Source of the DNA: Candidatus Fermentibacterota bacterium | Lineage (GTDB): Bacteria; Fermentibacterota; Fermentibacteria; Fermentibacterales; JCC-6 | Reading direction: 5' to 3' | Assembly: GCA_014728175.1 (NCBI GenBank) | Contig: WJMA01000012.1 | Location: 1-48,372, forward strand | Length of the DNA: 48,372 nt | Shown: positions 1 through 48,372 of the stretch, in pieces | Position numbering within the stretch: position 1 is the first letter of the stretch | Layout of the letters: each line of letters starts with the position of its first letter | Made by a program: the position numbers and the translations under genes | Notes under the pieces: generated by a model | Seen by the model: only the letters and a program-made list of their open reading frames with translations | Database searches by the model: none | Told to the model about the DNA's origin: nothing

Positions 1-177
1 ATCGGCCCGGAGACCCAGACCATCGACATCTACATGGGCAGTACAGACGTACTCCAACCGTTCATCGGAAAGACGATAGAGTTGCGCGGGAAAATAGTGA
101 CTCTGACCGTCGAAGGTCACGCCTTTCTGGAAATCTGGCCGGTCTCTTTCAGACCTCTTAGTGAGGATGATAGCTGA
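1..177 (+). CDS. C-terminal end of an unidentified protein (5' end outside window)
   Basis: Frame 1 is open from the first base to TGA at 175-177 and gives the last 58 residues of a protein. The fragment is polar with alternating beta-type segments (ELRGKIVTLTVEG, then FLEIWPVSF), as in a small beta-barrel or OB-like domain. I do not recognise the family. It is read on the plus strand, convergent with the sulfotransferase gene that follows. Bases 178-301 hold nothing I can identify. No start codon is visible because the gene is cut by the window edge. Confidence 0.45.
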   Translation: MGPETQTIDIYMGSTDVLQPFIGKTIELRGKIVTLTVEGHAFLEIWPVSFRPLSEDDS

Positions 178-301
178 ACTTTAGGTCAGGTCGTTGCCTC
201 AAGAATTTTCTATTTTCCCGGCGGAAGCCAGCGACTCCCGCTTACCATCTCTATTCGCCTGTCATTGGCTGCCCATTGGTAACCGATTCCGGCATGGTTG
301 T

Positions 302-1117
302 TTAGGAAAACCCCCATTGCCGAACGTCAACGCCGTATTCCTTACGAAGCCGTTTCATATCCGGGCCGAGCCTTTTTCTGATGATCTCTCTTTCCTCCGG
401 AGTAAGAAACCGCTTGCGCGACGGTAACACCAGGCCGAGTATCTTCCTGGCAATCCTTTTGATCCTTCCGGGGAGAGGATTCCTGAGGCCGGTTCGTTGG
501 ATAAGACGGCCGTAAAACCGCTGGGCTCCTGAGTGATAGGGCGTAGGGTTCTCATGCAACGCTCTCTCCGGCAACTGGAAGTAGTCTACCTCCAGGAATC
601 GGCAAGCCTTTTCCATGACATGCTCTGGATTTTCCTTGAGTTGCTTAAAATCAAGCAGAAGGAATCTATCTTTTCGGAATAGACGGCGGTAACGCTCTAG
701 CTGCATATAGTAGTTGCTGGTGTTGATGAGGTGTTCGTGCAGGATAGGTCTTCTGTGGGCCGCCCTCCGGGTGGAGTTGTAATGCGATTCTATCCGTTCA
801 AAGGGATCCCTGAGGATGTATATGAACTTCGGTCTGAGCCCATAATCCGCTATCCGTTCCGGGACTCCACTCATGAGAGGATATTTGGTGTAACCCGTGG
901 AAGCCTCGAGGGCTATCCGATGAACCGAGTCGTCGAATTCCCATAAATCCTCGTAACGGCTCCCGGTCGAATCAACCGCCCGTTGATCGAGGAAGAAATC
1001 GGGTTCCTTTACTCTGCAGGGACATATCTGATGATGCCGGTAAAGATACGCGTACAATGTGGTGGTGCCGCTCTTCATGGCACCTATGATCATTGCGAAG
1101 GCGTCTTCGGCTATCAT
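302..1117 (-). CDS. sulfotransferase family protein
   Basis: Predicted PAPS-dependent sulfotransferase of 271 aa, a typical length for one domain. The 5'-phosphosulfate-binding loop is near the N-terminus (GAMKSGTTTLYAYL, about residues 12-25). The 3'-phosphate-binding motif follows at about residues 104-119 (RDPFERIESHYNS). The C-terminus (LRKEYGVDVRQWGF) is typical of the family. The acceptor cannot be predicted. The adjacent O-antigen ligase and a second, broken sulfotransferase suggest sulfation of a surface glycan or lipid. Base composition looks more A/T-rich than the genes after 4.2 kb, in line with acquisition. It starts at ATG 1117; the gap to the O-antigen ligase stop is 78 bp, so co-transcription is likely. 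Confidence 0.85.
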   Translation of the reverse strand: MIAEDAFAMIIGAMKSGTTTLYAYLYRHHQICPCRVKEPDFFLDQRAVDSTGSRYEDLWEFDDSVHRIALEASTGYTKYPLMSGVPERIADYGLRPKFIYILRDPFERIESHYNSTRRAAHRRPILHEHLINTSNYYMQLERYRRLFRKDRFLLLDFKQLKENPEHVMEKACRFLEVDYFQLPERALHENPTPYHSGAQRFYGRLIQRTGLRNPLPGRIKRIARKILGLVLPSRKRFLTPEEREIIRKRLGPDMKRLRKEYGVDVRQWGFS

Positions 1118-1195
1118 ACTACCACCAATTTAGTTACAGAATGCGTACCTACCATTGGAATAGGCAATTCGTTTCGCACGGCCTATTGTGGTTTT

Positions 1196-2647
1196 CTATT
1201 GCGTTGACTTGACCCGTTTGACCTCCCAAGAGGCGTAGGCCGCCAGTAGGCCCATCGATATCCAGAAACCGGCGTTGGCCTGGGGCCAGTGCATCTGGTT
1301 TCCCAGAGTTTGATGGCCGAAGAATCCGAGCAGGCCCGCAGCCAGACCAATGGGCACCATTCCGCCACCTCTACGTAGTGCCTTTACCAGGGCAATCCCG
1401 GCAGCCACGAGGATCAACATGATAGCTGTAAGGGAGATTAATCCACCTTTGACCGCCTGGTTGAGGAACATGCTGTTTAGGCCACCGAAGTTCTTTATAC
1501 GAGCCTCGCTTACCGTGTGGCGGCCCTCCCAGAAGCTGTACAGCTTCGTCCTTCCCCAGTGGAACGGTAAGGCACCCCAACCCAAGCCGGACACCGGAGA
1601 GGAAAGGAACTGCCTTGCAAAACCTCGATAGGTAATGAATCTGTGCAAGATGGTCGGTTCCATTAGGGTAGATTTGGGGTTGGTGAACAAAGACATCTGC
1701 CTTTGAAAGACATTGGCGGTTGAAACAAGAACGACCACGAAGAGCATAAAGATAACCACGGGAATCCACAGCTTCTTCCTGAATCGCCAGAAAAGGGTTA
1801 TCACGCAGGCGATGGTAAGGCATATCAGTCCTCCGCGAGAGAACGTATATAGAGTGCTGAGAACACCCAGCAACACTGCGGCCAGGGCCAGCAGCTTCCA
1901 CTTGATCTTTCTTTCCTTGAAGAACAGGGCGATGGCGATTGGCACACCAAGTTCCAGAAAGGCCGCCAGCACGTTGTGGTGCCTGAAGAGTCCGCTGACC
2001 CGTATCCGAAAGACGTATCCAGTGCTCATGCCTATCCTGGAAACACCGGTCGTTTGAAAGTACTGGAAAACACCCGAGAAGGCCACGATCAAGATGGCAA
2101 CCAGATACACCCGTAGGAAGCGTACCAGCTTCTCTTTGGTATTGCAGAGAGTGGGGATGATCAGAATCATTGGAAGGAAGAGATAGATGCTGCTCGCCTC
2201 ACGAATGGCATTCAGCTGGTGCTGCCCATGATAATGGATCGAAACGACAACGCTTACACATTGAACGAGCACCGCCAGAAGACAAAGTTTTACGGGTAAG
2301 GACGGGATAAAGATCGGCCGATTCCATAACGCTCGATCAGCCAGGTAGAACATGAAGTAGGAAAACATGGCTAGGGTAGCCAGGGACGGATGAAACGGCT
2401 CAAGGTCCACCCATATCGAACCCAAGCCGAAAAAGATGAAAATCAGCGGGTACAACCAGGATTCGGGTCTTGGAAAAGCCAGAAAAAACGACGTGAGAAA
2501 GAACAACCCGAAGAACCCGATCCTCACCCGCATTGGAAACGCGGAGCGGAACCAGAGCATGAAAAGAATAAAAAGGGTGGCCAGCAGCATCCCCCACAAG
2601 ACGTACTTGAGTCTTTGGGCACCGTAGGTGATCTTTTGATGAGCCAT
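1196..2647 (-). CDS. O-antigen ligase / Wzy-type polymerase family membrane protein
   Basis: A 483-residue polytopic membrane protein with about a dozen hydrophobic segments. The long periplasmic loop between the central and last segments holds the region typical of Wzy_C/O-antigen ligase proteins (around SRGGL and the GLGWG segment). The family joins or polymerises undecaprenyl-linked glycans in the periplasm. The frame stays open to 2824, but the first 59 codons of that version are Cys/Arg-rich and unlike a membrane-protein N-terminus, so I place the start at 2647 (MAHQKITYG), which leads directly into the first membrane segment. It sits between two sulfotransferase genes in a small polysaccharide cluster. 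Ligase versus polymerase cannot be told from sequence alone. Confidence 0.8.
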   Translation of the reverse strand: MAHQKITYGAQRLKYVLWGMLLATLFILFMLWFRSAFPMRVRIGFFGLFFLTSFFLAFPRPESWLYPLIFIFFGLGSIWVDLEPFHPSLATLAMFSYFMFYLADRALWNRPIFIPSLPVKLCLLAVLVQCVSVVVSIHYHGQHQLNAIREASSIYLFLPMILIIPTLCNTKEKLVRFLRVYLVAILIVAFSGVFQYFQTTGVSRIGMSTGYVFRIRVSGLFRHHNVLAAFLELGVPIAIALFFKERKIKWKLLALAAVLLGVLSTLYTFSRGGLICLTIACVITLFWRFRKKLWIPVVIFMLFVVVLVSTANVFQRQMSLFTNPKSTLMEPTILHRFITYRGFARQFLSSPVSGLGWGALPFHWGRTKLYSFWEGRHTVSEARIKNFGGLNSMFLNQAVKGGLISLTAIMLILVAAGIALVKALRRGGGMVPIGLAAGLLGFFGHQTLGNQMHWPQANAGFWISMGLLAAYASWEVKRVKSTQ

Positions 2648-2974
2648 ATCCGAGTATTCCCGATGGTAGGGACGGGCCGAAAGCCTTGGTAAAATCGACA
2701 ACTTGCGCGAGCATGGAAACAACGCAACCCGAAGCGATGCAAAACAGGGATCCGACATATCCAACCGGTTGGCTGGAACACACTCGCGCGCGGATGTATA
2801 GCATCCCGCAAAGATTGGTGTCAAGCCAAACGGTGTGCTTCCTTACTGTTTTCTAGGACGGCGTTCTTGCTGATTTGCAGGGTGCCGTCGAGATCTTATC
2901 GAGCCGCTCGGAGCTATCCACCTTTGGTCCCTAGGGGCGGAAGTAGGATAGGTCACGATCGATGAATGGGCGGA

Positions 2975-3723
2975 TCAAAGCTCGTACCCCAAACGTTGCA
3001 GTAGGGCTACCGCCTTGGAGTCGGCTGTATTTTTTTCACGGCGCTATGCTTCACGTTTTTCCATCCTCCAATGGACTTGGTGTACATATCCTGCAGCTCG
3101 GTGTCCTTAAGCCAGGGGGCCTTCCTAACGGTATCGTGCTCTGCAAAGGAGAGAATCTCTTCACATAAACCCTCCTCGAGAAAGGCCATATTTCTTCCTA
3201 TCGCCTTCTCGAAACTCAGGACGAGATCCTAGTACCTGGCGGTGAGCATGCAGGGATCGTCGGCATGACTCGAGCCGGCGGAAACATCTCTCACCCAGCG
3301 CTCCTTAGAAACCCAGTAGGCATTCGGATCCTTCGGGTGCCTGGAGGTTATTACTTCGCGACCGTCTCTAGCGATATGAATCAGCCGGACTTTGCGCTCA
3401 TAGGTTTTTAGAATACTTCCGAAGAACCGCACGTTTCTGGGAGTCTTCTCACAGAACCTGTGAGCCCTGCCGAACAGCAGACGTTGCATTGGCAGGAGCC
3501 GGTACATGCGGACCCGATCCAATCGAGCGTTAGGCTCGTCGGACTCCAGGTCTTTTGGGCATAAGATACAAGTCTCGATAGCTATACAATGGATCTTCGG
3601 ATGGGCAGAGAGAATAGCCAGCAGCAGGGTAGTTCCGGACCGCCCGCAGCCGCCGATGATAACGGGTGGCTCGTGCAGCTTTATGCGAGCGGCAATCATC
3701 TTGGCCAGATCCTTGAAACCCAT
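2975..3723 (-). pseudogene. sulfotransferase pseudogene (in-frame amber plus frameshift)
   Basis: The N-terminal 164 codons encode a clear sulfotransferase: a 5'-PSB loop (GGCGRSGTTLLLAIL) and a 3'-PB motif (ARDGREVITSR). The frame is then cut by TAG at 3229-3231, inside the conserved 'RYEDL' segment (reads RY*DLVLSFEKAIG). The same frame continues as good sulfotransferase sequence to about 3037. A second lesion lies in the A7 run (T7 at 3030-3036 on the plus strand). Restoring one base gives a normal C-terminus ending LLQRLGYEL before TGA at 2975-2977. One substitution (GAG to TAG) and one homopolymer slip explain everything, so decay is recent, or these are assembly errors. Bases 2825-2974 hold nothing recognisable. 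Confidence 0.8.
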
Positions 3724-3861
3724 GGAAACTCAATCTTCAAAGAGGTTATACTGTCTCCAGGCATTCAGGAAAGCAAAGATGGCCTTGGGTTTTTGGGCTG
3801 TCGAGCAATTCCAGCTTCGCTTGTGGATTATGGATTCGAACTAGAATGCGTGGATCGCTGT

Positions 3862-3936
3862 ATGGTGGCCCCGACACGATTTCCTTCGACTCGCTACGCT
3901 CGCTCAGGATAAGCTCACTGTGGCCTACGGTTTAGG
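3862..3936 (-). pseudogene. degenerate tRNA-Arg 3' half with a repeat inserted in the T-arm
   Basis: Two blocks copy the intact tRNA-Arg at 4070-4146. Bases 3862-3881 match 4069-4088 with one mismatch (CCA end, acceptor and T-stem). Bases 3919-3936 match 4095-4112 exactly (18 nt: variable loop and anticodon arm, CCT anticodon kept). The T-loop bases between them are replaced by about 37 nt (3882-3918) containing TTCGACTCGCTACGCTCGCT, a partly palindromic sequence of a kind I recall as a dispersed intergenic repeat in many bacterial genomes. The D-arm and 5' acceptor strand are missing. It lies in the 346-bp gap 3724-4069, which otherwise holds only a hairpin at 4005-4031. Confidence 0.7.
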
Positions 3937-4004
3937 TGACCGAGACGACAAACCTATCACCTTGCCGAGGGACACGAGCTGCATTTCCCGTGAATGGCGC
4001 GAGT

Positions 4005-4031
4005 AAACCGCCGCCTTGTATTGGGCGGTTT
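4005..4031 (-). terminator. hairpin downstream of tRNA-Arg, possible terminator
   Basis: AAACCGCC (4005-4012) and GGCGGTTT (4024-4031) form an 8-bp stem with an 11-nt loop, 38 bp beyond the 3' end of the minus-strand tRNA-Arg. No strong T-run follows, so termination is only a guess. Confidence 0.3.
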
Positions 4032-4069
4032 CCAGGAGCAACTGGATTCTAGTGTGAGGAATTCGTGAA

Positions 4070-4146
4070 TGGTGCCCCCGACACGATTCGAACGTGTGGC
4101 CTACGGTTTAGGAAACCGCCGCTCTATCCTACTGAGCTACGGGGGC
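4070..4146 (-). tRNA. tRNA-Arg (anticodon CCT)
   Basis: The minus strand folds as a normal 77-nt tRNA: acceptor GCCCCCG/CGGGGGC, D-arm GCTC...GAGC, anticodon stem GCGGT/ACCGT with loop TTCCTAA (anticodon CCT), T-arm ACACG-TTCGAAT-CGTGT, discriminator A and an encoded CCA. It decodes AGG, which is common in this genome. A well-matched promoter lies just upstream at 4175-4203. Its 3' end faces the polysaccharide genes at 0-3.7 kb, and a damaged copy of its 3' half lies 130 bp further on. That is the geometry of a tRNA used as an integration site. Confidence 0.95.
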
Positions 4147-4174
4147 ATCCATCCGATTCTGGAAAGCAGGAGCA

Positions 4175-4203
4175 ATTATACCAAAGGTGCTTGTTGTGGC
4201 CAA
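4175..4203 (-). promoter_or_regulatory. sigma70-type promoter for tRNA-Arg
   Basis: On the minus strand, TTGGCC (4203-4198), a 17-bp spacer and a perfect TATAAT (4180-4175). The predicted transcription start is about 20 nt before the tRNA 5' end. Confidence 0.65.
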
Positions 4204-4213
4204 GCAGCCGTTG

Positions 4214-5311
4214 CTATTTCAGTAAATAGACTCTCGCGTAATCATCCGGATTTGGTTCCCATGCGACTACGCCGTGCTCGGTGACGTAAATCCTGGTGTA
4301 AACCGTGTCCGGGAAGGCCTCTGTGTAGGCTTCCCCGATCCTTTCGCCGTCCGGAGAGAATAAGTCCCAGCGGTACGACTCGCTGGGGCCCATCTGGGCC
4401 CAGACGTTGCCCAGGGAATCGACGCCCAGCCTTTCGACCTGGGGACACATTTCGGGTGTATCACCCATCTTCTGCTCGGAGTTACCGTCACCGTCCGTCA
4501 CCATGAATCTGGCTATGGGAATGTATAGAGGTCTTTTCAGGTCTTCCCAAGGAAGGTGCACGCGCTCCGATTCTATGGTGTCCACCGGTTCGCCTTCCAA
4601 GTTGTAGACCTCTATACGGTAGTCGGGGCTACACATCCTGGAGATGTACAGGTTGCCGCTCGGGCCGGAGGCGACCGCCAGGTAACCCGGCTTGAAGTCG
4701 TAGTCCTCCTGGCCGAAGGTAAACGAATGCCGGAATGGCGTAGAGTAGCTTTCCTCATCCATTCCCCGGTACACGTTGACCTCGTAACCCATCTTGTAGC
4801 CGTCCTCGGTTTGATACGTTGGGCAGGAGTAGAGCACGAAGCAGCTGTCCGAGATCGACGTCATACCCATGGGCATCTCGAGGCCTGGATTGCGCCTGCT
4901 TCCAAGATATTCGCCGCGTTGATCGAAGAAGGACACGTTGGTTCCCATCCAATCGAACACCGCATACCTGCCGTCGCCCAGAACGGTCATCTCGTAGGGC
5001 ATCTGGAACGTTCCCGGCGCCTCTCCCAGACCACCGAAGCTGCGCACGAATTCGCAGTCGCTGTCGAACACGGAAACCTTTCCCGTGCTTCCGTCCAGTA
5101 CGGCGACCCCACCTCCGGGAAGGGGACAGGCTTTGGTTATTCGACCGAGCATGTAGCAGCTGTCTCCCACCAGAACACCTATCGAGTCCCGCACCACAAG
5201 GGTATCGATGGTTATGGGTGGAACAACCGTTTCTTCTTCCTCCGACGGTCGGCCGCAGGAAAGCAGCAGAAATGGAACGACCGCCAGGAAGGCGATTGCT
5301 CTCCGGGTCAT
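4214..5311 (-). CDS. 6-bladed beta-propeller (NHL-like) lipoprotein
   Basis: A 365-residue lipoprotein. The signal peptide MTRRAIAFLAVVPFLLLSC ends in a lipobox (LLSC), which places it on a membrane after processing. The body has repeated beta-propeller blades of the kind 'GGGVAVLDGSTGKVSVFDSDCEFVRSF', 'DGRYAVFDWMGTNVSFFD', 'SGNLYISRM...RIEVYNLEGEPV' and 'LGNVWAQM', typical of 6-bladed propeller (NHL/BF3170-like) proteins in FCB-type bacteria. Ligand unknown. The start is ATG 5311, one base after the hemW stop (TAG-c-ATG), which argues for translational coupling and against the upstream in-frame ATG at 5341. It is the last gene of the lapA-lepA-hemW operon; no functional link to them is evident. 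Confidence 0.75.
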   Translation of the reverse strand: MTRRAIAFLAVVPFLLLSCGRPSEEEETVVPPITIDTLVVRDSIGVLVGDSCYMLGRITKACPLPGGGVAVLDGSTGKVSVFDSDCEFVRSFGGLGEAPGTFQMPYEMTVLGDGRYAVFDWMGTNVSFFDQRGEYLGSRRNPGLEMPMGMTSISDSCFVLYSCPTYQTEDGYKMGYEVNVYRGMDEESYSTPFRHSFTFGQEDYDFKPGYLAVASGPSGNLYISRMCSPDYRIEVYNLEGEPVDTIESERVHLPWEDLKRPLYIPIARFMVTDGDGNSEQKMGDTPEMCPQVERLGVDSLGNVWAQMGPSESYRWDLFSPDGERIGEAYTEAFPDTVYTRIYVTEHGVVAWEPNPDDYARVYLLK

Positions 5312-5312
5312 G

Positions 5313-6488
5313 CTAGGATTCCATGTGTTCGGATAGGTCACGGGCCATACCGTCGGCGAAGAGCATGCCCTTCACGGTCGGTCTTATCCGGTCCTCTTCG
5401 ATGGTTAGCATTCCCTGGTTCCGAAGTTGCTCCAGATGCTCCCTGCCCTGGGGTGTGATTTCCAACCCCGTTTTTGCCGCAACTTCCCTCAGGTTCACGC
5501 CGTCTTTTATCCTCAGGCCGAGCATAAGCAGCTCCAGGGCCATCTGCATGGCCGTCAGGGTTTCCCTTTCTTCGGTGGGTGGCCGGCCCTGCTTTAGCAT
5601 CTCCACGTACCGGGCGTTGTCCGAGACGTTCCACCAACGATCGCGATTGCCGTCGAAGCTGTGGGCGGAGGGCCCCAGGCCATGGTACGGAGAAAGCCTC
5701 CAGTAGCAGAAGTTGTGCACGGAGGTATTGTCCTCGCCCAGGGCGTAATTGGACACCTCATAGTGCAAGTAACCATTGGAGGTGAGCATCTCGTGGGCCA
5801 GAAGGTACATCTCTTTGCACACGTCTTCGTCGGGCTTCTTGACCACTCCCACCTTGTGCAGCCCCGCCATCTCGGTACCCTCGTCCAGAGATAGCTCGTA
5901 GCAGGATACGTGCTCCGGCGCTATGTCTATCGCCTTCTGTAGATCCTCGCGGAACATCTCCAGGGTCTGGTCGGGGATGCCGTAGATCAGATCGAAGCTC
6001 AGTCTTTGGAAACCGACCTTCCGCCCGGTCCTTATGGTCTGCACGGCCTCCTGGGCGGTGTGAGGCCTGCCCAGTATACGCAGGCTGACGTCTCGAAGCG
6101 ATTGAACGCCAACGCTCAGCCTGTCGAAACCCGCTTCCAGGAGCTCCCCCAGATGCAGCTCGTTGCTGGTGGCAGGATTGGTCTCGATGGTCGACTCTAT
6201 CACCCCCGAGGTATCCAGATGGCGGTCGGTTACTTCACGGAGCCTCTTCCACTTGGACGGCTCCAGAAGAGTGGGCGTACCTCCCCCGACGTAGAACGTA
6301 CGTAAGGGAAGGCCCTCGGGAACGTGCTCGGTCAGCTCTCGCAGAAGGCTTTCGAAGTATCTTTCCTCGGCTTGGTTATCATGGCGGTCGGAGAAGAAAG
6401 AGCAGTATCTGCACTTCCTCAGGCAGAACGGGAAGTGGAAGTACAGGCCGTACTCGGTCTTCTCAGCTTCTGACGCTTGCTCGGACAT
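5313..6488 (-). CDS. hemW: HemW-type radical SAM protein (heme chaperone, coproporphyrinogen oxidase-like)
   Basis: A 391-residue radical SAM protein. The cluster motif CLRKCRYC (Cys22, Cys26, Cys29) is the CX3CX2C form followed by aromatic residues as in HemW. It is followed by the YVGGGTPT motif, the TIETNP segment, SVGVQS and DLIYGIPDQT, all hallmarks of the HemN/HemW family, and a C-terminal HemN_C-type winged region. HemW binds heme and delivers it to haemoproteins; it lacks the longer N-terminus of true HemN. The gene follows lepA by 12 bp, a very common pairing in bacteria, which supports HemW over HemN. Start ATG 6488. Confidence 0.9.
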   Translation of the reverse strand: MSEQASEAEKTEYGLYFHFPFCLRKCRYCSFFSDRHDNQAEERYFESLLRELTEHVPEGLPLRTFYVGGGTPTLLEPSKWKRLREVTDRHLDTSGVIESTIETNPATSNELHLGELLEAGFDRLSVGVQSLRDVSLRILGRPHTAQEAVQTIRTGRKVGFQRLSFDLIYGIPDQTLEMFREDLQKAIDIAPEHVSCYELSLDEGTEMAGLHKVGVVKKPDEDVCKEMYLLAHEMLTSNGYLHYEVSNYALGEDNTSVHNFCYWRLSPYHGLGPSAHSFDGNRDRWWNVSDNARYVEMLKQGRPPTEERETLTAMQMALELLMLGLRIKDGVNLREVAAKTGLEITPQGREHLEQLRNQGMLTIEEDRIRPTVKGMLFADGMARDLSEHMES

Positions 6489-6500
6489 GGCGATTCGATC

Positions 6501-8300
6501 CTAATCCTCGTGCTTCAGCACCGCAAGGAAGGCCCGTTGTGGGATCTCCACCTGCCCCACCATCTTCATCCTTTTCTTACCTTCCTTCTGCCTTTCCAGG
6601 AGCTTGCGCTTGCGGGTGACGTCTCCGCCGTAACACTTCGCCGTTACGTCCTTGCGTAGCGCGCGTATGGTCTCCCGGGCTATGATCTCTCCTCCTATCG
6701 CCCCCTGAATAGGGACCTTGAACTGGTGGGGCGGAATCTCCTCCTTCAATCTCTTGCATGCGTTACGGGCCCAGGAATAGGCGTTGTCGCGGTGGACCAG
6801 CATGGATAGCGCCTCCACCCTACGTTTGTTGACCAGTATGTCGACCTTCACCAGGTCGGTGGGCTTATAACCCGCCGGCTCGTAGTCCAACGACCCGTAG
6901 CCCTGGGTGATGGACTTCAACTTGTCGTAGAAATCGTAGACCACCTCCGCCAGGGGAAGCTCAGCCGTCAGCTCCACCCTCTTGGTGCCTATATAGAGGT
7001 TCCTGTAGTTGTCCGCCCTTCTGTTCATGAGAAGCTCAGTCACCGGGCCGATATATTTATCCGGCATAATTATGGATGCCTTTATGTAGGGTTCCTCGGA
7101 CTTTCGTATCTGCGCCGGATCTGGATACAGCAGCGGGTTATCCACCTCGATGGTCTCGCCGTCGGTCATGGTAACCCGGTACAGCACGGTGGGAGCGGTC
7201 AGAACCAGGGACATGTCGAACTCCCTCTCCAGACGCTCCTGCACCACCTCCAGGTGAAGCATTCCCAGGAATCCGCAGCGGAAGCCGAAACCCAGCCCTG
7301 CCGACGAGACCTTCTCGAAGGTAAGAGAGGCGTCGTTGAGCTTAAGGCGGTTCATGGCCGCCACCAGATCGTTGTAGTGCTCTGTGGAAACCGGGAAGAT
7401 CGAGGAGAATACCATCGGTTTGGCCTCCTCGTACCCCGGTAGCGGTTGCTGGGCCGGATGGTCGGCATCGGTGATGGTATCTCCCGACCGAACGTCCTCC
7501 ACGGACTTGATGCCGCTTATGAGGTAACCGACCTCGCCGGCGTATAGCTCGGGGGTCGGCACCCTGCTAATGCCCAGATGGCCGATCTCCTCGGCGGTGT
7601 AGTTCCTGCCGGTTGCCATAAGACGCACGCTCTGGCCCTTGGCCATGGTACCGTCCTCTATCCGGAAGTAGACCACCACCCCCCTGAACTCGTCGAAGAA
7701 GCTGTCGAAGACCCGCGCCCGCAGAGGAGCTTCGGGATCACCCTTCGGCGGAGGTATTCTCTCCACCAGCGTGGACAGGAGCTCGGGTACCCCTTCACCG
7801 GTCTTGGCGGAGATCAGAACGGCGCTGTCCACGTCCAGACCCAGCTCGTTCTCTATCTCCAGCAGAACCTCGTCCATGTTGGCGGACGGAAGATCGATCT
7901 TGTTTACGACCGGGATGATCCGCAGGTCCTGCTCCATCGCCTTGTACAGGTTACCCACGGTCTGAGCCTCCACGCCCTGGGCGGCGTCGACCACCAGCAA
8001 GGCACCCTCGCAACAGGCCAGGGCTCTAGAGACCTCGTAGGAGAAGTCCACGTGACCGGGGGTGTCGATCAGGTTGAGGGTGTACTCGGTGCCATCGTCC
8101 GCCGGGTAGCGCATGGTGACCGCGGAACTCTTTATGGTGATCCCCCGCTCCTGCTCTATATCCATTGTGTCCAGCATCAGGTCGTGGAACTCCCTGTCCG
8201 ACACGGTTTGGGTCAGCTGAAGCAGCCTGTCGGCAAGTGTGGACTTGCCGTGATCGATATGGGCTATAATGGAGAAGTTACGTATAGTTTTTCGTTCCAT
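6501..8300 (-). CDS. lepA: elongation factor 4 (LepA), ribosome back-translocating GTPase
   Basis: The 599-residue product is the standard EF4 length. The G1 motif is HIDHGKST (residues 14-21), with DTPGHVDF (G3) and NKIDLP (G4). The EF4-specific C-terminal domain is present (KVDILVNKRRVEALS, ARNACKRLKEEIPPHQFKVPIQGAIGG split over the region), ending in the lysine-rich RKRKLLERQKEGKKRMK tail that contacts tRNA. EF4 acts on stalled or mistranslocated ribosomes and in 30S biogenesis. It follows the LapA-like gene by 24 bp and precedes hemW by 12 bp, so the three form an operon. Confidence 0.97.
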   Translation of the reverse strand: MERKTIRNFSIIAHIDHGKSTLADRLLQLTQTVSDREFHDLMLDTMDIEQERGITIKSSAVTMRYPADDGTEYTLNLIDTPGHVDFSYEVSRALACCEGALLVVDAAQGVEAQTVGNLYKAMEQDLRIIPVVNKIDLPSANMDEVLLEIENELGLDVDSAVLISAKTGEGVPELLSTLVERIPPPKGDPEAPLRARVFDSFFDEFRGVVVYFRIEDGTMAKGQSVRLMATGRNYTAEEIGHLGISRVPTPELYAGEVGYLISGIKSVEDVRSGDTITDADHPAQQPLPGYEEAKPMVFSSIFPVSTEHYNDLVAAMNRLKLNDASLTFEKVSSAGLGFGFRCGFLGMLHLEVVQERLEREFDMSLVLTAPTVLYRVTMTDGETIEVDNPLLYPDPAQIRKSEEPYIKASIIMPDKYIGPVTELLMNRRADNYRNLYIGTKRVELTAELPLAEVVYDFYDKLKSITQGYGSLDYEPAGYKPTDLVKVDILVNKRRVEALSMLVHRDNAYSWARNACKRLKEEIPPHQFKVPIQGAIGGEIIARETIRALRKDVTAKCYGGDVTRKRKLLERQKEGKKRMKMVGQVEIPQRAFLAVLKHED

Positions 8301-8324
8301 GCGTTTCCCGTTCCCGAGGCAACT

Positions 8325-8564
8325 CTAGCTCGGGGATTGCTTCTTGGGAGCCGGCTTCCCCTTGCGTTGCTTTCTGTGCTGCGACAGCATGCCGGTGGCC
8401 ATGCCCACCACGAAACCCACCAGCAGGGTTACCAAAAGCAGGATTGCACGAGGTAACTCCAGCTTGAAAAACAGTATGCTGGTCGCAACCTGCTCTGTAT
8501 TCTGAAGTAGCACAATCAGTACGATCACGGCCAGGATCATGCTGAGTATCAGCTTGGCTCTCAT
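8325..8564 (-). CDS. LapA-domain (DUF1049) small inner-membrane protein
   Basis: 79 residues with two membrane segments (about 5-22 and 40-60) separated by QNTEQVATSILFFKLELP, the signature region of the LapA/DUF1049 family, and a basic cytoplasmic tail (QHRKQRKGKPAPKK). In enterobacteria LapA works with LapB (YciM) in controlling LPS synthesis; no lapB is visible here, so function is inferred from family only. It heads the lepA-hemW operon. ATG 8564 is preceded by an AGGGG-like Shine-Dalgarno sequence. Confidence 0.75.
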   Translation of the reverse strand: MRAKLILSMILAVIVLIVLLQNTEQVATSILFFKLELPRAILLLVTLLVGFVVGMATGMLSQHRKQRKGKPAPKKQSPS

Positions 8565-8725
8565 TTCACCCCTTTCATGGTGGCGCTTAAGCGTATTTCT
8601 TTTCTCTTTGCAGTGGCAAGCATAATATGTGATCGGGTCTCAAGATAGTCGGTTAACCACGAAACCACGCCCGGCAAGACCGATTTTGATTATCTTCGGG
8701 AAGCGTTTCCGGCAAGGAGGAAGAG

Positions 8726-9208
8726 ATGGCTTATCCCGAGAACGAGCTACAGCTTATACGAGATTGTAAAATAGGCGAGGGAACCAAGATATGGAACTTC
8801 GTGAACCTCTACGAGTGTGAGATCGGCCGCGACTGCATGGTGGGCTGCTTCGTGGAGATACAGAGCGGAGCGAAGATAGGAGACCGCACCAGAGTGCAGA
8901 GCCACGCCTTCATCTGTGAGTTGGTGGAGATTGGAAACGACTGTTTCGTAAGCCACGGGGTGAAGTTCATAAACGACATCTACCCGCCCCAGAAGGACCG
9001 CTCGAAGTGGAAGGCTACCATAGTCCACGACGGCGCCAGCCTGGGAACCAACGCCACCATACTTCCGGTGACCATAGGCAGGGACGCCATAGTGGGAGCC
9101 GGCTCGGTGGTCACCAAGGACATACCCGACGGAGCGGTGGTGGCCGGCAATCCGGCCAGGATCCTCCGATACCGATCTACGGAATCTACGGAAAGGCCCC
9201 GGTTGTAG
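8726..9208 (+). CDS. left-handed beta-helix acyltransferase (WbpD/FdtC-like)
   Basis: 160 residues with hexapeptide repeats almost throughout ([LIV]GxxxxV pattern: IGEGTKIWNF, IGRDCMVG, IGDRTRVQSH, IGNDCFVSHG, LGTNATILP, IGRDAIVGAGSVV). The C-terminal VVAGNPARIL motif is typical of trimeric sugar-nucleotide O/N-acetyltransferases. The N-terminal segment IWNFVNLYECEIGRDCMVG resembles enzymes that acetylate an amino sugar on a nucleotide carrier for surface glycans. The substrate is not predictable and no glycosyltransferase is adjacent. A strong SD (AAGGAGG, 8714-8720) precedes ATG 8726. The stop codon lies inside the terminator hairpin. Confidence 0.85.
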   Translation: MAYPENELQLIRDCKIGEGTKIWNFVNLYECEIGRDCMVGCFVEIQSGAKIGDRTRVQSHAFICELVEIGNDCFVSHGVKFINDIYPPQKDRSKWKATIVHDGASLGTNATILPVTIGRDAIVGAGSVVTKDIPDGAVVAGNPARILRYRSTESTERPRL

Positions 9209-9224
9209 TCCAACCGGGGCCTTT
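9192..9224. terminator. bidirectional intrinsic terminator
   Basis: A perfect 14-bp stem (AAAGGCCCCGGTTG with its complement) around the 5-nt loop TAGTC, flanked by A and T runs so that it can act on both strands. It lies between the convergent acyltransferase and VIT-vWA genes and overlaps the acyltransferase stop codon (9206-9208). Confidence 0.9.
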
Positions 9225-9236
9225 CCTGCGACCGGC

Positions 9237-11660
9237 TCAGTAAGGCCTGAGCTCGAACTGGACGGTCACCATGCCCCCGCCCTCTGGGGACCGGGGAATT
9301 GTTGCGCTCTGCATCGCCTGCATGAGAAGCTCGTCGAGATCTTCTTCGAGGCCCGTGGTTACAGTGACGTCCGTCACGTTGCCTCGAGAGTCGAACTCCA
9401 ACGCGAAAGCCACCAGACCGGAGGGATAGTCCTCGGGCTCCAACTCTTCAAGATAGCCGAAGTACACGTCCTCCAACTGGCCCAGCATCTCTCTCAGGGC
9501 ACTTCGCATCTCCGAGGGCCGCAGTCCCAGGGTCGGATTCGCGGAAACCAGCCTGGCGTTGACCGTCTCCTCGGTGGCTTCGGGAGAAGAGTAGTAACCG
9601 TCACCCTCGAAGTCGGCGGTAACCTCTTCACAGACCTCCGTTTGGCCTACCACTCCTCCGCCCAGACCTCGGCCGGCGGCCGCCGGGGCGGAGCGGTAGC
9701 GGGTGTTGGCGGTGTAGATCCCTTGGCCAGTCTCGCCGAACACGCCGTCGTACGATACCCCGTCGGGCATGTTGACCGGTACTTCAACGGTTATCGGTCT
9801 GCCCTCCTGATCTACCCGCACCTCCTCGCTTACAGCTACGAACGCGGTGTACTTGCTCATGATCTGGTAATCCAGCGCCACGTCGGTTATCTGGTCCACG
9901 ATGTCTTGATCGTGCTGCTGGTAGCCGTACTGGTCGTACATCTCACGGTTGAGCTCGTGGATCTTCTTGCGGGCCCAGAGAGTCTGTATGACGTCGTGGC
10001 TCTCCTCGCTCTGGGGGAGGTCGACACGAATGGTCTGGCTCCAGGGCTCTCCGGCAATGGTCCCCGAGACCTCGGCCTCGTCCGAGCCGGAGCCATCGTA
10101 CCTTCCCACGACCACCAGGGGCTGGCCGGCGTAGAGATCAGGGAGCTTCTCCGGATAGACGCTGTGCACGTCGAGCTCTCCCCAGTCTATGTCTATGCCC
10201 ACCAGGTAGGGGTCGTTGATCTTCTCGTAGATCGAGCCCACCGCTTCGGAGGGGTCCTCGTTGAGGGCCACGTAGTAGGCATGCCCCCTGCCCTCTTCTG
10301 CCAGGCTCTCTATGAGGTAGCGGTTGGGACTGGAGCCCACTCCGACGCTGAACAATCTGGTGTTCTCCCCCAGACTGTGCTGCAGCTCGCCCAGTATCTC
10401 CGCCTCGTTGCCTATGTATCCGTCTGTGAGGAAGATGACGAACCGCATTCGCTCGGGGTCCTCGGGGTAACCGACCGATGCCCGGATGCCTTCGATCATC
10501 ATGGTGCCGCCGCTTCCGTACAGGCTGTTTATGTAGTCTATGCCCTGCTCCACGTTCTCCTCGGTGTTCTCCAGGGGATGCCTGGACATGCCGGAGGCGG
10601 TCTCGCTGAAGCGTATGATCTGGAAGGAGTCGTCGGGGTTCATTCCGGCCACGAACTGGCGCACGGTCTCCTTGGCCACCTCCATTGGCTGGCCGCTCAT
10701 CGAACCGGAGCAGTCCACCACGAAGAACATCTCCTTGGGGGTTATCTCGTCGGTTGGAACCACGGCGTCGGGCTGGAGAACCATCATGAAGTGTCCGCCC
10801 ATTTCGGTGTTGTGGGCCAGCACTCCGGCCTGGATGCGGTCGGAGGATGTCGTGTAACGAAGCACGAAGTCCTTGTTGGGAATCTCGTCCGCCCGGGCCA
10901 GCTTTACGTAGGCCGCGCCACCGATTACCGCCTGCGTAACCTCGTGGTTTACTGATTCTATCTGCTGGACCGACACCCCCGGGTCCACCCGTACGGCCAG
11001 GTCGATGTCGTACCCGGCCCTGGTGCCCTCCGGTACTACGTGGGGAGTGATCCTGTCTGCGTCCGGGACATGGTCGGTGGGATCCGCCCAGCCCCCGGAG
11101 CTGGGACCGGTGGGGGTACCGGGAATGAACCGCGGACCGACCACCATGGGAAACACCAGCTCGTACTCTCCGTCATCGTATTCCACCGGCGCCACGTAGC
11201 TTATCTCCACCGTAATGCTGTCACCGGGGAGGATGTTGCCCACGCTCTGGGTGAATATGTTGGGCCTCTCCTGCTCCAAAAGGCTGGCCGTCTGCCCGGC
11301 CTCCAGGGCGTCCTCGTAGATCTGGCGGGCCAGCTCGCGCTCGTGTATCTCGCCGTGGATCACCCGGTCTCCGATCCACATGTCCATCTTGTCCACCGCT
11401 CCACTCTGGGGGAGCGGGAACACGTAGACCGCTTCGATGGGCTCGTCCATGGGATTGCCGTAAACCTGTCGGACGGTGGCCCTTTGAAGGTTGCCGCTGA
11501 CCCATATCTGCACCGAGGTGTGCTCCAGGGGAAGGTCGCCGATCACGCCCTCCTCGGAAACCACCTGCATCCTGCCTCCGCCGATCTCCCCGGGTTCCTC
11601 CTGGGCGTATGCCGAGAAGGCCACCGAGAACAGCGTCGCGATCAGTATCGCCTTGAACAT
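9237..11660 (-). CDS. exported VIT - vWA protein with AgmX/TonB-like C-terminal domain
   Basis: 807 residues. A signal peptide (residues 1-20, ending AYAQ) is followed by a VIT domain (about 29-160), a von Willebrand A domain with an intact MIDAS (D316-x-S318-x-S320) at about 310-480, and a linker. The C-terminal domain (about 710-807) is of the AgmX/PglI-TonB-like type (SGLVAFALEFDSRGNVTDV..., ending VTVQFELRPY), with Cys in the preceding EVCEEV. VIT-vWA proteins resemble inter-alpha-trypsin inhibitor heavy chains and are thought to bind surface or matrix partners through the metal site. It is alone between a terminator and a divergent promoter region. Start ATG 11660. The partner is unknown. 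Confidence 0.85.
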   Translation of the reverse strand: MFKAILIATLFSVAFSAYAQEEPGEIGGGRMQVVSEEGVIGDLPLEHTSVQIWVSGNLQRATVRQVYGNPMDEPIEAVYVFPLPQSGAVDKMDMWIGDRVIHGEIHERELARQIYEDALEAGQTASLLEQERPNIFTQSVGNILPGDSITVEISYVAPVEYDDGEYELVFPMVVGPRFIPGTPTGPSSGGWADPTDHVPDADRITPHVVPEGTRAGYDIDLAVRVDPGVSVQQIESVNHEVTQAVIGGAAYVKLARADEIPNKDFVLRYTTSSDRIQAGVLAHNTEMGGHFMMVLQPDAVVPTDEITPKEMFFVVDCSGSMSGQPMEVAKETVRQFVAGMNPDDSFQIIRFSETASGMSRHPLENTEENVEQGIDYINSLYGSGGTMMIEGIRASVGYPEDPERMRFVIFLTDGYIGNEAEILGELQHSLGENTRLFSVGVGSSPNRYLIESLAEEGRGHAYYVALNEDPSEAVGSIYEKINDPYLVGIDIDWGELDVHSVYPEKLPDLYAGQPLVVVGRYDGSGSDEAEVSGTIAGEPWSQTIRVDLPQSEESHDVIQTLWARKKIHELNREMYDQYGYQQHDQDIVDQITDVALDYQIMSKYTAFVAVSEEVRVDQEGRPITVEVPVNMPDGVSYDGVFGETGQGIYTANTRYRSAPAAAGRGLGGGVVGQTEVCEEVTADFEGDGYYSSPEATEETVNARLVSANPTLGLRPSEMRSALREMLGQLEDVYFGYLEELEPEDYPSGLVAFALEFDSRGNVTDVTVTTGLEEDLDELLMQAMQSATIPRSPEGGGMVTVQFELRPY

Positions 11661-11791
11661 TTCTTACTCCCTTCACTCTTGTCCGTTCGTTCCGTGGTTT
11701 TCGGTACATATATCGATCGAGAAGGCACGTTATTCCATCCAGAGTTCGACCAGCCTGACGGATCGCTTCTAATTCCGGTGCAATCAAGAAT

Positions 11792-11820
11792 TTGACCGCC
11801 AGGGCCAAAGAGGGTACAAT
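11792..11820 (+). promoter_or_regulatory. sigma70-type promoter for the STAND-TPR gene
   Basis: TTGACC (11792-11797), 17-bp spacer, TACAAT (11815-11820). The predicted start is 40-45 nt upstream of the ATG at 11872. Confidence 0.65.
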
Positions 11821-11871
11821 ATTGCTGCGGGCCCGACCCGCCGCCATGCCCGATCGTGGAAGGACGTTGCT

Positions 11872-14256
11872 ATGACGTTGCTGTCCAAGCCCACCGTCCT
11901 CAGTGGTGACCCCGCCCCCTCTATCTATCCGGGTCCTTTCCTGGGCAGGCAAACCGAGCTTGGTAAGCTGAAAAAGCTGATCGAATCCAACAGGATCATA
12001 CTCATCCACGGCCGACCCGGTATCGGAAAGACCAGGTTGGCCCTGGAGTACGCCAGGGAATTCGGAGAGGATTTCGCCGATGGCGTCAAATGGGTCAACC
12101 TGTCGGGAATCTCCAGCATGGACAGATTGGTGGCAGCCATCGCTCACGCATCCGGCTTGCGCTTCTACGAGGGCCAGGATCATGTCGGACAATTGCTCGC
12201 ATACCTGTCCGGCATGGACTGCATCGTCGTTCTGGACGGAGTCGAGCGATCCAGAGATCTGACCGACCTTCACAATCGGTTCCGGCAAGAAGTTACGGGT
12301 TGCAGATGCCTGTGCACCAGCACGCACACGAACTTCTTGGACAACGTAGCCGCGCTGAAGCTGGAAGGACTGCAGTGCGAAGGAGCCACGGACCCCGCTC
12401 CGGGCACGGCCCTCTTAGCCGCCATCGCTTTCGATGATTCGGGCAACACTACGTCAGGCGAGCACTTGCCCATCCTGGAACGAATCTGCGACCGGCTTTC
12501 GGGAAACCCTCTCGCCCTGGAGATGGCCGGGCTGCTCATCCGCCGCCAGGGACTGGACGAATCGGCGAGGGAGCTGGATGAGGTGGTGAAAGGCGACTCG
12601 CCATTGGAAACACTGTTATGCTACCTTCTCGAATCGCTGGACCAGCGGTCCTCCCGCGCTCTCGCCCGGCTTTCGGTCCTGGAGTCGAACTTCGACCGTC
12701 CGGCGATGGAAGCCCTGGTCGGCGATGACGGGAAAACCATCGATCACTTGTTGAAGGCAGCTTTGGTGAGGGAGTATTCCGACGGACGTTTCCATTTGCC
12801 GGACCCAGTCAGGCAAGCGGCCGCAAAGATTCTCACCGGCAGCCCGAACCAGGAGGAGAATGCCGCCCTCACCCTTTCCAGATTCTACATGAACTGGTTG
12901 AAGAAGCTGGAGCCCATGCTCAAGGGTGGTAAGCAGAGAGAAGCTCTGGAGCGGGTTTTGAGTGACAGAGCCAACGTAAGAACCGCCTGGATCCATGCGG
13001 TCAGAAATCGCGATTTCGAGAGCATAAGGATGGGCATCCCCTCTCTTAGCCTGTTCTTCGATACCATGAGCTGGTTCCAGGAAGGGGTGAAAGCCTTCTC
13101 GACCGCAGTCGGCGCCCTGCGGGCCGAGAAGTCGGTTGCCTACGGGTCCGAGGAAGTGGAAGAGGTGCTGGCCATGGCCCAGACCAGGGAGGGCTGGTTT
13201 CTCTACCATCTGGGAAAGATGGAGGAAAGCAGGGAGATTCTGGAGAGAAGTCTTTTCATACTACGCCATTACGGTAATCTACCCGAGATGGCCCTTGCCC
13301 TGAACAGGCTGGGAGTGTTGGCCCAGTACAGGGGCAAACTCCAGGAGGCCGCGGAGTACTTCGAAGAGGCCCTGCGGACCTCGCTGTCCATCGTGGACGA
13401 GGCCGGTCAGGCCAGGGCCCTTAACAATCTGGGCATACTGGCCGCCACCAGGGGAGAGTTCGGGAAAGCCGAGGAACACCTTCTGGCATACCGTGAACAG
13501 AGCGAGAAACTGGGCAGGCTGGTTGACGTCTCAAAGGCCCATCACAACCTGGGCCTGCTGTGTATCAAGCAGGGAAGGCTTCTGGACGCCAGACGCCACC
13601 TGGTCGAAAACCTGCAGCTCAAGCGTACCGTAGGCTCGCTTCTGGGGACGGCAAACGCCGTGGCCATGCTGGGAAGGCTCTCCTATACACTGGGAAGGTT
13701 CGAGGACGCATTGGACATGCTGGAGGAGGCCGTGCGTCTCCGTCGCAGGATCGGGGACCGGCGGCGGATGATAGGCAGCATGGAGAACGAGGGCCTGGCT
13801 CTGCTCCGGCTGGGCAGAGAAAGCGAGGCCTACCGGGTGGTACACGAATCGATAGAGTCCGCCAGATGCTACGGATACGCCCTGGAGGAAGCCGGAGCGC
13901 TGGCCACCATGGCCCAGATAGCGACGGTGACGGGAAAGCTGGACGAGGCCAGGTCGGCCGCTTCGCTGGCCCTGGAGCTATCGCTGCAGTTCGAGACCCG
14001 ACCGGCGATACTCCAGTGTGTATTGGTAACCGCCGAGATACTGGCCGCCCGCGAGGACTATCCCGAAGCGGCGGTTCTTCTACTGCCGGCCATGAGCGAC
14101 CCTTCCTTCCCTGGTAACCTGGGTAGGGACGCCAGACAGATTCTGAAGCGGATACGAAGCGAGCTGGGCGAGGATGAGCTGGAAAAGGCCGGAAGGACCT
14201 ACGGCCGAATGGAGCTGGAGGAGCTGGTGCTGAGGACCAGGCGGGCCCTGAGGTAG
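11872..14256 (+). CDS. STAND-type ATPase with TPR array (AfsR/MalT-like, no effector domain)
   Basis: 794 residues. A short N-terminal lead is followed by an NB-ARC/AAA-type NTPase: FLGRQTEL entry motif (about 23-30), Walker A GRPGIGKT (47-54), Walker B CIVVLDG (117-123), and a GNPLALEMAG helix typical of STAND proteins. Residues about 430-780 are TPRs of the LuxR/AfsR type (ALNRLGVLAQYRGKLQEAAEYFEEAL, ALNNLGILAATRGEFGKAEEHL and so on). I see no DNA-binding, protease or TIR domain at either end, so it may regulate or act as a scaffold through partners. SD GGAAGGA lies 8 nt before ATG 11872. It ends 4 bp from the convergent C25 peptidase stop. Confidence 0.8.
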   Translation: MTLLSKPTVLSGDPAPSIYPGPFLGRQTELGKLKKLIESNRIILIHGRPGIGKTRLALEYAREFGEDFADGVKWVNLSGISSMDRLVAAIAHASGLRFYEGQDHVGQLLAYLSGMDCIVVLDGVERSRDLTDLHNRFRQEVTGCRCLCTSTHTNFLDNVAALKLEGLQCEGATDPAPGTALLAAIAFDDSGNTTSGEHLPILERICDRLSGNPLALEMAGLLIRRQGLDESARELDEVVKGDSPLETLLCYLLESLDQRSSRALARLSVLESNFDRPAMEALVGDDGKTIDHLLKAALVREYSDGRFHLPDPVRQAAAKILTGSPNQEENAALTLSRFYMNWLKKLEPMLKGGKQREALERVLSDRANVRTAWIHAVRNRDFESIRMGIPSLSLFFDTMSWFQEGVKAFSTAVGALRAEKSVAYGSEEVEEVLAMAQTREGWFLYHLGKMEESREILERSLFILRHYGNLPEMALALNRLGVLAQYRGKLQEAAEYFEEALRTSLSIVDEAGQARALNNLGILAATRGEFGKAEEHLLAYREQSEKLGRLVDVSKAHHNLGLLCIKQGRLLDARRHLVENLQLKRTVGSLLGTANAVAMLGRLSYTLGRFEDALDMLEEAVRLRRRIGDRRRMIGSMENEGLALLRLGRESEAYRVVHESIESARCYGYALEEAGALATMAQIATVTGKLDEARSAASLALELSLQFETRPAILQCVLVTAEILAAREDYPEAAVLLLPAMSDPSFPGNLGRDARQILKRIRSELGEDELEKAGRTYGRMELEELVLRTRRALR

Positions 14257-14260
14257 CAAC

Positions 14261-16303
14261 TCAATCCAGAACGGTGACCTTCCTGGTGACCGCGCTGTTC
14301 CCCTGCCTTACCGATATGAGATAAACGCCGTCCCGGACCCTTCGGCCATCGCTTTGGCAACCGTCCCAGCATACCAACTGCCGCCCGTATATCCGGTCGC
14401 GCCATACCAACCTTCCGGTGAGATCATGGACGGAAATATCCACCGGGCCCGGGGTGGTGAAGTCTACGAAGAACCTTACGGGAGCCATTCTGGTGGCCGG
14501 ATTGGGCCAGGGGGGGGCCACGGTCAAGGGTACGGGTGGGACCCCTTCCTGGGTAGGCACGTTCAGCACCCGCAGCGCCGGATCGTGGAAAGCGCTCCAG
14601 GAAAGCAGCGACTGGAAGATCCTGTCGTAACCATCATGCATGAAAGGGATCAGGAAATCCTTGGACGCCGCGAAGGCCAGCCCTATGGTCCTCTGCTTGA
14701 TCTGGAAAACCTGTCTGGCGAGCTCTATGCACATCATCTCGCTGGGACCGAGGTCGGGCCAGTAGCCCTCCCAGCCGTAGGTGGTGTTGAAGGTGACTGA
14801 CACCGCTCCTCCCGTGGGGCAGTTCAGGAGGGCCTCAGCGCAGCAGCGGTCCTCCTCGAAATCCCCGGGGTGACAGGCTATGCTGGTATGAATGCCCGCC
14901 ATCTCGCCGTTGGAGAGGGTGTCCGCTATCCAATTGGTTATCATGCTCATGGGACTGCGTGACCAGTAGACGCCCCGGTCGTTTCCGTGTCCGGCGTAGT
15001 AGTTCCAGGCCGTTCCGCTATCCAGGACGGCTACGTGGGTGTCTATCCCGTCGCCGTCCAGGGTCTGATAGGCCTTCACCGTATTCCATGAATCGGGGAT
15101 GTAGGTATCCATGGAGTCGGCTCCCTTGGCGCCCACGTAGCCCAGCTCCTCGAACATGACCGCCCCACAAAGAAGGGCCCTCGTGGACCAGTCTCCCTCC
15201 GGAGGGGAGCTCTGGTAGGTAAGGTTCTTGTCGACGAAGAGATCGGCTTCAGCCTGGGTGGAGAAGAGAGCCCTTCCCAGAAGAACGTCCGCGTACAGAT
15301 CCAGATCGTCTTCGGGTTGGCCGTATATACCATCTCCATTGGCGTCCCAGTCACCGTCGAGGTCGGAGAAATACAGATCCACGGGCGCGTACTCCACCGG
15401 CACGTACTCGCACTCGGTACGGATCAGCCTGTCCGGAACCAGAGTCTCGTCCCCGGCCAACAGAACGTACAGGGTACCCATGTTTTGATGGTAGTCGCGG
15501 ATCGCTTCCCTCAGCTTTTCGGCGTCGTCTTCCCCGGGATGAGAGGCCAGCAGGTCCTGTACCGCGACCACCTCGCAGGATAGCCCGTCTTCCGAGTGCA
15601 TGTCGGCCAGGGGTTGCAGCAGGGATAGGTACTCCCGGTCAGCAACCACCAGGTAATCGGTGTCGGCGAGGCCGCGCGGCCTGGACGCCGGAGCACTGCC
15701 GTGAAGGTCCCCGGGATTGTCCACCAGGCATTCCAGCCGGTCGCAGGCGGCCTGGATCTGGAGGTCGGTCCTGCAAGGCACGGTCCCGCAGTCCCAGGTT
15801 ACCTCCAGGTCCGCCCGCTCGAAGAGGACCAACCTGCCGCTGCCCGGATGGTAATGCCAGGGCCTGACCAGGCAGGAGAAGACCTCGAATCCGGAAAGCG
15901 ATCCCGCATGCTGCCAGACGATCGGATCCGGTTCCCACCACTCACCGCTGGCGTAGAGCTCCGGATCGGGGTTGAGACGCAACTCCGCCCCGGAGGATAG
16001 AGGGCGAAGAGAGTGGGCCGGTCGAAGGGGTGAAGCAACCATGAGAGTGTCGGGACGGGAAAGCCGGCAACTCAACCGGGGATTGGTTGCTCCCGCCGGC
16101 AGAACCAGCACCGCAGGCATGCAGGGAAGCAACGGCTCACCGGGCTCTCCCTTGAGCAGGGCTTGGGGCAGCGAGACCGACGACCATCCGCAGCGGTCGC
16201 TCAAGGTTACATTGCTGCGGTCGATGCGCAGCGTGTGCTGGGTAGATCCGGAGAACGCGGTACAGCAGACCAAAAGCAACGCTGCAGAGAGATTCCTAGA
16301 CAA
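14261..16303 (-). CDS. C25 (gingipain-type) cysteine peptidase with FlgD-like C-terminal domain
   Basis: 680 residues: signal peptide (about 1-20), a beta-rich pro/N-terminal region (about 21-210), then a C25 peptidase domain. The catalytic dyad is visible as His439 in YYAGHGND and Cys477 in SIACHPGDF, each in the gingipain context. Asp-rich calcium-type loops occur at about 313-335 (DLDGDWDANGDG). The last 80 residues form a FlgD-like/T9SS-type sorting fold (DISVHDLTGRLVW ... DGRRVRDGVYLISV). Family members are secreted and cell-surface attached, often for protein degradation. Specificity is not predictable. It follows the HEAT protein on the same strand with a 123-bp gap. Confidence 0.88.
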   Translation of the reverse strand: MSRNLSAALLLVCCTAFSGSTQHTLRIDRSNVTLSDRCGWSSVSLPQALLKGEPGEPLLPCMPAVLVLPAGATNPRLSCRLSRPDTLMVASPLRPAHSLRPLSSGAELRLNPDPELYASGEWWEPDPIVWQHAGSLSGFEVFSCLVRPWHYHPGSGRLVLFERADLEVTWDCGTVPCRTDLQIQAACDRLECLVDNPGDLHGSAPASRPRGLADTDYLVVADREYLSLLQPLADMHSEDGLSCEVVAVQDLLASHPGEDDAEKLREAIRDYHQNMGTLYVLLAGDETLVPDRLIRTECEYVPVEYAPVDLYFSDLDGDWDANGDGIYGQPEDDLDLYADVLLGRALFSTQAEADLFVDKNLTYQSSPPEGDWSTRALLCGAVMFEELGYVGAKGADSMDTYIPDSWNTVKAYQTLDGDGIDTHVAVLDSGTAWNYYAGHGNDRGVYWSRSPMSMITNWIADTLSNGEMAGIHTSIACHPGDFEEDRCCAEALLNCPTGGAVSVTFNTTYGWEGYWPDLGPSEMMCIELARQVFQIKQRTIGLAFAASKDFLIPFMHDGYDRIFQSLLSWSAFHDPALRVLNVPTQEGVPPVPLTVAPPWPNPATRMAPVRFFVDFTTPGPVDISVHDLTGRLVWRDRIYGRQLVCWDGCQSDGRRVRDGVYLISVRQGNSAVTRKVTVLD

Positions 16304-16364
16304 TCTATCCTTTCTGGGTGCGTTTCGAAGCCACGAAGGCTGAATACATCTAGCCGGAGGAGAG

Positions 16365-16391
16365 TTCCCCGTTCCTTTTCCATGCGGGGAA
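16365..16391 (-). terminator. hairpin after the HEAT-repeat gene
   Basis: TTCCCCG (16365-16371) pairs with CGGGGAA (16385-16391) across a 13-nt loop, in the gap between the HEAT-repeat stop and the C25 peptidase start. No clear T-run, so low confidence as a terminator. Confidence 0.3.
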
Positions 16392-16426
16392 ATGCTTGCC
16401 CGACGCGTGGAAAATGCGCCGCAGCA

Positions 16427-19027
16427 TCAGAGCTCGCGCAGGGCCTTGCCTATCTCGGCGGCCACCTTCTGCTCGTCGCCCCTCTTCTTGAGCAGCCCCG
16501 GGTTCTCGTTCTCCTTCATGTAGCGTCGGAGCACCGGGGCCAGCCTCTTGTCGCCGTACTTGCGTATGTAGGTCAGGGCGTCCAAGGCCAGGTCCAGCTG
16601 GCCCATGGGGAGCCCCTCTTCGATGTTGAAGCTGTCGACGGCCAGTCGGAGCACCTCGTCAGAGTCCGGGATCCTTCTCAATACGGCCATTATCGCCGGC
16701 CTCAGCCCTTCCTTGAGCTTGAAGAGCCGGACCAGCTCGCTGACCATTCCCGCTGCGCTCCGGGGGGACTTCTGCAGGATCTCCAGGGCAACGGTGGCCA
16801 CGTCCAGGCTGGGGTCGTCTATCCTGCCTATGGCCACCTCGGTGGCCTTTTCGGGCGAGATCATGTACATGCTCCGCAGAACCGCCTGACGAAGGCGCTC
16901 GTCGGTATCCCTCGAAAGCTCTTCCAGCACCTCCAGGCCGGACTGCGTCTTGGTCTCTCCCAGGATGGCCACGATGTTCCGGGAGATGTACCAGTCCTCG
17001 TCGGACAGCCTGCCGGTCTCCGGGTCGCGGGGGGTCTCGAAACCCGACCTCAACCTGCGAAGGCGGGCAATCATCACCGGTACGGCGGGACCCCCCAGCT
17101 TGCAGAGGATCCGGTAGGCCCGGGCCCTGGTGTGCCGGTCCGGCTCCAGGAAAACGTCCATCAGCTTCCACACCAGGTTCTTGAGAAACAACCTCGCCGC
17201 CAGCCTCTCCGCCTCCTCGGAGACCACCTCGTTGCGTGACATGAGCGCGTCCAGGAGCCTCTCCCCCGTGCCGGGGGTGTCCATGCGCCGCATGGCCTCC
17301 TCCAGCGCCCTCCTCCGGGCCGAGGTCAGATCGGCGGAACGCAAGTCCTGGTTGCGTAGGTTCTCCAGCGCTTTGGCGGTCGTATCGGCGGCGGCCATCT
17401 TACCGGTGGATATAAGGCTGCCGCAAACGGTTCCCAGCAACACCGTAGCCGAATAGAGAGCCTCGGGGTTGGCTTCGTAGCTGAGCATGGCTCCCACGTT
17501 CTCGATAACCTGCTGCACCGTGTTGTCCTTGTTCCGCTCGATCGCGGTAAGGGTAAGGCTCATCAGTCTCTCTACGGCCTCCAGGCGAAGGTCCTCGTCG
17601 GTACTGGCCAAATCCTTTATCCTGGCTCTCACGATTCGCCGCACGGCGCTCCAGGACATGTCTCTCTGGATGTCCCGCCTGGCCAGCAATCCCTGCTCCA
17701 GGATGGTGGGATCCAGGGAAGCAATGAAGTTCGCCAGCAAACCCCTCTGGTTGGTTATTCCTTCCGCCGAGCCATCCAGAACCTTCTTGAACGCCTCTCC
17801 CAGTTGTTCGCTGGACAGGTCCCGCAGGCTCTCCCCCCGCTCCAACCGATCGATCAACTCCCCGAATATCAGGTTCTCGATCGCCTTCTCCTCGGGGGCC
17901 TCGGTGGTGGAGATCACCTCGCCGTCCTTGGACACCAGCGCGTACCGGAACTGGTCGCAGGTTACGTTGTGGATGTTTCTGCGCTCCATGAGTTTATCCA
18001 GGCCACCGTGCTTCTTGATGTACGCGGGGGACTTGTTGAATATCGATGCGAAGCGCATCACTCCGTCGGCGTCCACACCGGCGTGGAAGCTTATGCTGCT
18101 GGCGTTTCGGTCGGACATCTGCCGGAGGAAGGAATTTATGACCTTGCCCTTGCGCTTGATCTCCTGGTCGTTGACCATCAGCTGGTCTCCCATGACGCTT
18201 AGAGTGGTCATGGGTTCTTCCTTGTGATACTCGTTCAGGATGTTCATGAAGGAGGTGAGAGCCGGTTGGATGGCGGGGTGACCGGGCGGGTACATTCCGG
18301 TGGACCGGACTATGAAGCCCAGCCTCTTGACCAGGTTCTCCGCCATCCTGGACAGGGCCAGCGGGGACATCCTGCTGCCGGTCTGGTAGGAAAGAAGGTT
18401 GGAGCCGAAGCTGTACCTGCGGACCGCGCTCTCGCTGAGGTTGTACTCCCAGCTGTTCCGGCCCTTCTTTATGAAGTCCAGCTCCTCCAACACCTCGGTC
18501 ATAACTTCGGCGGTGTCTCCGGAGAAGACCGAGGAGTCGAACTTCAATACCGGCTTGTTGGGCCCCATTCCGCTTATGACCTTCAGTGCGAGGCTGGAGC
18601 CGGTGGACTCCACCGTGGGCATCGATGCACTTTCCAGCTCGCGGTTGAGTACGTAGTAGAGCTCCAGCACCAACGACACCTTGGCCATAACGGTGGGAAT
18701 GTCCGACTCGTCGAAATTCGGGAGCCTTGACCATGACTCGGCCATGGAGGGACTCTTGCGGCGGAGCTGCTCGGTAAGGGCGTTGAGATCGAGGTCCTTG
18801 TTCTTCCTACCGCCCAGATGCAGAACGCTGAGGAACGACAGCGAATGGTCCGGGCTGGAGGTGCATTCGTTGTCCAGCCTGGAAACCAATTCTCCGGCGT
18901 CGGAAATATCTTGTGCGGCAAGTCTGGACTCGGCCACCGCCGGCCGGTTCTCGGCCTCCCGCTCGTTCATAACGGAGTTCGCAAGCTGCTTTAACGCACG
19001 GTCCAGCTTGTCCTGGTCGTCAGCCAT
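16427..19027 (-). CDS. large HEAT-repeat protein, function unknown
   Basis: 866 residues, soluble, with no signal peptide. The centre (about 225-300) contains the segment NLVKRLGFIVRSTGMYPPGHPAIQ and a following 'LSVMGDQLMVND' strand; this 'YPPGHP' helix is seen before HD-GYP and response-regulator modules in other proteins. The C-terminal 300 residues are HEAT-like helical repeats (RARAYRILCKLGGPAVPVMIARL, LRQAVLRSMYMISPEKATEVAIG, LDVATVALEILQKSP). No catalytic motif was found. Likely a cytoplasmic scaffold. Start ATG 19027; divergent from tRNA-Sec. The downstream C25 gene could be co-transcribed if the hairpin at 16365 is not a terminator. Confidence 0.7.
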   Translation of the reverse strand: MADDQDKLDRALKQLANSVMNEREAENRPAVAESRLAAQDISDAGELVSRLDNECTSSPDHSLSFLSVLHLGGRKNKDLDLNALTEQLRRKSPSMAESWSRLPNFDESDIPTVMAKVSLVLELYYVLNRELESASMPTVESTGSSLALKVISGMGPNKPVLKFDSSVFSGDTAEVMTEVLEELDFIKKGRNSWEYNLSESAVRRYSFGSNLLSYQTGSRMSPLALSRMAENLVKRLGFIVRSTGMYPPGHPAIQPALTSFMNILNEYHKEEPMTTLSVMGDQLMVNDQEIKRKGKVINSFLRQMSDRNASSISFHAGVDADGVMRFASIFNKSPAYIKKHGGLDKLMERRNIHNVTCDQFRYALVSKDGEVISTTEAPEEKAIENLIFGELIDRLERGESLRDLSSEQLGEAFKKVLDGSAEGITNQRGLLANFIASLDPTILEQGLLARRDIQRDMSWSAVRRIVRARIKDLASTDEDLRLEAVERLMSLTLTAIERNKDNTVQQVIENVGAMLSYEANPEALYSATVLLGTVCGSLISTGKMAAADTTAKALENLRNQDLRSADLTSARRRALEEAMRRMDTPGTGERLLDALMSRNEVVSEEAERLAARLFLKNLVWKLMDVFLEPDRHTRARAYRILCKLGGPAVPVMIARLRRLRSGFETPRDPETGRLSDEDWYISRNIVAILGETKTQSGLEVLEELSRDTDERLRQAVLRSMYMISPEKATEVAIGRIDDPSLDVATVALEILQKSPRSAAGMVSELVRLFKLKEGLRPAIMAVLRRIPDSDEVLRLAVDSFNIEEGLPMGQLDLALDALTYIRKYGDKRLAPVLRRYMKENENPGLLKKRGDEQKVAAEIGKALREL

Positions 19028-19108
19028 CGCTTACCTCCCCCCTGCCCAGTATATGCTAATCCAACCATTATCAGCGGTAAAGGGCTGTAACTGAGAGCAC
19101 AGACGAAC

Positions 19109-19137
19109 TTGACACGACCATATTTCTTCCCATTTTC
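19109..19137 (+). promoter_or_regulatory. probable promoter of tRNA-Sec
   Basis: Perfect -35 TTGACA at 19109-19114. The -10 is poor (CATTTT/ATTTTC around 19131-19137). Spacing puts the start about 5-10 nt before the tRNA-Sec 5' end at 19148. Confidence 0.45.
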
Positions 19138-19147
19138 GATGTTGCGC

Positions 19148-19244
19148 GGGAGCGGAAGGGGACTGGTGTCTCTCCCGGACTTCAAATCCGGCGTAGGGTG
19201 CTAGAACCATCCTGGGTGGGTTCGATTCCCACACGTTCCCGCCA
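19148..19244 (+). tRNA. selC: tRNA-Sec (anticodon TCA)
   Basis: 97 nt with all bacterial selenocysteine tRNA features: 8-nt acceptor strand GGGAGCGG against ACGTTCCC (one G-T pair and a mismatch at the eighth pair), a long 6-bp D-stem (GGGGAC/GTCTCT) with a 4-nt loop, anticodon stem CCGGA/TCCGG with loop CTTCAAA (anticodon TCA), a long variable arm (AGGGTG/CATCCT stem), T-arm GTGGG-TTCGATT-CCCAC, discriminator G and encoded CCA. It suppresses UGA with SelB at SECIS-bearing codons. The selD gene 480 bp downstream needs it for its own translation. selA and selB are not in the window. Confidence 0.95.
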
Positions 19245-19265
19245 TTTCTTTGGATAGCGTGCCCG

Positions 19266-19565
19266 CTAGGTTCTTTCCTTCAGCTCCCGTAGGGTCCTCA
19301 CGTTGTCGTGGATCCTGAACATTACGATGGCCACTTCCATCCATGCCCTGACCATTATCAGATAAAGTACCGCGACGATAGGCCCCAGCACCAGGGCTCC
19401 CACTCCCGCGGCCGCGCCCCTGGCAAAGGCGCCTACCACGAAGATCAGATAGGCTATGGCTATCACCGCCACGACGATCGCATAGATAATGCTTATTACC
19501 CGAGGGAATACGAACGTCTCGAACGAGAAATCGAACAGCGACCCCAGGAATCCCTTCTCATCCAT
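19266..19565 (-). CDS. DUF4282 small membrane protein
   Basis: 99 residues. The N-terminal GFLGSLFDFSFETFVFPRVISIIY is the DUF4282 signature, followed by two hydrophobic segments (about 24-45 and 55-80) and the basic ending RIHDNVRTLRELKERT. Function unknown. Read on the minus strand between tRNA-Sec and selD; I see no functional link to either. ATG 19565 is preceded by an AGGATGGGAT-type purine stretch. Confidence 0.75.
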   Translation of the reverse strand: MDEKGFLGSLFDFSFETFVFPRVISIIYAIVVAVIAIAYLIFVVGAFARGAAAGVGALVLGPIVAVLYLIMVRAWMEVAIVMFRIHDNVRTLRELKERT

Positions 19566-19611
19566 CCCATCCTCCTAAAACCGGGGCGAAAACCCGCCCC
19601 TCCGCAAATTG

Positions 19612-19629
19612 TCTTCCACAATTGGAAGA
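19612..19629. repeat. short perfect inverted repeat upstream of selD and the DUF4282 gene
   Basis: TCTTCCA (19612-19618) and TGGAAGA (19623-19629) separated by CAAT, in the divergent intergenic region. It could be an operator or an RNA hairpin; nothing more can be said from sequence. Confidence 0.3.
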
Positions 19630-19727
19630 TACAAAGAAAAGGGTGTTCCCCGCAGCCGGATATATTTAGGTTTGTACCTTGCTTCTGAACCCACTCGGTG
19701 CATAACCGCACTGAAACGGAAGGACCA

Positions 19728-20951
19728 ATGGACCGACGTCTCTACCAGGGCGAGCATTGTCCATGCCCATCTGACTGCCATCGCAGAGGCAATTGCAAGG
19801 AATGCATAGCCTTCCATCATGGTCGGAGCGAGCCCACCTATTGCGAGTACCTCTACGGCGAGGCCACCGCTCCCCCCCCGATGCCGGAGAGGGCCATGCC
19901 TACGGGCAAGCAGATCCGGATGCTGGACTACGCTCCCTGCGCCGGTTGAGCGGGTAAGCTGAACCCGGCCAGGTTGGCCGGTATAGTCGAAAGGCTCCCG
20001 AAGCTGGACTCGCCAAACCTGATAGTGGGCATGGAAACCATGGACGACGCCGGAGTCTACAAACTCTCCGACGATACGGCCATAGTCCAGACGGTGGACT
20101 TCTTCTACCCCATAGTGAACGATCCGCGCAGCTTCGGTCGCATCGCCGCGGCCAACAGCCTTTCGGACATCTGGGCGATGGGCGCCAAGGCGATAACCGC
20201 CATGAACCACCTGGCCTACCCCGCCGGCATGATCCCCCCGGAGGCGATAGAGGAGCTGCTGCGGGGCGCCAACGAGAAGCTGCACGAAGCGGAAGTCGCC
20301 CTGGTGGGCGGACATACGCTGGAACAGACCGAGATGGTCTTCGGCCTGAGCGTCACCGGTACCATCCATCCGGACAAGGCCACCTCCAACGCCAGCGCTA
20401 AGACCGGCCAGAAGATAGTCCTGACCAAGCCTGTCGGTACGGGCATATACTGCAACGCCCACCGGGTGGACGGCCTGTCCGACGGGCAGTACGAAAGCTT
20501 CGTCGGAACCATGGAAAGACTCAACATGTACGCCGCCGAGACTATAGAAAGTTTTCCGGTGGGAGCGGTCACCGACGTGACGGGCTTCGGCCTGCTGGGT
20601 CATGCCATGATCATGGCCAGATTCTCCGGACGTACGCTGAAGATAGACGTCGGATCGGTTCCCTTGCTGCCCGACCTTATGGATCTGATCGCCCGATACA
20701 ATCCACAGGGCGTCTGCAAATGCAAGCAGTTCGTCCAGGACCATATGTCGGTCGATGAAGGTGTCGATTCACTCATGGTGAACGTGCTGTCCGAGGCCCA
20801 GACCTCCGGTGGTCTGCTGGTAACGGTCGACGCCGACGCTGCCGACGAGCTCGTCCAAGCCCTAAGAGAGGCCGGGGATTGTAGCTCGGTGGTTATCGGC
20901 GAGGTGGGCGGCCCACCGGACGGCGAGGTCTATCTGGAGATGGAGCCATAG
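19728..20951 (+). CDS. selD: selenide, water dikinase as a selenoprotein (Sec74), with N-terminal Cys-rich DUF6485-like domain
   Basis: SelD makes selenophosphate from selenide and ATP, the Se donor for tRNA-Sec. Read through TGA 19947-19949, the gene gives 407 aa. Residues about 9-42 hold six Cys (11, 13, 17, 23, 26, 39) in the spacing I know from DUF6485 (CPCPSDCHRRGNCKECIAFHH). After a Pro-rich linker comes the SelD core: LDYAPCAG-U74-AGKL, where Sec sits three residues before the conserved Lys77, exactly the catalytic Cys/Sec site, then DDAGVY, TVDFFYPIVNDP and AAANSLSDIWAMG. No stop other than the TGA separates the domains. SD GGAAGGA (19718-19724) precedes ATG 19728; internal ATGs at about 19896 and 19920 could start a plain SelD. 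A SECIS-like hairpin lies at 19965-19981. Confidence 0.9.
19965..19981 (+). promoter_or_regulatory. bacterial SECIS element in selD
   Basis: A perfect 6-bp stem CCGGCC/GGCCGG closes the 5-nt loop AGGTT. It starts 15 nt after the TGA, so the loop G residues lie about 22-24 nt downstream of it. Bacterial SECIS hairpins (for example in fdhF) place a GGU-type apical loop at a similar distance for SelB binding. It also codes for Pro-Ala-Arg-Leu-Ala-Gly in SelD. Confidence 0.8.
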
Positions 20952-20977
20952 TAGGACCGTTCGATCCCCTGGCCTGG

Positions 20978-21423
20978 ATGGACGCCAATCTAATCCCGGA
21001 GGAGGTCGATTCCTCCTTCCTCTACGAAGCCATGGAGTCCCAGTCCGATGGATGCCTGCCCGTCATATACCGGGAATTCGACGGGCAAAGGAGAGACCAC
21101 TTCGCCGACCGAGGGCGGGTACTGGATTTTCTTTCGATTCTCGGCCCCGGTCGAATTCTGGATTTCTGACCCGGTGACTCTCCGCGAGCTGGCCCGGGTG
21201 CTGAGGCCCGGGGGCAGGCTGAGGCTGGCTTCTCCTATGCCGCCCCACCGGGGGAAACTACGCCCGTGCTCTGTTCGACGAGATGGAAACGGAACGGATC
21301 CCCCCGAACCCGACCGGAGTCGACGACATGCTGGCGCCGGGAGTGAGCGTGGTCTGCCGCCTGCAAGCTCTCTCCCGGAGATTCCGTGGCCAGAGAGCTC
21401 CCTGGATAACCGCTTTACGGTGA
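20978..21423 (+). pseudogene. SAM-dependent methyltransferase remnant
   Basis: Three blocks in three frames look like pieces of one class I methyltransferase. Frame A (20978 to about 21166): MDANLIPEEVDSSFLYEAM ... motif I ILDF, then TGA at 21167-21169. Frame B (about 21178-21250): LRELARVLRPGGRLRLASP, the post-motif region. Frame C (about 21252-21423): GNYARALFDEMETERIPP, VDDMLAPGV and on to TGA 21421-21423. About 60 residues between motif I and the RVLRPGG block are missing, and a G5 run at about 21250 explains the B-to-C shift. It begins 26 bp after selD on the same strand and was probably in its operon. Confidence 0.55.
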
Positions 21424-21538
21424 CCGCGAACCGGCACACCAAGGTCATTCCCGACGAGTCCCGGAATAGCACCCCCGTCTCGGCTGTATAAGCACCAGGA
21501 ATCGGCAGGAACTTAGACAGAAAAACGGAGGTGCTGAA

Positions 21539-22870
21539 ATGGGACTGATAGTCGCGCTTACCATCCTGGCCGCTTCGATAACCGCCACCCGGGCACAGGG
21601 GCAGGACTACAACGAGGTGGTGCAGCGGGTGAGCCAGATGACCTGGGACTACAAAGTATGCGAGTACGCCAGCCGGTACGGGCTGGACGTGGTCAACGTA
21701 ACCTGGGAGGACACCGGGAGGTACTACGGCTCCTGCTGGGGGCCCAACATATCCGACATGACCATCCAGGTCCATCACGAGGACCCCGCCAGCGGTCAGA
21801 AGCAGCTTACCTGCATGCCCGTCGTCCGTTATCCCAACTTCCATGATCTTTCGGCCGACCTGGACCCGGACAGGTTCTTCCTGCTGGCGGGAAACGAGCG
21901 GGGCGAGGACCTCAATCCGATCACCCTCACCGACTTCGTGGACCATCTACGGGTCTATCTGCACGATGCCGACTCCTGGGACGGAAACAGAATGAGCCTG
22001 CTGGCCGAAAGGGACAGCATGGTCCTGGTCAGCGCCCAGGCCGTGTTCCTTCCCATTCAGCAGAGCGGAACGGCCACCTTCAACCCGGTGCTCTTCAACT
22101 ACCAGTCCTACGAGGGCGACCCGGCTGTGCTGACCATTCTCGCCACCAGGGAGGGAACCTCTGTAACGGTCATAGACAACACCCGCGACCCGGTCCCGGG
22201 TGCCTGGAGCTGGGGCCAGAGGCTCTTCTTCAACGAGAACGGGGAAAGGGCCAGCCTGACGGGGGAAAGGATCTCGGACTTCCAGGCCCACGGAGGCGAC
22301 GGAAACGACAACTCCGTCTCCGCCGCGGGGGAGGAAGGGTTGAACATGGTCCTCCTGATACAGATTCCCCTGAAGCAGAAGCATCCCCAGTCGACATGGT
22401 TCGACGAGGCGGAGCTTTGCGCGTGCGAGGACGCGTGTGCCTCGGCCGGAGCCGCTTCCAGGGCTACCTCCAACGTGGAAGCGGCGGTGGTCGGCCACGG
22501 AGAGCTGGAAGGTCCGTTCACCGAGATAGACGACCTGCCCATAAGACGTGACCCCAACTTCCCCATTCGGGTAACGGTCCAGTTCTACAAGGCCACGGAC
22601 AACGGCGTGGTCACCGAGGAGGACGTCAGGCAGGTGCACGAGCAGATAGAGCGCGTGTACGAGGATGCCGACTACGTGGGATCACTGGTGGTTCCCGACC
22701 CGGGCGAGTACAGGCCCACCGACTGGGACCGTGATGCGGTTCCCCGCCACCTCCATCCCTACTGGGAAGCATGGAGGCAGCATTTCCTGGGCAAGATAGA
22801 CCGGTTGGACCTGTTGCAGGGCGAGACCAAGAAGCCTGCGCCCGAAAGGCTCTCCAAGAAGATCTGGTAA
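21539..22870 (+). CDS. secreted protein of unknown function
   Basis: 443 residues with an N-terminal signal peptide (about 1-19, MGLIVALTILAASITATRA). The mature part is acidic and rich in aromatic residues and short loops; Cys occur at CEYASRYG, SCWGPN, LTCMPV and in the cluster LCACEDACA. The middle of the gene (ATREGTSVTVIDN, GQRLFFNENGERASLTGERISDF) looks beta-rich, and the C-terminal third has a helix rich in Glu (VTEEDVRQVHEQIERVYEDAD). I do not recognise the family. SD ACGGAGG lies about 8 nt before ATG 21539. It is a monocistron with a TTCG-loop terminator directly downstream. Confidence 0.65.
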   Translation: MGLIVALTILAASITATRAQGQDYNEVVQRVSQMTWDYKVCEYASRYGLDVVNVTWEDTGRYYGSCWGPNISDMTIQVHHEDPASGQKQLTCMPVVRYPNFHDLSADLDPDRFFLLAGNERGEDLNPITLTDFVDHLRVYLHDADSWDGNRMSLLAERDSMVLVSAQAVFLPIQQSGTATFNPVLFNYQSYEGDPAVLTILATREGTSVTVIDNTRDPVPGAWSWGQRLFFNENGERASLTGERISDFQAHGGDGNDNSVSAAGEEGLNMVLLIQIPLKQKHPQSTWFDEAELCACEDACASAGAASRATSNVEAAVVGHGELEGPFTEIDDLPIRRDPNFPIRVTVQFYKATDNGVVTEEDVRQVHEQIERVYEDADYVGSLVVPDPGEYRPTDWDRDAVPRHLHPYWEAWRQHFLGKIDRLDLLQGETKKPAPERLSKKIW

Positions 22871-22890
22871 ACCATCGGAGGAGTAAGGAA

Positions 22891-22914
22891 GAAGCCCCGC
22901 TTCGGTGGGGCTTC
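22891..22914 (+). terminator. TTCG-tetraloop terminator
   Basis: A 10-bp stem (GAAGCCCCGC with GTGGGGCTTC, one G-T pair) closed by a TTCG tetraloop, 21 bp after the stop of the secreted orphan. Only a short T content follows. Confidence 0.8.
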
Positions 22915-22947
22915 GACCTATTGAGCCCCTTCTCCCCCGCCCAGGAG

Positions 22948-23559
22948 CTACCAGACCACAGTCGCGGTAACCGTGGCCGTGGTCTCGGTGTAGCCTTCCT
23001 CGACGTCCGATTCGAAATCGGTGTACTCGCCTTCGGCATCGACGGTCAGAAGACCGCCTACCACAGGTGTGGTCGCGCCGATACGAAGGGTGGTCTTCTG
23101 GGCGCCGAGCTGGGCGGAGGTGAATGCAAAGCCACCCGTCGCGCTCCAGTGGGAAGGCAGAGTGTACCTCGCCGAAGTGTCGCAGACGTACCGGTCGTTA
23201 TCCACCGATTCTATGGTGCTGCGGTGAAAGGTCACTGCGCCGGTCAGGGAAAGATCCGACGGAAGGGCCACGATCTCCCGCAGCGATACGGTGTGTCCGG
23301 TGTAATCCTCGGAAGCTCCCCCGCTGTTTGTTTGAAGGCTGTACGTGCCATTGGTCGAGAAGCGTACCGAGCCTTCCCTGTGTGTGTATCCGGCGGTTGT
23401 CGACACCATTCTGCAATCGGTTCCGTAATCGCTGCCTCCGCCCACCTCCCGGAACGTCGGGGCGTAACCGACTATCAGAAATGGCAAACCTCTCGGGGTG
23501 ATGGTGGCCCGGGCACCGAGGGCCTGGGTTACCGTCTGGCCGTCCTTCCAGGCGACCAG
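22948..23559 (-). pseudogene. 5'-truncated outer-membrane beta-barrel protein
   Basis: The minus strand is open for about 200 codons and encodes alternating amphipathic strands: TQALGARATITPRG, GLPFLIVGYAPTFREV, MVSTTAGYTHREGSVRFSTNGTYSLQ, LSLTGAVTFHRSTI, HWSATGGFAFTSAQL, TTATVTATVVW. It ends in an aromatic residue (Trp), as outer-membrane barrels do for BAM recognition. The open frame runs back into the terminator hairpin at 23580-23605, where TAA closes it. No ATG, signal peptide or SD precedes it; only TTG or CTG could start it. I read it as the C-terminal part of a barrel gene that lost its 5' half. Confidence 0.55.
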
Positions 23560-23579
23560 ACCTCGGAGCCGTGGTGAAG

Positions 23580-23605
23580 AAGGGCCCCGCCGACGCGGGG
23601 CCCTT
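23580..23605 (-). terminator. intrinsic terminator after the PYQG membrane protein gene
   Basis: An 11-bp GC-rich stem (AAGGGCCCCGC/GCGGGGCCCTT) with loop CGAC or its complement GTCG. It lies 32 bp beyond the minus-strand stop at 23638 and closes the Mut7-C to membrane-protein run. Confidence 0.85.
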
Positions 23606-23637
23606 TATCGTTGTCCGGTGAAAGGTTAGATAGGTTT

Positions 23638-24057
23638 CTAGAGCAAGATTATGGTGGCTATGATCATCCAGATTCCGACGCACATCGCGGCGATGCCCAG
23701 GTTGCCCTGGTAGGGGGCCAGCTTCTTTACGGTCTGGTCCATCTTCTCCTGGGCCTGGGGGCTGGTTATGAAGGTCTTCAGCACGCCTATGCCCAGAAGC
23801 AGGCCCAGGCAGAGCTGTATTATCCCGGTCGCCAGGTAGGTGATCCACCAGATGGGGAAGTCGCCCAGCCAGCCGATCTTCATCAGGCTGTCTATTATCT
23901 CCCAGATTCCCCATAGCGCCGATATGGCGCCTATCCAGCCCTGGTAAGGGGTGATCTTGTCTATGAGGTCCTTGGCCTCCGGCCTCTTGGCGATAATCAG
24001 GCTGGGCACCGCCAAAACGCCCAGCACGAACATCCATATGCCGCTTAGAAAACCCAT
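23638..24057 (-). CDS. four-helix membrane protein with duplicated PYQG repeat
   Basis: 139 residues with about four hydrophobic segments and a clear internal duplication: ITPYQGWIGAISALWGIWEII (about 35-55) and LAPYQGNLGIAAMCVGIWMII (about 112-132), each following a short charged helix (EAKDLIDK, QEKMDQTVKK). It looks like two copies of a helix-loop-helix unit facing the same side. Family not recognised. It lies 55 bp after the adenosine deaminase gene and may be co-transcribed. Start ATG 4057 of the 24 kb block (24057), preceded by GGAGGG on the minus strand. Confidence 0.6.
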   Translation of the reverse strand: MGFLSGIWMFVLGVLAVPSLIIAKRPEAKDLIDKITPYQGWIGAISALWGIWEIIDSLMKIGWLGDFPIWWITYLATGIIQLCLGLLLGIGVLKTFITSPQAQEKMDQTVKKLAPYQGNLGIAAMCVGIWMIIATIILL

Positions 24058-24112
24058 CGAACCCTCCTTCCGACAGAACGTTAAAAATTATGAGAACCTA
24101 GGGCGAAACTAC

Positions 24113-25357
24113 TCAGAAACGCTGCCCTCGCCCACCCCCCATGACCGGCTCTATAAGCTTTTCGATGTGGTCTATGCACTTCCTGACGTAGCTCCTCTTT
24201 TCGGAGTATCGGCCCGGGTAGAAGCTTCTCTTGAAGCCGTAAACCAGAACGTTCTTCAGGTCCTCCAGGTCCAGCCGGAAAGTCCGCACGGCCCTCAGCA
24301 GCTCGTCGGTAACCGTGGTTCGGGATACGGTTCTGTTGTCGGTGCATAGGGCCACGGATATCCTGTGCTCCATCATTCTGCCGAATGGGTGATCCTTCAG
24401 ATCCTCCATGCTGGGGGTGATCTGCATGTTGGAGGTAAGGCACACCTCCACGGTTATCCTGCGGTCGGCTATGTACTGGGCCAGAGCTTCCACGTAGGCC
24501 TCGCGGTCCTTTATGGTCGGGTCGCTCACCGCGCCGGCGTTGAAGAGCGACGTGCCGTGACCGATGCGGTCGGCGTTGAGATCGGTTATGGCCTGGAATA
24601 TGCTCTCCGGACCGTATGCCTCACCCGCGTGGACGGTCTTCTTGAGGAAACACCTCTGAGCCTTGGCGAAGGCCTCCCGGTGATGGGCCGCCGGATAGCC
24701 GGCCTCGGCTCCGGCCAGGTCCACGCCCACCACTGGAAGCCCGTATTGGTCCCTGGCCCGGGCGGCGGCTCCCACCAGCTCCAGGGAGGCCAGCCCGAAT
24801 ATGGTGTCGGGGTCGGTGTGCCTGTGCAGCTTGAGAAAGCTGCCGTGGTAGTCTGAGAGCTCCTCGTCGAAGTACCTCAGTGAACAGGCGATTATCCCGT
24901 ACTCGAAGGGCGGCTCCGATCCGCCCTCCACCTCCGGCCTTCGATTGAACTCCCGTTTCGCCCTGTCCATCCCCCGGGATACAGCCCCGAAAACGTCGAT
25001 GTAGTCCATGCCCCCACCCAGGTGAAGCTGTGGGGCGAACCGTACCTCGACGTACCGTACCCCTTCCCTCTGGTTGTCCACGGCCAGCTCGTAGGAAACC
25101 CGCTCAATACTTTCCGGGTCCCGCATCACCAGGTAGCTGTAGCGGAAGCTGCGCAGATAATCTTTCAGATCCTCGTAGGTCTCCTTGTAGACGGTCTCGT
25201 ACAATCCGTCCACCGTACCGGAGGGAAGCTCCATACCCATCTCCGCCGCCAGCTCCAGCAGGGTCTGCGGCCTTATAGAGCCGTCCAGGTGAACGTGCAG
25301 CTCCGGCTTGGGCAGCCTGAGCAGGAGGTCGCGGTCCATCCCCGCCGAACCAGTCAC
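24113..25357 (-). CDS. add: adenosine deaminase family protein
   Basis: A 414-residue metal-dependent hydrolase that would deaminate adenosine to inosine (or a related 6-aminopurine). Zinc and catalytic motifs are all present: HVHLDGS (His21, His23) near the N-terminus, the HAGE motif in KKTVHAGEAYGP, RIGHGTS, and the CTDN Asp motif near the C-terminus. It is longer than bacterial Add (about 340 aa) through insertions such as the NRRPEVEGGSEPPF loop. GTG 25357 overlaps the S9 peptidase stop (GTGA), consistent with coupling; ATG 25339 is an alternative. Adenine deaminase or another purine specificity cannot be excluded. Confidence 0.85.
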   Translation of the reverse strand: MTGSAGMDRDLLLRLPKPELHVHLDGSIRPQTLLELAAEMGMELPSGTVDGLYETVYKETYEDLKDYLRSFRYSYLVMRDPESIERVSYELAVDNQREGVRYVEVRFAPQLHLGGGMDYIDVFGAVSRGMDRAKREFNRRPEVEGGSEPPFEYGIIACSLRYFDEELSDYHGSFLKLHRHTDPDTIFGLASLELVGAAARARDQYGLPVVGVDLAGAEAGYPAAHHREAFAKAQRCFLKKTVHAGEAYGPESIFQAITDLNADRIGHGTSLFNAGAVSDPTIKDREAYVEALAQYIADRRITVEVCLTSNMQITPSMEDLKDHPFGRMMEHRISVALCTDNRTVSRTTVTDELLRAVRTFRLDLEDLKNVLVYGFKRSFYPGRYSEKRSYVRKCIDHIEKLIEPVMGGGRGQRF

Positions 25358-27288
25358 AGAGCCTCCAGATCGCCGTCGTCCAGAACCTCCATGGAACTTC
25401 CTTCCATATCCTCACCGATCGGCTGACACCTTCCGCCCAGATGCTCGGACAGGAACTGCCCGGCAACCGCGAAGAAGGATGTCCTGTTCTCCGGCCTCTG
25501 GAAGCCGTGCCCCTCGTCCGGGTATAGCAGGTAGGTCACGGGTAATCCTTTCTCCCGCATGGCTCCCACTATCTGGTCTGACTCCATCTTGGTTACCCGG
25601 GGATCGTTCGATCCCTGGCCTATAAGGAGGGGCCGGACTATACGGTCGGCCCTGGTTATGGGCGACCTCTCCAGGAGATATTGCTTGCCGTCGTCGTTAT
25701 CGGGAAAAGCTCCTATCCGCTTTCCCATCATGGGCATCATCGGGGCCCAGTACTCCGGAACGTTCTGTAGGAGGGTCACCAGGTTGGAGGGCCCGAACCT
25801 GTCCACGCCGCAGGTGAAGACCTCCGGAGTAAACGTCAGCCCCACCAGCGTCGCGTAGCCTCCGTAGCTTCCGCCCATGATCGCCACCCGGTCGCCGTCG
25901 GCGTAGCCCTTATCGACTGCCCACTGCACCGCGTCGACCAGATCCCGGTGCATCTTGCCGGCCCATTCGCCGTTACCGGCGTTTACGTAGCTCTTACCCA
26001 GCCCGGTGGAACCGCGGAAGTTCACGCTTAGGACGAAGTAGCCCCGGTTGGCCAGCCACTGGTGACGAGGGGAGTAGCCCCAGTGGTCCCTGGCCCAGGG
26101 GCCTCCATGGACCAGCAGAACCATGGGAAGCGGAGTGTCGGGTGGAACCGGCTCCTCGCTGTCGAGGCGGCTCGGGAGGGTGAAGTAGCTGACCAGACCC
26201 ATGCCGTCTCGGGACTCGATGACCGTGGGGTGCATGCGAGAGAGGTTGATCCGGTTGAGCTCGGGGCGGCTGTGGCAGAGCAGCTCGGTCTTTTTCTGCT
26301 CTCTGTAATAGAGGTGATAGCTTCGGGATCGGTCGTCCGGCGTCAGCGCGACTATCCACAGGTCATCGTCCAGGTTCCTGGAGGTCACGATCGGATCCCC
26401 ACGTCCCAGGGTCTGGAGGTAGTCGATATCCTCGCGGACATCGTCGTCGATCACCTGGTACTCCATTCGCTCGTACTCGAACAGGCCGGCCTGGATGGAT
26501 CTGGTGGTGGGGTGAATCAGCATTCCCCTCCCGGTGAAATCGGCCTTGGGATGCTCCGCGTGGGTCTTCCATTCCCCGGTCCGCAGGTCGAGCGAGCGCA
26601 ACGCCGAGGTATTCCGGTCCCTGGACCAAGTCAGCCATAATCGGCCGTCGGCGTCGGTAATTACGGGTCCGGTATTGATCGTGTCCTCTGGCCCTACCCG
26701 GTACAGCGGCTCCCATTCGTCGTCGTGCCACAACAAGCACTCCGCACCGCCATCCTCCAGGTAGCGGACGCCGTCCACCAACTCGAGGTCGAGGTCGAAG
26801 CCGAAGCCGGCGAAGCCGTCGTTCCGCACCAGCAGCTCGCGCTCACCGGATGAAAGGTCGACCGCGTGGACATCTCGGAACCTGGGATCACGATCGTTCA
26901 TAGACACCAGAATTTTATCCGGCAGCCTGGGGGTCTGATCGGTGGGAAAGGCGCTCACCCCTTCCACCGGAGTGAGGTCCGTTTCCCGGCCGGAATCGAC
27001 TTCCACGCAGTACACGTGGAAGTTCTCGTCGCCGTCGCTGTCCCGGATGTAAATCAGTCTGCCGGGGGAGTAGGTCCACTGGAACCACCGTATGCCCCGA
27101 TGGGTATTTGAGGTTACGGGTTCTGCTTCCTCAAAGCCGTGCAATGGAGCCACCCAGATGTTCATCACCCCGTCCAGGGGGGCGAGGAATCCGATTCTCC
27201 TCCCGTCAGGGCTTATCCTGAGCAGGACTTTCCGAGGGTTTCCGAAGTAAGTCCTTCTGGGTACCAGGGGTAAGTCAGAGTCTGTCAT
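25354..27288 (-). CDS. S9 family (prolyl oligopeptidase-type) serine peptidase
   Basis: 644 residues: a seven-bladed propeller N-terminal part (about 1-370; blades such as SPDGRRIGFLAPLDGVMNIWVAPL and WTYSPGRLIYIRDSDGDENFHVY) and a C-terminal alpha/beta hydrolase. The nucleophile is Ser474 in GGSYGGYA, with the Asp in GQGSNDPRV and the His in DEGHGFQRPEN completing the triad. No signal peptide, so probably cytoplasmic, cutting short peptides (acylaminoacyl- or dipeptidyl-peptidase type). It lies between the UvrD-like helicase (22 bp upstream) and the add gene (4-bp overlap). Confidence 0.9.
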   Translation of the reverse strand: MTDSDLPLVPRRTYFGNPRKVLLRISPDGRRIGFLAPLDGVMNIWVAPLHGFEEAEPVTSNTHRGIRWFQWTYSPGRLIYIRDSDGDENFHVYCVEVDSGRETDLTPVEGVSAFPTDQTPRLPDKILVSMNDRDPRFRDVHAVDLSSGERELLVRNDGFAGFGFDLDLELVDGVRYLEDGGAECLLWHDDEWEPLYRVGPEDTINTGPVITDADGRLWLTWSRDRNTSALRSLDLRTGEWKTHAEHPKADFTGRGMLIHPTTRSIQAGLFEYERMEYQVIDDDVREDIDYLQTLGRGDPIVTSRNLDDDLWIVALTPDDRSRSYHLYYREQKKTELLCHSRPELNRINLSRMHPTVIESRDGMGLVSYFTLPSRLDSEEPVPPDTPLPMVLLVHGGPWARDHWGYSPRHQWLANRGYFVLSVNFRGSTGLGKSYVNAGNGEWAGKMHRDLVDAVQWAVDKGYADGDRVAIMGGSYGGYATLVGLTFTPEVFTCGVDRFGPSNLVTLLQNVPEYWAPMMPMMGKRIGAFPDNDDGKQYLLERSPITRADRIVRPLLIGQGSNDPRVTKMESDQIVGAMREKGLPVTYLLYPDEGHGFQRPENRTSFFAVAGQFLSEHLGGRCQPIGEDMEGSSMEVLDDGDLEAL

Positions 27289-27310
27289 GGCCGCCTTTCC
27301 GCCTCTATCG

Positions 27311-29254
27311 TCAAACGTCTCTCCACGGGGTGATGGTCCCGTCTCCGGAATCGGTTTCCTGCAAGACCCCCACCTCCCTCTTCACTATTCCGTCGGGAAT
27401 GCCGTGCAACAGGTAGGCCACTCCGCCGGCGCTGTGGGCGGCGGTGGCTCCTCCCCAGAACACTGTCTTGCTTCCCCATGTACACGATCGGGTCAAGATA
27501 AGCTCGTCTCGGGCCCTGGTCATGCCCACGTACAGTACCCGCCTTTCCTCCTCCTCCTCGTCGAAGTTGCCCAGGCTCCTTACGTGGGGATACATGTTGG
27601 GCTCCACCTTTATCAGGTAGCATACGGGGGATTCCGTGCCCTTGGCGCTGTGAGCGGTTATCAGGGTGACCGCGTCCTCACCCTCCAGCCTCCGGGCGTC
27701 GGTGCGGGACACCGGATCCAGGGCATAGGTCTGCAGAAACGAGGTCAGGCTTCGGTGCCTGCGGGCCAGCCTGGCCAGCAGCTCCAGGTCGCTTTTCCTC
27801 GCGTTCCAGTTGGGGTACTTCTTCTCCAGCAGAGGAGCCAGAAATTCCCCGGACCTCTCCACAACCTCCGCCGGCGCCTCGCTGTGCTCGACCACCAGAT
27901 CCAGACCCTTCAGGACCCGCGGGTCCTTGCTCCAGTTGTCTCGAAGCCACGCGGCCGCCTCCTCACCACTCTGCCTCTCTCTCAGGCCTTCCACCACCCG
28001 GGCCGCGGTGACGTCCCCTATTCCCCGCCACAGGGTAAGGTACCTGACCCAGGCCAGTTCGTCGCGATGGCTTACCGCCGATCTGATCAGGCAAAGCAGG
28101 TCCTTCACGTGGGCCGATTGGAACAACTGGGTTCCACCGATGAACCGGTAGGGAACCTCCATCTCCACCAGCACCGCCTCCAGGTGTCTGGCGGCCCGGG
28201 CGCTGCGGGTGATAACCATGTGGTCGCTCCAGGTAGCTCCCCCTTCGTGTCTTTCCACGAGATCCTCGGTAACCCAGGTGGCCTCCTCGAACCGGTCATC
28301 AAAGTCTATGAGGCGGGGAAGGATTCCCTTTCCCCGGTTGGCCCTGAGGTGCTTGTCGTATCCCAGGGGCGACTCCTCCAGCAGCCAATTGGCCAGGTCC
28401 AGTATCTCCTGGGTCGACCTGTAGTTCTCCTCCAGCCTGAGGACCACTGATCGGGGGACCCGCTCGGTGAAGGAGTGGACGTTACGGAAATCAGCCCCCC
28501 GGAAGGCGTATATGCTCTGGGCGTCGTCCCCCACGCAGAAAAGCTCGGCCGGGTCGCGCAGGCCGTCGAGTATCAACCATTGAAGAGGGTTGGTGTCCTG
28601 CATCTCATCGACCAGCAGATGATCGTACATTCCCCTTAGCTTGTCCCTGACCGAGGGAACCTGGTGCAGTATCCGGGCGAACCGGAACAGTATGTCGTCG
28701 AAGTCCAGGTAGCGGCTTACCTTCTTGCGTTTGTTGTACTCCGCTATGCAATCTATGATCTTCTCCACCATTTCGGGGTCGAAGTCGGAGTACCTCTCCA
28801 GGTACTCACGCAGAGGACGGTTGGTGTTTCGGGCGTAGGAGCAGGCGTTGACCAGCTTCGAAGCGCTGGGGAACGACCGTCCCTTCTCCCTGAACCGGGC
28901 CCGGGCCAGTCTCATGAGCTGTATCTGGTCGTCCCGGTCTATTACGGTCTCTTTCTCCATCTCGAACTGCCGGGGCATCCGCCGCATGGTGAGCAGGCAG
29001 AAATGATGGAAAGTACCCGCCAGGACCCTGGAAGCCTTCTTGCCCACCTCGCTGCGGAGTCGACCGATCATCTCCCGGGCCGCCCGCCTGGTGAAGGTGA
29101 GAAGAAGGATCCTGGAGGGGTGCACTCCCTGCGCTATTAGCCAGGCCGCACGGGCCACAATGGTCATCGTTTTCCCCGTCCCCGCCCCGGCGAGAACCAG
29201 CACGTGGGACCCGGTATGCTCCACCGCTTTTCTCTGCTGGGGATTCAGTTCCAT
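27311..29254 (-). CDS. UvrD/Rep-family superfamily 1 DNA helicase
   Basis: From ATG 29254 the product has 647 residues. Motifs in order: Q-motif LNPQQRKAV (3-11), Walker A GAGTGKT (23-29), motif Ia LTFTRRAAREM, motif II VDEMQDTN, motif III GDDAQSIYAFRGA, motif IV LEENYRST, motif V ITAHSAKGTE, motif VI VLYVGMTRARDEL. Compared with UvrD/PcrA (about 720-750 aa) it is shorter at the C-terminus. The frame stays open to 29485, but that extension has no homology and would overlap the upstream gene, so I reject it. It probably acts in DNA repair or fork restart. It follows the Mut7-C gene by 29 bp. Confidence 0.9.
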   Translation of the reverse strand: MELNPQQRKAVEHTGSHVLVLAGAGTGKTMTIVARAAWLIAQGVHPSRILLLTFTRRAAREMIGRLRSEVGKKASRVLAGTFHHFCLLTMRRMPRQFEMEKETVIDRDDQIQLMRLARARFREKGRSFPSASKLVNACSYARNTNRPLREYLERYSDFDPEMVEKIIDCIAEYNKRKKVSRYLDFDDILFRFARILHQVPSVRDKLRGMYDHLLVDEMQDTNPLQWLILDGLRDPAELFCVGDDAQSIYAFRGADFRNVHSFTERVPRSVVLRLEENYRSTQEILDLANWLLEESPLGYDKHLRANRGKGILPRLIDFDDRFEEATWVTEDLVERHEGGATWSDHMVITRSARAARHLEAVLVEMEVPYRFIGGTQLFQSAHVKDLLCLIRSAVSHRDELAWVRYLTLWRGIGDVTAARVVEGLRERQSGEEAAAWLRDNWSKDPRVLKGLDLVVEHSEAPAEVVERSGEFLAPLLEKKYPNWNARKSDLELLARLARRHRSLTSFLQTYALDPVSRTDARRLEGEDAVTLITAHSAKGTESPVCYLIKVEPNMYPHVRSLGNFDEEEEERRVLYVGMTRARDELILTRSCTWGSKTVFWGGATAAHSAGGVAYLLHGIPDGIVKREVGVLQETDSGDGTITPWRDV

Positions 29255-29283
29255 GGTCTTCCCGTCAAAGTGACTCCCGGCCG

Positions 29284-30066
29284 TTACTCCGGCTCCAACT
29301 CCGTGGATATGCCAAGTCTGGACAGCAACTTCTTCAAGGCTCCGAAGTGGCTTCCCCTCCAGTATATCTTGCCGCAATCCCTGCACATCTTGAACCGGTC
29401 GTAGTACCTCTTGGTCAACGGTTCCAACCGGTCGATTATCGCCTCTTTTTTCACCGGCTCCAACTCTCCACCGCACTGGACGCACCTCTTGAACGGCTCC
29501 ACCGAGCCCCTCAGGTCCAGCCTGTCCAGGACCTCCCTCGCCTGCTCCACCGGGTGGTCGGACCTGATGTAGCAGCCGTGGGTCACTATGCGCCTTTTCA
29601 ACAGCGCGATGTCCCTGGTCAGAAGTATGCGATTCTGCTGCACGGACATCCGGGCCAACTCATCGTCGGGCAAGTCTCCGGGGAAGGCGGCGTCGAAGCC
29701 CAGGAGCCTGAGTATGAAGGCCAGCTTTCCCAGATGAACGTCCAGAAGGAACCTGGTCTTCCGCAGCGGCGCCGGGCGCAGCCTGACCACGGGCGAGACG
29801 TCCATGGACTCGAAGACCGGGTAGACGCTCATCCTGTCACCCGGACTGACGATCCGGTCGAAGCCCACCGACCGGCCGTTGAGGAGCACCAGATCCACCT
29901 CGGTATGGGGCACCCCCATGGACTCGATCAGGTGCTTCACCGTGGGCCTGCCCTTAACGGCAACCGAGAGCTCCCTGTTGGCGCGCCGCGAAGGTAGGAA
30001 ATCGTTGAGCTCGGCGTAGAACCGGATTCTCGCTTCCCCTCCGGGTTCCGCGATCTGGTCGGTCAT
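29284..30066 (-). CDS. Mut7-C RNase domain protein with ubiquitin-like N-terminal domain
   Basis: 260 residues. The N-terminal half is the beta-grasp 'Mut7-C ubiquitin' domain (ARIRFYAELNDFLP ... GVPHTEVDLVLLNGRSVGFDRIVSPGDRMSVYPVF). From about residue 100 comes the Mut7-C PIN-like RNase domain (RFLLDVHLGKLAFILRLLGF, NRILLTRDIALLKR) with acidic residues typical of PIN nucleases. A C-terminal zinc ribbon follows (CVQCGGEL and CRDCGKIYWRGSH). ATG 30066 is chosen over 30117 because GAGGAGG lies 4 nt upstream and the ubiquitin fold begins here. RNase activity of these proteins is predicted from family, not established for this one. First gene of the minus-strand run. Confidence 0.88.
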   Translation of the reverse strand: MTDQIAEPGGEARIRFYAELNDFLPSRRANRELSVAVKGRPTVKHLIESMGVPHTEVDLVLLNGRSVGFDRIVSPGDRMSVYPVFESMDVSPVVRLRPAPLRKTRFLLDVHLGKLAFILRLLGFDAAFPGDLPDDELARMSVQQNRILLTRDIALLKRRIVTHGCYIRSDHPVEQAREVLDRLDLRGSVEPFKRCVQCGGELEPVKKEAIIDRLEPLTKRYYDRFKMCRDCGKIYWRGSHFGALKKLLSRLGISTELEPE

Positions 30067-30161
30067 CGTCCTCCTCGGCCGGAACCGCAATGCTGATTGG
30101 AACCGGAACGCAATCACACCTCAAGCTGTTGTGATTATCGGGCTGCACCGGAAGCGTCAAC

Positions 30162-30190
30162 CTGACACGAAGACCCGAGGCTCGTACATT
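30162..30190 (+). promoter_or_regulatory. promoter of the AmmeMemoRadiSam locus
   Basis: CTGACA (30162-30167), 17-bp spacer, TACATT (30185-30190). The predicted start is about 30197, less than 10 nt before ATG 30205, so the first gene may be leaderless, which agrees with its lack of an SD. Confidence 0.5.
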
Positions 30191-30204
30191 ACCGTGTGAT
30201 TTGT

Positions 30205-30462
30205 ATGGACAAAACAATTATTGTGTTCCTCGCCGCCATCATAATGCTGCAGGCCCCCGGACTGCAGGGCGACCGGGATGATTCCCTCGACGTAGGGATT
30301 CCCCTGGTCGGAAGGCTGCTGCGAGGCCTTTCCGATACCGGCAGTGTCGCCTACAGGACACCCTCCACCCCCGACCTCTCCCTGATACGGGACCTGATAA
30401 ACAGGGGAATTCTATCCGACCATCCGGCGGCCTGGACCGTGGTGCGAGACGAAGATGAGTAA
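30205..30462 (+). CDS. small exported protein heading the AmmeMemoRadiSam locus
   Basis: 85 residues from ATG 30205 (GTG 30196 is also possible). An N-terminal signal peptide (MDKTIIVFLAAIIMLQAPG, cleavage near LQG) precedes a short mature region: acidic start, GIPLVGRLLRGLSDTGSVAY, then DLSLIRDLINRGILSDHPAAW. The stop overlaps the amrS start by 8 bp, so it is translated with it. I do not recognise the family. The promoter spacing suggests a leaderless mRNA. It may be a substrate or accessory factor, but there is no direct evidence. Confidence 0.55.
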   Translation: MDKTIIVFLAAIIMLQAPGLQGDRDDSLDVGIPLVGRLLRGLSDTGSVAYRTPSTPDLSLIRDLINRGILSDHPAAWTVVRDEDE

Positions 30463-31447
30463 AGACGTCCAGTGTCTCCTGTGTCCACACGCCTGCGTCA
30501 TGGAGCCGGGCCAGCGAGGCTCGTGCCGGGTCCGCATGAACCTGGACGGCGAGCTGGTTAGCCTGGTCTACGGAAGGCCGGTGGCAGTCCACGTGGATCC
30601 GATAGAGAAGAAACCGCTCTACCACTTCCGTCCGGGCAGCCTTTCCTACTCCCTGGCCACCGCCGGATGCAACCTGGCCTGCAGGTTCTGCCAGAACTGG
30701 GAGATATCGCAATCCGCCCCGGAGGAGGTACCCCCGTACGATCTTCCCCCGGAGGCGGTGGTGGAAGAGGCGGAGAATGCCGGTTGCTCCTCGATAGCCT
30801 ACACCTACACTGAGCCGATCGTTTTCTACGAGTACATGCTGGATACCGCCAAGCTGGCCCACGAGCGCGGACTGCGAAACGTGATGATAACCGCCGGCTA
30901 CATCAACCAGGGCCCATTGAGGGAGCTCTGCGAGCACATGGACGGAGCCAACGTCGACTTGAAGAGCATCCGTGACGACTACTACAGGCAGGTGTGCTAC
31001 GGCAAGCTGGACCCCGTTCTCGATGCCCTCGAGGTGATGGTCGAGCACGGAGTCTGGGTGGAGGTGACCAACCTGGTGGTTCCCACCCTGAACGACGCCG
31101 AGGAAGACCTGCGGGACCTTTCCCGCTGGATTCTGGACAACCTGGGGGAGGACGTGCCCCTGCACTTCTCCCGTTTCTTTCCCACCTACCGGCTGACCAA
31201 CAAGCCTCCCACCCCGGTCTCCACATTGAGAGCCGCCAGGGAAACGGCCCTGGAGGAGGGGCTCAACCACGTATACGTGGGAAACGTGGTTACCGCCTCC
31301 GGCTCACACACCACCTGTCCCGGTTGCGGGGAGACGATGATAGAGAGGGAAGGCTACACCGTAGTTAACAACAGGATCGAAGACGGAATGTGCCCCGAGT
31401 GCGGCACCGAGATAAAGGGAGTGTGGTTAGATGAGCAAGCGCAATAG
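30455..31447 (+). CDS. amrS: AmmeMemoRadiSam system radical SAM enzyme (AmrS)
   Basis: 330 residues. The N-terminal CLLCPHAC (Cys7, Cys10, Cys14) is the family's extra Cys motif. The radical SAM cluster is CNLACRFC (Cys72, Cys76, Cys79) followed by QNWEISQ. Family landmarks DPIEKKPLYHFRPGS, TYTEPIVFYEY, NVDLKS and RFFPTYRLTNKPPTP are all present, and the C-terminus has two more CxxC pairs (CPGCG, CPECG). AmrS always travels with MEMO (AmrB) and AMMECR1 (AmrA) proteins; the reaction is unknown. It starts unusually close to CLLCPH: the 'EAxxYxxL' lead of most family members is absent and appears in the next ORF. Confidence 0.92.
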   Translation: MSKDVQCLLCPHACVMEPGQRGSCRVRMNLDGELVSLVYGRPVAVHVDPIEKKPLYHFRPGSLSYSLATAGCNLACRFCQNWEISQSAPEEVPPYDLPPEAVVEEAENAGCSSIAYTYTEPIVFYEYMLDTAKLAHERGLRNVMITAGYINQGPLRELCEHMDGANVDLKSIRDDYYRQVCYGKLDPVLDALEVMVEHGVWVEVTNLVVPTLNDAEEDLRDLSRWILDNLGEDVPLHFSRFFPTYRLTNKPPTPVSTLRAARETALEEGLNHVYVGNVVTASGSHTTCPGCGETMIEREGYTVVNNRIEDGMCPECGTEIKGVWLDEQAQ

Positions 31448-31631
31448 AACGGCCTCCACGGAAAGAGAAGGCCGCATGAGCAGGCGGACCTTCTTCAAGG
31501 CTCTGGCGGGGATTCTTCTCTCCGCGGGTTCGGTAGCCCTACTTTCCAGGTCCACCGAAGGTTCCGACCGGCGGGAGGCGGAAAGCCTCAGCCGCAGAAG
31601 GGCCATGCACTACAGGAATCTGGCAGGATGA
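31431..31631 (+). CDS. Tat-signal mini-protein resembling an AmrS N-terminal extension
   Basis: 66 residues (or 51 from ATG 31476). A twin-arginine signal is clear: SRRTFFKAL followed by a hydrophobic stretch (AGILLSAGSVALL). The short remainder ends SRRRAMHYRNLAG. That ending resembles the 'EAxxYxxL' lead seen before CxLCPHxC in Tat-exported members of the AmrS family, but here it is a separate ORF after amrS. It overlaps amrS by 17 bp and the lipoprotein gene by 4 bp, so it is embedded in the operon. It could be an exported accessory peptide, or what remains of a second AmrS copy. Confidence 0.6.
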   Translation: MSKRNRTASTEREGRMSRRTFFKALAGILLSAGSVALLSRSTEGSDRREAESLSRRRAMHYRNLAG

Positions 31632-33118
31632 GGTGGCTCTGTCCGATACTGGCCCTGCTGTTGGCCTGCGGAGCCGCCGAGAGCCCGGCCGAAGGAACGG
31701 ATGACCACCCGGAGCGGATAAGGGAACCAGTGGCGGCGGGCAGCTTCTACCCGGCGGACAGCGCTTCGCTGGCCCTGGCGGTCGACGCCTATCTGGATTC
31801 CGCGAATGCCGATCCACTGCAGGGTAGGATAATCTCGGGTGTGGTGCCCCATGCGGGTTACGTTTACTCGGGCAGGACGGCCGCCGAGGTCTTTTCCCAG
31901 CTGGAGGGTTGCAGTTACGACGTGGTATACGTGATGGCTCCCTGCCACCGGGCCTCCCTTCAGGGATTCTCTGTCTACCGGGGCGACGGATACCGGACCC
32001 CGCTGGGAGTGGTACCGGTGGCTTCCGAGCATGCCGATAGGCTCAGAGAGAGCCATCCCTCGGCCTCCTACCTATTCTCCGCGCACGAGCGGGAGCATGC
32101 GATCGAGGTAGAGCTTCCCTTCCTGCAGCGCACCCTCGATCCGGGCTTCAGCGTGGTTCCTTTGGTGGTGGGCCATTGCTCCGTGGACGACATGAGATTC
32201 CTGGCCGAGCTGATCTACGCGGAGGCTTCCCATTGCGACTTGCTGGTTCTCGCCAGCTCGGACCTGTCACACTACCCCCCGGAAGAGCTGGCCAGAGAGG
32301 TTGACTCGACGACCATCGAGACCTACCTGGAAGGCAACCCCGCCTCCTTCGCCGACCGAACGGCTCCCGCCGTGGTTACCCGGGGAGTCTCTACCGTCGC
32401 CTGCGGACGCATGCCCATGGTGGCCACACTTTGCTACCAGAGGCTCTTCAAGACCGCCGGGTCCAGCCTGCTTCACTACGGCAACAGCGCCGACACCGGC
32501 GGAGACCCCAATAGAACCGTGGGCTACGCCGCCATTGCCACCACGGTGGACACCACCGCGGAGGACAGTCCCCTATCCGCCCGGACCAAGAACACCATTC
32601 GGCGCATAGTCCGGGAGGAGCTGCAGCGAGCCGTAGAGGGAAGACCACCGGGAGAGTACGAGGCGGAGGGCGCCGAGATGGAGGTTCTGCGGGGGGTGTT
32701 CGTTACGTACAAGAGCAACGGCGAGCTGCGGGGCTGCATAGGGACCATCCGGCCCCTCTTCCCCCTGGTGGATGCGGTGGCCGGCATGGCCCGATCCGCC
32801 GCTACCGAGGACCCCAGGTTCGAGCCCATCGGCCCGGAGGAGCTTCCGTCCATCGACTTCAGCGTATCCGTACTCACCCCACTGCAGCTGGTCCAGAACC
32901 CGGCCACCGTGGAGGTGGGCCGGGACGGGTTGTACCTTCTAAAGGGGGGAAGCTCGGGAGTCCTGCTTCCCCAGGTGCCGGTGGGGTTGGGATGGTCCCG
33001 GGAGGAGTTCCTGCAGGGGGTCAGTCAAAAGGCCGGCCTGTACCCCGACGCCTACAGAGCGGACGACGCCCATCTTTTCCGCTTCCAGGCCGAGGTCTTC
33101 GGCTCCACCCCGGAGTAG
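31628..33118 (+). CDS. amrB-amrA: lipoprotein MEMO - AMMECR1 fusion (AmrB-AmrA)
   Basis: 496 residues. A lipoprotein signal (MRWLCPILALLLAC, lipobox LLAC, Cys14) is followed by a MEMO domain (about 33-305) and an AMMECR1 domain (about 315-490; GELRGCIGTIRPLFPL is its core motif). MEMO residues matching the metal site of human MEMO1 (His49, His81, Cys244) are His75 in PHAGYVYSG, His107 in APCHRAS and Cys259 in ACGRMP; SSDLSHY is also kept. MEMO-AMMECR1 fusions are known for this system, but a lipid-anchored form implies work outside the cytoplasm. ATG 31628 overlaps the Tat ORF stop (ATGA). Confidence 0.9.
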   Translation: MRWLCPILALLLACGAAESPAEGTDDHPERIREPVAAGSFYPADSASLALAVDAYLDSANADPLQGRIISGVVPHAGYVYSGRTAAEVFSQLEGCSYDVVYVMAPCHRASLQGFSVYRGDGYRTPLGVVPVASEHADRLRESHPSASYLFSAHEREHAIEVELPFLQRTLDPGFSVVPLVVGHCSVDDMRFLAELIYAEASHCDLLVLASSDLSHYPPEELAREVDSTTIETYLEGNPASFADRTAPAVVTRGVSTVACGRMPMVATLCYQRLFKTAGSSLLHYGNSADTGGDPNRTVGYAAIATTVDTTAEDSPLSARTKNTIRRIVREELQRAVEGRPPGEYEAEGAEMEVLRGVFVTYKSNGELRGCIGTIRPLFPLVDAVAGMARSAATEDPRFEPIGPEELPSIDFSVSVLTPLQLVQNPATVEVGRDGLYLLKGGSSGVLLPQVPVGLGWSREEFLQGVSQKAGLYPDAYRADDAHLFRFQAEVFGSTPE

Positions 33119-33124
33119 CTCCGG

Positions 33125-35161
33125 TTGCGCTCGGACCGCCTGCCGCCTCTCGCCGCTCTGGCCGGGGGCTTCCTATCGGTCCTGGCCCAGTCAACCCTGC
33201 TGCGGGAGGCCTTGTTCGGCCAGCGGCTGGCGGAGCTCTCCACGGGGCTGGTACTGGCCGGCTGGCTGGCCGGCTCGGGAATGGGCGCCGCGATCACCTC
33301 CAGGCTGCGCAGGCCAAGGCTTCTCTGGAAGGTGTCCATGGCCGTCATGCCGTTTCTGACCCTGGGCTCGGTGCTGCTGCTGCGATCGGGCGGCCTTCTT
33401 CCCGCGATCGTGGTTCTGCCCGCAGGCTTCGCCGCGGGGGCGGTATTCGTCCAGCCGTTCGAATCCTCGGCGGTTCCCAAGATATACGCTCTGGAGGCTC
33501 TGGGGGCTGTTCTGGGCGGAGGAGCCTTCGTCCTGCTTTCCCCCCACTTGCTCACGCCGGAGCTTCTCCTGGTCGGCCTGTTCTGCGCCTCGACCGGACT
33601 GCTGGTCACCGGGCCCTGGTGGTCGGCCGCGGGCCTGGCCGCAAGCGTTCTGTGTCTGGCCACGGGCGTCCCGGGTATGCTCACCGAAACCCTCAACGAT
33701 ATTTCCTTCGGGGAGTACGAGGACGTTTCCAGTCGTCCCTCGCCCTACGGAGAGATAACCACCGTAACCCTGGAGGGTGAGCGGTCGGTCTACAGGGGCG
33801 GGGTGCTCAGCTCCTACTCCCATGCCCCCGAAGCAGTGGAGGCGGAGACGGTTCTGCCGCTTCTTCTCAGTTCCCCCCGGAACGTTCTTTACGCCGGCTG
33901 CGACCCGGCGGTGGCCTTCGCCCTGGCCCGCTGGCCGGGCGTGGACAGCGTAGTCGCGATATGCGAGGACCCGGATGTGATAAGGCTCCACCCCGAAAGC
34001 ACGCCCCAAAACCTCCGGGTGGTGAGAGGGGACGGCAGGGCCTACCTGGCCCGCAGTCGTCGGGCCTTCGACCTGGTTCTCTGCGGACAGGGTTCTCCTC
34101 TGTCCCTGTCCCTGAACAGGTTCTATACCCGGGAGTTCTTCGGGGAAGCCCTATCCAGCCTGAGCGAGGGCGGTCTTTTGACTCTGGGTTTCCATGTGGG
34201 CCAAAACAGGGTGGTTCCGGTAGAGGCCCGTCAGGTCAACTCCGTACTTCTGGCCGCAGAGGAGGTCTTCGAGTCGGTCAGGGTTCTTCCCCTGCAGGGA
34301 GCGAGGTTCGTGCTCTCTCCCCGGGACGAGCTGCAGCTGGACGGCGCGGCGCTGGCCGACAGTCTCCGCAGTATGCCCGTAGAGCTCTTCTATCTCAACG
34401 CCGGTACCCTGCCCCACGAGCTGTCCGATAGAAGAACGACCACCTTCCTGGGACAGCTGAGGGACCATCCGGCCCCACCCAACACCGATCTCCATCCGGT
34501 CGCTTTCCATTACGCCTCCCGGGGCTGGCGCAACCGCATGGGAGAGGAGGGAAGCTACGGGATCTCCCCGGAGGTCGCCGCCGCCGTGGCCGGCCTGTTG
34601 CTGATAATCGGAACGGTGAGGATGGGAAAACCCGAGCTAGCCCTTTCCTGCGGCTTCATGGGCTTCGGGGAGATAGCTGCCGAGACGGCGGTCATCCTTC
34701 TAGTCCAGTCCACGATTGGCTACTCCTACGTTCTGCTGGGAGCCATCACCGGATGTCTGATGGCCGGCCTGGGGACGGGCGCGTGGCTGCGCTCCACCGG
34801 CAGGTTCGGAAAGCTGTGGGCGGTCCAGGCCGCCGGAGGGTTGGCCACAGCCCTCATAGGTCTTCTCGCCCTGGGCTACGACTCGGGTTGGCTGGGTAGC
34901 CTGACCCTGTCCGGGGCCAGCATGGCCGGTCTGCTGCTTCTGGGAGTGGTGGCGGGGATCCAGTTTCCCCTGGCCGCCGAGAAGGCCATGGGAAGCAGAA
35001 GACGGGCGGTGGGGCTTCTGGAGTTGGCCGACCTGGGTGGCAGCGCCTGCGGGGGGATACTTCTGCCGTTGGTTCTGTTTCCGGCCATCGGAGCGGTGTA
35101 CTCGATCCTTCTGGCGGCCGTTCTGGTTGTGCTTCCGGTGCCGGCTCTCCTGCGCAGCTAG
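33125..35161 (+). CDS. membrane-embedded spermidine synthase-like protein
   Basis: 678 residues: about six N-terminal membrane helices (1-200), a soluble Rossmann-type domain resembling spermidine synthase (about 210-430: SPYGEITTVTLEGERSVYRGG, NVLYAGCDPA, LRVVRGDGRAYL, FDLVLCGQGSP, LNRFYTREFF), then about six more helices. In the domain, motif I (YAGCDPA in place of GGGDG) and the Asp pair of true SpeE are altered (CGQGSP), so polyamine synthesis is doubtful. Similar fusions occur in many uncultured bacteria. The start is TTG 33125, with GGAG inside the end of the upstream gene, 6 bp after its stop. Last gene of the AmmeMemoRadiSam operon. Confidence 0.8.
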   Translation: MRSDRLPPLAALAGGFLSVLAQSTLLREALFGQRLAELSTGLVLAGWLAGSGMGAAITSRLRRPRLLWKVSMAVMPFLTLGSVLLLRSGGLLPAIVVLPAGFAAGAVFVQPFESSAVPKIYALEALGAVLGGGAFVLLSPHLLTPELLLVGLFCASTGLLVTGPWWSAAGLAASVLCLATGVPGMLTETLNDISFGEYEDVSSRPSPYGEITTVTLEGERSVYRGGVLSSYSHAPEAVEAETVLPLLLSSPRNVLYAGCDPAVAFALARWPGVDSVVAICEDPDVIRLHPESTPQNLRVVRGDGRAYLARSRRAFDLVLCGQGSPLSLSLNRFYTREFFGEALSSLSEGGLLTLGFHVGQNRVVPVEARQVNSVLLAAEEVFESVRVLPLQGARFVLSPRDELQLDGAALADSLRSMPVELFYLNAGTLPHELSDRRTTTFLGQLRDHPAPPNTDLHPVAFHYASRGWRNRMGEEGSYGISPEVAAAVAGLLLIIGTVRMGKPELALSCGFMGFGEIAAETAVILLVQSTIGYSYVLLGAITGCLMAGLGTGAWLRSTGRFGKLWAVQAAGGLATALIGLLALGYDSGWLGSLTLSGASMAGLLLLGVVAGIQFPLAAEKAMGSRRRAVGLLELADLGGSACGGILLPLVLFPAIGAVYSILLAAVLVVLPVPALLRS

Positions 35162-35170
35162 GATCCTAGC
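35157..35170. repeat. 14-bp perfect palindrome spanning two convergent stop codons
   Basis: GCTAGGATCCTAGC holds the TAG of the plus-strand gene (35159-35161) and the TAG of the minus-strand gene (35168-35166). With no loop it is unlikely to be a strong terminator. Confidence 0.5.
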
Positions 35171-36296
35171 CGACGGGCAGGAAGACTATTCCCCTCTCCT
35201 CCAGATGCGACATGACGAACTCGAAGGGCTCGTCGTGCATACCGACGTCCTCGGGGGGGAACACCCCGGTCTCGGTCCACAGGTCTTTCAGGAGAAGATG
35301 GACCCCCGCGGTGCACGTGTAGCCCGTGGTCCGGGCCATGGAGCTTATTCCGTTTTCGTGGTCGTAGGCATCGGTCATGATCCAGGAGGCCTCCCACAAG
35401 CTCCCATCGTCCTCCGATCCCATGGCCTCCACCAGCATCACTGTCAGGTCCGGCTCCTCAGGTCCCATGTGCCAGGTGTCGACCAGGAGCTTCGATGTCA
35501 GATCTCTGGGAACGACCTCCACCCCGTTCAGCTTCACCGGTTCATCCGAGAAGAAACCCGAGCTCAGAAGGGTCTCCACCAGCTCGCGGTGGCCCGGGTA
35601 GCGCAGGGTCTTCTCCACCATCGAAGGTACCCGGTCGGAATACCTGAGCATGGTCCTGAGCCCGTCGGTCACGAATCCCTCCAGGGTCCCCAGACCGGGG
35701 AAGTCCACCAGCTCGGGAATGCTGAGGGCATCCATGGTGATCACGACTCCGTTTTCCACGATGCGCGCCGGCCGGGTGTACTCCTCGATAACGTCGGCGG
35801 GCGAAAACGGGGCGGCGTACTGCCAGGGAAGAACCCTGGCTGCGGGCAGCCCTCCCACGTAGCAGGCGAACCTCTCCAGGTCCCCGTAGGCCTTTAGCAG
35901 CATGCCCAGAATCAGGTTGCTGCAGCCGGGCGCTATCCCGAAATCGACCAGGCATCGACAGCCGTTGCTCTCCGCGGTCTCGGCCAGGGTCATGGCGTCC
36001 TCGGGGAAGAAGGATATGTCCACCACGTCCCTCCCGGCCCGAAGCAGCGCTTCCACGGTGCCGTAACCCATGCTTCCGGGAACCGCGCACGCGGCCACGT
36101 CGCAACCCTCGGTCAACCCGGCGATGCGGTTAGAGTCGCGTAGGTCGGCCTCAATCGTTTCTATTCGGGGAACATCGGCCAGATTCTGCAGCCGCTCCGT
36201 AGAGACATCCAACGCTCGCACCTGTACTCCGCTCTCGGCCAGGTCCAGGGCGATCGCCCCGCCCACCCTGCCTGCTCCCAGAAGAGCTACGGTCAT
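35166..36296 (-). CDS. saccharopine dehydrogenase family oxidoreductase
   Basis: 376 residues. N-terminal Rossmann motif LLGAGRVGGAIA (residues 4-15), then the family's DLRD segment, CDVAACAVPGS, GRDVVDISFF and the conserved VDFGIAPGCSNL, with the C-terminal catalytic-like domain typical of saccharopine dehydrogenase/lysine 6-dehydrogenase-like proteins (about 120-370). NAD(P)-dependent oxidation of a secondary amine, possibly in lysine or polyamine metabolism. The start is ATG 36296, where the Rossmann fold begins and an SD GGAGGGG lies upstream on the minus strand; the frame is open to 36350. The substrate is not predictable. Confidence 0.82.
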   Translation of the reverse strand: MTVALLGAGRVGGAIALDLAESGVQVRALDVSTERLQNLADVPRIETIEADLRDSNRIAGLTEGCDVAACAVPGSMGYGTVEALLRAGRDVVDISFFPEDAMTLAETAESNGCRCLVDFGIAPGCSNLILGMLLKAYGDLERFACYVGGLPAARVLPWQYAAPFSPADVIEEYTRPARIVENGVVITMDALSIPELVDFPGLGTLEGFVTDGLRTMLRYSDRVPSMVEKTLRYPGHRELVETLLSSGFFSDEPVKLNGVEVVPRDLTSKLLVDTWHMGPEEPDLTVMLVEAMGSEDDGSLWEASWIMTDAYDHENGISSMARTTGYTCTAGVHLLLKDLWTETGVFPPEDVGMHDEPFEFVMSHLEERGIVFLPVG

Positions 36297-36390
36297 AGCA
36301 AACCCCTCCATCCGTCGCGGCCCGTACCGCCGCCAGCTTTTTCCAACCATGTCCCAAACGGGCCTAAAGGACCAGGGCAGCCTTTGGCGA

Positions 36391-36813
36391 CTAGACGGTC
36401 CGCAGCCACTCCTCGATCTTGCTCTTGACCACGTCCCGAACCCTGCGGAACTCCTTCAGCCTTTCCTCCTTGGAGCCCTGGAAGGCGGCCGGATCGTCTA
36501 TGTCCCAGTGCATCCGCTGGCCCACCCCCGGGAAAGTCGTGGGGCAGTGCTTGTCCGCGTTGGCGCAGACGGTGATAAGGTATCCGAAGTGTACCTTCCC
36601 CATGTACTTGGTCACCGATTTGGAGTACTGGCCGTTCAGATCCAGCCCCACCTCGGACATCGCCTTCCTGGTAAGGGGATGAATCTCTACGGGCTCCAGG
36701 CCCGCGCTGAAGGCGTCGAACCGGTCTCCGGCCATATGTCGCAGGAATGCCTCGGCCATCTGGCTGCGAGCGGCGTTGCCCGTGCAGAGGAAAAGAACGC
36801 GAGTTTTGGTCAA
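36391..36813 (-). CDS. arsC: thioredoxin-coupled arsenate reductase (LMW-PTP fold)
   Basis: 140 residues. P-loop CTGNAARS (Cys10, Arg16, Ser17) with downstream Cys83 (TVCANADKHC) and Cys90, the three-cysteine relay of the S. aureus pI258-type ArsC that reduces arsenate to arsenite with thioredoxin. The general-acid Asp is in DIDDPAAFQG. Start TTG 36813 (TTGACC) with GGGGAGA upstream. An inverted repeat that could be an operator lies 48-72 bp upstream. No ArsR, ArsB or Acr3 gene is nearby. The saccharopine dehydrogenase gene is 94 bp downstream. Confidence 0.85.
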   Translation of the reverse strand: MTKTRVLFLCTGNAARSQMAEAFLRHMAGDRFDAFSAGLEPVEIHPLTRKAMSEVGLDLNGQYSKSVTKYMGKVHFGYLITVCANADKHCPTTFPGVGQRMHWDIDDPAAFQGSKEERLKEFRRVRDVVKSKIEEWLRTV

Positions 36814-36852
36814 GGTATTCTCCCCCCAAGGCTAGACATCGAGCAACAAGGA

Positions 36853-36885
36853 TTGCACACTGCTGTTAACGGAATATTAACAGCA
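36853..36885. promoter_or_regulatory. inverted-repeat operator and promoter between arsC and arfB
   Basis: The 9-bp arms TGCTGTTAA (36861-36869) and TTAACAGCA (36877-36885) are perfect, with a 7-bp spacer. They overlap a plus-strand promoter: TTGCAC (36853-36858), 16-bp spacer, TATTAA (36875-36880). This suits a dimeric repressor acting on arfB and perhaps on arsC, 48 bp away in the other direction. Confidence 0.55.
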
Positions 36886-36897
36886 TCGGGAGGTGGC

Positions 36898-37329
36898 ATG
36901 AGCGGTAGGATCGAGGTGACACCGGAGGTCTGGATAAACGAAACCGAGATCGAGCTCAGCTTCGTGGGCTCCTCCGGACCAGGTGGGCAGAAGGTCAACA
37001 GAACGTCGTCCGCGGTACAGCTGTTCTTCGACATCTCCTCGTCCAGCCTGCCCGAAGAGGTCAAGAACAGGCTGCGGAAGCAGTTCCCGGGCCGGATAAG
37101 CAAGGACGACGTGTTGATGATCGAGTCGTCGGAGCACCGAAGCCAGCACCGAAACCGGGAAACGGCGGTCTCCCGGCTGGTGAAGATCCTGAGAAAGGCC
37201 TGCCGGAAACCAAAAAGGAGAAAGAGGACCAAGCCTCCCCGGCGGGCCAGGGAGAAGAGGCTGGCCGAGAAGAAGAAGCGGTCGCAGAAGAAGAAGCTCC
37301 GCCAAGACCCCGACCCGGGACGCTTTTAA
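36898..37329 (+). CDS. arfB: alternative ribosome-rescue factor / peptidyl-tRNA hydrolase ArfB
   Basis: 143 residues, the usual ArfB/YaeJ/ICT1 size. The GGQ motif that hydrolyses peptidyl-tRNA is SGPGGQKVNRTSS (Gln31). A long, very basic C-terminal tail (RKPKRRKRTKPPRRAREKR, then KKKRSQKKKLRQ) matches the tail that ArfB inserts into the empty mRNA channel of stalled ribosomes. Start ATG 36898, SD GGGAGG 5 nt upstream. The frame is open far upstream (to 36070), but that part is antisense to arsC and not coding. Only the inverted-repeat region separates it from the divergent arsC. Confidence 0.9.
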   Translation: MSGRIEVTPEVWINETEIELSFVGSSGPGGQKVNRTSSAVQLFFDISSSSLPEEVKNRLRKQFPGRISKDDVLMIESSEHRSQHRNRETAVSRLVKILRKACRKPKRRKRTKPPRRAREKRLAEKKKRSQKKKLRQDPDPGRF

Positions 37330-37440
37330 AGAAACTAAAGAACCATTCCAAAGACATCTGCCCTAACGATATAGGCAATTTGCTGTCTTGTGCGATTAGC
37401 ACGTTTTACTGTATGCATTATGATTAAAGGTTCAAATAGT

Positions 37441-39222
37441 TTAGGTGCGTCCCTGGAGTTGGGCGGCCAGTAGAAGGAAGCTGGCGGCAGTGGGCATAGA
37501 GGCCACCCGGGGCAGAAGCTTCCGCGCCAGATGATCCGCCTTTGCTTCCCAATCCTTGCTATTGGTCAACCGGGCCAGCATGGCCGCGTCCCACAAGGTG
37601 ACGGCGTTGCCGCTGACCATCGCTCCATCCCTCAACGGAACCTGCCTGCAGAGAAGCTTCTCGGCGTAGTCGGCGGTCCTATACATGCCTTCCTCGGGGG
37701 ACCCGAAGTGCTCCCACACCTGCCGTATGAAATCCTCGGCCCGAAGCAGGTACTGGTTCTCCGTGGTGCCCAGGTATAACTCGATAAGGCCCATGGCCAG
37801 AAAGGCGTAGTCTTCCAGCATTCCCTCCACCGACGCTCTGCCGCTCCTGTAGCTGTGCAAAAGCCTTCCCTCTTCGTCAGCCATCTCGCCCAGGATCAAG
37901 GCGGCCGCCCTGCGGGCGGCTTCTATCCAATCCGCACGGTCGAAGATCCTTCCGGCTCGGACCAACGCCGCAATCATAAGGCCGTTGTGATCCGTTAGAA
38001 CCTTGTCGTCCCTGGAAGGCTTCGGCCTGGTTTTCCTGGCTTCGGCCAACCTTTCGAGCATCTGGTCCAGCTCCTCCCGCTCCCCCGGCCCGGGAAGCCT
38101 GGTAAGGTGGATCACGTTGGCGCCCTTGGGCAATCCCGACGTCAGACGTGCATTACCGTGCAGCCGAACGCCCAACAGTTCGTGAGCAAGCTCCATCTGT
38201 CCGGAGGTCAGAACGTCCTGCAGCTCCCGGTGAGTCCAGGTGTAAAATCCACCCTCCTCTCCATCGATATCGGCGTCCAGGGCGGTAATGAAGCCGCCCT
38301 CTCCGGTGGCCATGCAATCGAGCACGAAGCTCACTACCTCTTCCACCGTGGTCTGGAACAGGGGTTCGCTGGTCAGCCTGTAGCCCTCTAAATACGCCAT
38401 AAGCAAAAGGGCCTGAACGTACAGCATCTTCTCGAAATGTGGAATCAACCACCGACCATCCGTGCAGTACCTGTGGAAACCACTGCCAACGTGGTCGTAG
38501 AGGCCACCCAGACGCATGGCCCGTAGTGAGGACCCGACCATTTCCAAAGCTCTTTTTTCACCGGTCCTCCGGTAGTGGTCCAACAGGAAGAGCAGCAGGT
38601 TGGCCTGGGGAAACAAGGGGGCGGTCCCGAAACTTCCGGTGTCATCGTTGAAAGAATCGGCCGCTTCCCTGAAGGCCTCCCGGTAAAGATCTCCGGGAAC
38701 GAGAGAGGGCTGCGTCGAGGTCGCTGTCGATAGCACCTCCTCCAGCCTATGGGCAGTGTCCTCCACTTCCCTCCTCTCCTCCCGCCATAACCTGGCCACC
38801 TCCGGCAAAAGGTCGAGAAGGCCGCTTTTTCCGTACATACTCTCCCGGGGGATGTAAGTCGCAGCGAAGAAGGGTTTGCCGGCGGGAGTCGCTACGATGG
38901 TCAGGGGCCACCCCCCAATCCCCCTGAGGGCCATGGCCGCATCCATGTACACCGCGTCGATGTCCGGCCTTTCTTCCCGGTCAACCTTGATGCAGACGAA
39001 GCTCTCGTTTAGAAGCTCGGCTATCTTATCGTCCCGGAACGATTCCCTCTCCATGACGTGACACCAATGACAGCTGGAGTAACCTATGGACAGGAAAACC
39101 GGAAGATCCTCGTTCCTGGCCTTTGCCCAGGCCTCCTCACCCCAGGGAAACCATTCGACTGGATTGTCCGAGTGATCGAGCAGGTAGGGGCTGTTGGAAT
39201 CGGCAAGGCGGTTCAAGACCAT
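37441..39222 (-). CDS. YyaL-type protein (thioredoxin domain plus AGE-like helical domain, DUF255)
   Basis: 593 residues. The start [24 protein letters not shown] is the DUF255/SSP411 signature. The redox motif SSCHWCHVM (Cys51, Cys54) lies in the thioredoxin-like domain (about 1-170), which also has [11 protein letters not shown]. The remainder is an alpha/alpha barrel resembling N-acylglucosamine 2-epimerases ([44 protein letters not shown]). The family (YyaL, human SPATA20) is widespread but its reaction is unknown. A normal length for the family is 600-700 aa. SD GGAGGAG precedes ATG 39222. The gap 37330-37440 to arfB is A/T-rich with nothing recognised. Confidence 0.88.
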
Positions 39223-39341
39223 CTCCTCCGTTAATGCTGTCGGGTCTTATTTCGTAGTCTGTTGGTATATTCCTGCCGAGCTTACAACAACCCCGAATCG
39301 CCCCATAAGTTTCACATCCGGGCCCAAGTTCCCCCAAAGGC

Positions 39342-39370
39342 TTGACAGTCAGCGTAAAGTAGCCTAAGGT
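39342..39370 (+). promoter_or_regulatory. sigma70-type promoter of the arg leader - argGH
   Basis: Perfect -35 TTGACA (39342-39347), 17-bp spacer, -10 TAAGGT (39365-39370). The predicted start near 39377 places the leader ORF 20 nt into the mRNA, where its SD GGGAGG (39385-39390) fits. Confidence 0.65.
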
Positions 39371-39397
39371 TGAGCCTCGACGCCGGGAGGTGAAACC

Positions 39398-39520
39398 ATG
39401 AACGAAAAACTCAACCCGAAAAGCTGGATACCCCATCCGCTACACGTGGCAGGCGGTTACGACCCCCGTACCACCTCCAGAGCCTACCGCCAGGGCCTTT
39501 CCACCAGGCGTCGAAGGTAA
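39398..39520 (+). CDS. 40-residue arginine-rich leader peptide upstream of argG
   Basis: ATG 39398 has a strong SD (GGGAGG, about 7 nt upstream) and a promoter just before it. The ORF encodes 40 residues that start MNEKLNPKSWIPHPLHVAGG and end YRQGLSTRRRR. Seven of the last 17 residues are Arg, the final four from AGG-CGT-CGA-AGG (39506-39517), directly followed by TAA 39518-39520. Its place between the promoter and argG, and the run of Arg codons, are the marks of a leader peptide sensing charged tRNA-Arg. The 11 nt immediately before the Arg run can pair with the argG ribosome-binding site (see the regulatory feature). No homologue is known to me. A short structural protein is the alternative. 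Confidence 0.7.
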   Translation: MNEKLNPKSWIPHPLHVAGGYDPRTTSRAYRQGLSTRRRR

Positions 39521-39624
39521 AGCCCTACCTTTAGAGCTCTCTACCAGCGTAACTCAGCTCAATAGGCAATAGCACGGGGCACGGTCCGATTCCGGTCGGA
39601 GTGCGCCCGTACGGGTGGAAAGGC
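39495..39624 (+). promoter_or_regulatory. anti-Shine-Dalgarno attenuator controlling argG translation
   Basis: GCCTTTCCACC (39495-39505, leader codons 33-36) is the exact reverse complement of GGTGGAAAGGC (39614-39624), which contains the argG SD (GGAAAGG, 39617-39623). Pairing would hide the argG SD. A ribosome paused on the Arg codons at 39506-39517 would cover 39495-39505 and free it. A smaller hairpin, AAGGTA (39514-39519) with TACCTT (39526-39531), overlaps the last Arg codons and stop. Bases 39532-39613 also contain TCCGA/TCGGA and GCAC/GTGC pairings. No U-run terminator is seen, so control would be translational. Confidence 0.6.
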
Positions 39625-39629
39625 AAGTA

Positions 39630-40871
39630 ATGTCAGTATACGAACCCAAGAATACCGATCCCCAAAAGGTCCTGCTGCTGTACAGCGGCGGCCTGGATAC
39701 GTCCTGCATGGTCAAGTGGATCCAGCAGCAGTACGACGCCGAGGTGACAACCCTTACCCTGTACCTGGGCCAGGACGGAGCGACCGAGGCCAGGAAGAAG
39801 GCGCTCGATCTGGGCGCTTCCCGGGCCTACGTGCTGGACTGCCTGGACGAGTTCGCAGACTACTACCTGTCCAAGACCATAAAGGCCAACGGGCTCTACC
39901 AGCACGGCTATCCATTGAGCACGGCGCTGGCCAGGCCCCTGGTAGCCGAGCGGGCGGTGGAGATTGCCCGTATGGAGGAGGCCGACGCCATAGCACACGG
40001 CTGCACGGGCAAGGGCAACGATCAGGTGCGCTTCGAGGTATCGATCAAGTCCTTGGCCCCGGACATCTCCGTCATGGCCCCGGTCCGTCGGTGGAACATG
40101 GACCGGGAGACCGAGAAGGCTTTCGCCCGGGAGAACGGAATACCCGTCGGGCCCTCGTCGGAGTACTCCGTAGACGCCAACCTGTGGGGACGGAGCATAG
40201 AATGCGGCCCCCTGGAGGATCCTTACCGTGAGCCACCCTCGGAGATATTCCGTTACGTGGTTCCTCCCGAGATGGCTCCGGATGCTCCGGAGTACACGGA
40301 GATCGGCTTCGAGTCCGGTCTTCCGGTCACCCTGAACGGCGAGGAGATGAGGCTGGCCAGGCTGGTGGACACCCTGAACGGTCTGGCCGGGCACCACGGG
40401 GTGGGGATAATCGATCATGTCGAGGACCGGGTGGTAGGTCTCAAGTCCCGCGAGGTCTACGAGTGCCCGGCGGCGGTTACCCTACTCTCGGCTCACGCCG
40501 ACCTGGAACGCTTCTGCAGCACCATTCACCAGAACGAGGTCAAAGCCTTCGCCGACCGCAAGTGGTCGGAGCTGGTCTACAAGGGTCTGTGGCACGATCC
40601 GCTGCGGGTCGACCTGGACGCCCTGATGGACAGCATGAACCAGGGGGTGACCGGAAAGGTGAGAGTGAAACTGTTCAAGGGGCGGGCGATGGTGGTGGGC
40701 AGAGTCTCTGAGAACGCGGTGTACGACCACGATCTGGCCACCTACGGTCGGGAGGATGTCTTCGACCAGACGGCCTCGGAGGGTTTCATAACCATCTGGG
40801 GCCTGCAGACTAGTGTCGCCTGCAGAACCAAACGGGCCAAAACGCCCCAACCGGTGGGGGATGAAGTATGA
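39630..40871 (+). CDS. argG: argininosuccinate synthase
   Basis: 413 residues; joins citrulline and aspartate with ATP in arginine biosynthesis. The PP-loop motif is YSGGLDTS (residues 18-25). Family landmarks include GCTGKGNDQVRFE, REWN-type segment VRRWNMDRETE, EYSVDANLWGRS, and LAGHHGVGIIDHVEDR. ATG 39630 is chosen over GTG 39615 because GGAAAGG lies 6 nt upstream and the family begins just after this point. That SD is the target of the leader complement. The stop overlaps argH (ATGA), so any control of argG initiation would pass to argH. Confidence 0.97.
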   Translation: MSVYEPKNTDPQKVLLLYSGGLDTSCMVKWIQQQYDAEVTTLTLYLGQDGATEARKKALDLGASRAYVLDCLDEFADYYLSKTIKANGLYQHGYPLSTALARPLVAERAVEIARMEEADAIAHGCTGKGNDQVRFEVSIKSLAPDISVMAPVRRWNMDRETEKAFARENGIPVGPSSEYSVDANLWGRSIECGPLEDPYREPPSEIFRYVVPPEMAPDAPEYTEIGFESGLPVTLNGEEMRLARLVDTLNGLAGHHGVGIIDHVEDRVVGLKSREVYECPAAVTLLSAHADLERFCSTIHQNEVKAFADRKWSELVYKGLWHDPLRVDLDALMDSMNQGVTGKVRVKLFKGRAMVVGRVSENAVYDHDLATYGREDVFDQTASEGFITIWGLQTSVACRTKRAKTPQPVGDEV

Positions 40872-42172
40872 ACCTCTGGCAAACCGAAGAAGAGCAGACC
40901 GATCCTCTGGCGCAGCGGTACTGTACGGAGGAAGATCTTCACTGCGACCGGGCGCTGGTCAAGTACGACATCCTGGGATCCATGGCCCATGCCCGCATGC
41001 TAATGGAAACGGGCATCCTGGATGGATCGGAGTGGTCGATGCTTCATGAGGCGCTCTTCGATATTCTGGTGGGCGAGGTCGTGCTGGGCCCGGAAGACGA
41101 GGACGTACACACCAGGATAGAGAACCTGCTTACGGACCGACTGGGAGAGCTGGGCGGAAAGCTTCACACCGGCCGGTCCCGCAACGACCAGGTTCTGCTG
41201 GATACCCGGCTGCTCTGCAGGGAGAAACTAGTGGAAGCGGCCCTCTCGTGCGTCCGATTAGCTGCATCCCTGGCCGCGTTCTCCGGGAAACAAGGCGATG
41301 CTCCGATGCCCGGCTACACCCACAGCAGGAAGGCCATGCCCACCACCGTAGGCACTTGGGCGGCGGCGCACGCGGAGTCGCTCGTCGACCACCTGAGATG
41401 CATCGACTCAACCTACGAGCTGGTGGGATGCAACCCGCTGGGGGCGGCCGCCGGGTACGGAGTCCCCATGCACCTGGACACCAGACGGACGGCGGAGCTT
41501 CTGGGCTTCGAACGTACGCCGGTAAGCCCTTTGTACACGATAAACAGCAGGGGCATCCTGGAGCACCAGCTTCTGTCGACCCTGGCCGGCCTCATGCTCA
41601 GCCTGTCCAGAATGGCCGACGATCTGGTTCTTTTCTCCCGGGAGGAGCTGGGCTTCTTCCGGATTCCCGAGAGCTTCACCACGGGCAGCAGCATAATGCC
41701 CCAGAAGCGAAACCCGGACGTTTTGGAGTTGGTAAGGGCCCGTGCGGCCTCCGTGGTCTGCCAGGCCACGCAAACCGCGATGATCGTTAAGGGCCTCACC
41801 TCAGGGTACCACCGGGATCTGCAACAGACCAAGGGACCGTTGATATCCGGCCTGGAAAGCACCTGCATGACCCTGTCGGTTCTTCGTCCTCTGGTACAGG
41901 GCCTGGAAGTCAATCGTAAGGCCCTGGGGAAGGCCATGAGCCCGGAGCTCTACGCCACGGCGGAGGTGTACGCGCTGGTGGAGGGGGGTACTCCGTTCAG
42001 AAGCGCCTACAGAAAGGTGAAAACCACAAAGGCATTGCCGGAAGGAATCGGAGCTCATCACGGGCCTCCGGATATCGATCTGCAGCCCCTCTACTCCTCG
42101 CTCAAACACTACCGGAGATGCTGGGTCAACCGTAGGGCACGGCTGCGCAGGGCACTGGAGAACCTTCTGTGA
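40868..42172 (+). CDS. argH: argininosuccinate lyase
   Basis: 434 residues, slightly short for the family (about 455-470). Splits argininosuccinate into arginine and fumarate. Signature GSSIMPQKRNPDVLEL carries the catalytic Ser loop; TGRSRNDQV, MPGYTHSRKAMPTT (catalytic His in the TH pair) and GCNPLGAAAGYG are the other conserved regions. ATG 40868 overlaps the argG stop by 4 bp. The C-terminus (RRCWVNRRARLRRALENLL) replaces the usual longer tail. It is the last gene of the operon. Confidence 0.96.
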   Translation: MNLWQTEEEQTDPLAQRYCTEEDLHCDRALVKYDILGSMAHARMLMETGILDGSEWSMLHEALFDILVGEVVLGPEDEDVHTRIENLLTDRLGELGGKLHTGRSRNDQVLLDTRLLCREKLVEAALSCVRLAASLAAFSGKQGDAPMPGYTHSRKAMPTTVGTWAAAHAESLVDHLRCIDSTYELVGCNPLGAAAGYGVPMHLDTRRTAELLGFERTPVSPLYTINSRGILEHQLLSTLAGLMLSLSRMADDLVLFSREELGFFRIPESFTTGSSIMPQKRNPDVLELVRARAASVVCQATQTAMIVKGLTSGYHRDLQQTKGPLISGLESTCMTLSVLRPLVQGLEVNRKALGKAMSPELYATAEVYALVEGGTPFRSAYRKVKTTKALPEGIGAHHGPPDIDLQPLYSSLKHYRRCWVNRRARLRRALENLL

Positions 42173-42245
42173 GTGGCAGGGAGGGACGCTGTATGAAATA
42201 AGATCTATCCGGCAGTGGAGGCCAGCGACTGCCCACGACGTTGGC

Positions 42246-42269
42246 TATAATACCATAATCGGTATTTTT
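42246..42269 (+). promoter_or_regulatory. overlapping -10 box and weak terminator between argH and the TIR gene
   Basis: AATACC (42249-42254) and GGTATT (42261-42266) form a 6-bp stem followed by TTT, which may end argGH transcription. TATAAT at 42246-42251 overlaps it and could be the -10 of the TIR-STAND gene, though no good -35 is seen. Confidence 0.35.
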
Positions 42270-42307
42270 CTCGACTCCAGAACCTAACCGTACCGGAAGG
42301 AACTCCA

Positions 42308-45300
42308 TTGCCGGACCGGATCTTCCTCAGCTACGGCAGCAAGGACAGTGAAACGGCCCGGCGCATTCTCGATTTCCTGGAGTCCAACGGCGTGGACTGT
42401 TGGATCGCCCCCCGGGACATTCCTCCGGGCACCGACTGGGTGGAAGCGATCATAGACGGCATCGACGCCGCGTCCGGCATGGTGCTGATCGTCTCCTCGG
42501 CCGCCAACCAATCTCCCCAGGTCCGCCGGGAGCTGGAGAGGGCGGTAAGCAGGGGTCTGAATCTGGTCTCCATACTGATAGAGCCGGTGGCCCTGTCCAA
42601 ATGGATGCAGTACTACACCTCCACCCACCAGAGGTACGACGCCAGCAGTGGAGAGCTGGGCGACCACCTACCGAGGATATTGGAAGCCCTCCGGCCTTCC
42701 GACCTCCGGGTATCCGCTGATATGTCGAATCTATCGTCCCTACTGGAGGAAGACATAGGACGCCTGGCTTCCTCGATAGGCTTCGAGGAGGCGGAGTCCC
42801 TCCATCTGAAGCCCGGCGAGCGCAGGAGAGCCACCGTGCTGTCGATAAGGGTAACCCCTCCGGAAACCGGCCTGGACTCCCACTCGATGACCGAGAAACG
42901 CATAGCCGAGACGCTGGGAGACATGGTGAAACGGGTAGTGGAGGCTTTTGGGGGCGAGGTGGAAACATCGAAAGCCTACGCCTACAGATGCGTATTCGGA
43001 CTGGAGAAAGCCCTGGAGAGCGACAGCCACCGAGCCGTAAGCAGCGCGGTAAGGCTGTTCAACGGACTGGGCGAGATGAACAGGGTCCTGCGGTCAAGGG
43101 ATATGGTTCTGGACTTCTCCATGGCGGCAGCCTCCGGCAGCCTGGAAGTGGTTTCCACCCAGCCCGGCAAAACCGAGATATCCGGTTATCCCCTTCGGCA
43201 GGCCGATGAGCTGGCCGAATCCGGGACGAACAACGAGTTGCTGGTTACCGAGAGCGTCCACCGAAGCTGCGGCGACAGGTTCGATTTCAGGCCGGTCGAA
43301 ACGGACGGAGCCCGGGATTGCTACAGACTGGTCGACTACTCCATCGTACCCGTCGAGGGACGGGTTCTGCACGTAAGGGGCCCCCTGATAGGAAGGGATA
43401 CCGATCTCTCCAGGCTGGGCCGCCTGCTGGAGCGCCAGATCGGCGGCGCCTCTCGAAACAGACGCGGCGGTGCCCGTCATTTCGTGTTCGGCCTCAGAGG
43501 CGAGGCGGGTATAGGCAAATCCAGGCTGGTCTACGAGTTCCTGGAGCAGTTCTGCGCCCACCGCGACGAAGTTCTGGTTCTAAGGGGCAGCACCCTCTCC
43601 TACGCCCAGCCACCCTACTGGATCTGGACCTCGCTGATCCGCAGACAGCTGGGAATCGAGAGGAACGGCAGCCTGGACTACGCGGAGCTCAAGGAGCACC
43701 TGAGAGGGATGGGGGAGGATACGGAGCTGATGAGCTCTGCCCCGTTCCTGGCCGATCTTCTGGGAATAGATCCCGGAGACGATCCCTCCACCGAGCTCGA
43801 AGCCGAGGCAAAGGCTCTGGAGAACAGGGTGACCATCCGCAACTTCGTAAGCGCGCTGGCCCGCTCCGGCAAACTGGTGATCGTGCTGGACGACCTGCAC
43901 AGGATGGACAGCGCAAGCCGGAGAACGCTGGAGTTCGTCATAGGCAACTGCGATACTCCTTTCCCGATCGTCTTTCTGCTGGTCTATCGATCGGAAAGGG
44001 AGGACGGAAGCTCCGTCGAGTTCGACATACTACCCGGCTACGCCCAGCTGGAGGAGATGATGCTCTCCCCTCTCGGCGATAACGACTCCACGAAACTACT
44101 CGCCCATCTTCTGGCGGAGATAGATTCCGCCGAGAGCATCTCCCCGGAGGCCCGGGATCGACTCCTGAGTTCGGCCCGCGGCAATCCGCTGTTCCTGGAG
44201 GAACTGGTTCTGGATCTGGTGGAGACCGCTGGATTGGTTGTGAAAGACGGTACCTGGGTTCTGGGCGGGGCCATGGACGAGATCAACATACCGACGACGC
44301 TCCGGAGCCTTCTCCAGGCGCGTCTCGACCGACTCCCGGCGGACTGGCGGAACGTCCTACAGTCCACGTCCGTCCTGGGCATGGAGTTCCCGCTGGGGCT
44401 TTACCGCTGCTTCTCCCGTAGGGTTCTCAGTCGGGAGCCGGAGACCAGCATACTGGACGAGCTGGTGAGCAGGGACCTCCTATCCTGCAAGCGGAGCGCG
44501 TTCCAGAAGAGGTACAGGTTCGGCAGCAAGCTGCTTCACGGAAGCGCCTACCAGAGCATACTGAAGGAAAACCTCCAGCTGATGCACCGAGCCGCGGCCG
44601 AGTCGATCGAGGAGTACTACCCGGAGGAGGACGAGCGAGTCCCGGGGATGCTGGCCCATCACTGGGAGAGAGCGGGTGATGCGGAGAAGGCTATAGAGTG
44701 GGGCCTCAAGGCTTTGAGCAACGCCACGGACGCCTACCAGAACGATACCGCTATAGAGCTTACGGACAAGCTCGCGGAATGGCTGGAATCACGGCCCGAG
44801 AGCCGGGACCGAACCGAAAAGCTGTTCACCGTGCTGAAGGACCGCTGCTGGATAGAGAACAACCTGGGCCACAAAGATCTCCAGCACGAGTATCTTTCCC
44901 GGGCGATGGACCTGGTTCGGGACACGGACCTGAACGATCAGATTGCCGAGATAGGCATAATGATGGGCCGCTACCTGGAAATGGTGGGCGATACCGACGA
45001 AGCGGAGGAAAGGTTCAGAGAATCTTTGGACATATCCCGCAGGGAAGGCAATGAGAAGTTCGAAGGCCATTGCCTTATGGCTCTCGGAGGCATCGAGAGC
45101 AGGAGGGGCGACAGCGACTCGGCCATGGAGTACTACCGACGGGCCCACCGGATGTTCGAGCGGATCGAAGACAGGCACAACGAGGGCAGCATACTGATCA
45201 ACATGGGCATACTGAACCACCGTCTGGGCCGGATAGACGAGGCCCTCGATTGCTACCACCGGGGACTGGAGATATTCGAGAGGATGGGCAACCGCAAGGC

Positions 45301-46006
45301 AAGAGCGGTAACATTGATTAATCTGGGAATAATGCACAGTGATCAGGACCGCATGGAAAAGGCCCTGGAATGCTACCGCAAGGCTTCGGGCATCTTCCGC
45401 AGCATCGGCTTCAGAAGGGGCGAGGCGGGTGCCCTGGTCAACACCGGGATCATTCAAAGGCAGATGGGCAGGACGGATCAGGCCCTCGAGAGCTTCGAGC
45501 AATCCCTTCTCATCGAACGGGAAGCGGGAGACCGCGCGAACGAGAGCATAGCGCTGATCAACCTGGGGGCCACCAGAATGCTCCAGCAGGAGTACGGGAA
45601 GGCCTTGGAATGCTACCAACGCTCCCTGGAGATATCCCGGGAGATGGGGGTCAGGAGAATCGAAGGATACTCTCTAAGCTGCGTCGCCTCCGCCTACAGG
45701 GAGCTCGGTCGTTCGGACGAGGCCCTGGAGCTGTTCGAGGAATCGATCCGCATACTCTCGGACATCGGGGAGAAGAAGGCTCTGGCATCGACCACCAGCA
45801 ACCTGGGCCTTCTGCACTGCGCCACCGGCGATATAGAAAAGGCCCTGGAGCGCTACCTGGAATCCATTCGGATCATCAAGGAAATCGGGACCGGAAGGTA
45901 CGACTCCGAGGATACGGTTGCTCTGTACGACAGGCTGATCGATCTGGGGCTGGCCGAAGAGGAAGTTCCCTGGCCGGACCATTGGGAGCCCCGAGCCGAC
46001 TCCTAG
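42308..46006 (+). CDS. TIR - degenerate nucleotide-cyclase - STAND ATPase - TPR protein
   Basis: 1232 residues. TIR domain (1-130): FLSYGSKDSETARR, IAPRDIPPGTDWVEAI, and the candidate catalytic Glu75 in QVRRELERA. Next (about 160-345) a class III cyclase-like fold (RRATVLSIRV, GGEVETSKAYAYRCVFGL, TESVHRSCGDRFDF) with the metal-binding Asp positions lost, so inactive. Then an AAA16/STAND ATPase (about 380-800): Walker A GEAGIGKS (398-405), Walker B KLVIVLDDLHRMD (522-534). From about 860 to 1200, TPRs (ILINMGILNHRLGRIDEALDCY and similar). Starts at TTG 42308 with GGAAGGA 8 nt upstream. It resembles nucleotide-sensing defence or signalling STAND proteins. Its stop overlaps the convergent PH-like gene by 3 bp. 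Confidence 0.82.
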   Translation: MPDRIFLSYGSKDSETARRILDFLESNGVDCWIAPRDIPPGTDWVEAIIDGIDAASGMVLIVSSAANQSPQVRRELERAVSRGLNLVSILIEPVALSKWMQYYTSTHQRYDASSGELGDHLPRILEALRPSDLRVSADMSNLSSLLEEDIGRLASSIGFEEAESLHLKPGERRRATVLSIRVTPPETGLDSHSMTEKRIAETLGDMVKRVVEAFGGEVETSKAYAYRCVFGLEKALESDSHRAVSSAVRLFNGLGEMNRVLRSRDMVLDFSMAAASGSLEVVSTQPGKTEISGYPLRQADELAESGTNNELLVTESVHRSCGDRFDFRPVETDGARDCYRLVDYSIVPVEGRVLHVRGPLIGRDTDLSRLGRLLERQIGGASRNRRGGARHFVFGLRGEAGIGKSRLVYEFLEQFCAHRDEVLVLRGSTLSYAQPPYWIWTSLIRRQLGIERNGSLDYAELKEHLRGMGEDTELMSSAPFLADLLGIDPGDDPSTELEAEAKALENRVTIRNFVSALARSGKLVIVLDDLHRMDSASRRTLEFVIGNCDTPFPIVFLLVYRSEREDGSSVEFDILPGYAQLEEMMLSPLGDNDSTKLLAHLLAEIDSAESISPEARDRLLSSARGNPLFLEELVLDLVETAGLVVKDGTWVLGGAMDEINIPTTLRSLLQARLDRLPADWRNVLQSTSVLGMEFPLGLYRCFSRRVLSREPETSILDELVSRDLLSCKRSAFQKRYRFGSKLLHGSAYQSILKENLQLMHRAAAESIEEYYPEEDERVPGMLAHHWERAGDAEKAIEWGLKALSNATDAYQNDTAIELTDKLAEWLESRPESRDRTEKLFTVLKDRCWIENNLGHKDLQHEYLSRAMDLVRDTDLNDQIAEIGIMMGRYLEMVGDTDEAEERFRESLDISRREGNEKFEGHCLMALGGIESRRGDSDSAMEYYRRAHRMFERIEDRHNEGSILINMGILNHRLGRIDEALDCYHRGLEIFERMGNRKARAVTLINLGIMHSDQDRMEKALECYRKASGIFRSIGFRRGEAGALVNTGIIQRQMGRTDQALESFEQSLLIEREAGDRANESIALINLGATRMLQQEYGKALECYQRSLEISREMGVRRIEGYSLSCVASAYRELGRSDEALELFEESIRILSDIGEKKALASTTSNLGLLHCATGDIEKALERYLESIRIIKEIGTGRYDSEDTVALYDRLIDLGLAEEEVPWPDHWEPRADS

Positions 46007-46362
46007 CGTATCCCGGCCATGGGCTTCAGCCTGGCAATGAACTCGTCGGGGCGTCTGAGGTATAGAAGCAACCTTCCGGGGCTTCCATCCGAGCTTCCGA
46101 AGGCTACCTGGACCTCGGTCAAGCCGAAGTACTTCCGTCTCTTCTCCACCGAGGTTACCTCCCCGACGGGTATCCGGTGCTCGAGGTCCAGATTGGACAT
46201 CTTTACAAGAAGCCCGCCCAGCCCCTGCGGCTCGACCACCAGATGCCTATCGGTCAGGGCCACCCTGATGCAGCCGTATGTACTTGCCATCCGGGTCCAG
46301 GCGTTCTTAAGCGACTTGGCCGCTACGTAGGACTCTGAGTAGAGCTCCGGCTCGTACCTCAC
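46003..46362 (-). CDS. small PH/GRAM-like domain protein
   Basis: 119 residues. The start GTG 46362 overlaps the stop of the SnoaL-like gene (GTGA). A beta-rich sequence (CIRVALTDRHLVVEPQGLG, HRIPVGEVTSVEKRRKYFGLTEVQVAF, GRLLLYLRRPDEFIARL) fits a PH-like or GRAM-like fold of the 'bPH' type. No catalytic residues. Its end overlaps the TIR-STAND stop on the other strand. The longer frame to 46638 is antisense-like within the SnoaL gene and is not used. Confidence 0.65.
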   Translation of the reverse strand: MRYEPELYSESYVAAKSLKNAWTRMASTYGCIRVALTDRHLVVEPQGLGGLLVKMSNLDLEHRIPVGEVTSVEKRRKYFGLTEVQVAFGSSDGSPGRLLLYLRRPDEFIARLKPMAGIR

Positions 46363-46793
46363 GACCGTTTCCCATCGATGCCGTCGTCCGATTCCATCGA
46401 CCGCGGTCCTCGAGCACGCTCCAATCCCAGGCGCCGGCGGTTCTCCCCATTGTCCGTATAAACCCGCCACTCGGCCACCAGATCGTTCTCGATCCTGGCC
46501 GTCCATATGGCGGGATCTTCCAGCGTTTCCTCGTTCGAGCAGGTCGAGTAGCCCAGCATGATCACCAGATCGTCCCTGGATTCCACGCGCCCGAAGACGT
46601 TCCTGTAGTCGGGATAGGACCGGAAGAAGCCGCTCCATCCCTCCAGCATCCGCTCCCTGCCTACCACTCTCTCTCCCGAGCCGTTGATGAAGGTATGGTC
46701 CTAGGTCATCAGACCCGAGAGGCCGTCGAGGTTTCTGTCGTTTATCTGCTCGTTGAACGACAACGCGACAAGCTTGGGGTCTCTACGGTTCAT
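46359..46793 (-). pseudogene. SnoaL/NTF2-like protein interrupted by an amber codon
   Basis: From ATG 46793 the frame reads RDPKLVALSFNEQINDRNL, then GLSGLMT and TAG at codon 31 (46703-46701), then DHTFINGSGERVVGRERM, GWSGFFRSYPDYRNVFG and on to TGA 46361-46359. This is a typical SnoaL-like ('NTF2') sequence of 145 codons; the TAG replaces an acidic residue expected before DHTFI. A GTG at codon 43 could start a truncated product. Close spacing on both sides (7 bp from the MBL stop, overlap with the PH-like gene) shows it was part of an intact operon. Confidence 0.75.
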
Positions 46794-46800
46794 CCACCAC

Positions 46801-47652
46801 CTACCAACGTTCCGAACACAGCACTTGCAGGTCTTGCCCCGACACCACCTCACCATCGTACCTGCTCCGCACCTCGTCCAGAAGCTCTTTCTCGGAAACG
46901 TCGAAGAAAAGCTGATGGTAGAACGCCAGAAGGCCGGGAGAACATGTCGATGCGATGTCGGCGAGCTCGACGGTCGAGGTGTGCATGGACGAATGATACT
47001 TCCGCCACTCGGGGGGCCGGCCCTTCAATCCCTGGAAGGAATAGACCTCGTGCACCAATAGGTCGCAGCCGGCGGCCGCCTCGACCAGGCTCTCACACGG
47101 CGCGGTGTCTCCGGAGACGACTACCGTCCCATCGTCCGTTTCGAACCTGAATCCGAAGGCGGGCCACGAACCATGGTCTACCGAGAAGGCGTCTACCCTG
47201 ACGTTATCGTCCTCGTACACCCGCCCCGGCTCTATCTCCTCCACGGCCACCCGGTACCCTTCCTCTCCGGTCGGTTCCAGACCATCCAGCCTCTCTCTCA
47301 CCTCGTCCCGGTAAGCGGCCAGGACGTGGTCGGTCATCCGACGGATTCCGGGAGGGCCGTAGACGAGCAAAGGCTGGTTCCTCTCCAAAATCCATGGGGT
47401 GAGGATAAGATCGGGATATCCGGCCGTATGGTCGGAGTGAAGATGGGTGAGGAAGGCCCTGGTCAGCCTGGAGGGCTTCAGGGCTTCCAACCCGCTCTGA
47501 TATGCCGCGTTGGCCCTTCTTACCACTCCCGGGCCGAAATCGACCAGGTAAGAGGAATCACCGGCCAGAACCGCAACTGAAGGCCCTGCACGGTAGGGCT
47601 CTGCATTTGGCGTACCCGTTCCCAGAAGGACGACCCTGTACTTGCCGCTCAA
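46801..47652 (-). CDS. MBL-fold metallo-hydrolase, RNase Z/ArsII-like
   Basis: 283 residues. The metal motif is HLHSDH (His70, His72, Asp74, His75), with later ligands in the SGDTAPC and SVDHGSWPAFGFRF segments and the C-terminal LAFYHQLFF. GTGTPNAEPYRAGPS and YLVDFGPGVVRR are typical of the RNase Z-like/phosphodiesterase clade of the beta-lactamase fold. No exosite long enough for tRNA binding is evident, so a phosphodiesterase or aryl-hydrolase role is as likely as tRNase Z. The stop is 7 bp before the SnoaL-like start. Confidence 0.82.
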   Translation of the reverse strand: MSGKYRVVLLGTGTPNAEPYRAGPSVAVLAGDSSYLVDFGPGVVRRANAAYQSGLEALKPSRLTRAFLTHLHSDHTAGYPDLILTPWILERNQPLLVYGPPGIRRMTDHVLAAYRDEVRERLDGLEPTGEEGYRVAVEEIEPGRVYEDDNVRVDAFSVDHGSWPAFGFRFETDDGTVVVSGDTAPCESLVEAAAGCDLLVHEVYSFQGLKGRPPEWRKYHSSMHTSTVELADIASTCSPGLLAFYHQLFFDVSEKELLDEVRSRYDGEVVSGQDLQVLCSERW

Positions 47653-47689
47653 CTGCCCGCCGCTCCTCTCCGCTGCGGTCGTCTTCGAC

Positions 47690-48331
47690 TCAGACTATGT
47701 ACAGCAGCATCGCCTTGCCCCGATCGGCGGCCTCACGGTAGTAGTTTCCCAGCTGCTCGAACAGCTCACAGGCACATTCCTCGTACTCGTCATCCCAGAT
47801 CCCGGGGTATATGTTCGCGCTCTGCATGCTCTCCGGATCGAACCTCTCCAGGAACTCATCCCTGCTGAGCCGGCAAAGCTCCGAGCTGACCTCGGCCACC
47901 TTCCCCGGATCAAGGGCTCTCGCCGGACCGAAGCCCAGATCCCCGCCGATCTCGGTTCCACCCAGAACGGCCTGACCGACGGCGCTGCCATCCGTAACCG
48001 GCCCTCCGGTAAGCATGTAATGGATGGTGTGCCATTCCTTCTCCAGAGAAAGCGGGGGCTGCTCCATCTCCTCCCTGATCCGCTCGAACTCCTGCCCGAA
48101 GCGCTCACGAAGCTCATCCAGCCTTTTCCGTCTGGTACTCCGAACCAGCTCCATGCTTTTTTTCACCTGCTCGGCGGCCCGGGCAGGCATCTTGTCCAGC
48201 ATCTCCCGGCTAATCTCGGGAAGCTCGGTGAAGGAGGAGGATGCGATGGCCTCCATTATGGAGGGATTGTCCCGGATCTTTCCGAAAAGCCAGGGGGAGA
48301 CGCTTTTCAGATAGCATACCATGCCCATCAT
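47690..48331 (-). CDS. DUF1877 (YfbM-like) protein
   Basis: 213 residues. MGMVCYLKSVSP at the start and WHTIHYMLTG, GGTEIGGDLGFGPARAL, YPGIWDD and YYREAADRGKAMLLYI are the landmarks of the YfbM/DUF1877 family, whose function is unknown. ATG 48331 is preferred over 48352 because GGGAGGAACC lies directly upstream and the family begins with MGM. It is the first gene on the minus strand before the MBL gene (37 bp). Bases 48332-48372 hold nothing recognisable. Confidence 0.85.
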   Translation of the reverse strand: MMGMVCYLKSVSPWLFGKIRDNPSIMEAIASSSFTELPEISREMLDKMPARAAEQVKKSMELVRSTRRKRLDELRERFGQEFERIREEMEQPPLSLEKEWHTIHYMLTGGPVTDGSAVGQAVLGGTEIGGDLGFGPARALDPGKVAEVSSELCRLSRDEFLERFDPESMQSANIYPGIWDDEYEECACELFEQLGNYYREAADRGKAMLLYIV

Positions 48332-48372
48332 GGTTCCTCCCTTCCGGTCCAATGAGCAAGGTTCGCCGGGAA

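Follow-up and report, generated by a model that had tools for sequence, protein, structure and literature searches.

Control of arginine biosynthesis in bacteria is usually ascribed to the ArgR repressor or to T-boxes. Several described leader systems resemble the locus considered here. The nearest proven case is orf34-speF of Salmonella, in which the leader ORF orf34 (speFL) pairs with the ribosome binding site (RBS) of speF, as proved by compensatory mutants, and in which two consecutive internal Arg codons set the arginine response through ribosome pausing (PMC6386406). The actinobacterial LEU element contains an ORF with a run of Leu codons, and its base stem pairs the region of the run with the Shine-Dalgarno sequence (SD) of leuA, no terminator being present; when the Leu codons were mutated, regulation did not change in the way expected of attenuation (PMC1262725). 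According to the account of Canestrari 2020 given in PMC9031893, a polycysteine short ORF, CysR, controls downstream translation in mycobacteria without a classical terminator. In S. aureus, finally, the leader ORF rbfL acts at the level of translation initiation, with pausing at its Arg codons as the arginine sensor (PMC13009471).

In an uncultured bacterium, a short leader ORF lies directly ahead of the arginine biosynthesis genes argG and argH. The most likely reading, to which we give a probability of roughly 0.6 and which concerns a single genome, is that this argGH leader is a ribosome-mediated translational attenuator. It shares with orf34-speF an upstream ORF that pairs with a downstream RBS and consecutive Arg codons. 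However, orf34 controls an ornithine decarboxylase with the participation of Rho and RNase G, its pairing spans about 400 nt and its peptide is of the DUF2618 type, whereas the argG leader has four terminal Arg codons, precedes a biosynthetic operon and yielded no homology, Pfam detecting no DUF2618 relationship in its peptide. The LEU element likewise combines a run of end-product codons with pairing to the SD of a biosynthetic gene and no terminator, but its amino acid is leucine and its pseudoknot is conserved across genera, whereas the argG leader concerns arginine and one genome; the behavior of its codon mutants, contrary to attenuation, is a warning for the reading proposed here. CysR, as described in that account, differs in its amino acid, cysteine, and in its leaderless ORF. 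The sign of rbfL is opposite, given that pausing represses by covering an overlapping RBS, whereas at argG it would be activating and would act over a distance of about 100 nt. The classical his attenuator also has a leader with codons of its own pathway, but its output is an intrinsic terminator, which is absent at argG. The preliminary description of the locus knew of no example with this layout in arginine biosynthesis; orf34-speF, the LEU element and CysR come close to the layout, while its use in arginine biosynthesis was not found in the literature searched. No described attenuator of arginine biosynthesis was found there either, subscription papers being thinly covered.

Positions refer to the window, i.e., the whole stretch of 48,372 nucleotides that was analyzed. 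The features of the locus are as follows.

39342 to 39370, plus strand: candidate sigma-70 promoter TTGACA-17-TAAGGT, read from sequence (-35 TTGACA at 39342-39347, 17-nt spacer, -10 TAAGGT at 39365-39370).
39386 to 39393, plus strand: leader SD GGAGGTGA, with an 8-nt anti-SD match and a spacing of 7.
39398 to 39520, plus strand: leader ORF MNEKLNPKSWIPHPLHVAGGYDPRTTSRAYRQGLSTRRRR, 40 codons, from ATG 39398 to TAA 39518-39520.
39482 to 39491, plus strand: upstream decoy, predicted to pair with the argG SD once the main anti-SD is masked.
39495 to 39505, plus strand: anti-SD GCCTTTCCACC, 11 nt, leader codons 33-36, exact reverse complement of GGTGGAAAGGC.
39506 to 39517, plus strand: four Arg codons AGG CGT CGA AGG (codons 37-40), the last four before the leader TAA.
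39507 to 39538, plus strand: predicted hairpin over the Arg run and the leader stop, opened by a ribosome located there.
39522 to 39529, plus strand: downstream decoy GCCCTACC, predicted to pair with the argG SD once hairpin and anti-SD are masked.
39536 to 39545, plus strand: third decoy, in the CTCTCTACC region.
39574 to 39610, plus strand: GC-rich hairpin within the closed structure, with no T-run after it.
39614 to 39624, plus strand: argG SD region GGTGGAAAGGC, target of the anti-SD.
39630 to 40871, plus strand: argG, argininosuccinate synthase (TIGR00032, 474 bits, cutoff 268).
40868 to 42172, plus strand: argH, argininosuccinate lyase (TIGR00838, 289 bits, cutoff 279.5).

The promoter, the SD-led ORF of 40 codons, its terminal AGG CGT CGA AGG and the ATGA overlap of the argH start (ATG 40868) with the argG stop are all present as first described, and a scan detected no intrinsic terminator before argG, in agreement with the U-run terminator having been reported absent. 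The promoter is plausible though weak at -10: this hexamer has 3/6 matches and the total falls below the threshold of the promoter scanner. Similar sites (TTGACA-16/17-TAnnnT) also precede the hisG leader and argF of the same genome. The leader peptide has no Pfam or NCBIfam match and no homologue in the 41 relatives searched; its best matches in the order were rejected because they contained stops or aligned to unrelated frames. No curated Rfam covariance model matched the leader at E up to 5, a result that holds for that collection rather than for a dedicated model of the LEU element pseudoknot. Elsewhere in the window are a selenocysteine tRNA gene at 19148-19240 (Rfam tRNA-Sec, 74 bits) and, at 36070-37329, an ORF that carries an RF-1 domain at its C-terminus (residues 286-409). 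The extended N-terminal region of this ORF is antisense to ORFs of the other strand, and its true start is probably further downstream.

The locus thus presents an SD-led short ORF with a run of end-product codons 5' of a biosynthetic operon. In a 0.9-Mb sample of the genome, 3 of the 102 SD-led short ORFs found upstream of genes carry a run of four; the argG leader, with its 8-nt SD, is the only one of these three whose run matches the downstream pathway, and it ranks among the best SD-led short ORFs surveyed. Extending the survey to 805 weaker candidates brought in one more pathway-matched leader, at hisG. AGG is the commonest Arg codon of the genome and the Arg codons of the leader need several tRNAs, so that the run is no rare-codon trap, a point against the attenuator reading.

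The hisG leader belongs to a broader pattern. hisG is present in 4 of 42 genomes of the order, and a His-run leader precedes it in all four. In the genome under study, an SD-led leader with WHHHRHVH is followed by an intrinsic terminator and then by hisG. The other three leaders contain LGRHHHHAARR, MHHHHVV and NSNHHHHGS in tandem, and AHHHVRT, respectively; inspection by eye places a GC hairpin and a T-rich tail after each.

L178, 1324 to 1483 (genome G000, contig C64): classical his attenuator with leader MPRTGMARPVLWHHHRHVHPSAGAGHTL, terminator at 1438-1457, T-run, then hisG.
L260, 1217 to 1500 (genome G028): two tandem His-run leader ORFs upstream of hisG, each with a GC hairpin and a T-run of its own.
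L259 and L261, about 1240 to 1500: hisG of two other families of the order, preceded by His-run leader ORFs and, after these, GC hairpins with T-rich tails.

The tandem arrangement at L260 is an apparent double attenuator. Since His-run leaders stand before every hisG of the order, the lineage uses ribosome-mediated attenuation, a habit that makes an arginine leader more likely from the outset. leuA was not found. The view of the argG ORF as an arginine-sensing leader peptide is well supported, both by its anatomy and by the His-leader attenuators of the lineage.

The perfect complementarity claimed between 39495-39505 and the argG SD region is exact, and the anti-SD directly abuts the Arg run, both lying inside one ribosome footprint. 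In the free RNA, each base of 39614-39624 is predicted to pair with its partner in 39495-39505 with a probability of about 0.99, so that the default fold pairs the argG SD with leader sequence and the anticipated occlusion is borne out in prediction. The fold of 39485-39660 has z = -3.0, while that of the full leader has z of only -1.05; the hairpins were listed from an alignment fold of the same sequence entered twice, which conveys structure and carries no covariation content. Opening the argG SD would cost 7.6 kcal/mol in the free RNA and 7.4-8.4 kcal/mol when a ribosome occupies the first part of the leader. Placing the ribosome on codons 33-37 or on codon 40 lowers the cost to 2.6-3.0 kcal/mol, values up to 3.3 kcal/mol being also obtained for codons 33-37, and masking 39495-39505 alone gives 2.8 kcal/mol. 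At codons 38 and 39 the cost is 5.8 and 4.1 kcal/mol, respectively, if the upstream RNA is free, and about 3.2 kcal/mol if following ribosomes cover it. The median gene of the genome requires 5.5 kcal/mol; at about 3 kcal/mol the stalled state is thus more open, and at 7.6 kcal/mol the free state more closed, than the median. Costs of at least 7.6 kcal/mol occur in 23% of sampled genes and in 15 of 120 recoded leaders (12.5%), which counts against the attenuator reading.

Release is predicted to be partial, as the three weaker C-rich decoys take over part of the SD pairing in the stalled state. Moreover, a terminating ribosome at the stop codon gives 2.9-3.6 kcal/mol, leaving the SD as open as does a ribosome at the Arg codons. 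Folding thus favors the proposal that a ribosome on the Arg run relieves the SD, the predicted cost falling from 7.6 to about 3 kcal/mol, but the relief is incomplete: some decoy pairing continues, and a ribosome at the stop codon has much the same effect. Discrimination must then rest on dwell time, and the modelled switch would be graded, acting through that dwell time.

Under the attenuator reading, the strong SD of the leader ORF would drive its translation. When Arg-tRNA is ample, the ribosome would clear the leader, 39495-39505 would pair with the argG SD and argG would be poorly translated. With scarce Arg-tRNA, the ribosome would wait at codons 37-40, cover 39495-39505 and melt the Arg-run hairpin, leaving the argG SD weakly held and free for initiation; argH would follow argG by ATGA coupling. 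According to the folding model, a ribosome stalled for lack of arginine would thus probably open the clamped argG SD. We infer transcription from 39342, translation of the leader and pausing in it, the direction and magnitude of the response in vivo, and the coupling of argH.

The alternative that survives best, although we consider it unlikely, is plain translational coupling, in which translation of the leader unfolds the argG SD whether arginine is scarce or plentiful, the Arg codons being there by coincidence. In its favor, the predicted opening of the SD is no smaller for a ribosome over codons 33-36 or at the stop codon than for one at the Arg codons; basic C-termini arise by chance, and leader genes can raise translation downstream (PMC4833913). 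However, the gap of 109 nt exceeds the short reinitiation distances proposed in the same work, an Arg run abutting an anti-SD right before an arginine gene is improbable as a coincidence, and the lineage has His leaders that are specific to their amino acid.

The rarity of the complement bears on a second, slightly less probable alternative, namely that the ORF and the complement ahead of argG are fortuitous features of an ordinary 5' UTR and that argGH is under ArgR or constitutive. Across 2.24 Mb of the genome (the survey covered about 2.2 of 2.6 Mb, most of contigs C65 and C63 being left out), a complement of 11 nt to the SD region, within 210 nt upstream, is found for only 2 of 1807 genes. 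The second 11-nt complement and one of 10 nt (at L205 and L198) were rejected because both fall inside upstream coding sequence. When only genes with 200 nt or more of free upstream sequence are considered (244 in the 0.9-Mb sample), argG alone exceeds 9 nt, and dinucleotide shuffles of its upstream region reach 11 nt in 31 of 60,000 cases. Synonymous recoding of the leader peptide with the codon usage of the genome gives 11 nt or more in 2.3% of cases; codon choice alone is thus modest evidence, the peptide explaining part of the match. This permissive peptide composition favors chance, as do the picking of the feature after the fact, the presence of argR and the restriction of the layout to a single genome. 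Against it, an Arg run and an SD complement that touch each other occur together only at argG in the surveyed genome, where a strong SD, a pathway-matched run and a rare complement coincide, and argG has no ARG box.

Beyond this genome, argG was found in 1 of 41 other genomes of the order, where it is 35% identical, lies directly behind another gene and has no leader upstream. At the DNA level, a search for conservation in 60 relatives returned short chance matches only. Querying the genome contigs with argG gave no confirmed locus, and searching contigs with an alignment of eight argG sequences gave 80, whose identity does not exceed 55%. At about 90 argG loci elsewhere, neither a leader with both an SD and an Arg run nor a complement to the SD longer than 8 nt was present; runs of R upstream of other argG loci were rejected as lying in other frames or in coding regions. 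Among the loci compared, the layout of Arg run and anti-SD therefore occurs in one genome only. The genome may owe its argGH pair to transfer.

The genome encodes argF, argG, argH and argR. No argB was found above the cut-off in this assembly, which is 96% complete; given that argF, argG and argH are present, arginine may come from imported or otherwise supplied ornithine. argR adjoins a carA-like gene (a candidate name, from sequence), and an ARG-box-like site overlaps its promoter.

L095, about 1701 to 1760, minus strand: ARG-box-like site TGAATATATACTCA and a second AT-rich half-palindrome, upstream of argR.

This site suggests probable autoregulation of argR together with the neighboring carA-like gene. 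At argG and argF, the best candidate ARG boxes are no better than those of shuffled sequences, so there is no clear sign that ArgR controls argGH. No leader ORF was found at argF, a counterpoint to an argGH attenuator, and none was found at argS.

Least probable is transcriptional attenuation, in which stalling at the Arg codons would govern premature termination, Rho-dependent or atypical, in 39521-39629 rather than access to the SD: the His leaders of the lineage precede GC hairpins with T-rich tails, 39574-39610 forms a strong GC-rich hairpin and Rho also takes part in orf34-speF (PMC6386406), but argG, unlike hisG, has no T-run or terminator-like site, and the complement falls exactly on the SD, which a terminator design would not need. 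The lack of a U-tract or terminator, together with a complement centred on the SD, favors a translational output through SD sequestration for the argGH attenuator.

We put at about even odds the proposition that this locus is a dedicated and purely translational attenuator of arginine biosynthesis, with four Arg codons beside an anti-SD inside the leader ORF, and that the lineage pairs His leaders of the terminator type with an SD-sequestering Arg leader. If true, arginine and a translational output mode would be added to the class of leader-peptide attenuators, and the His and Arg leaders of one little-studied lineage would make two output modes comparable.
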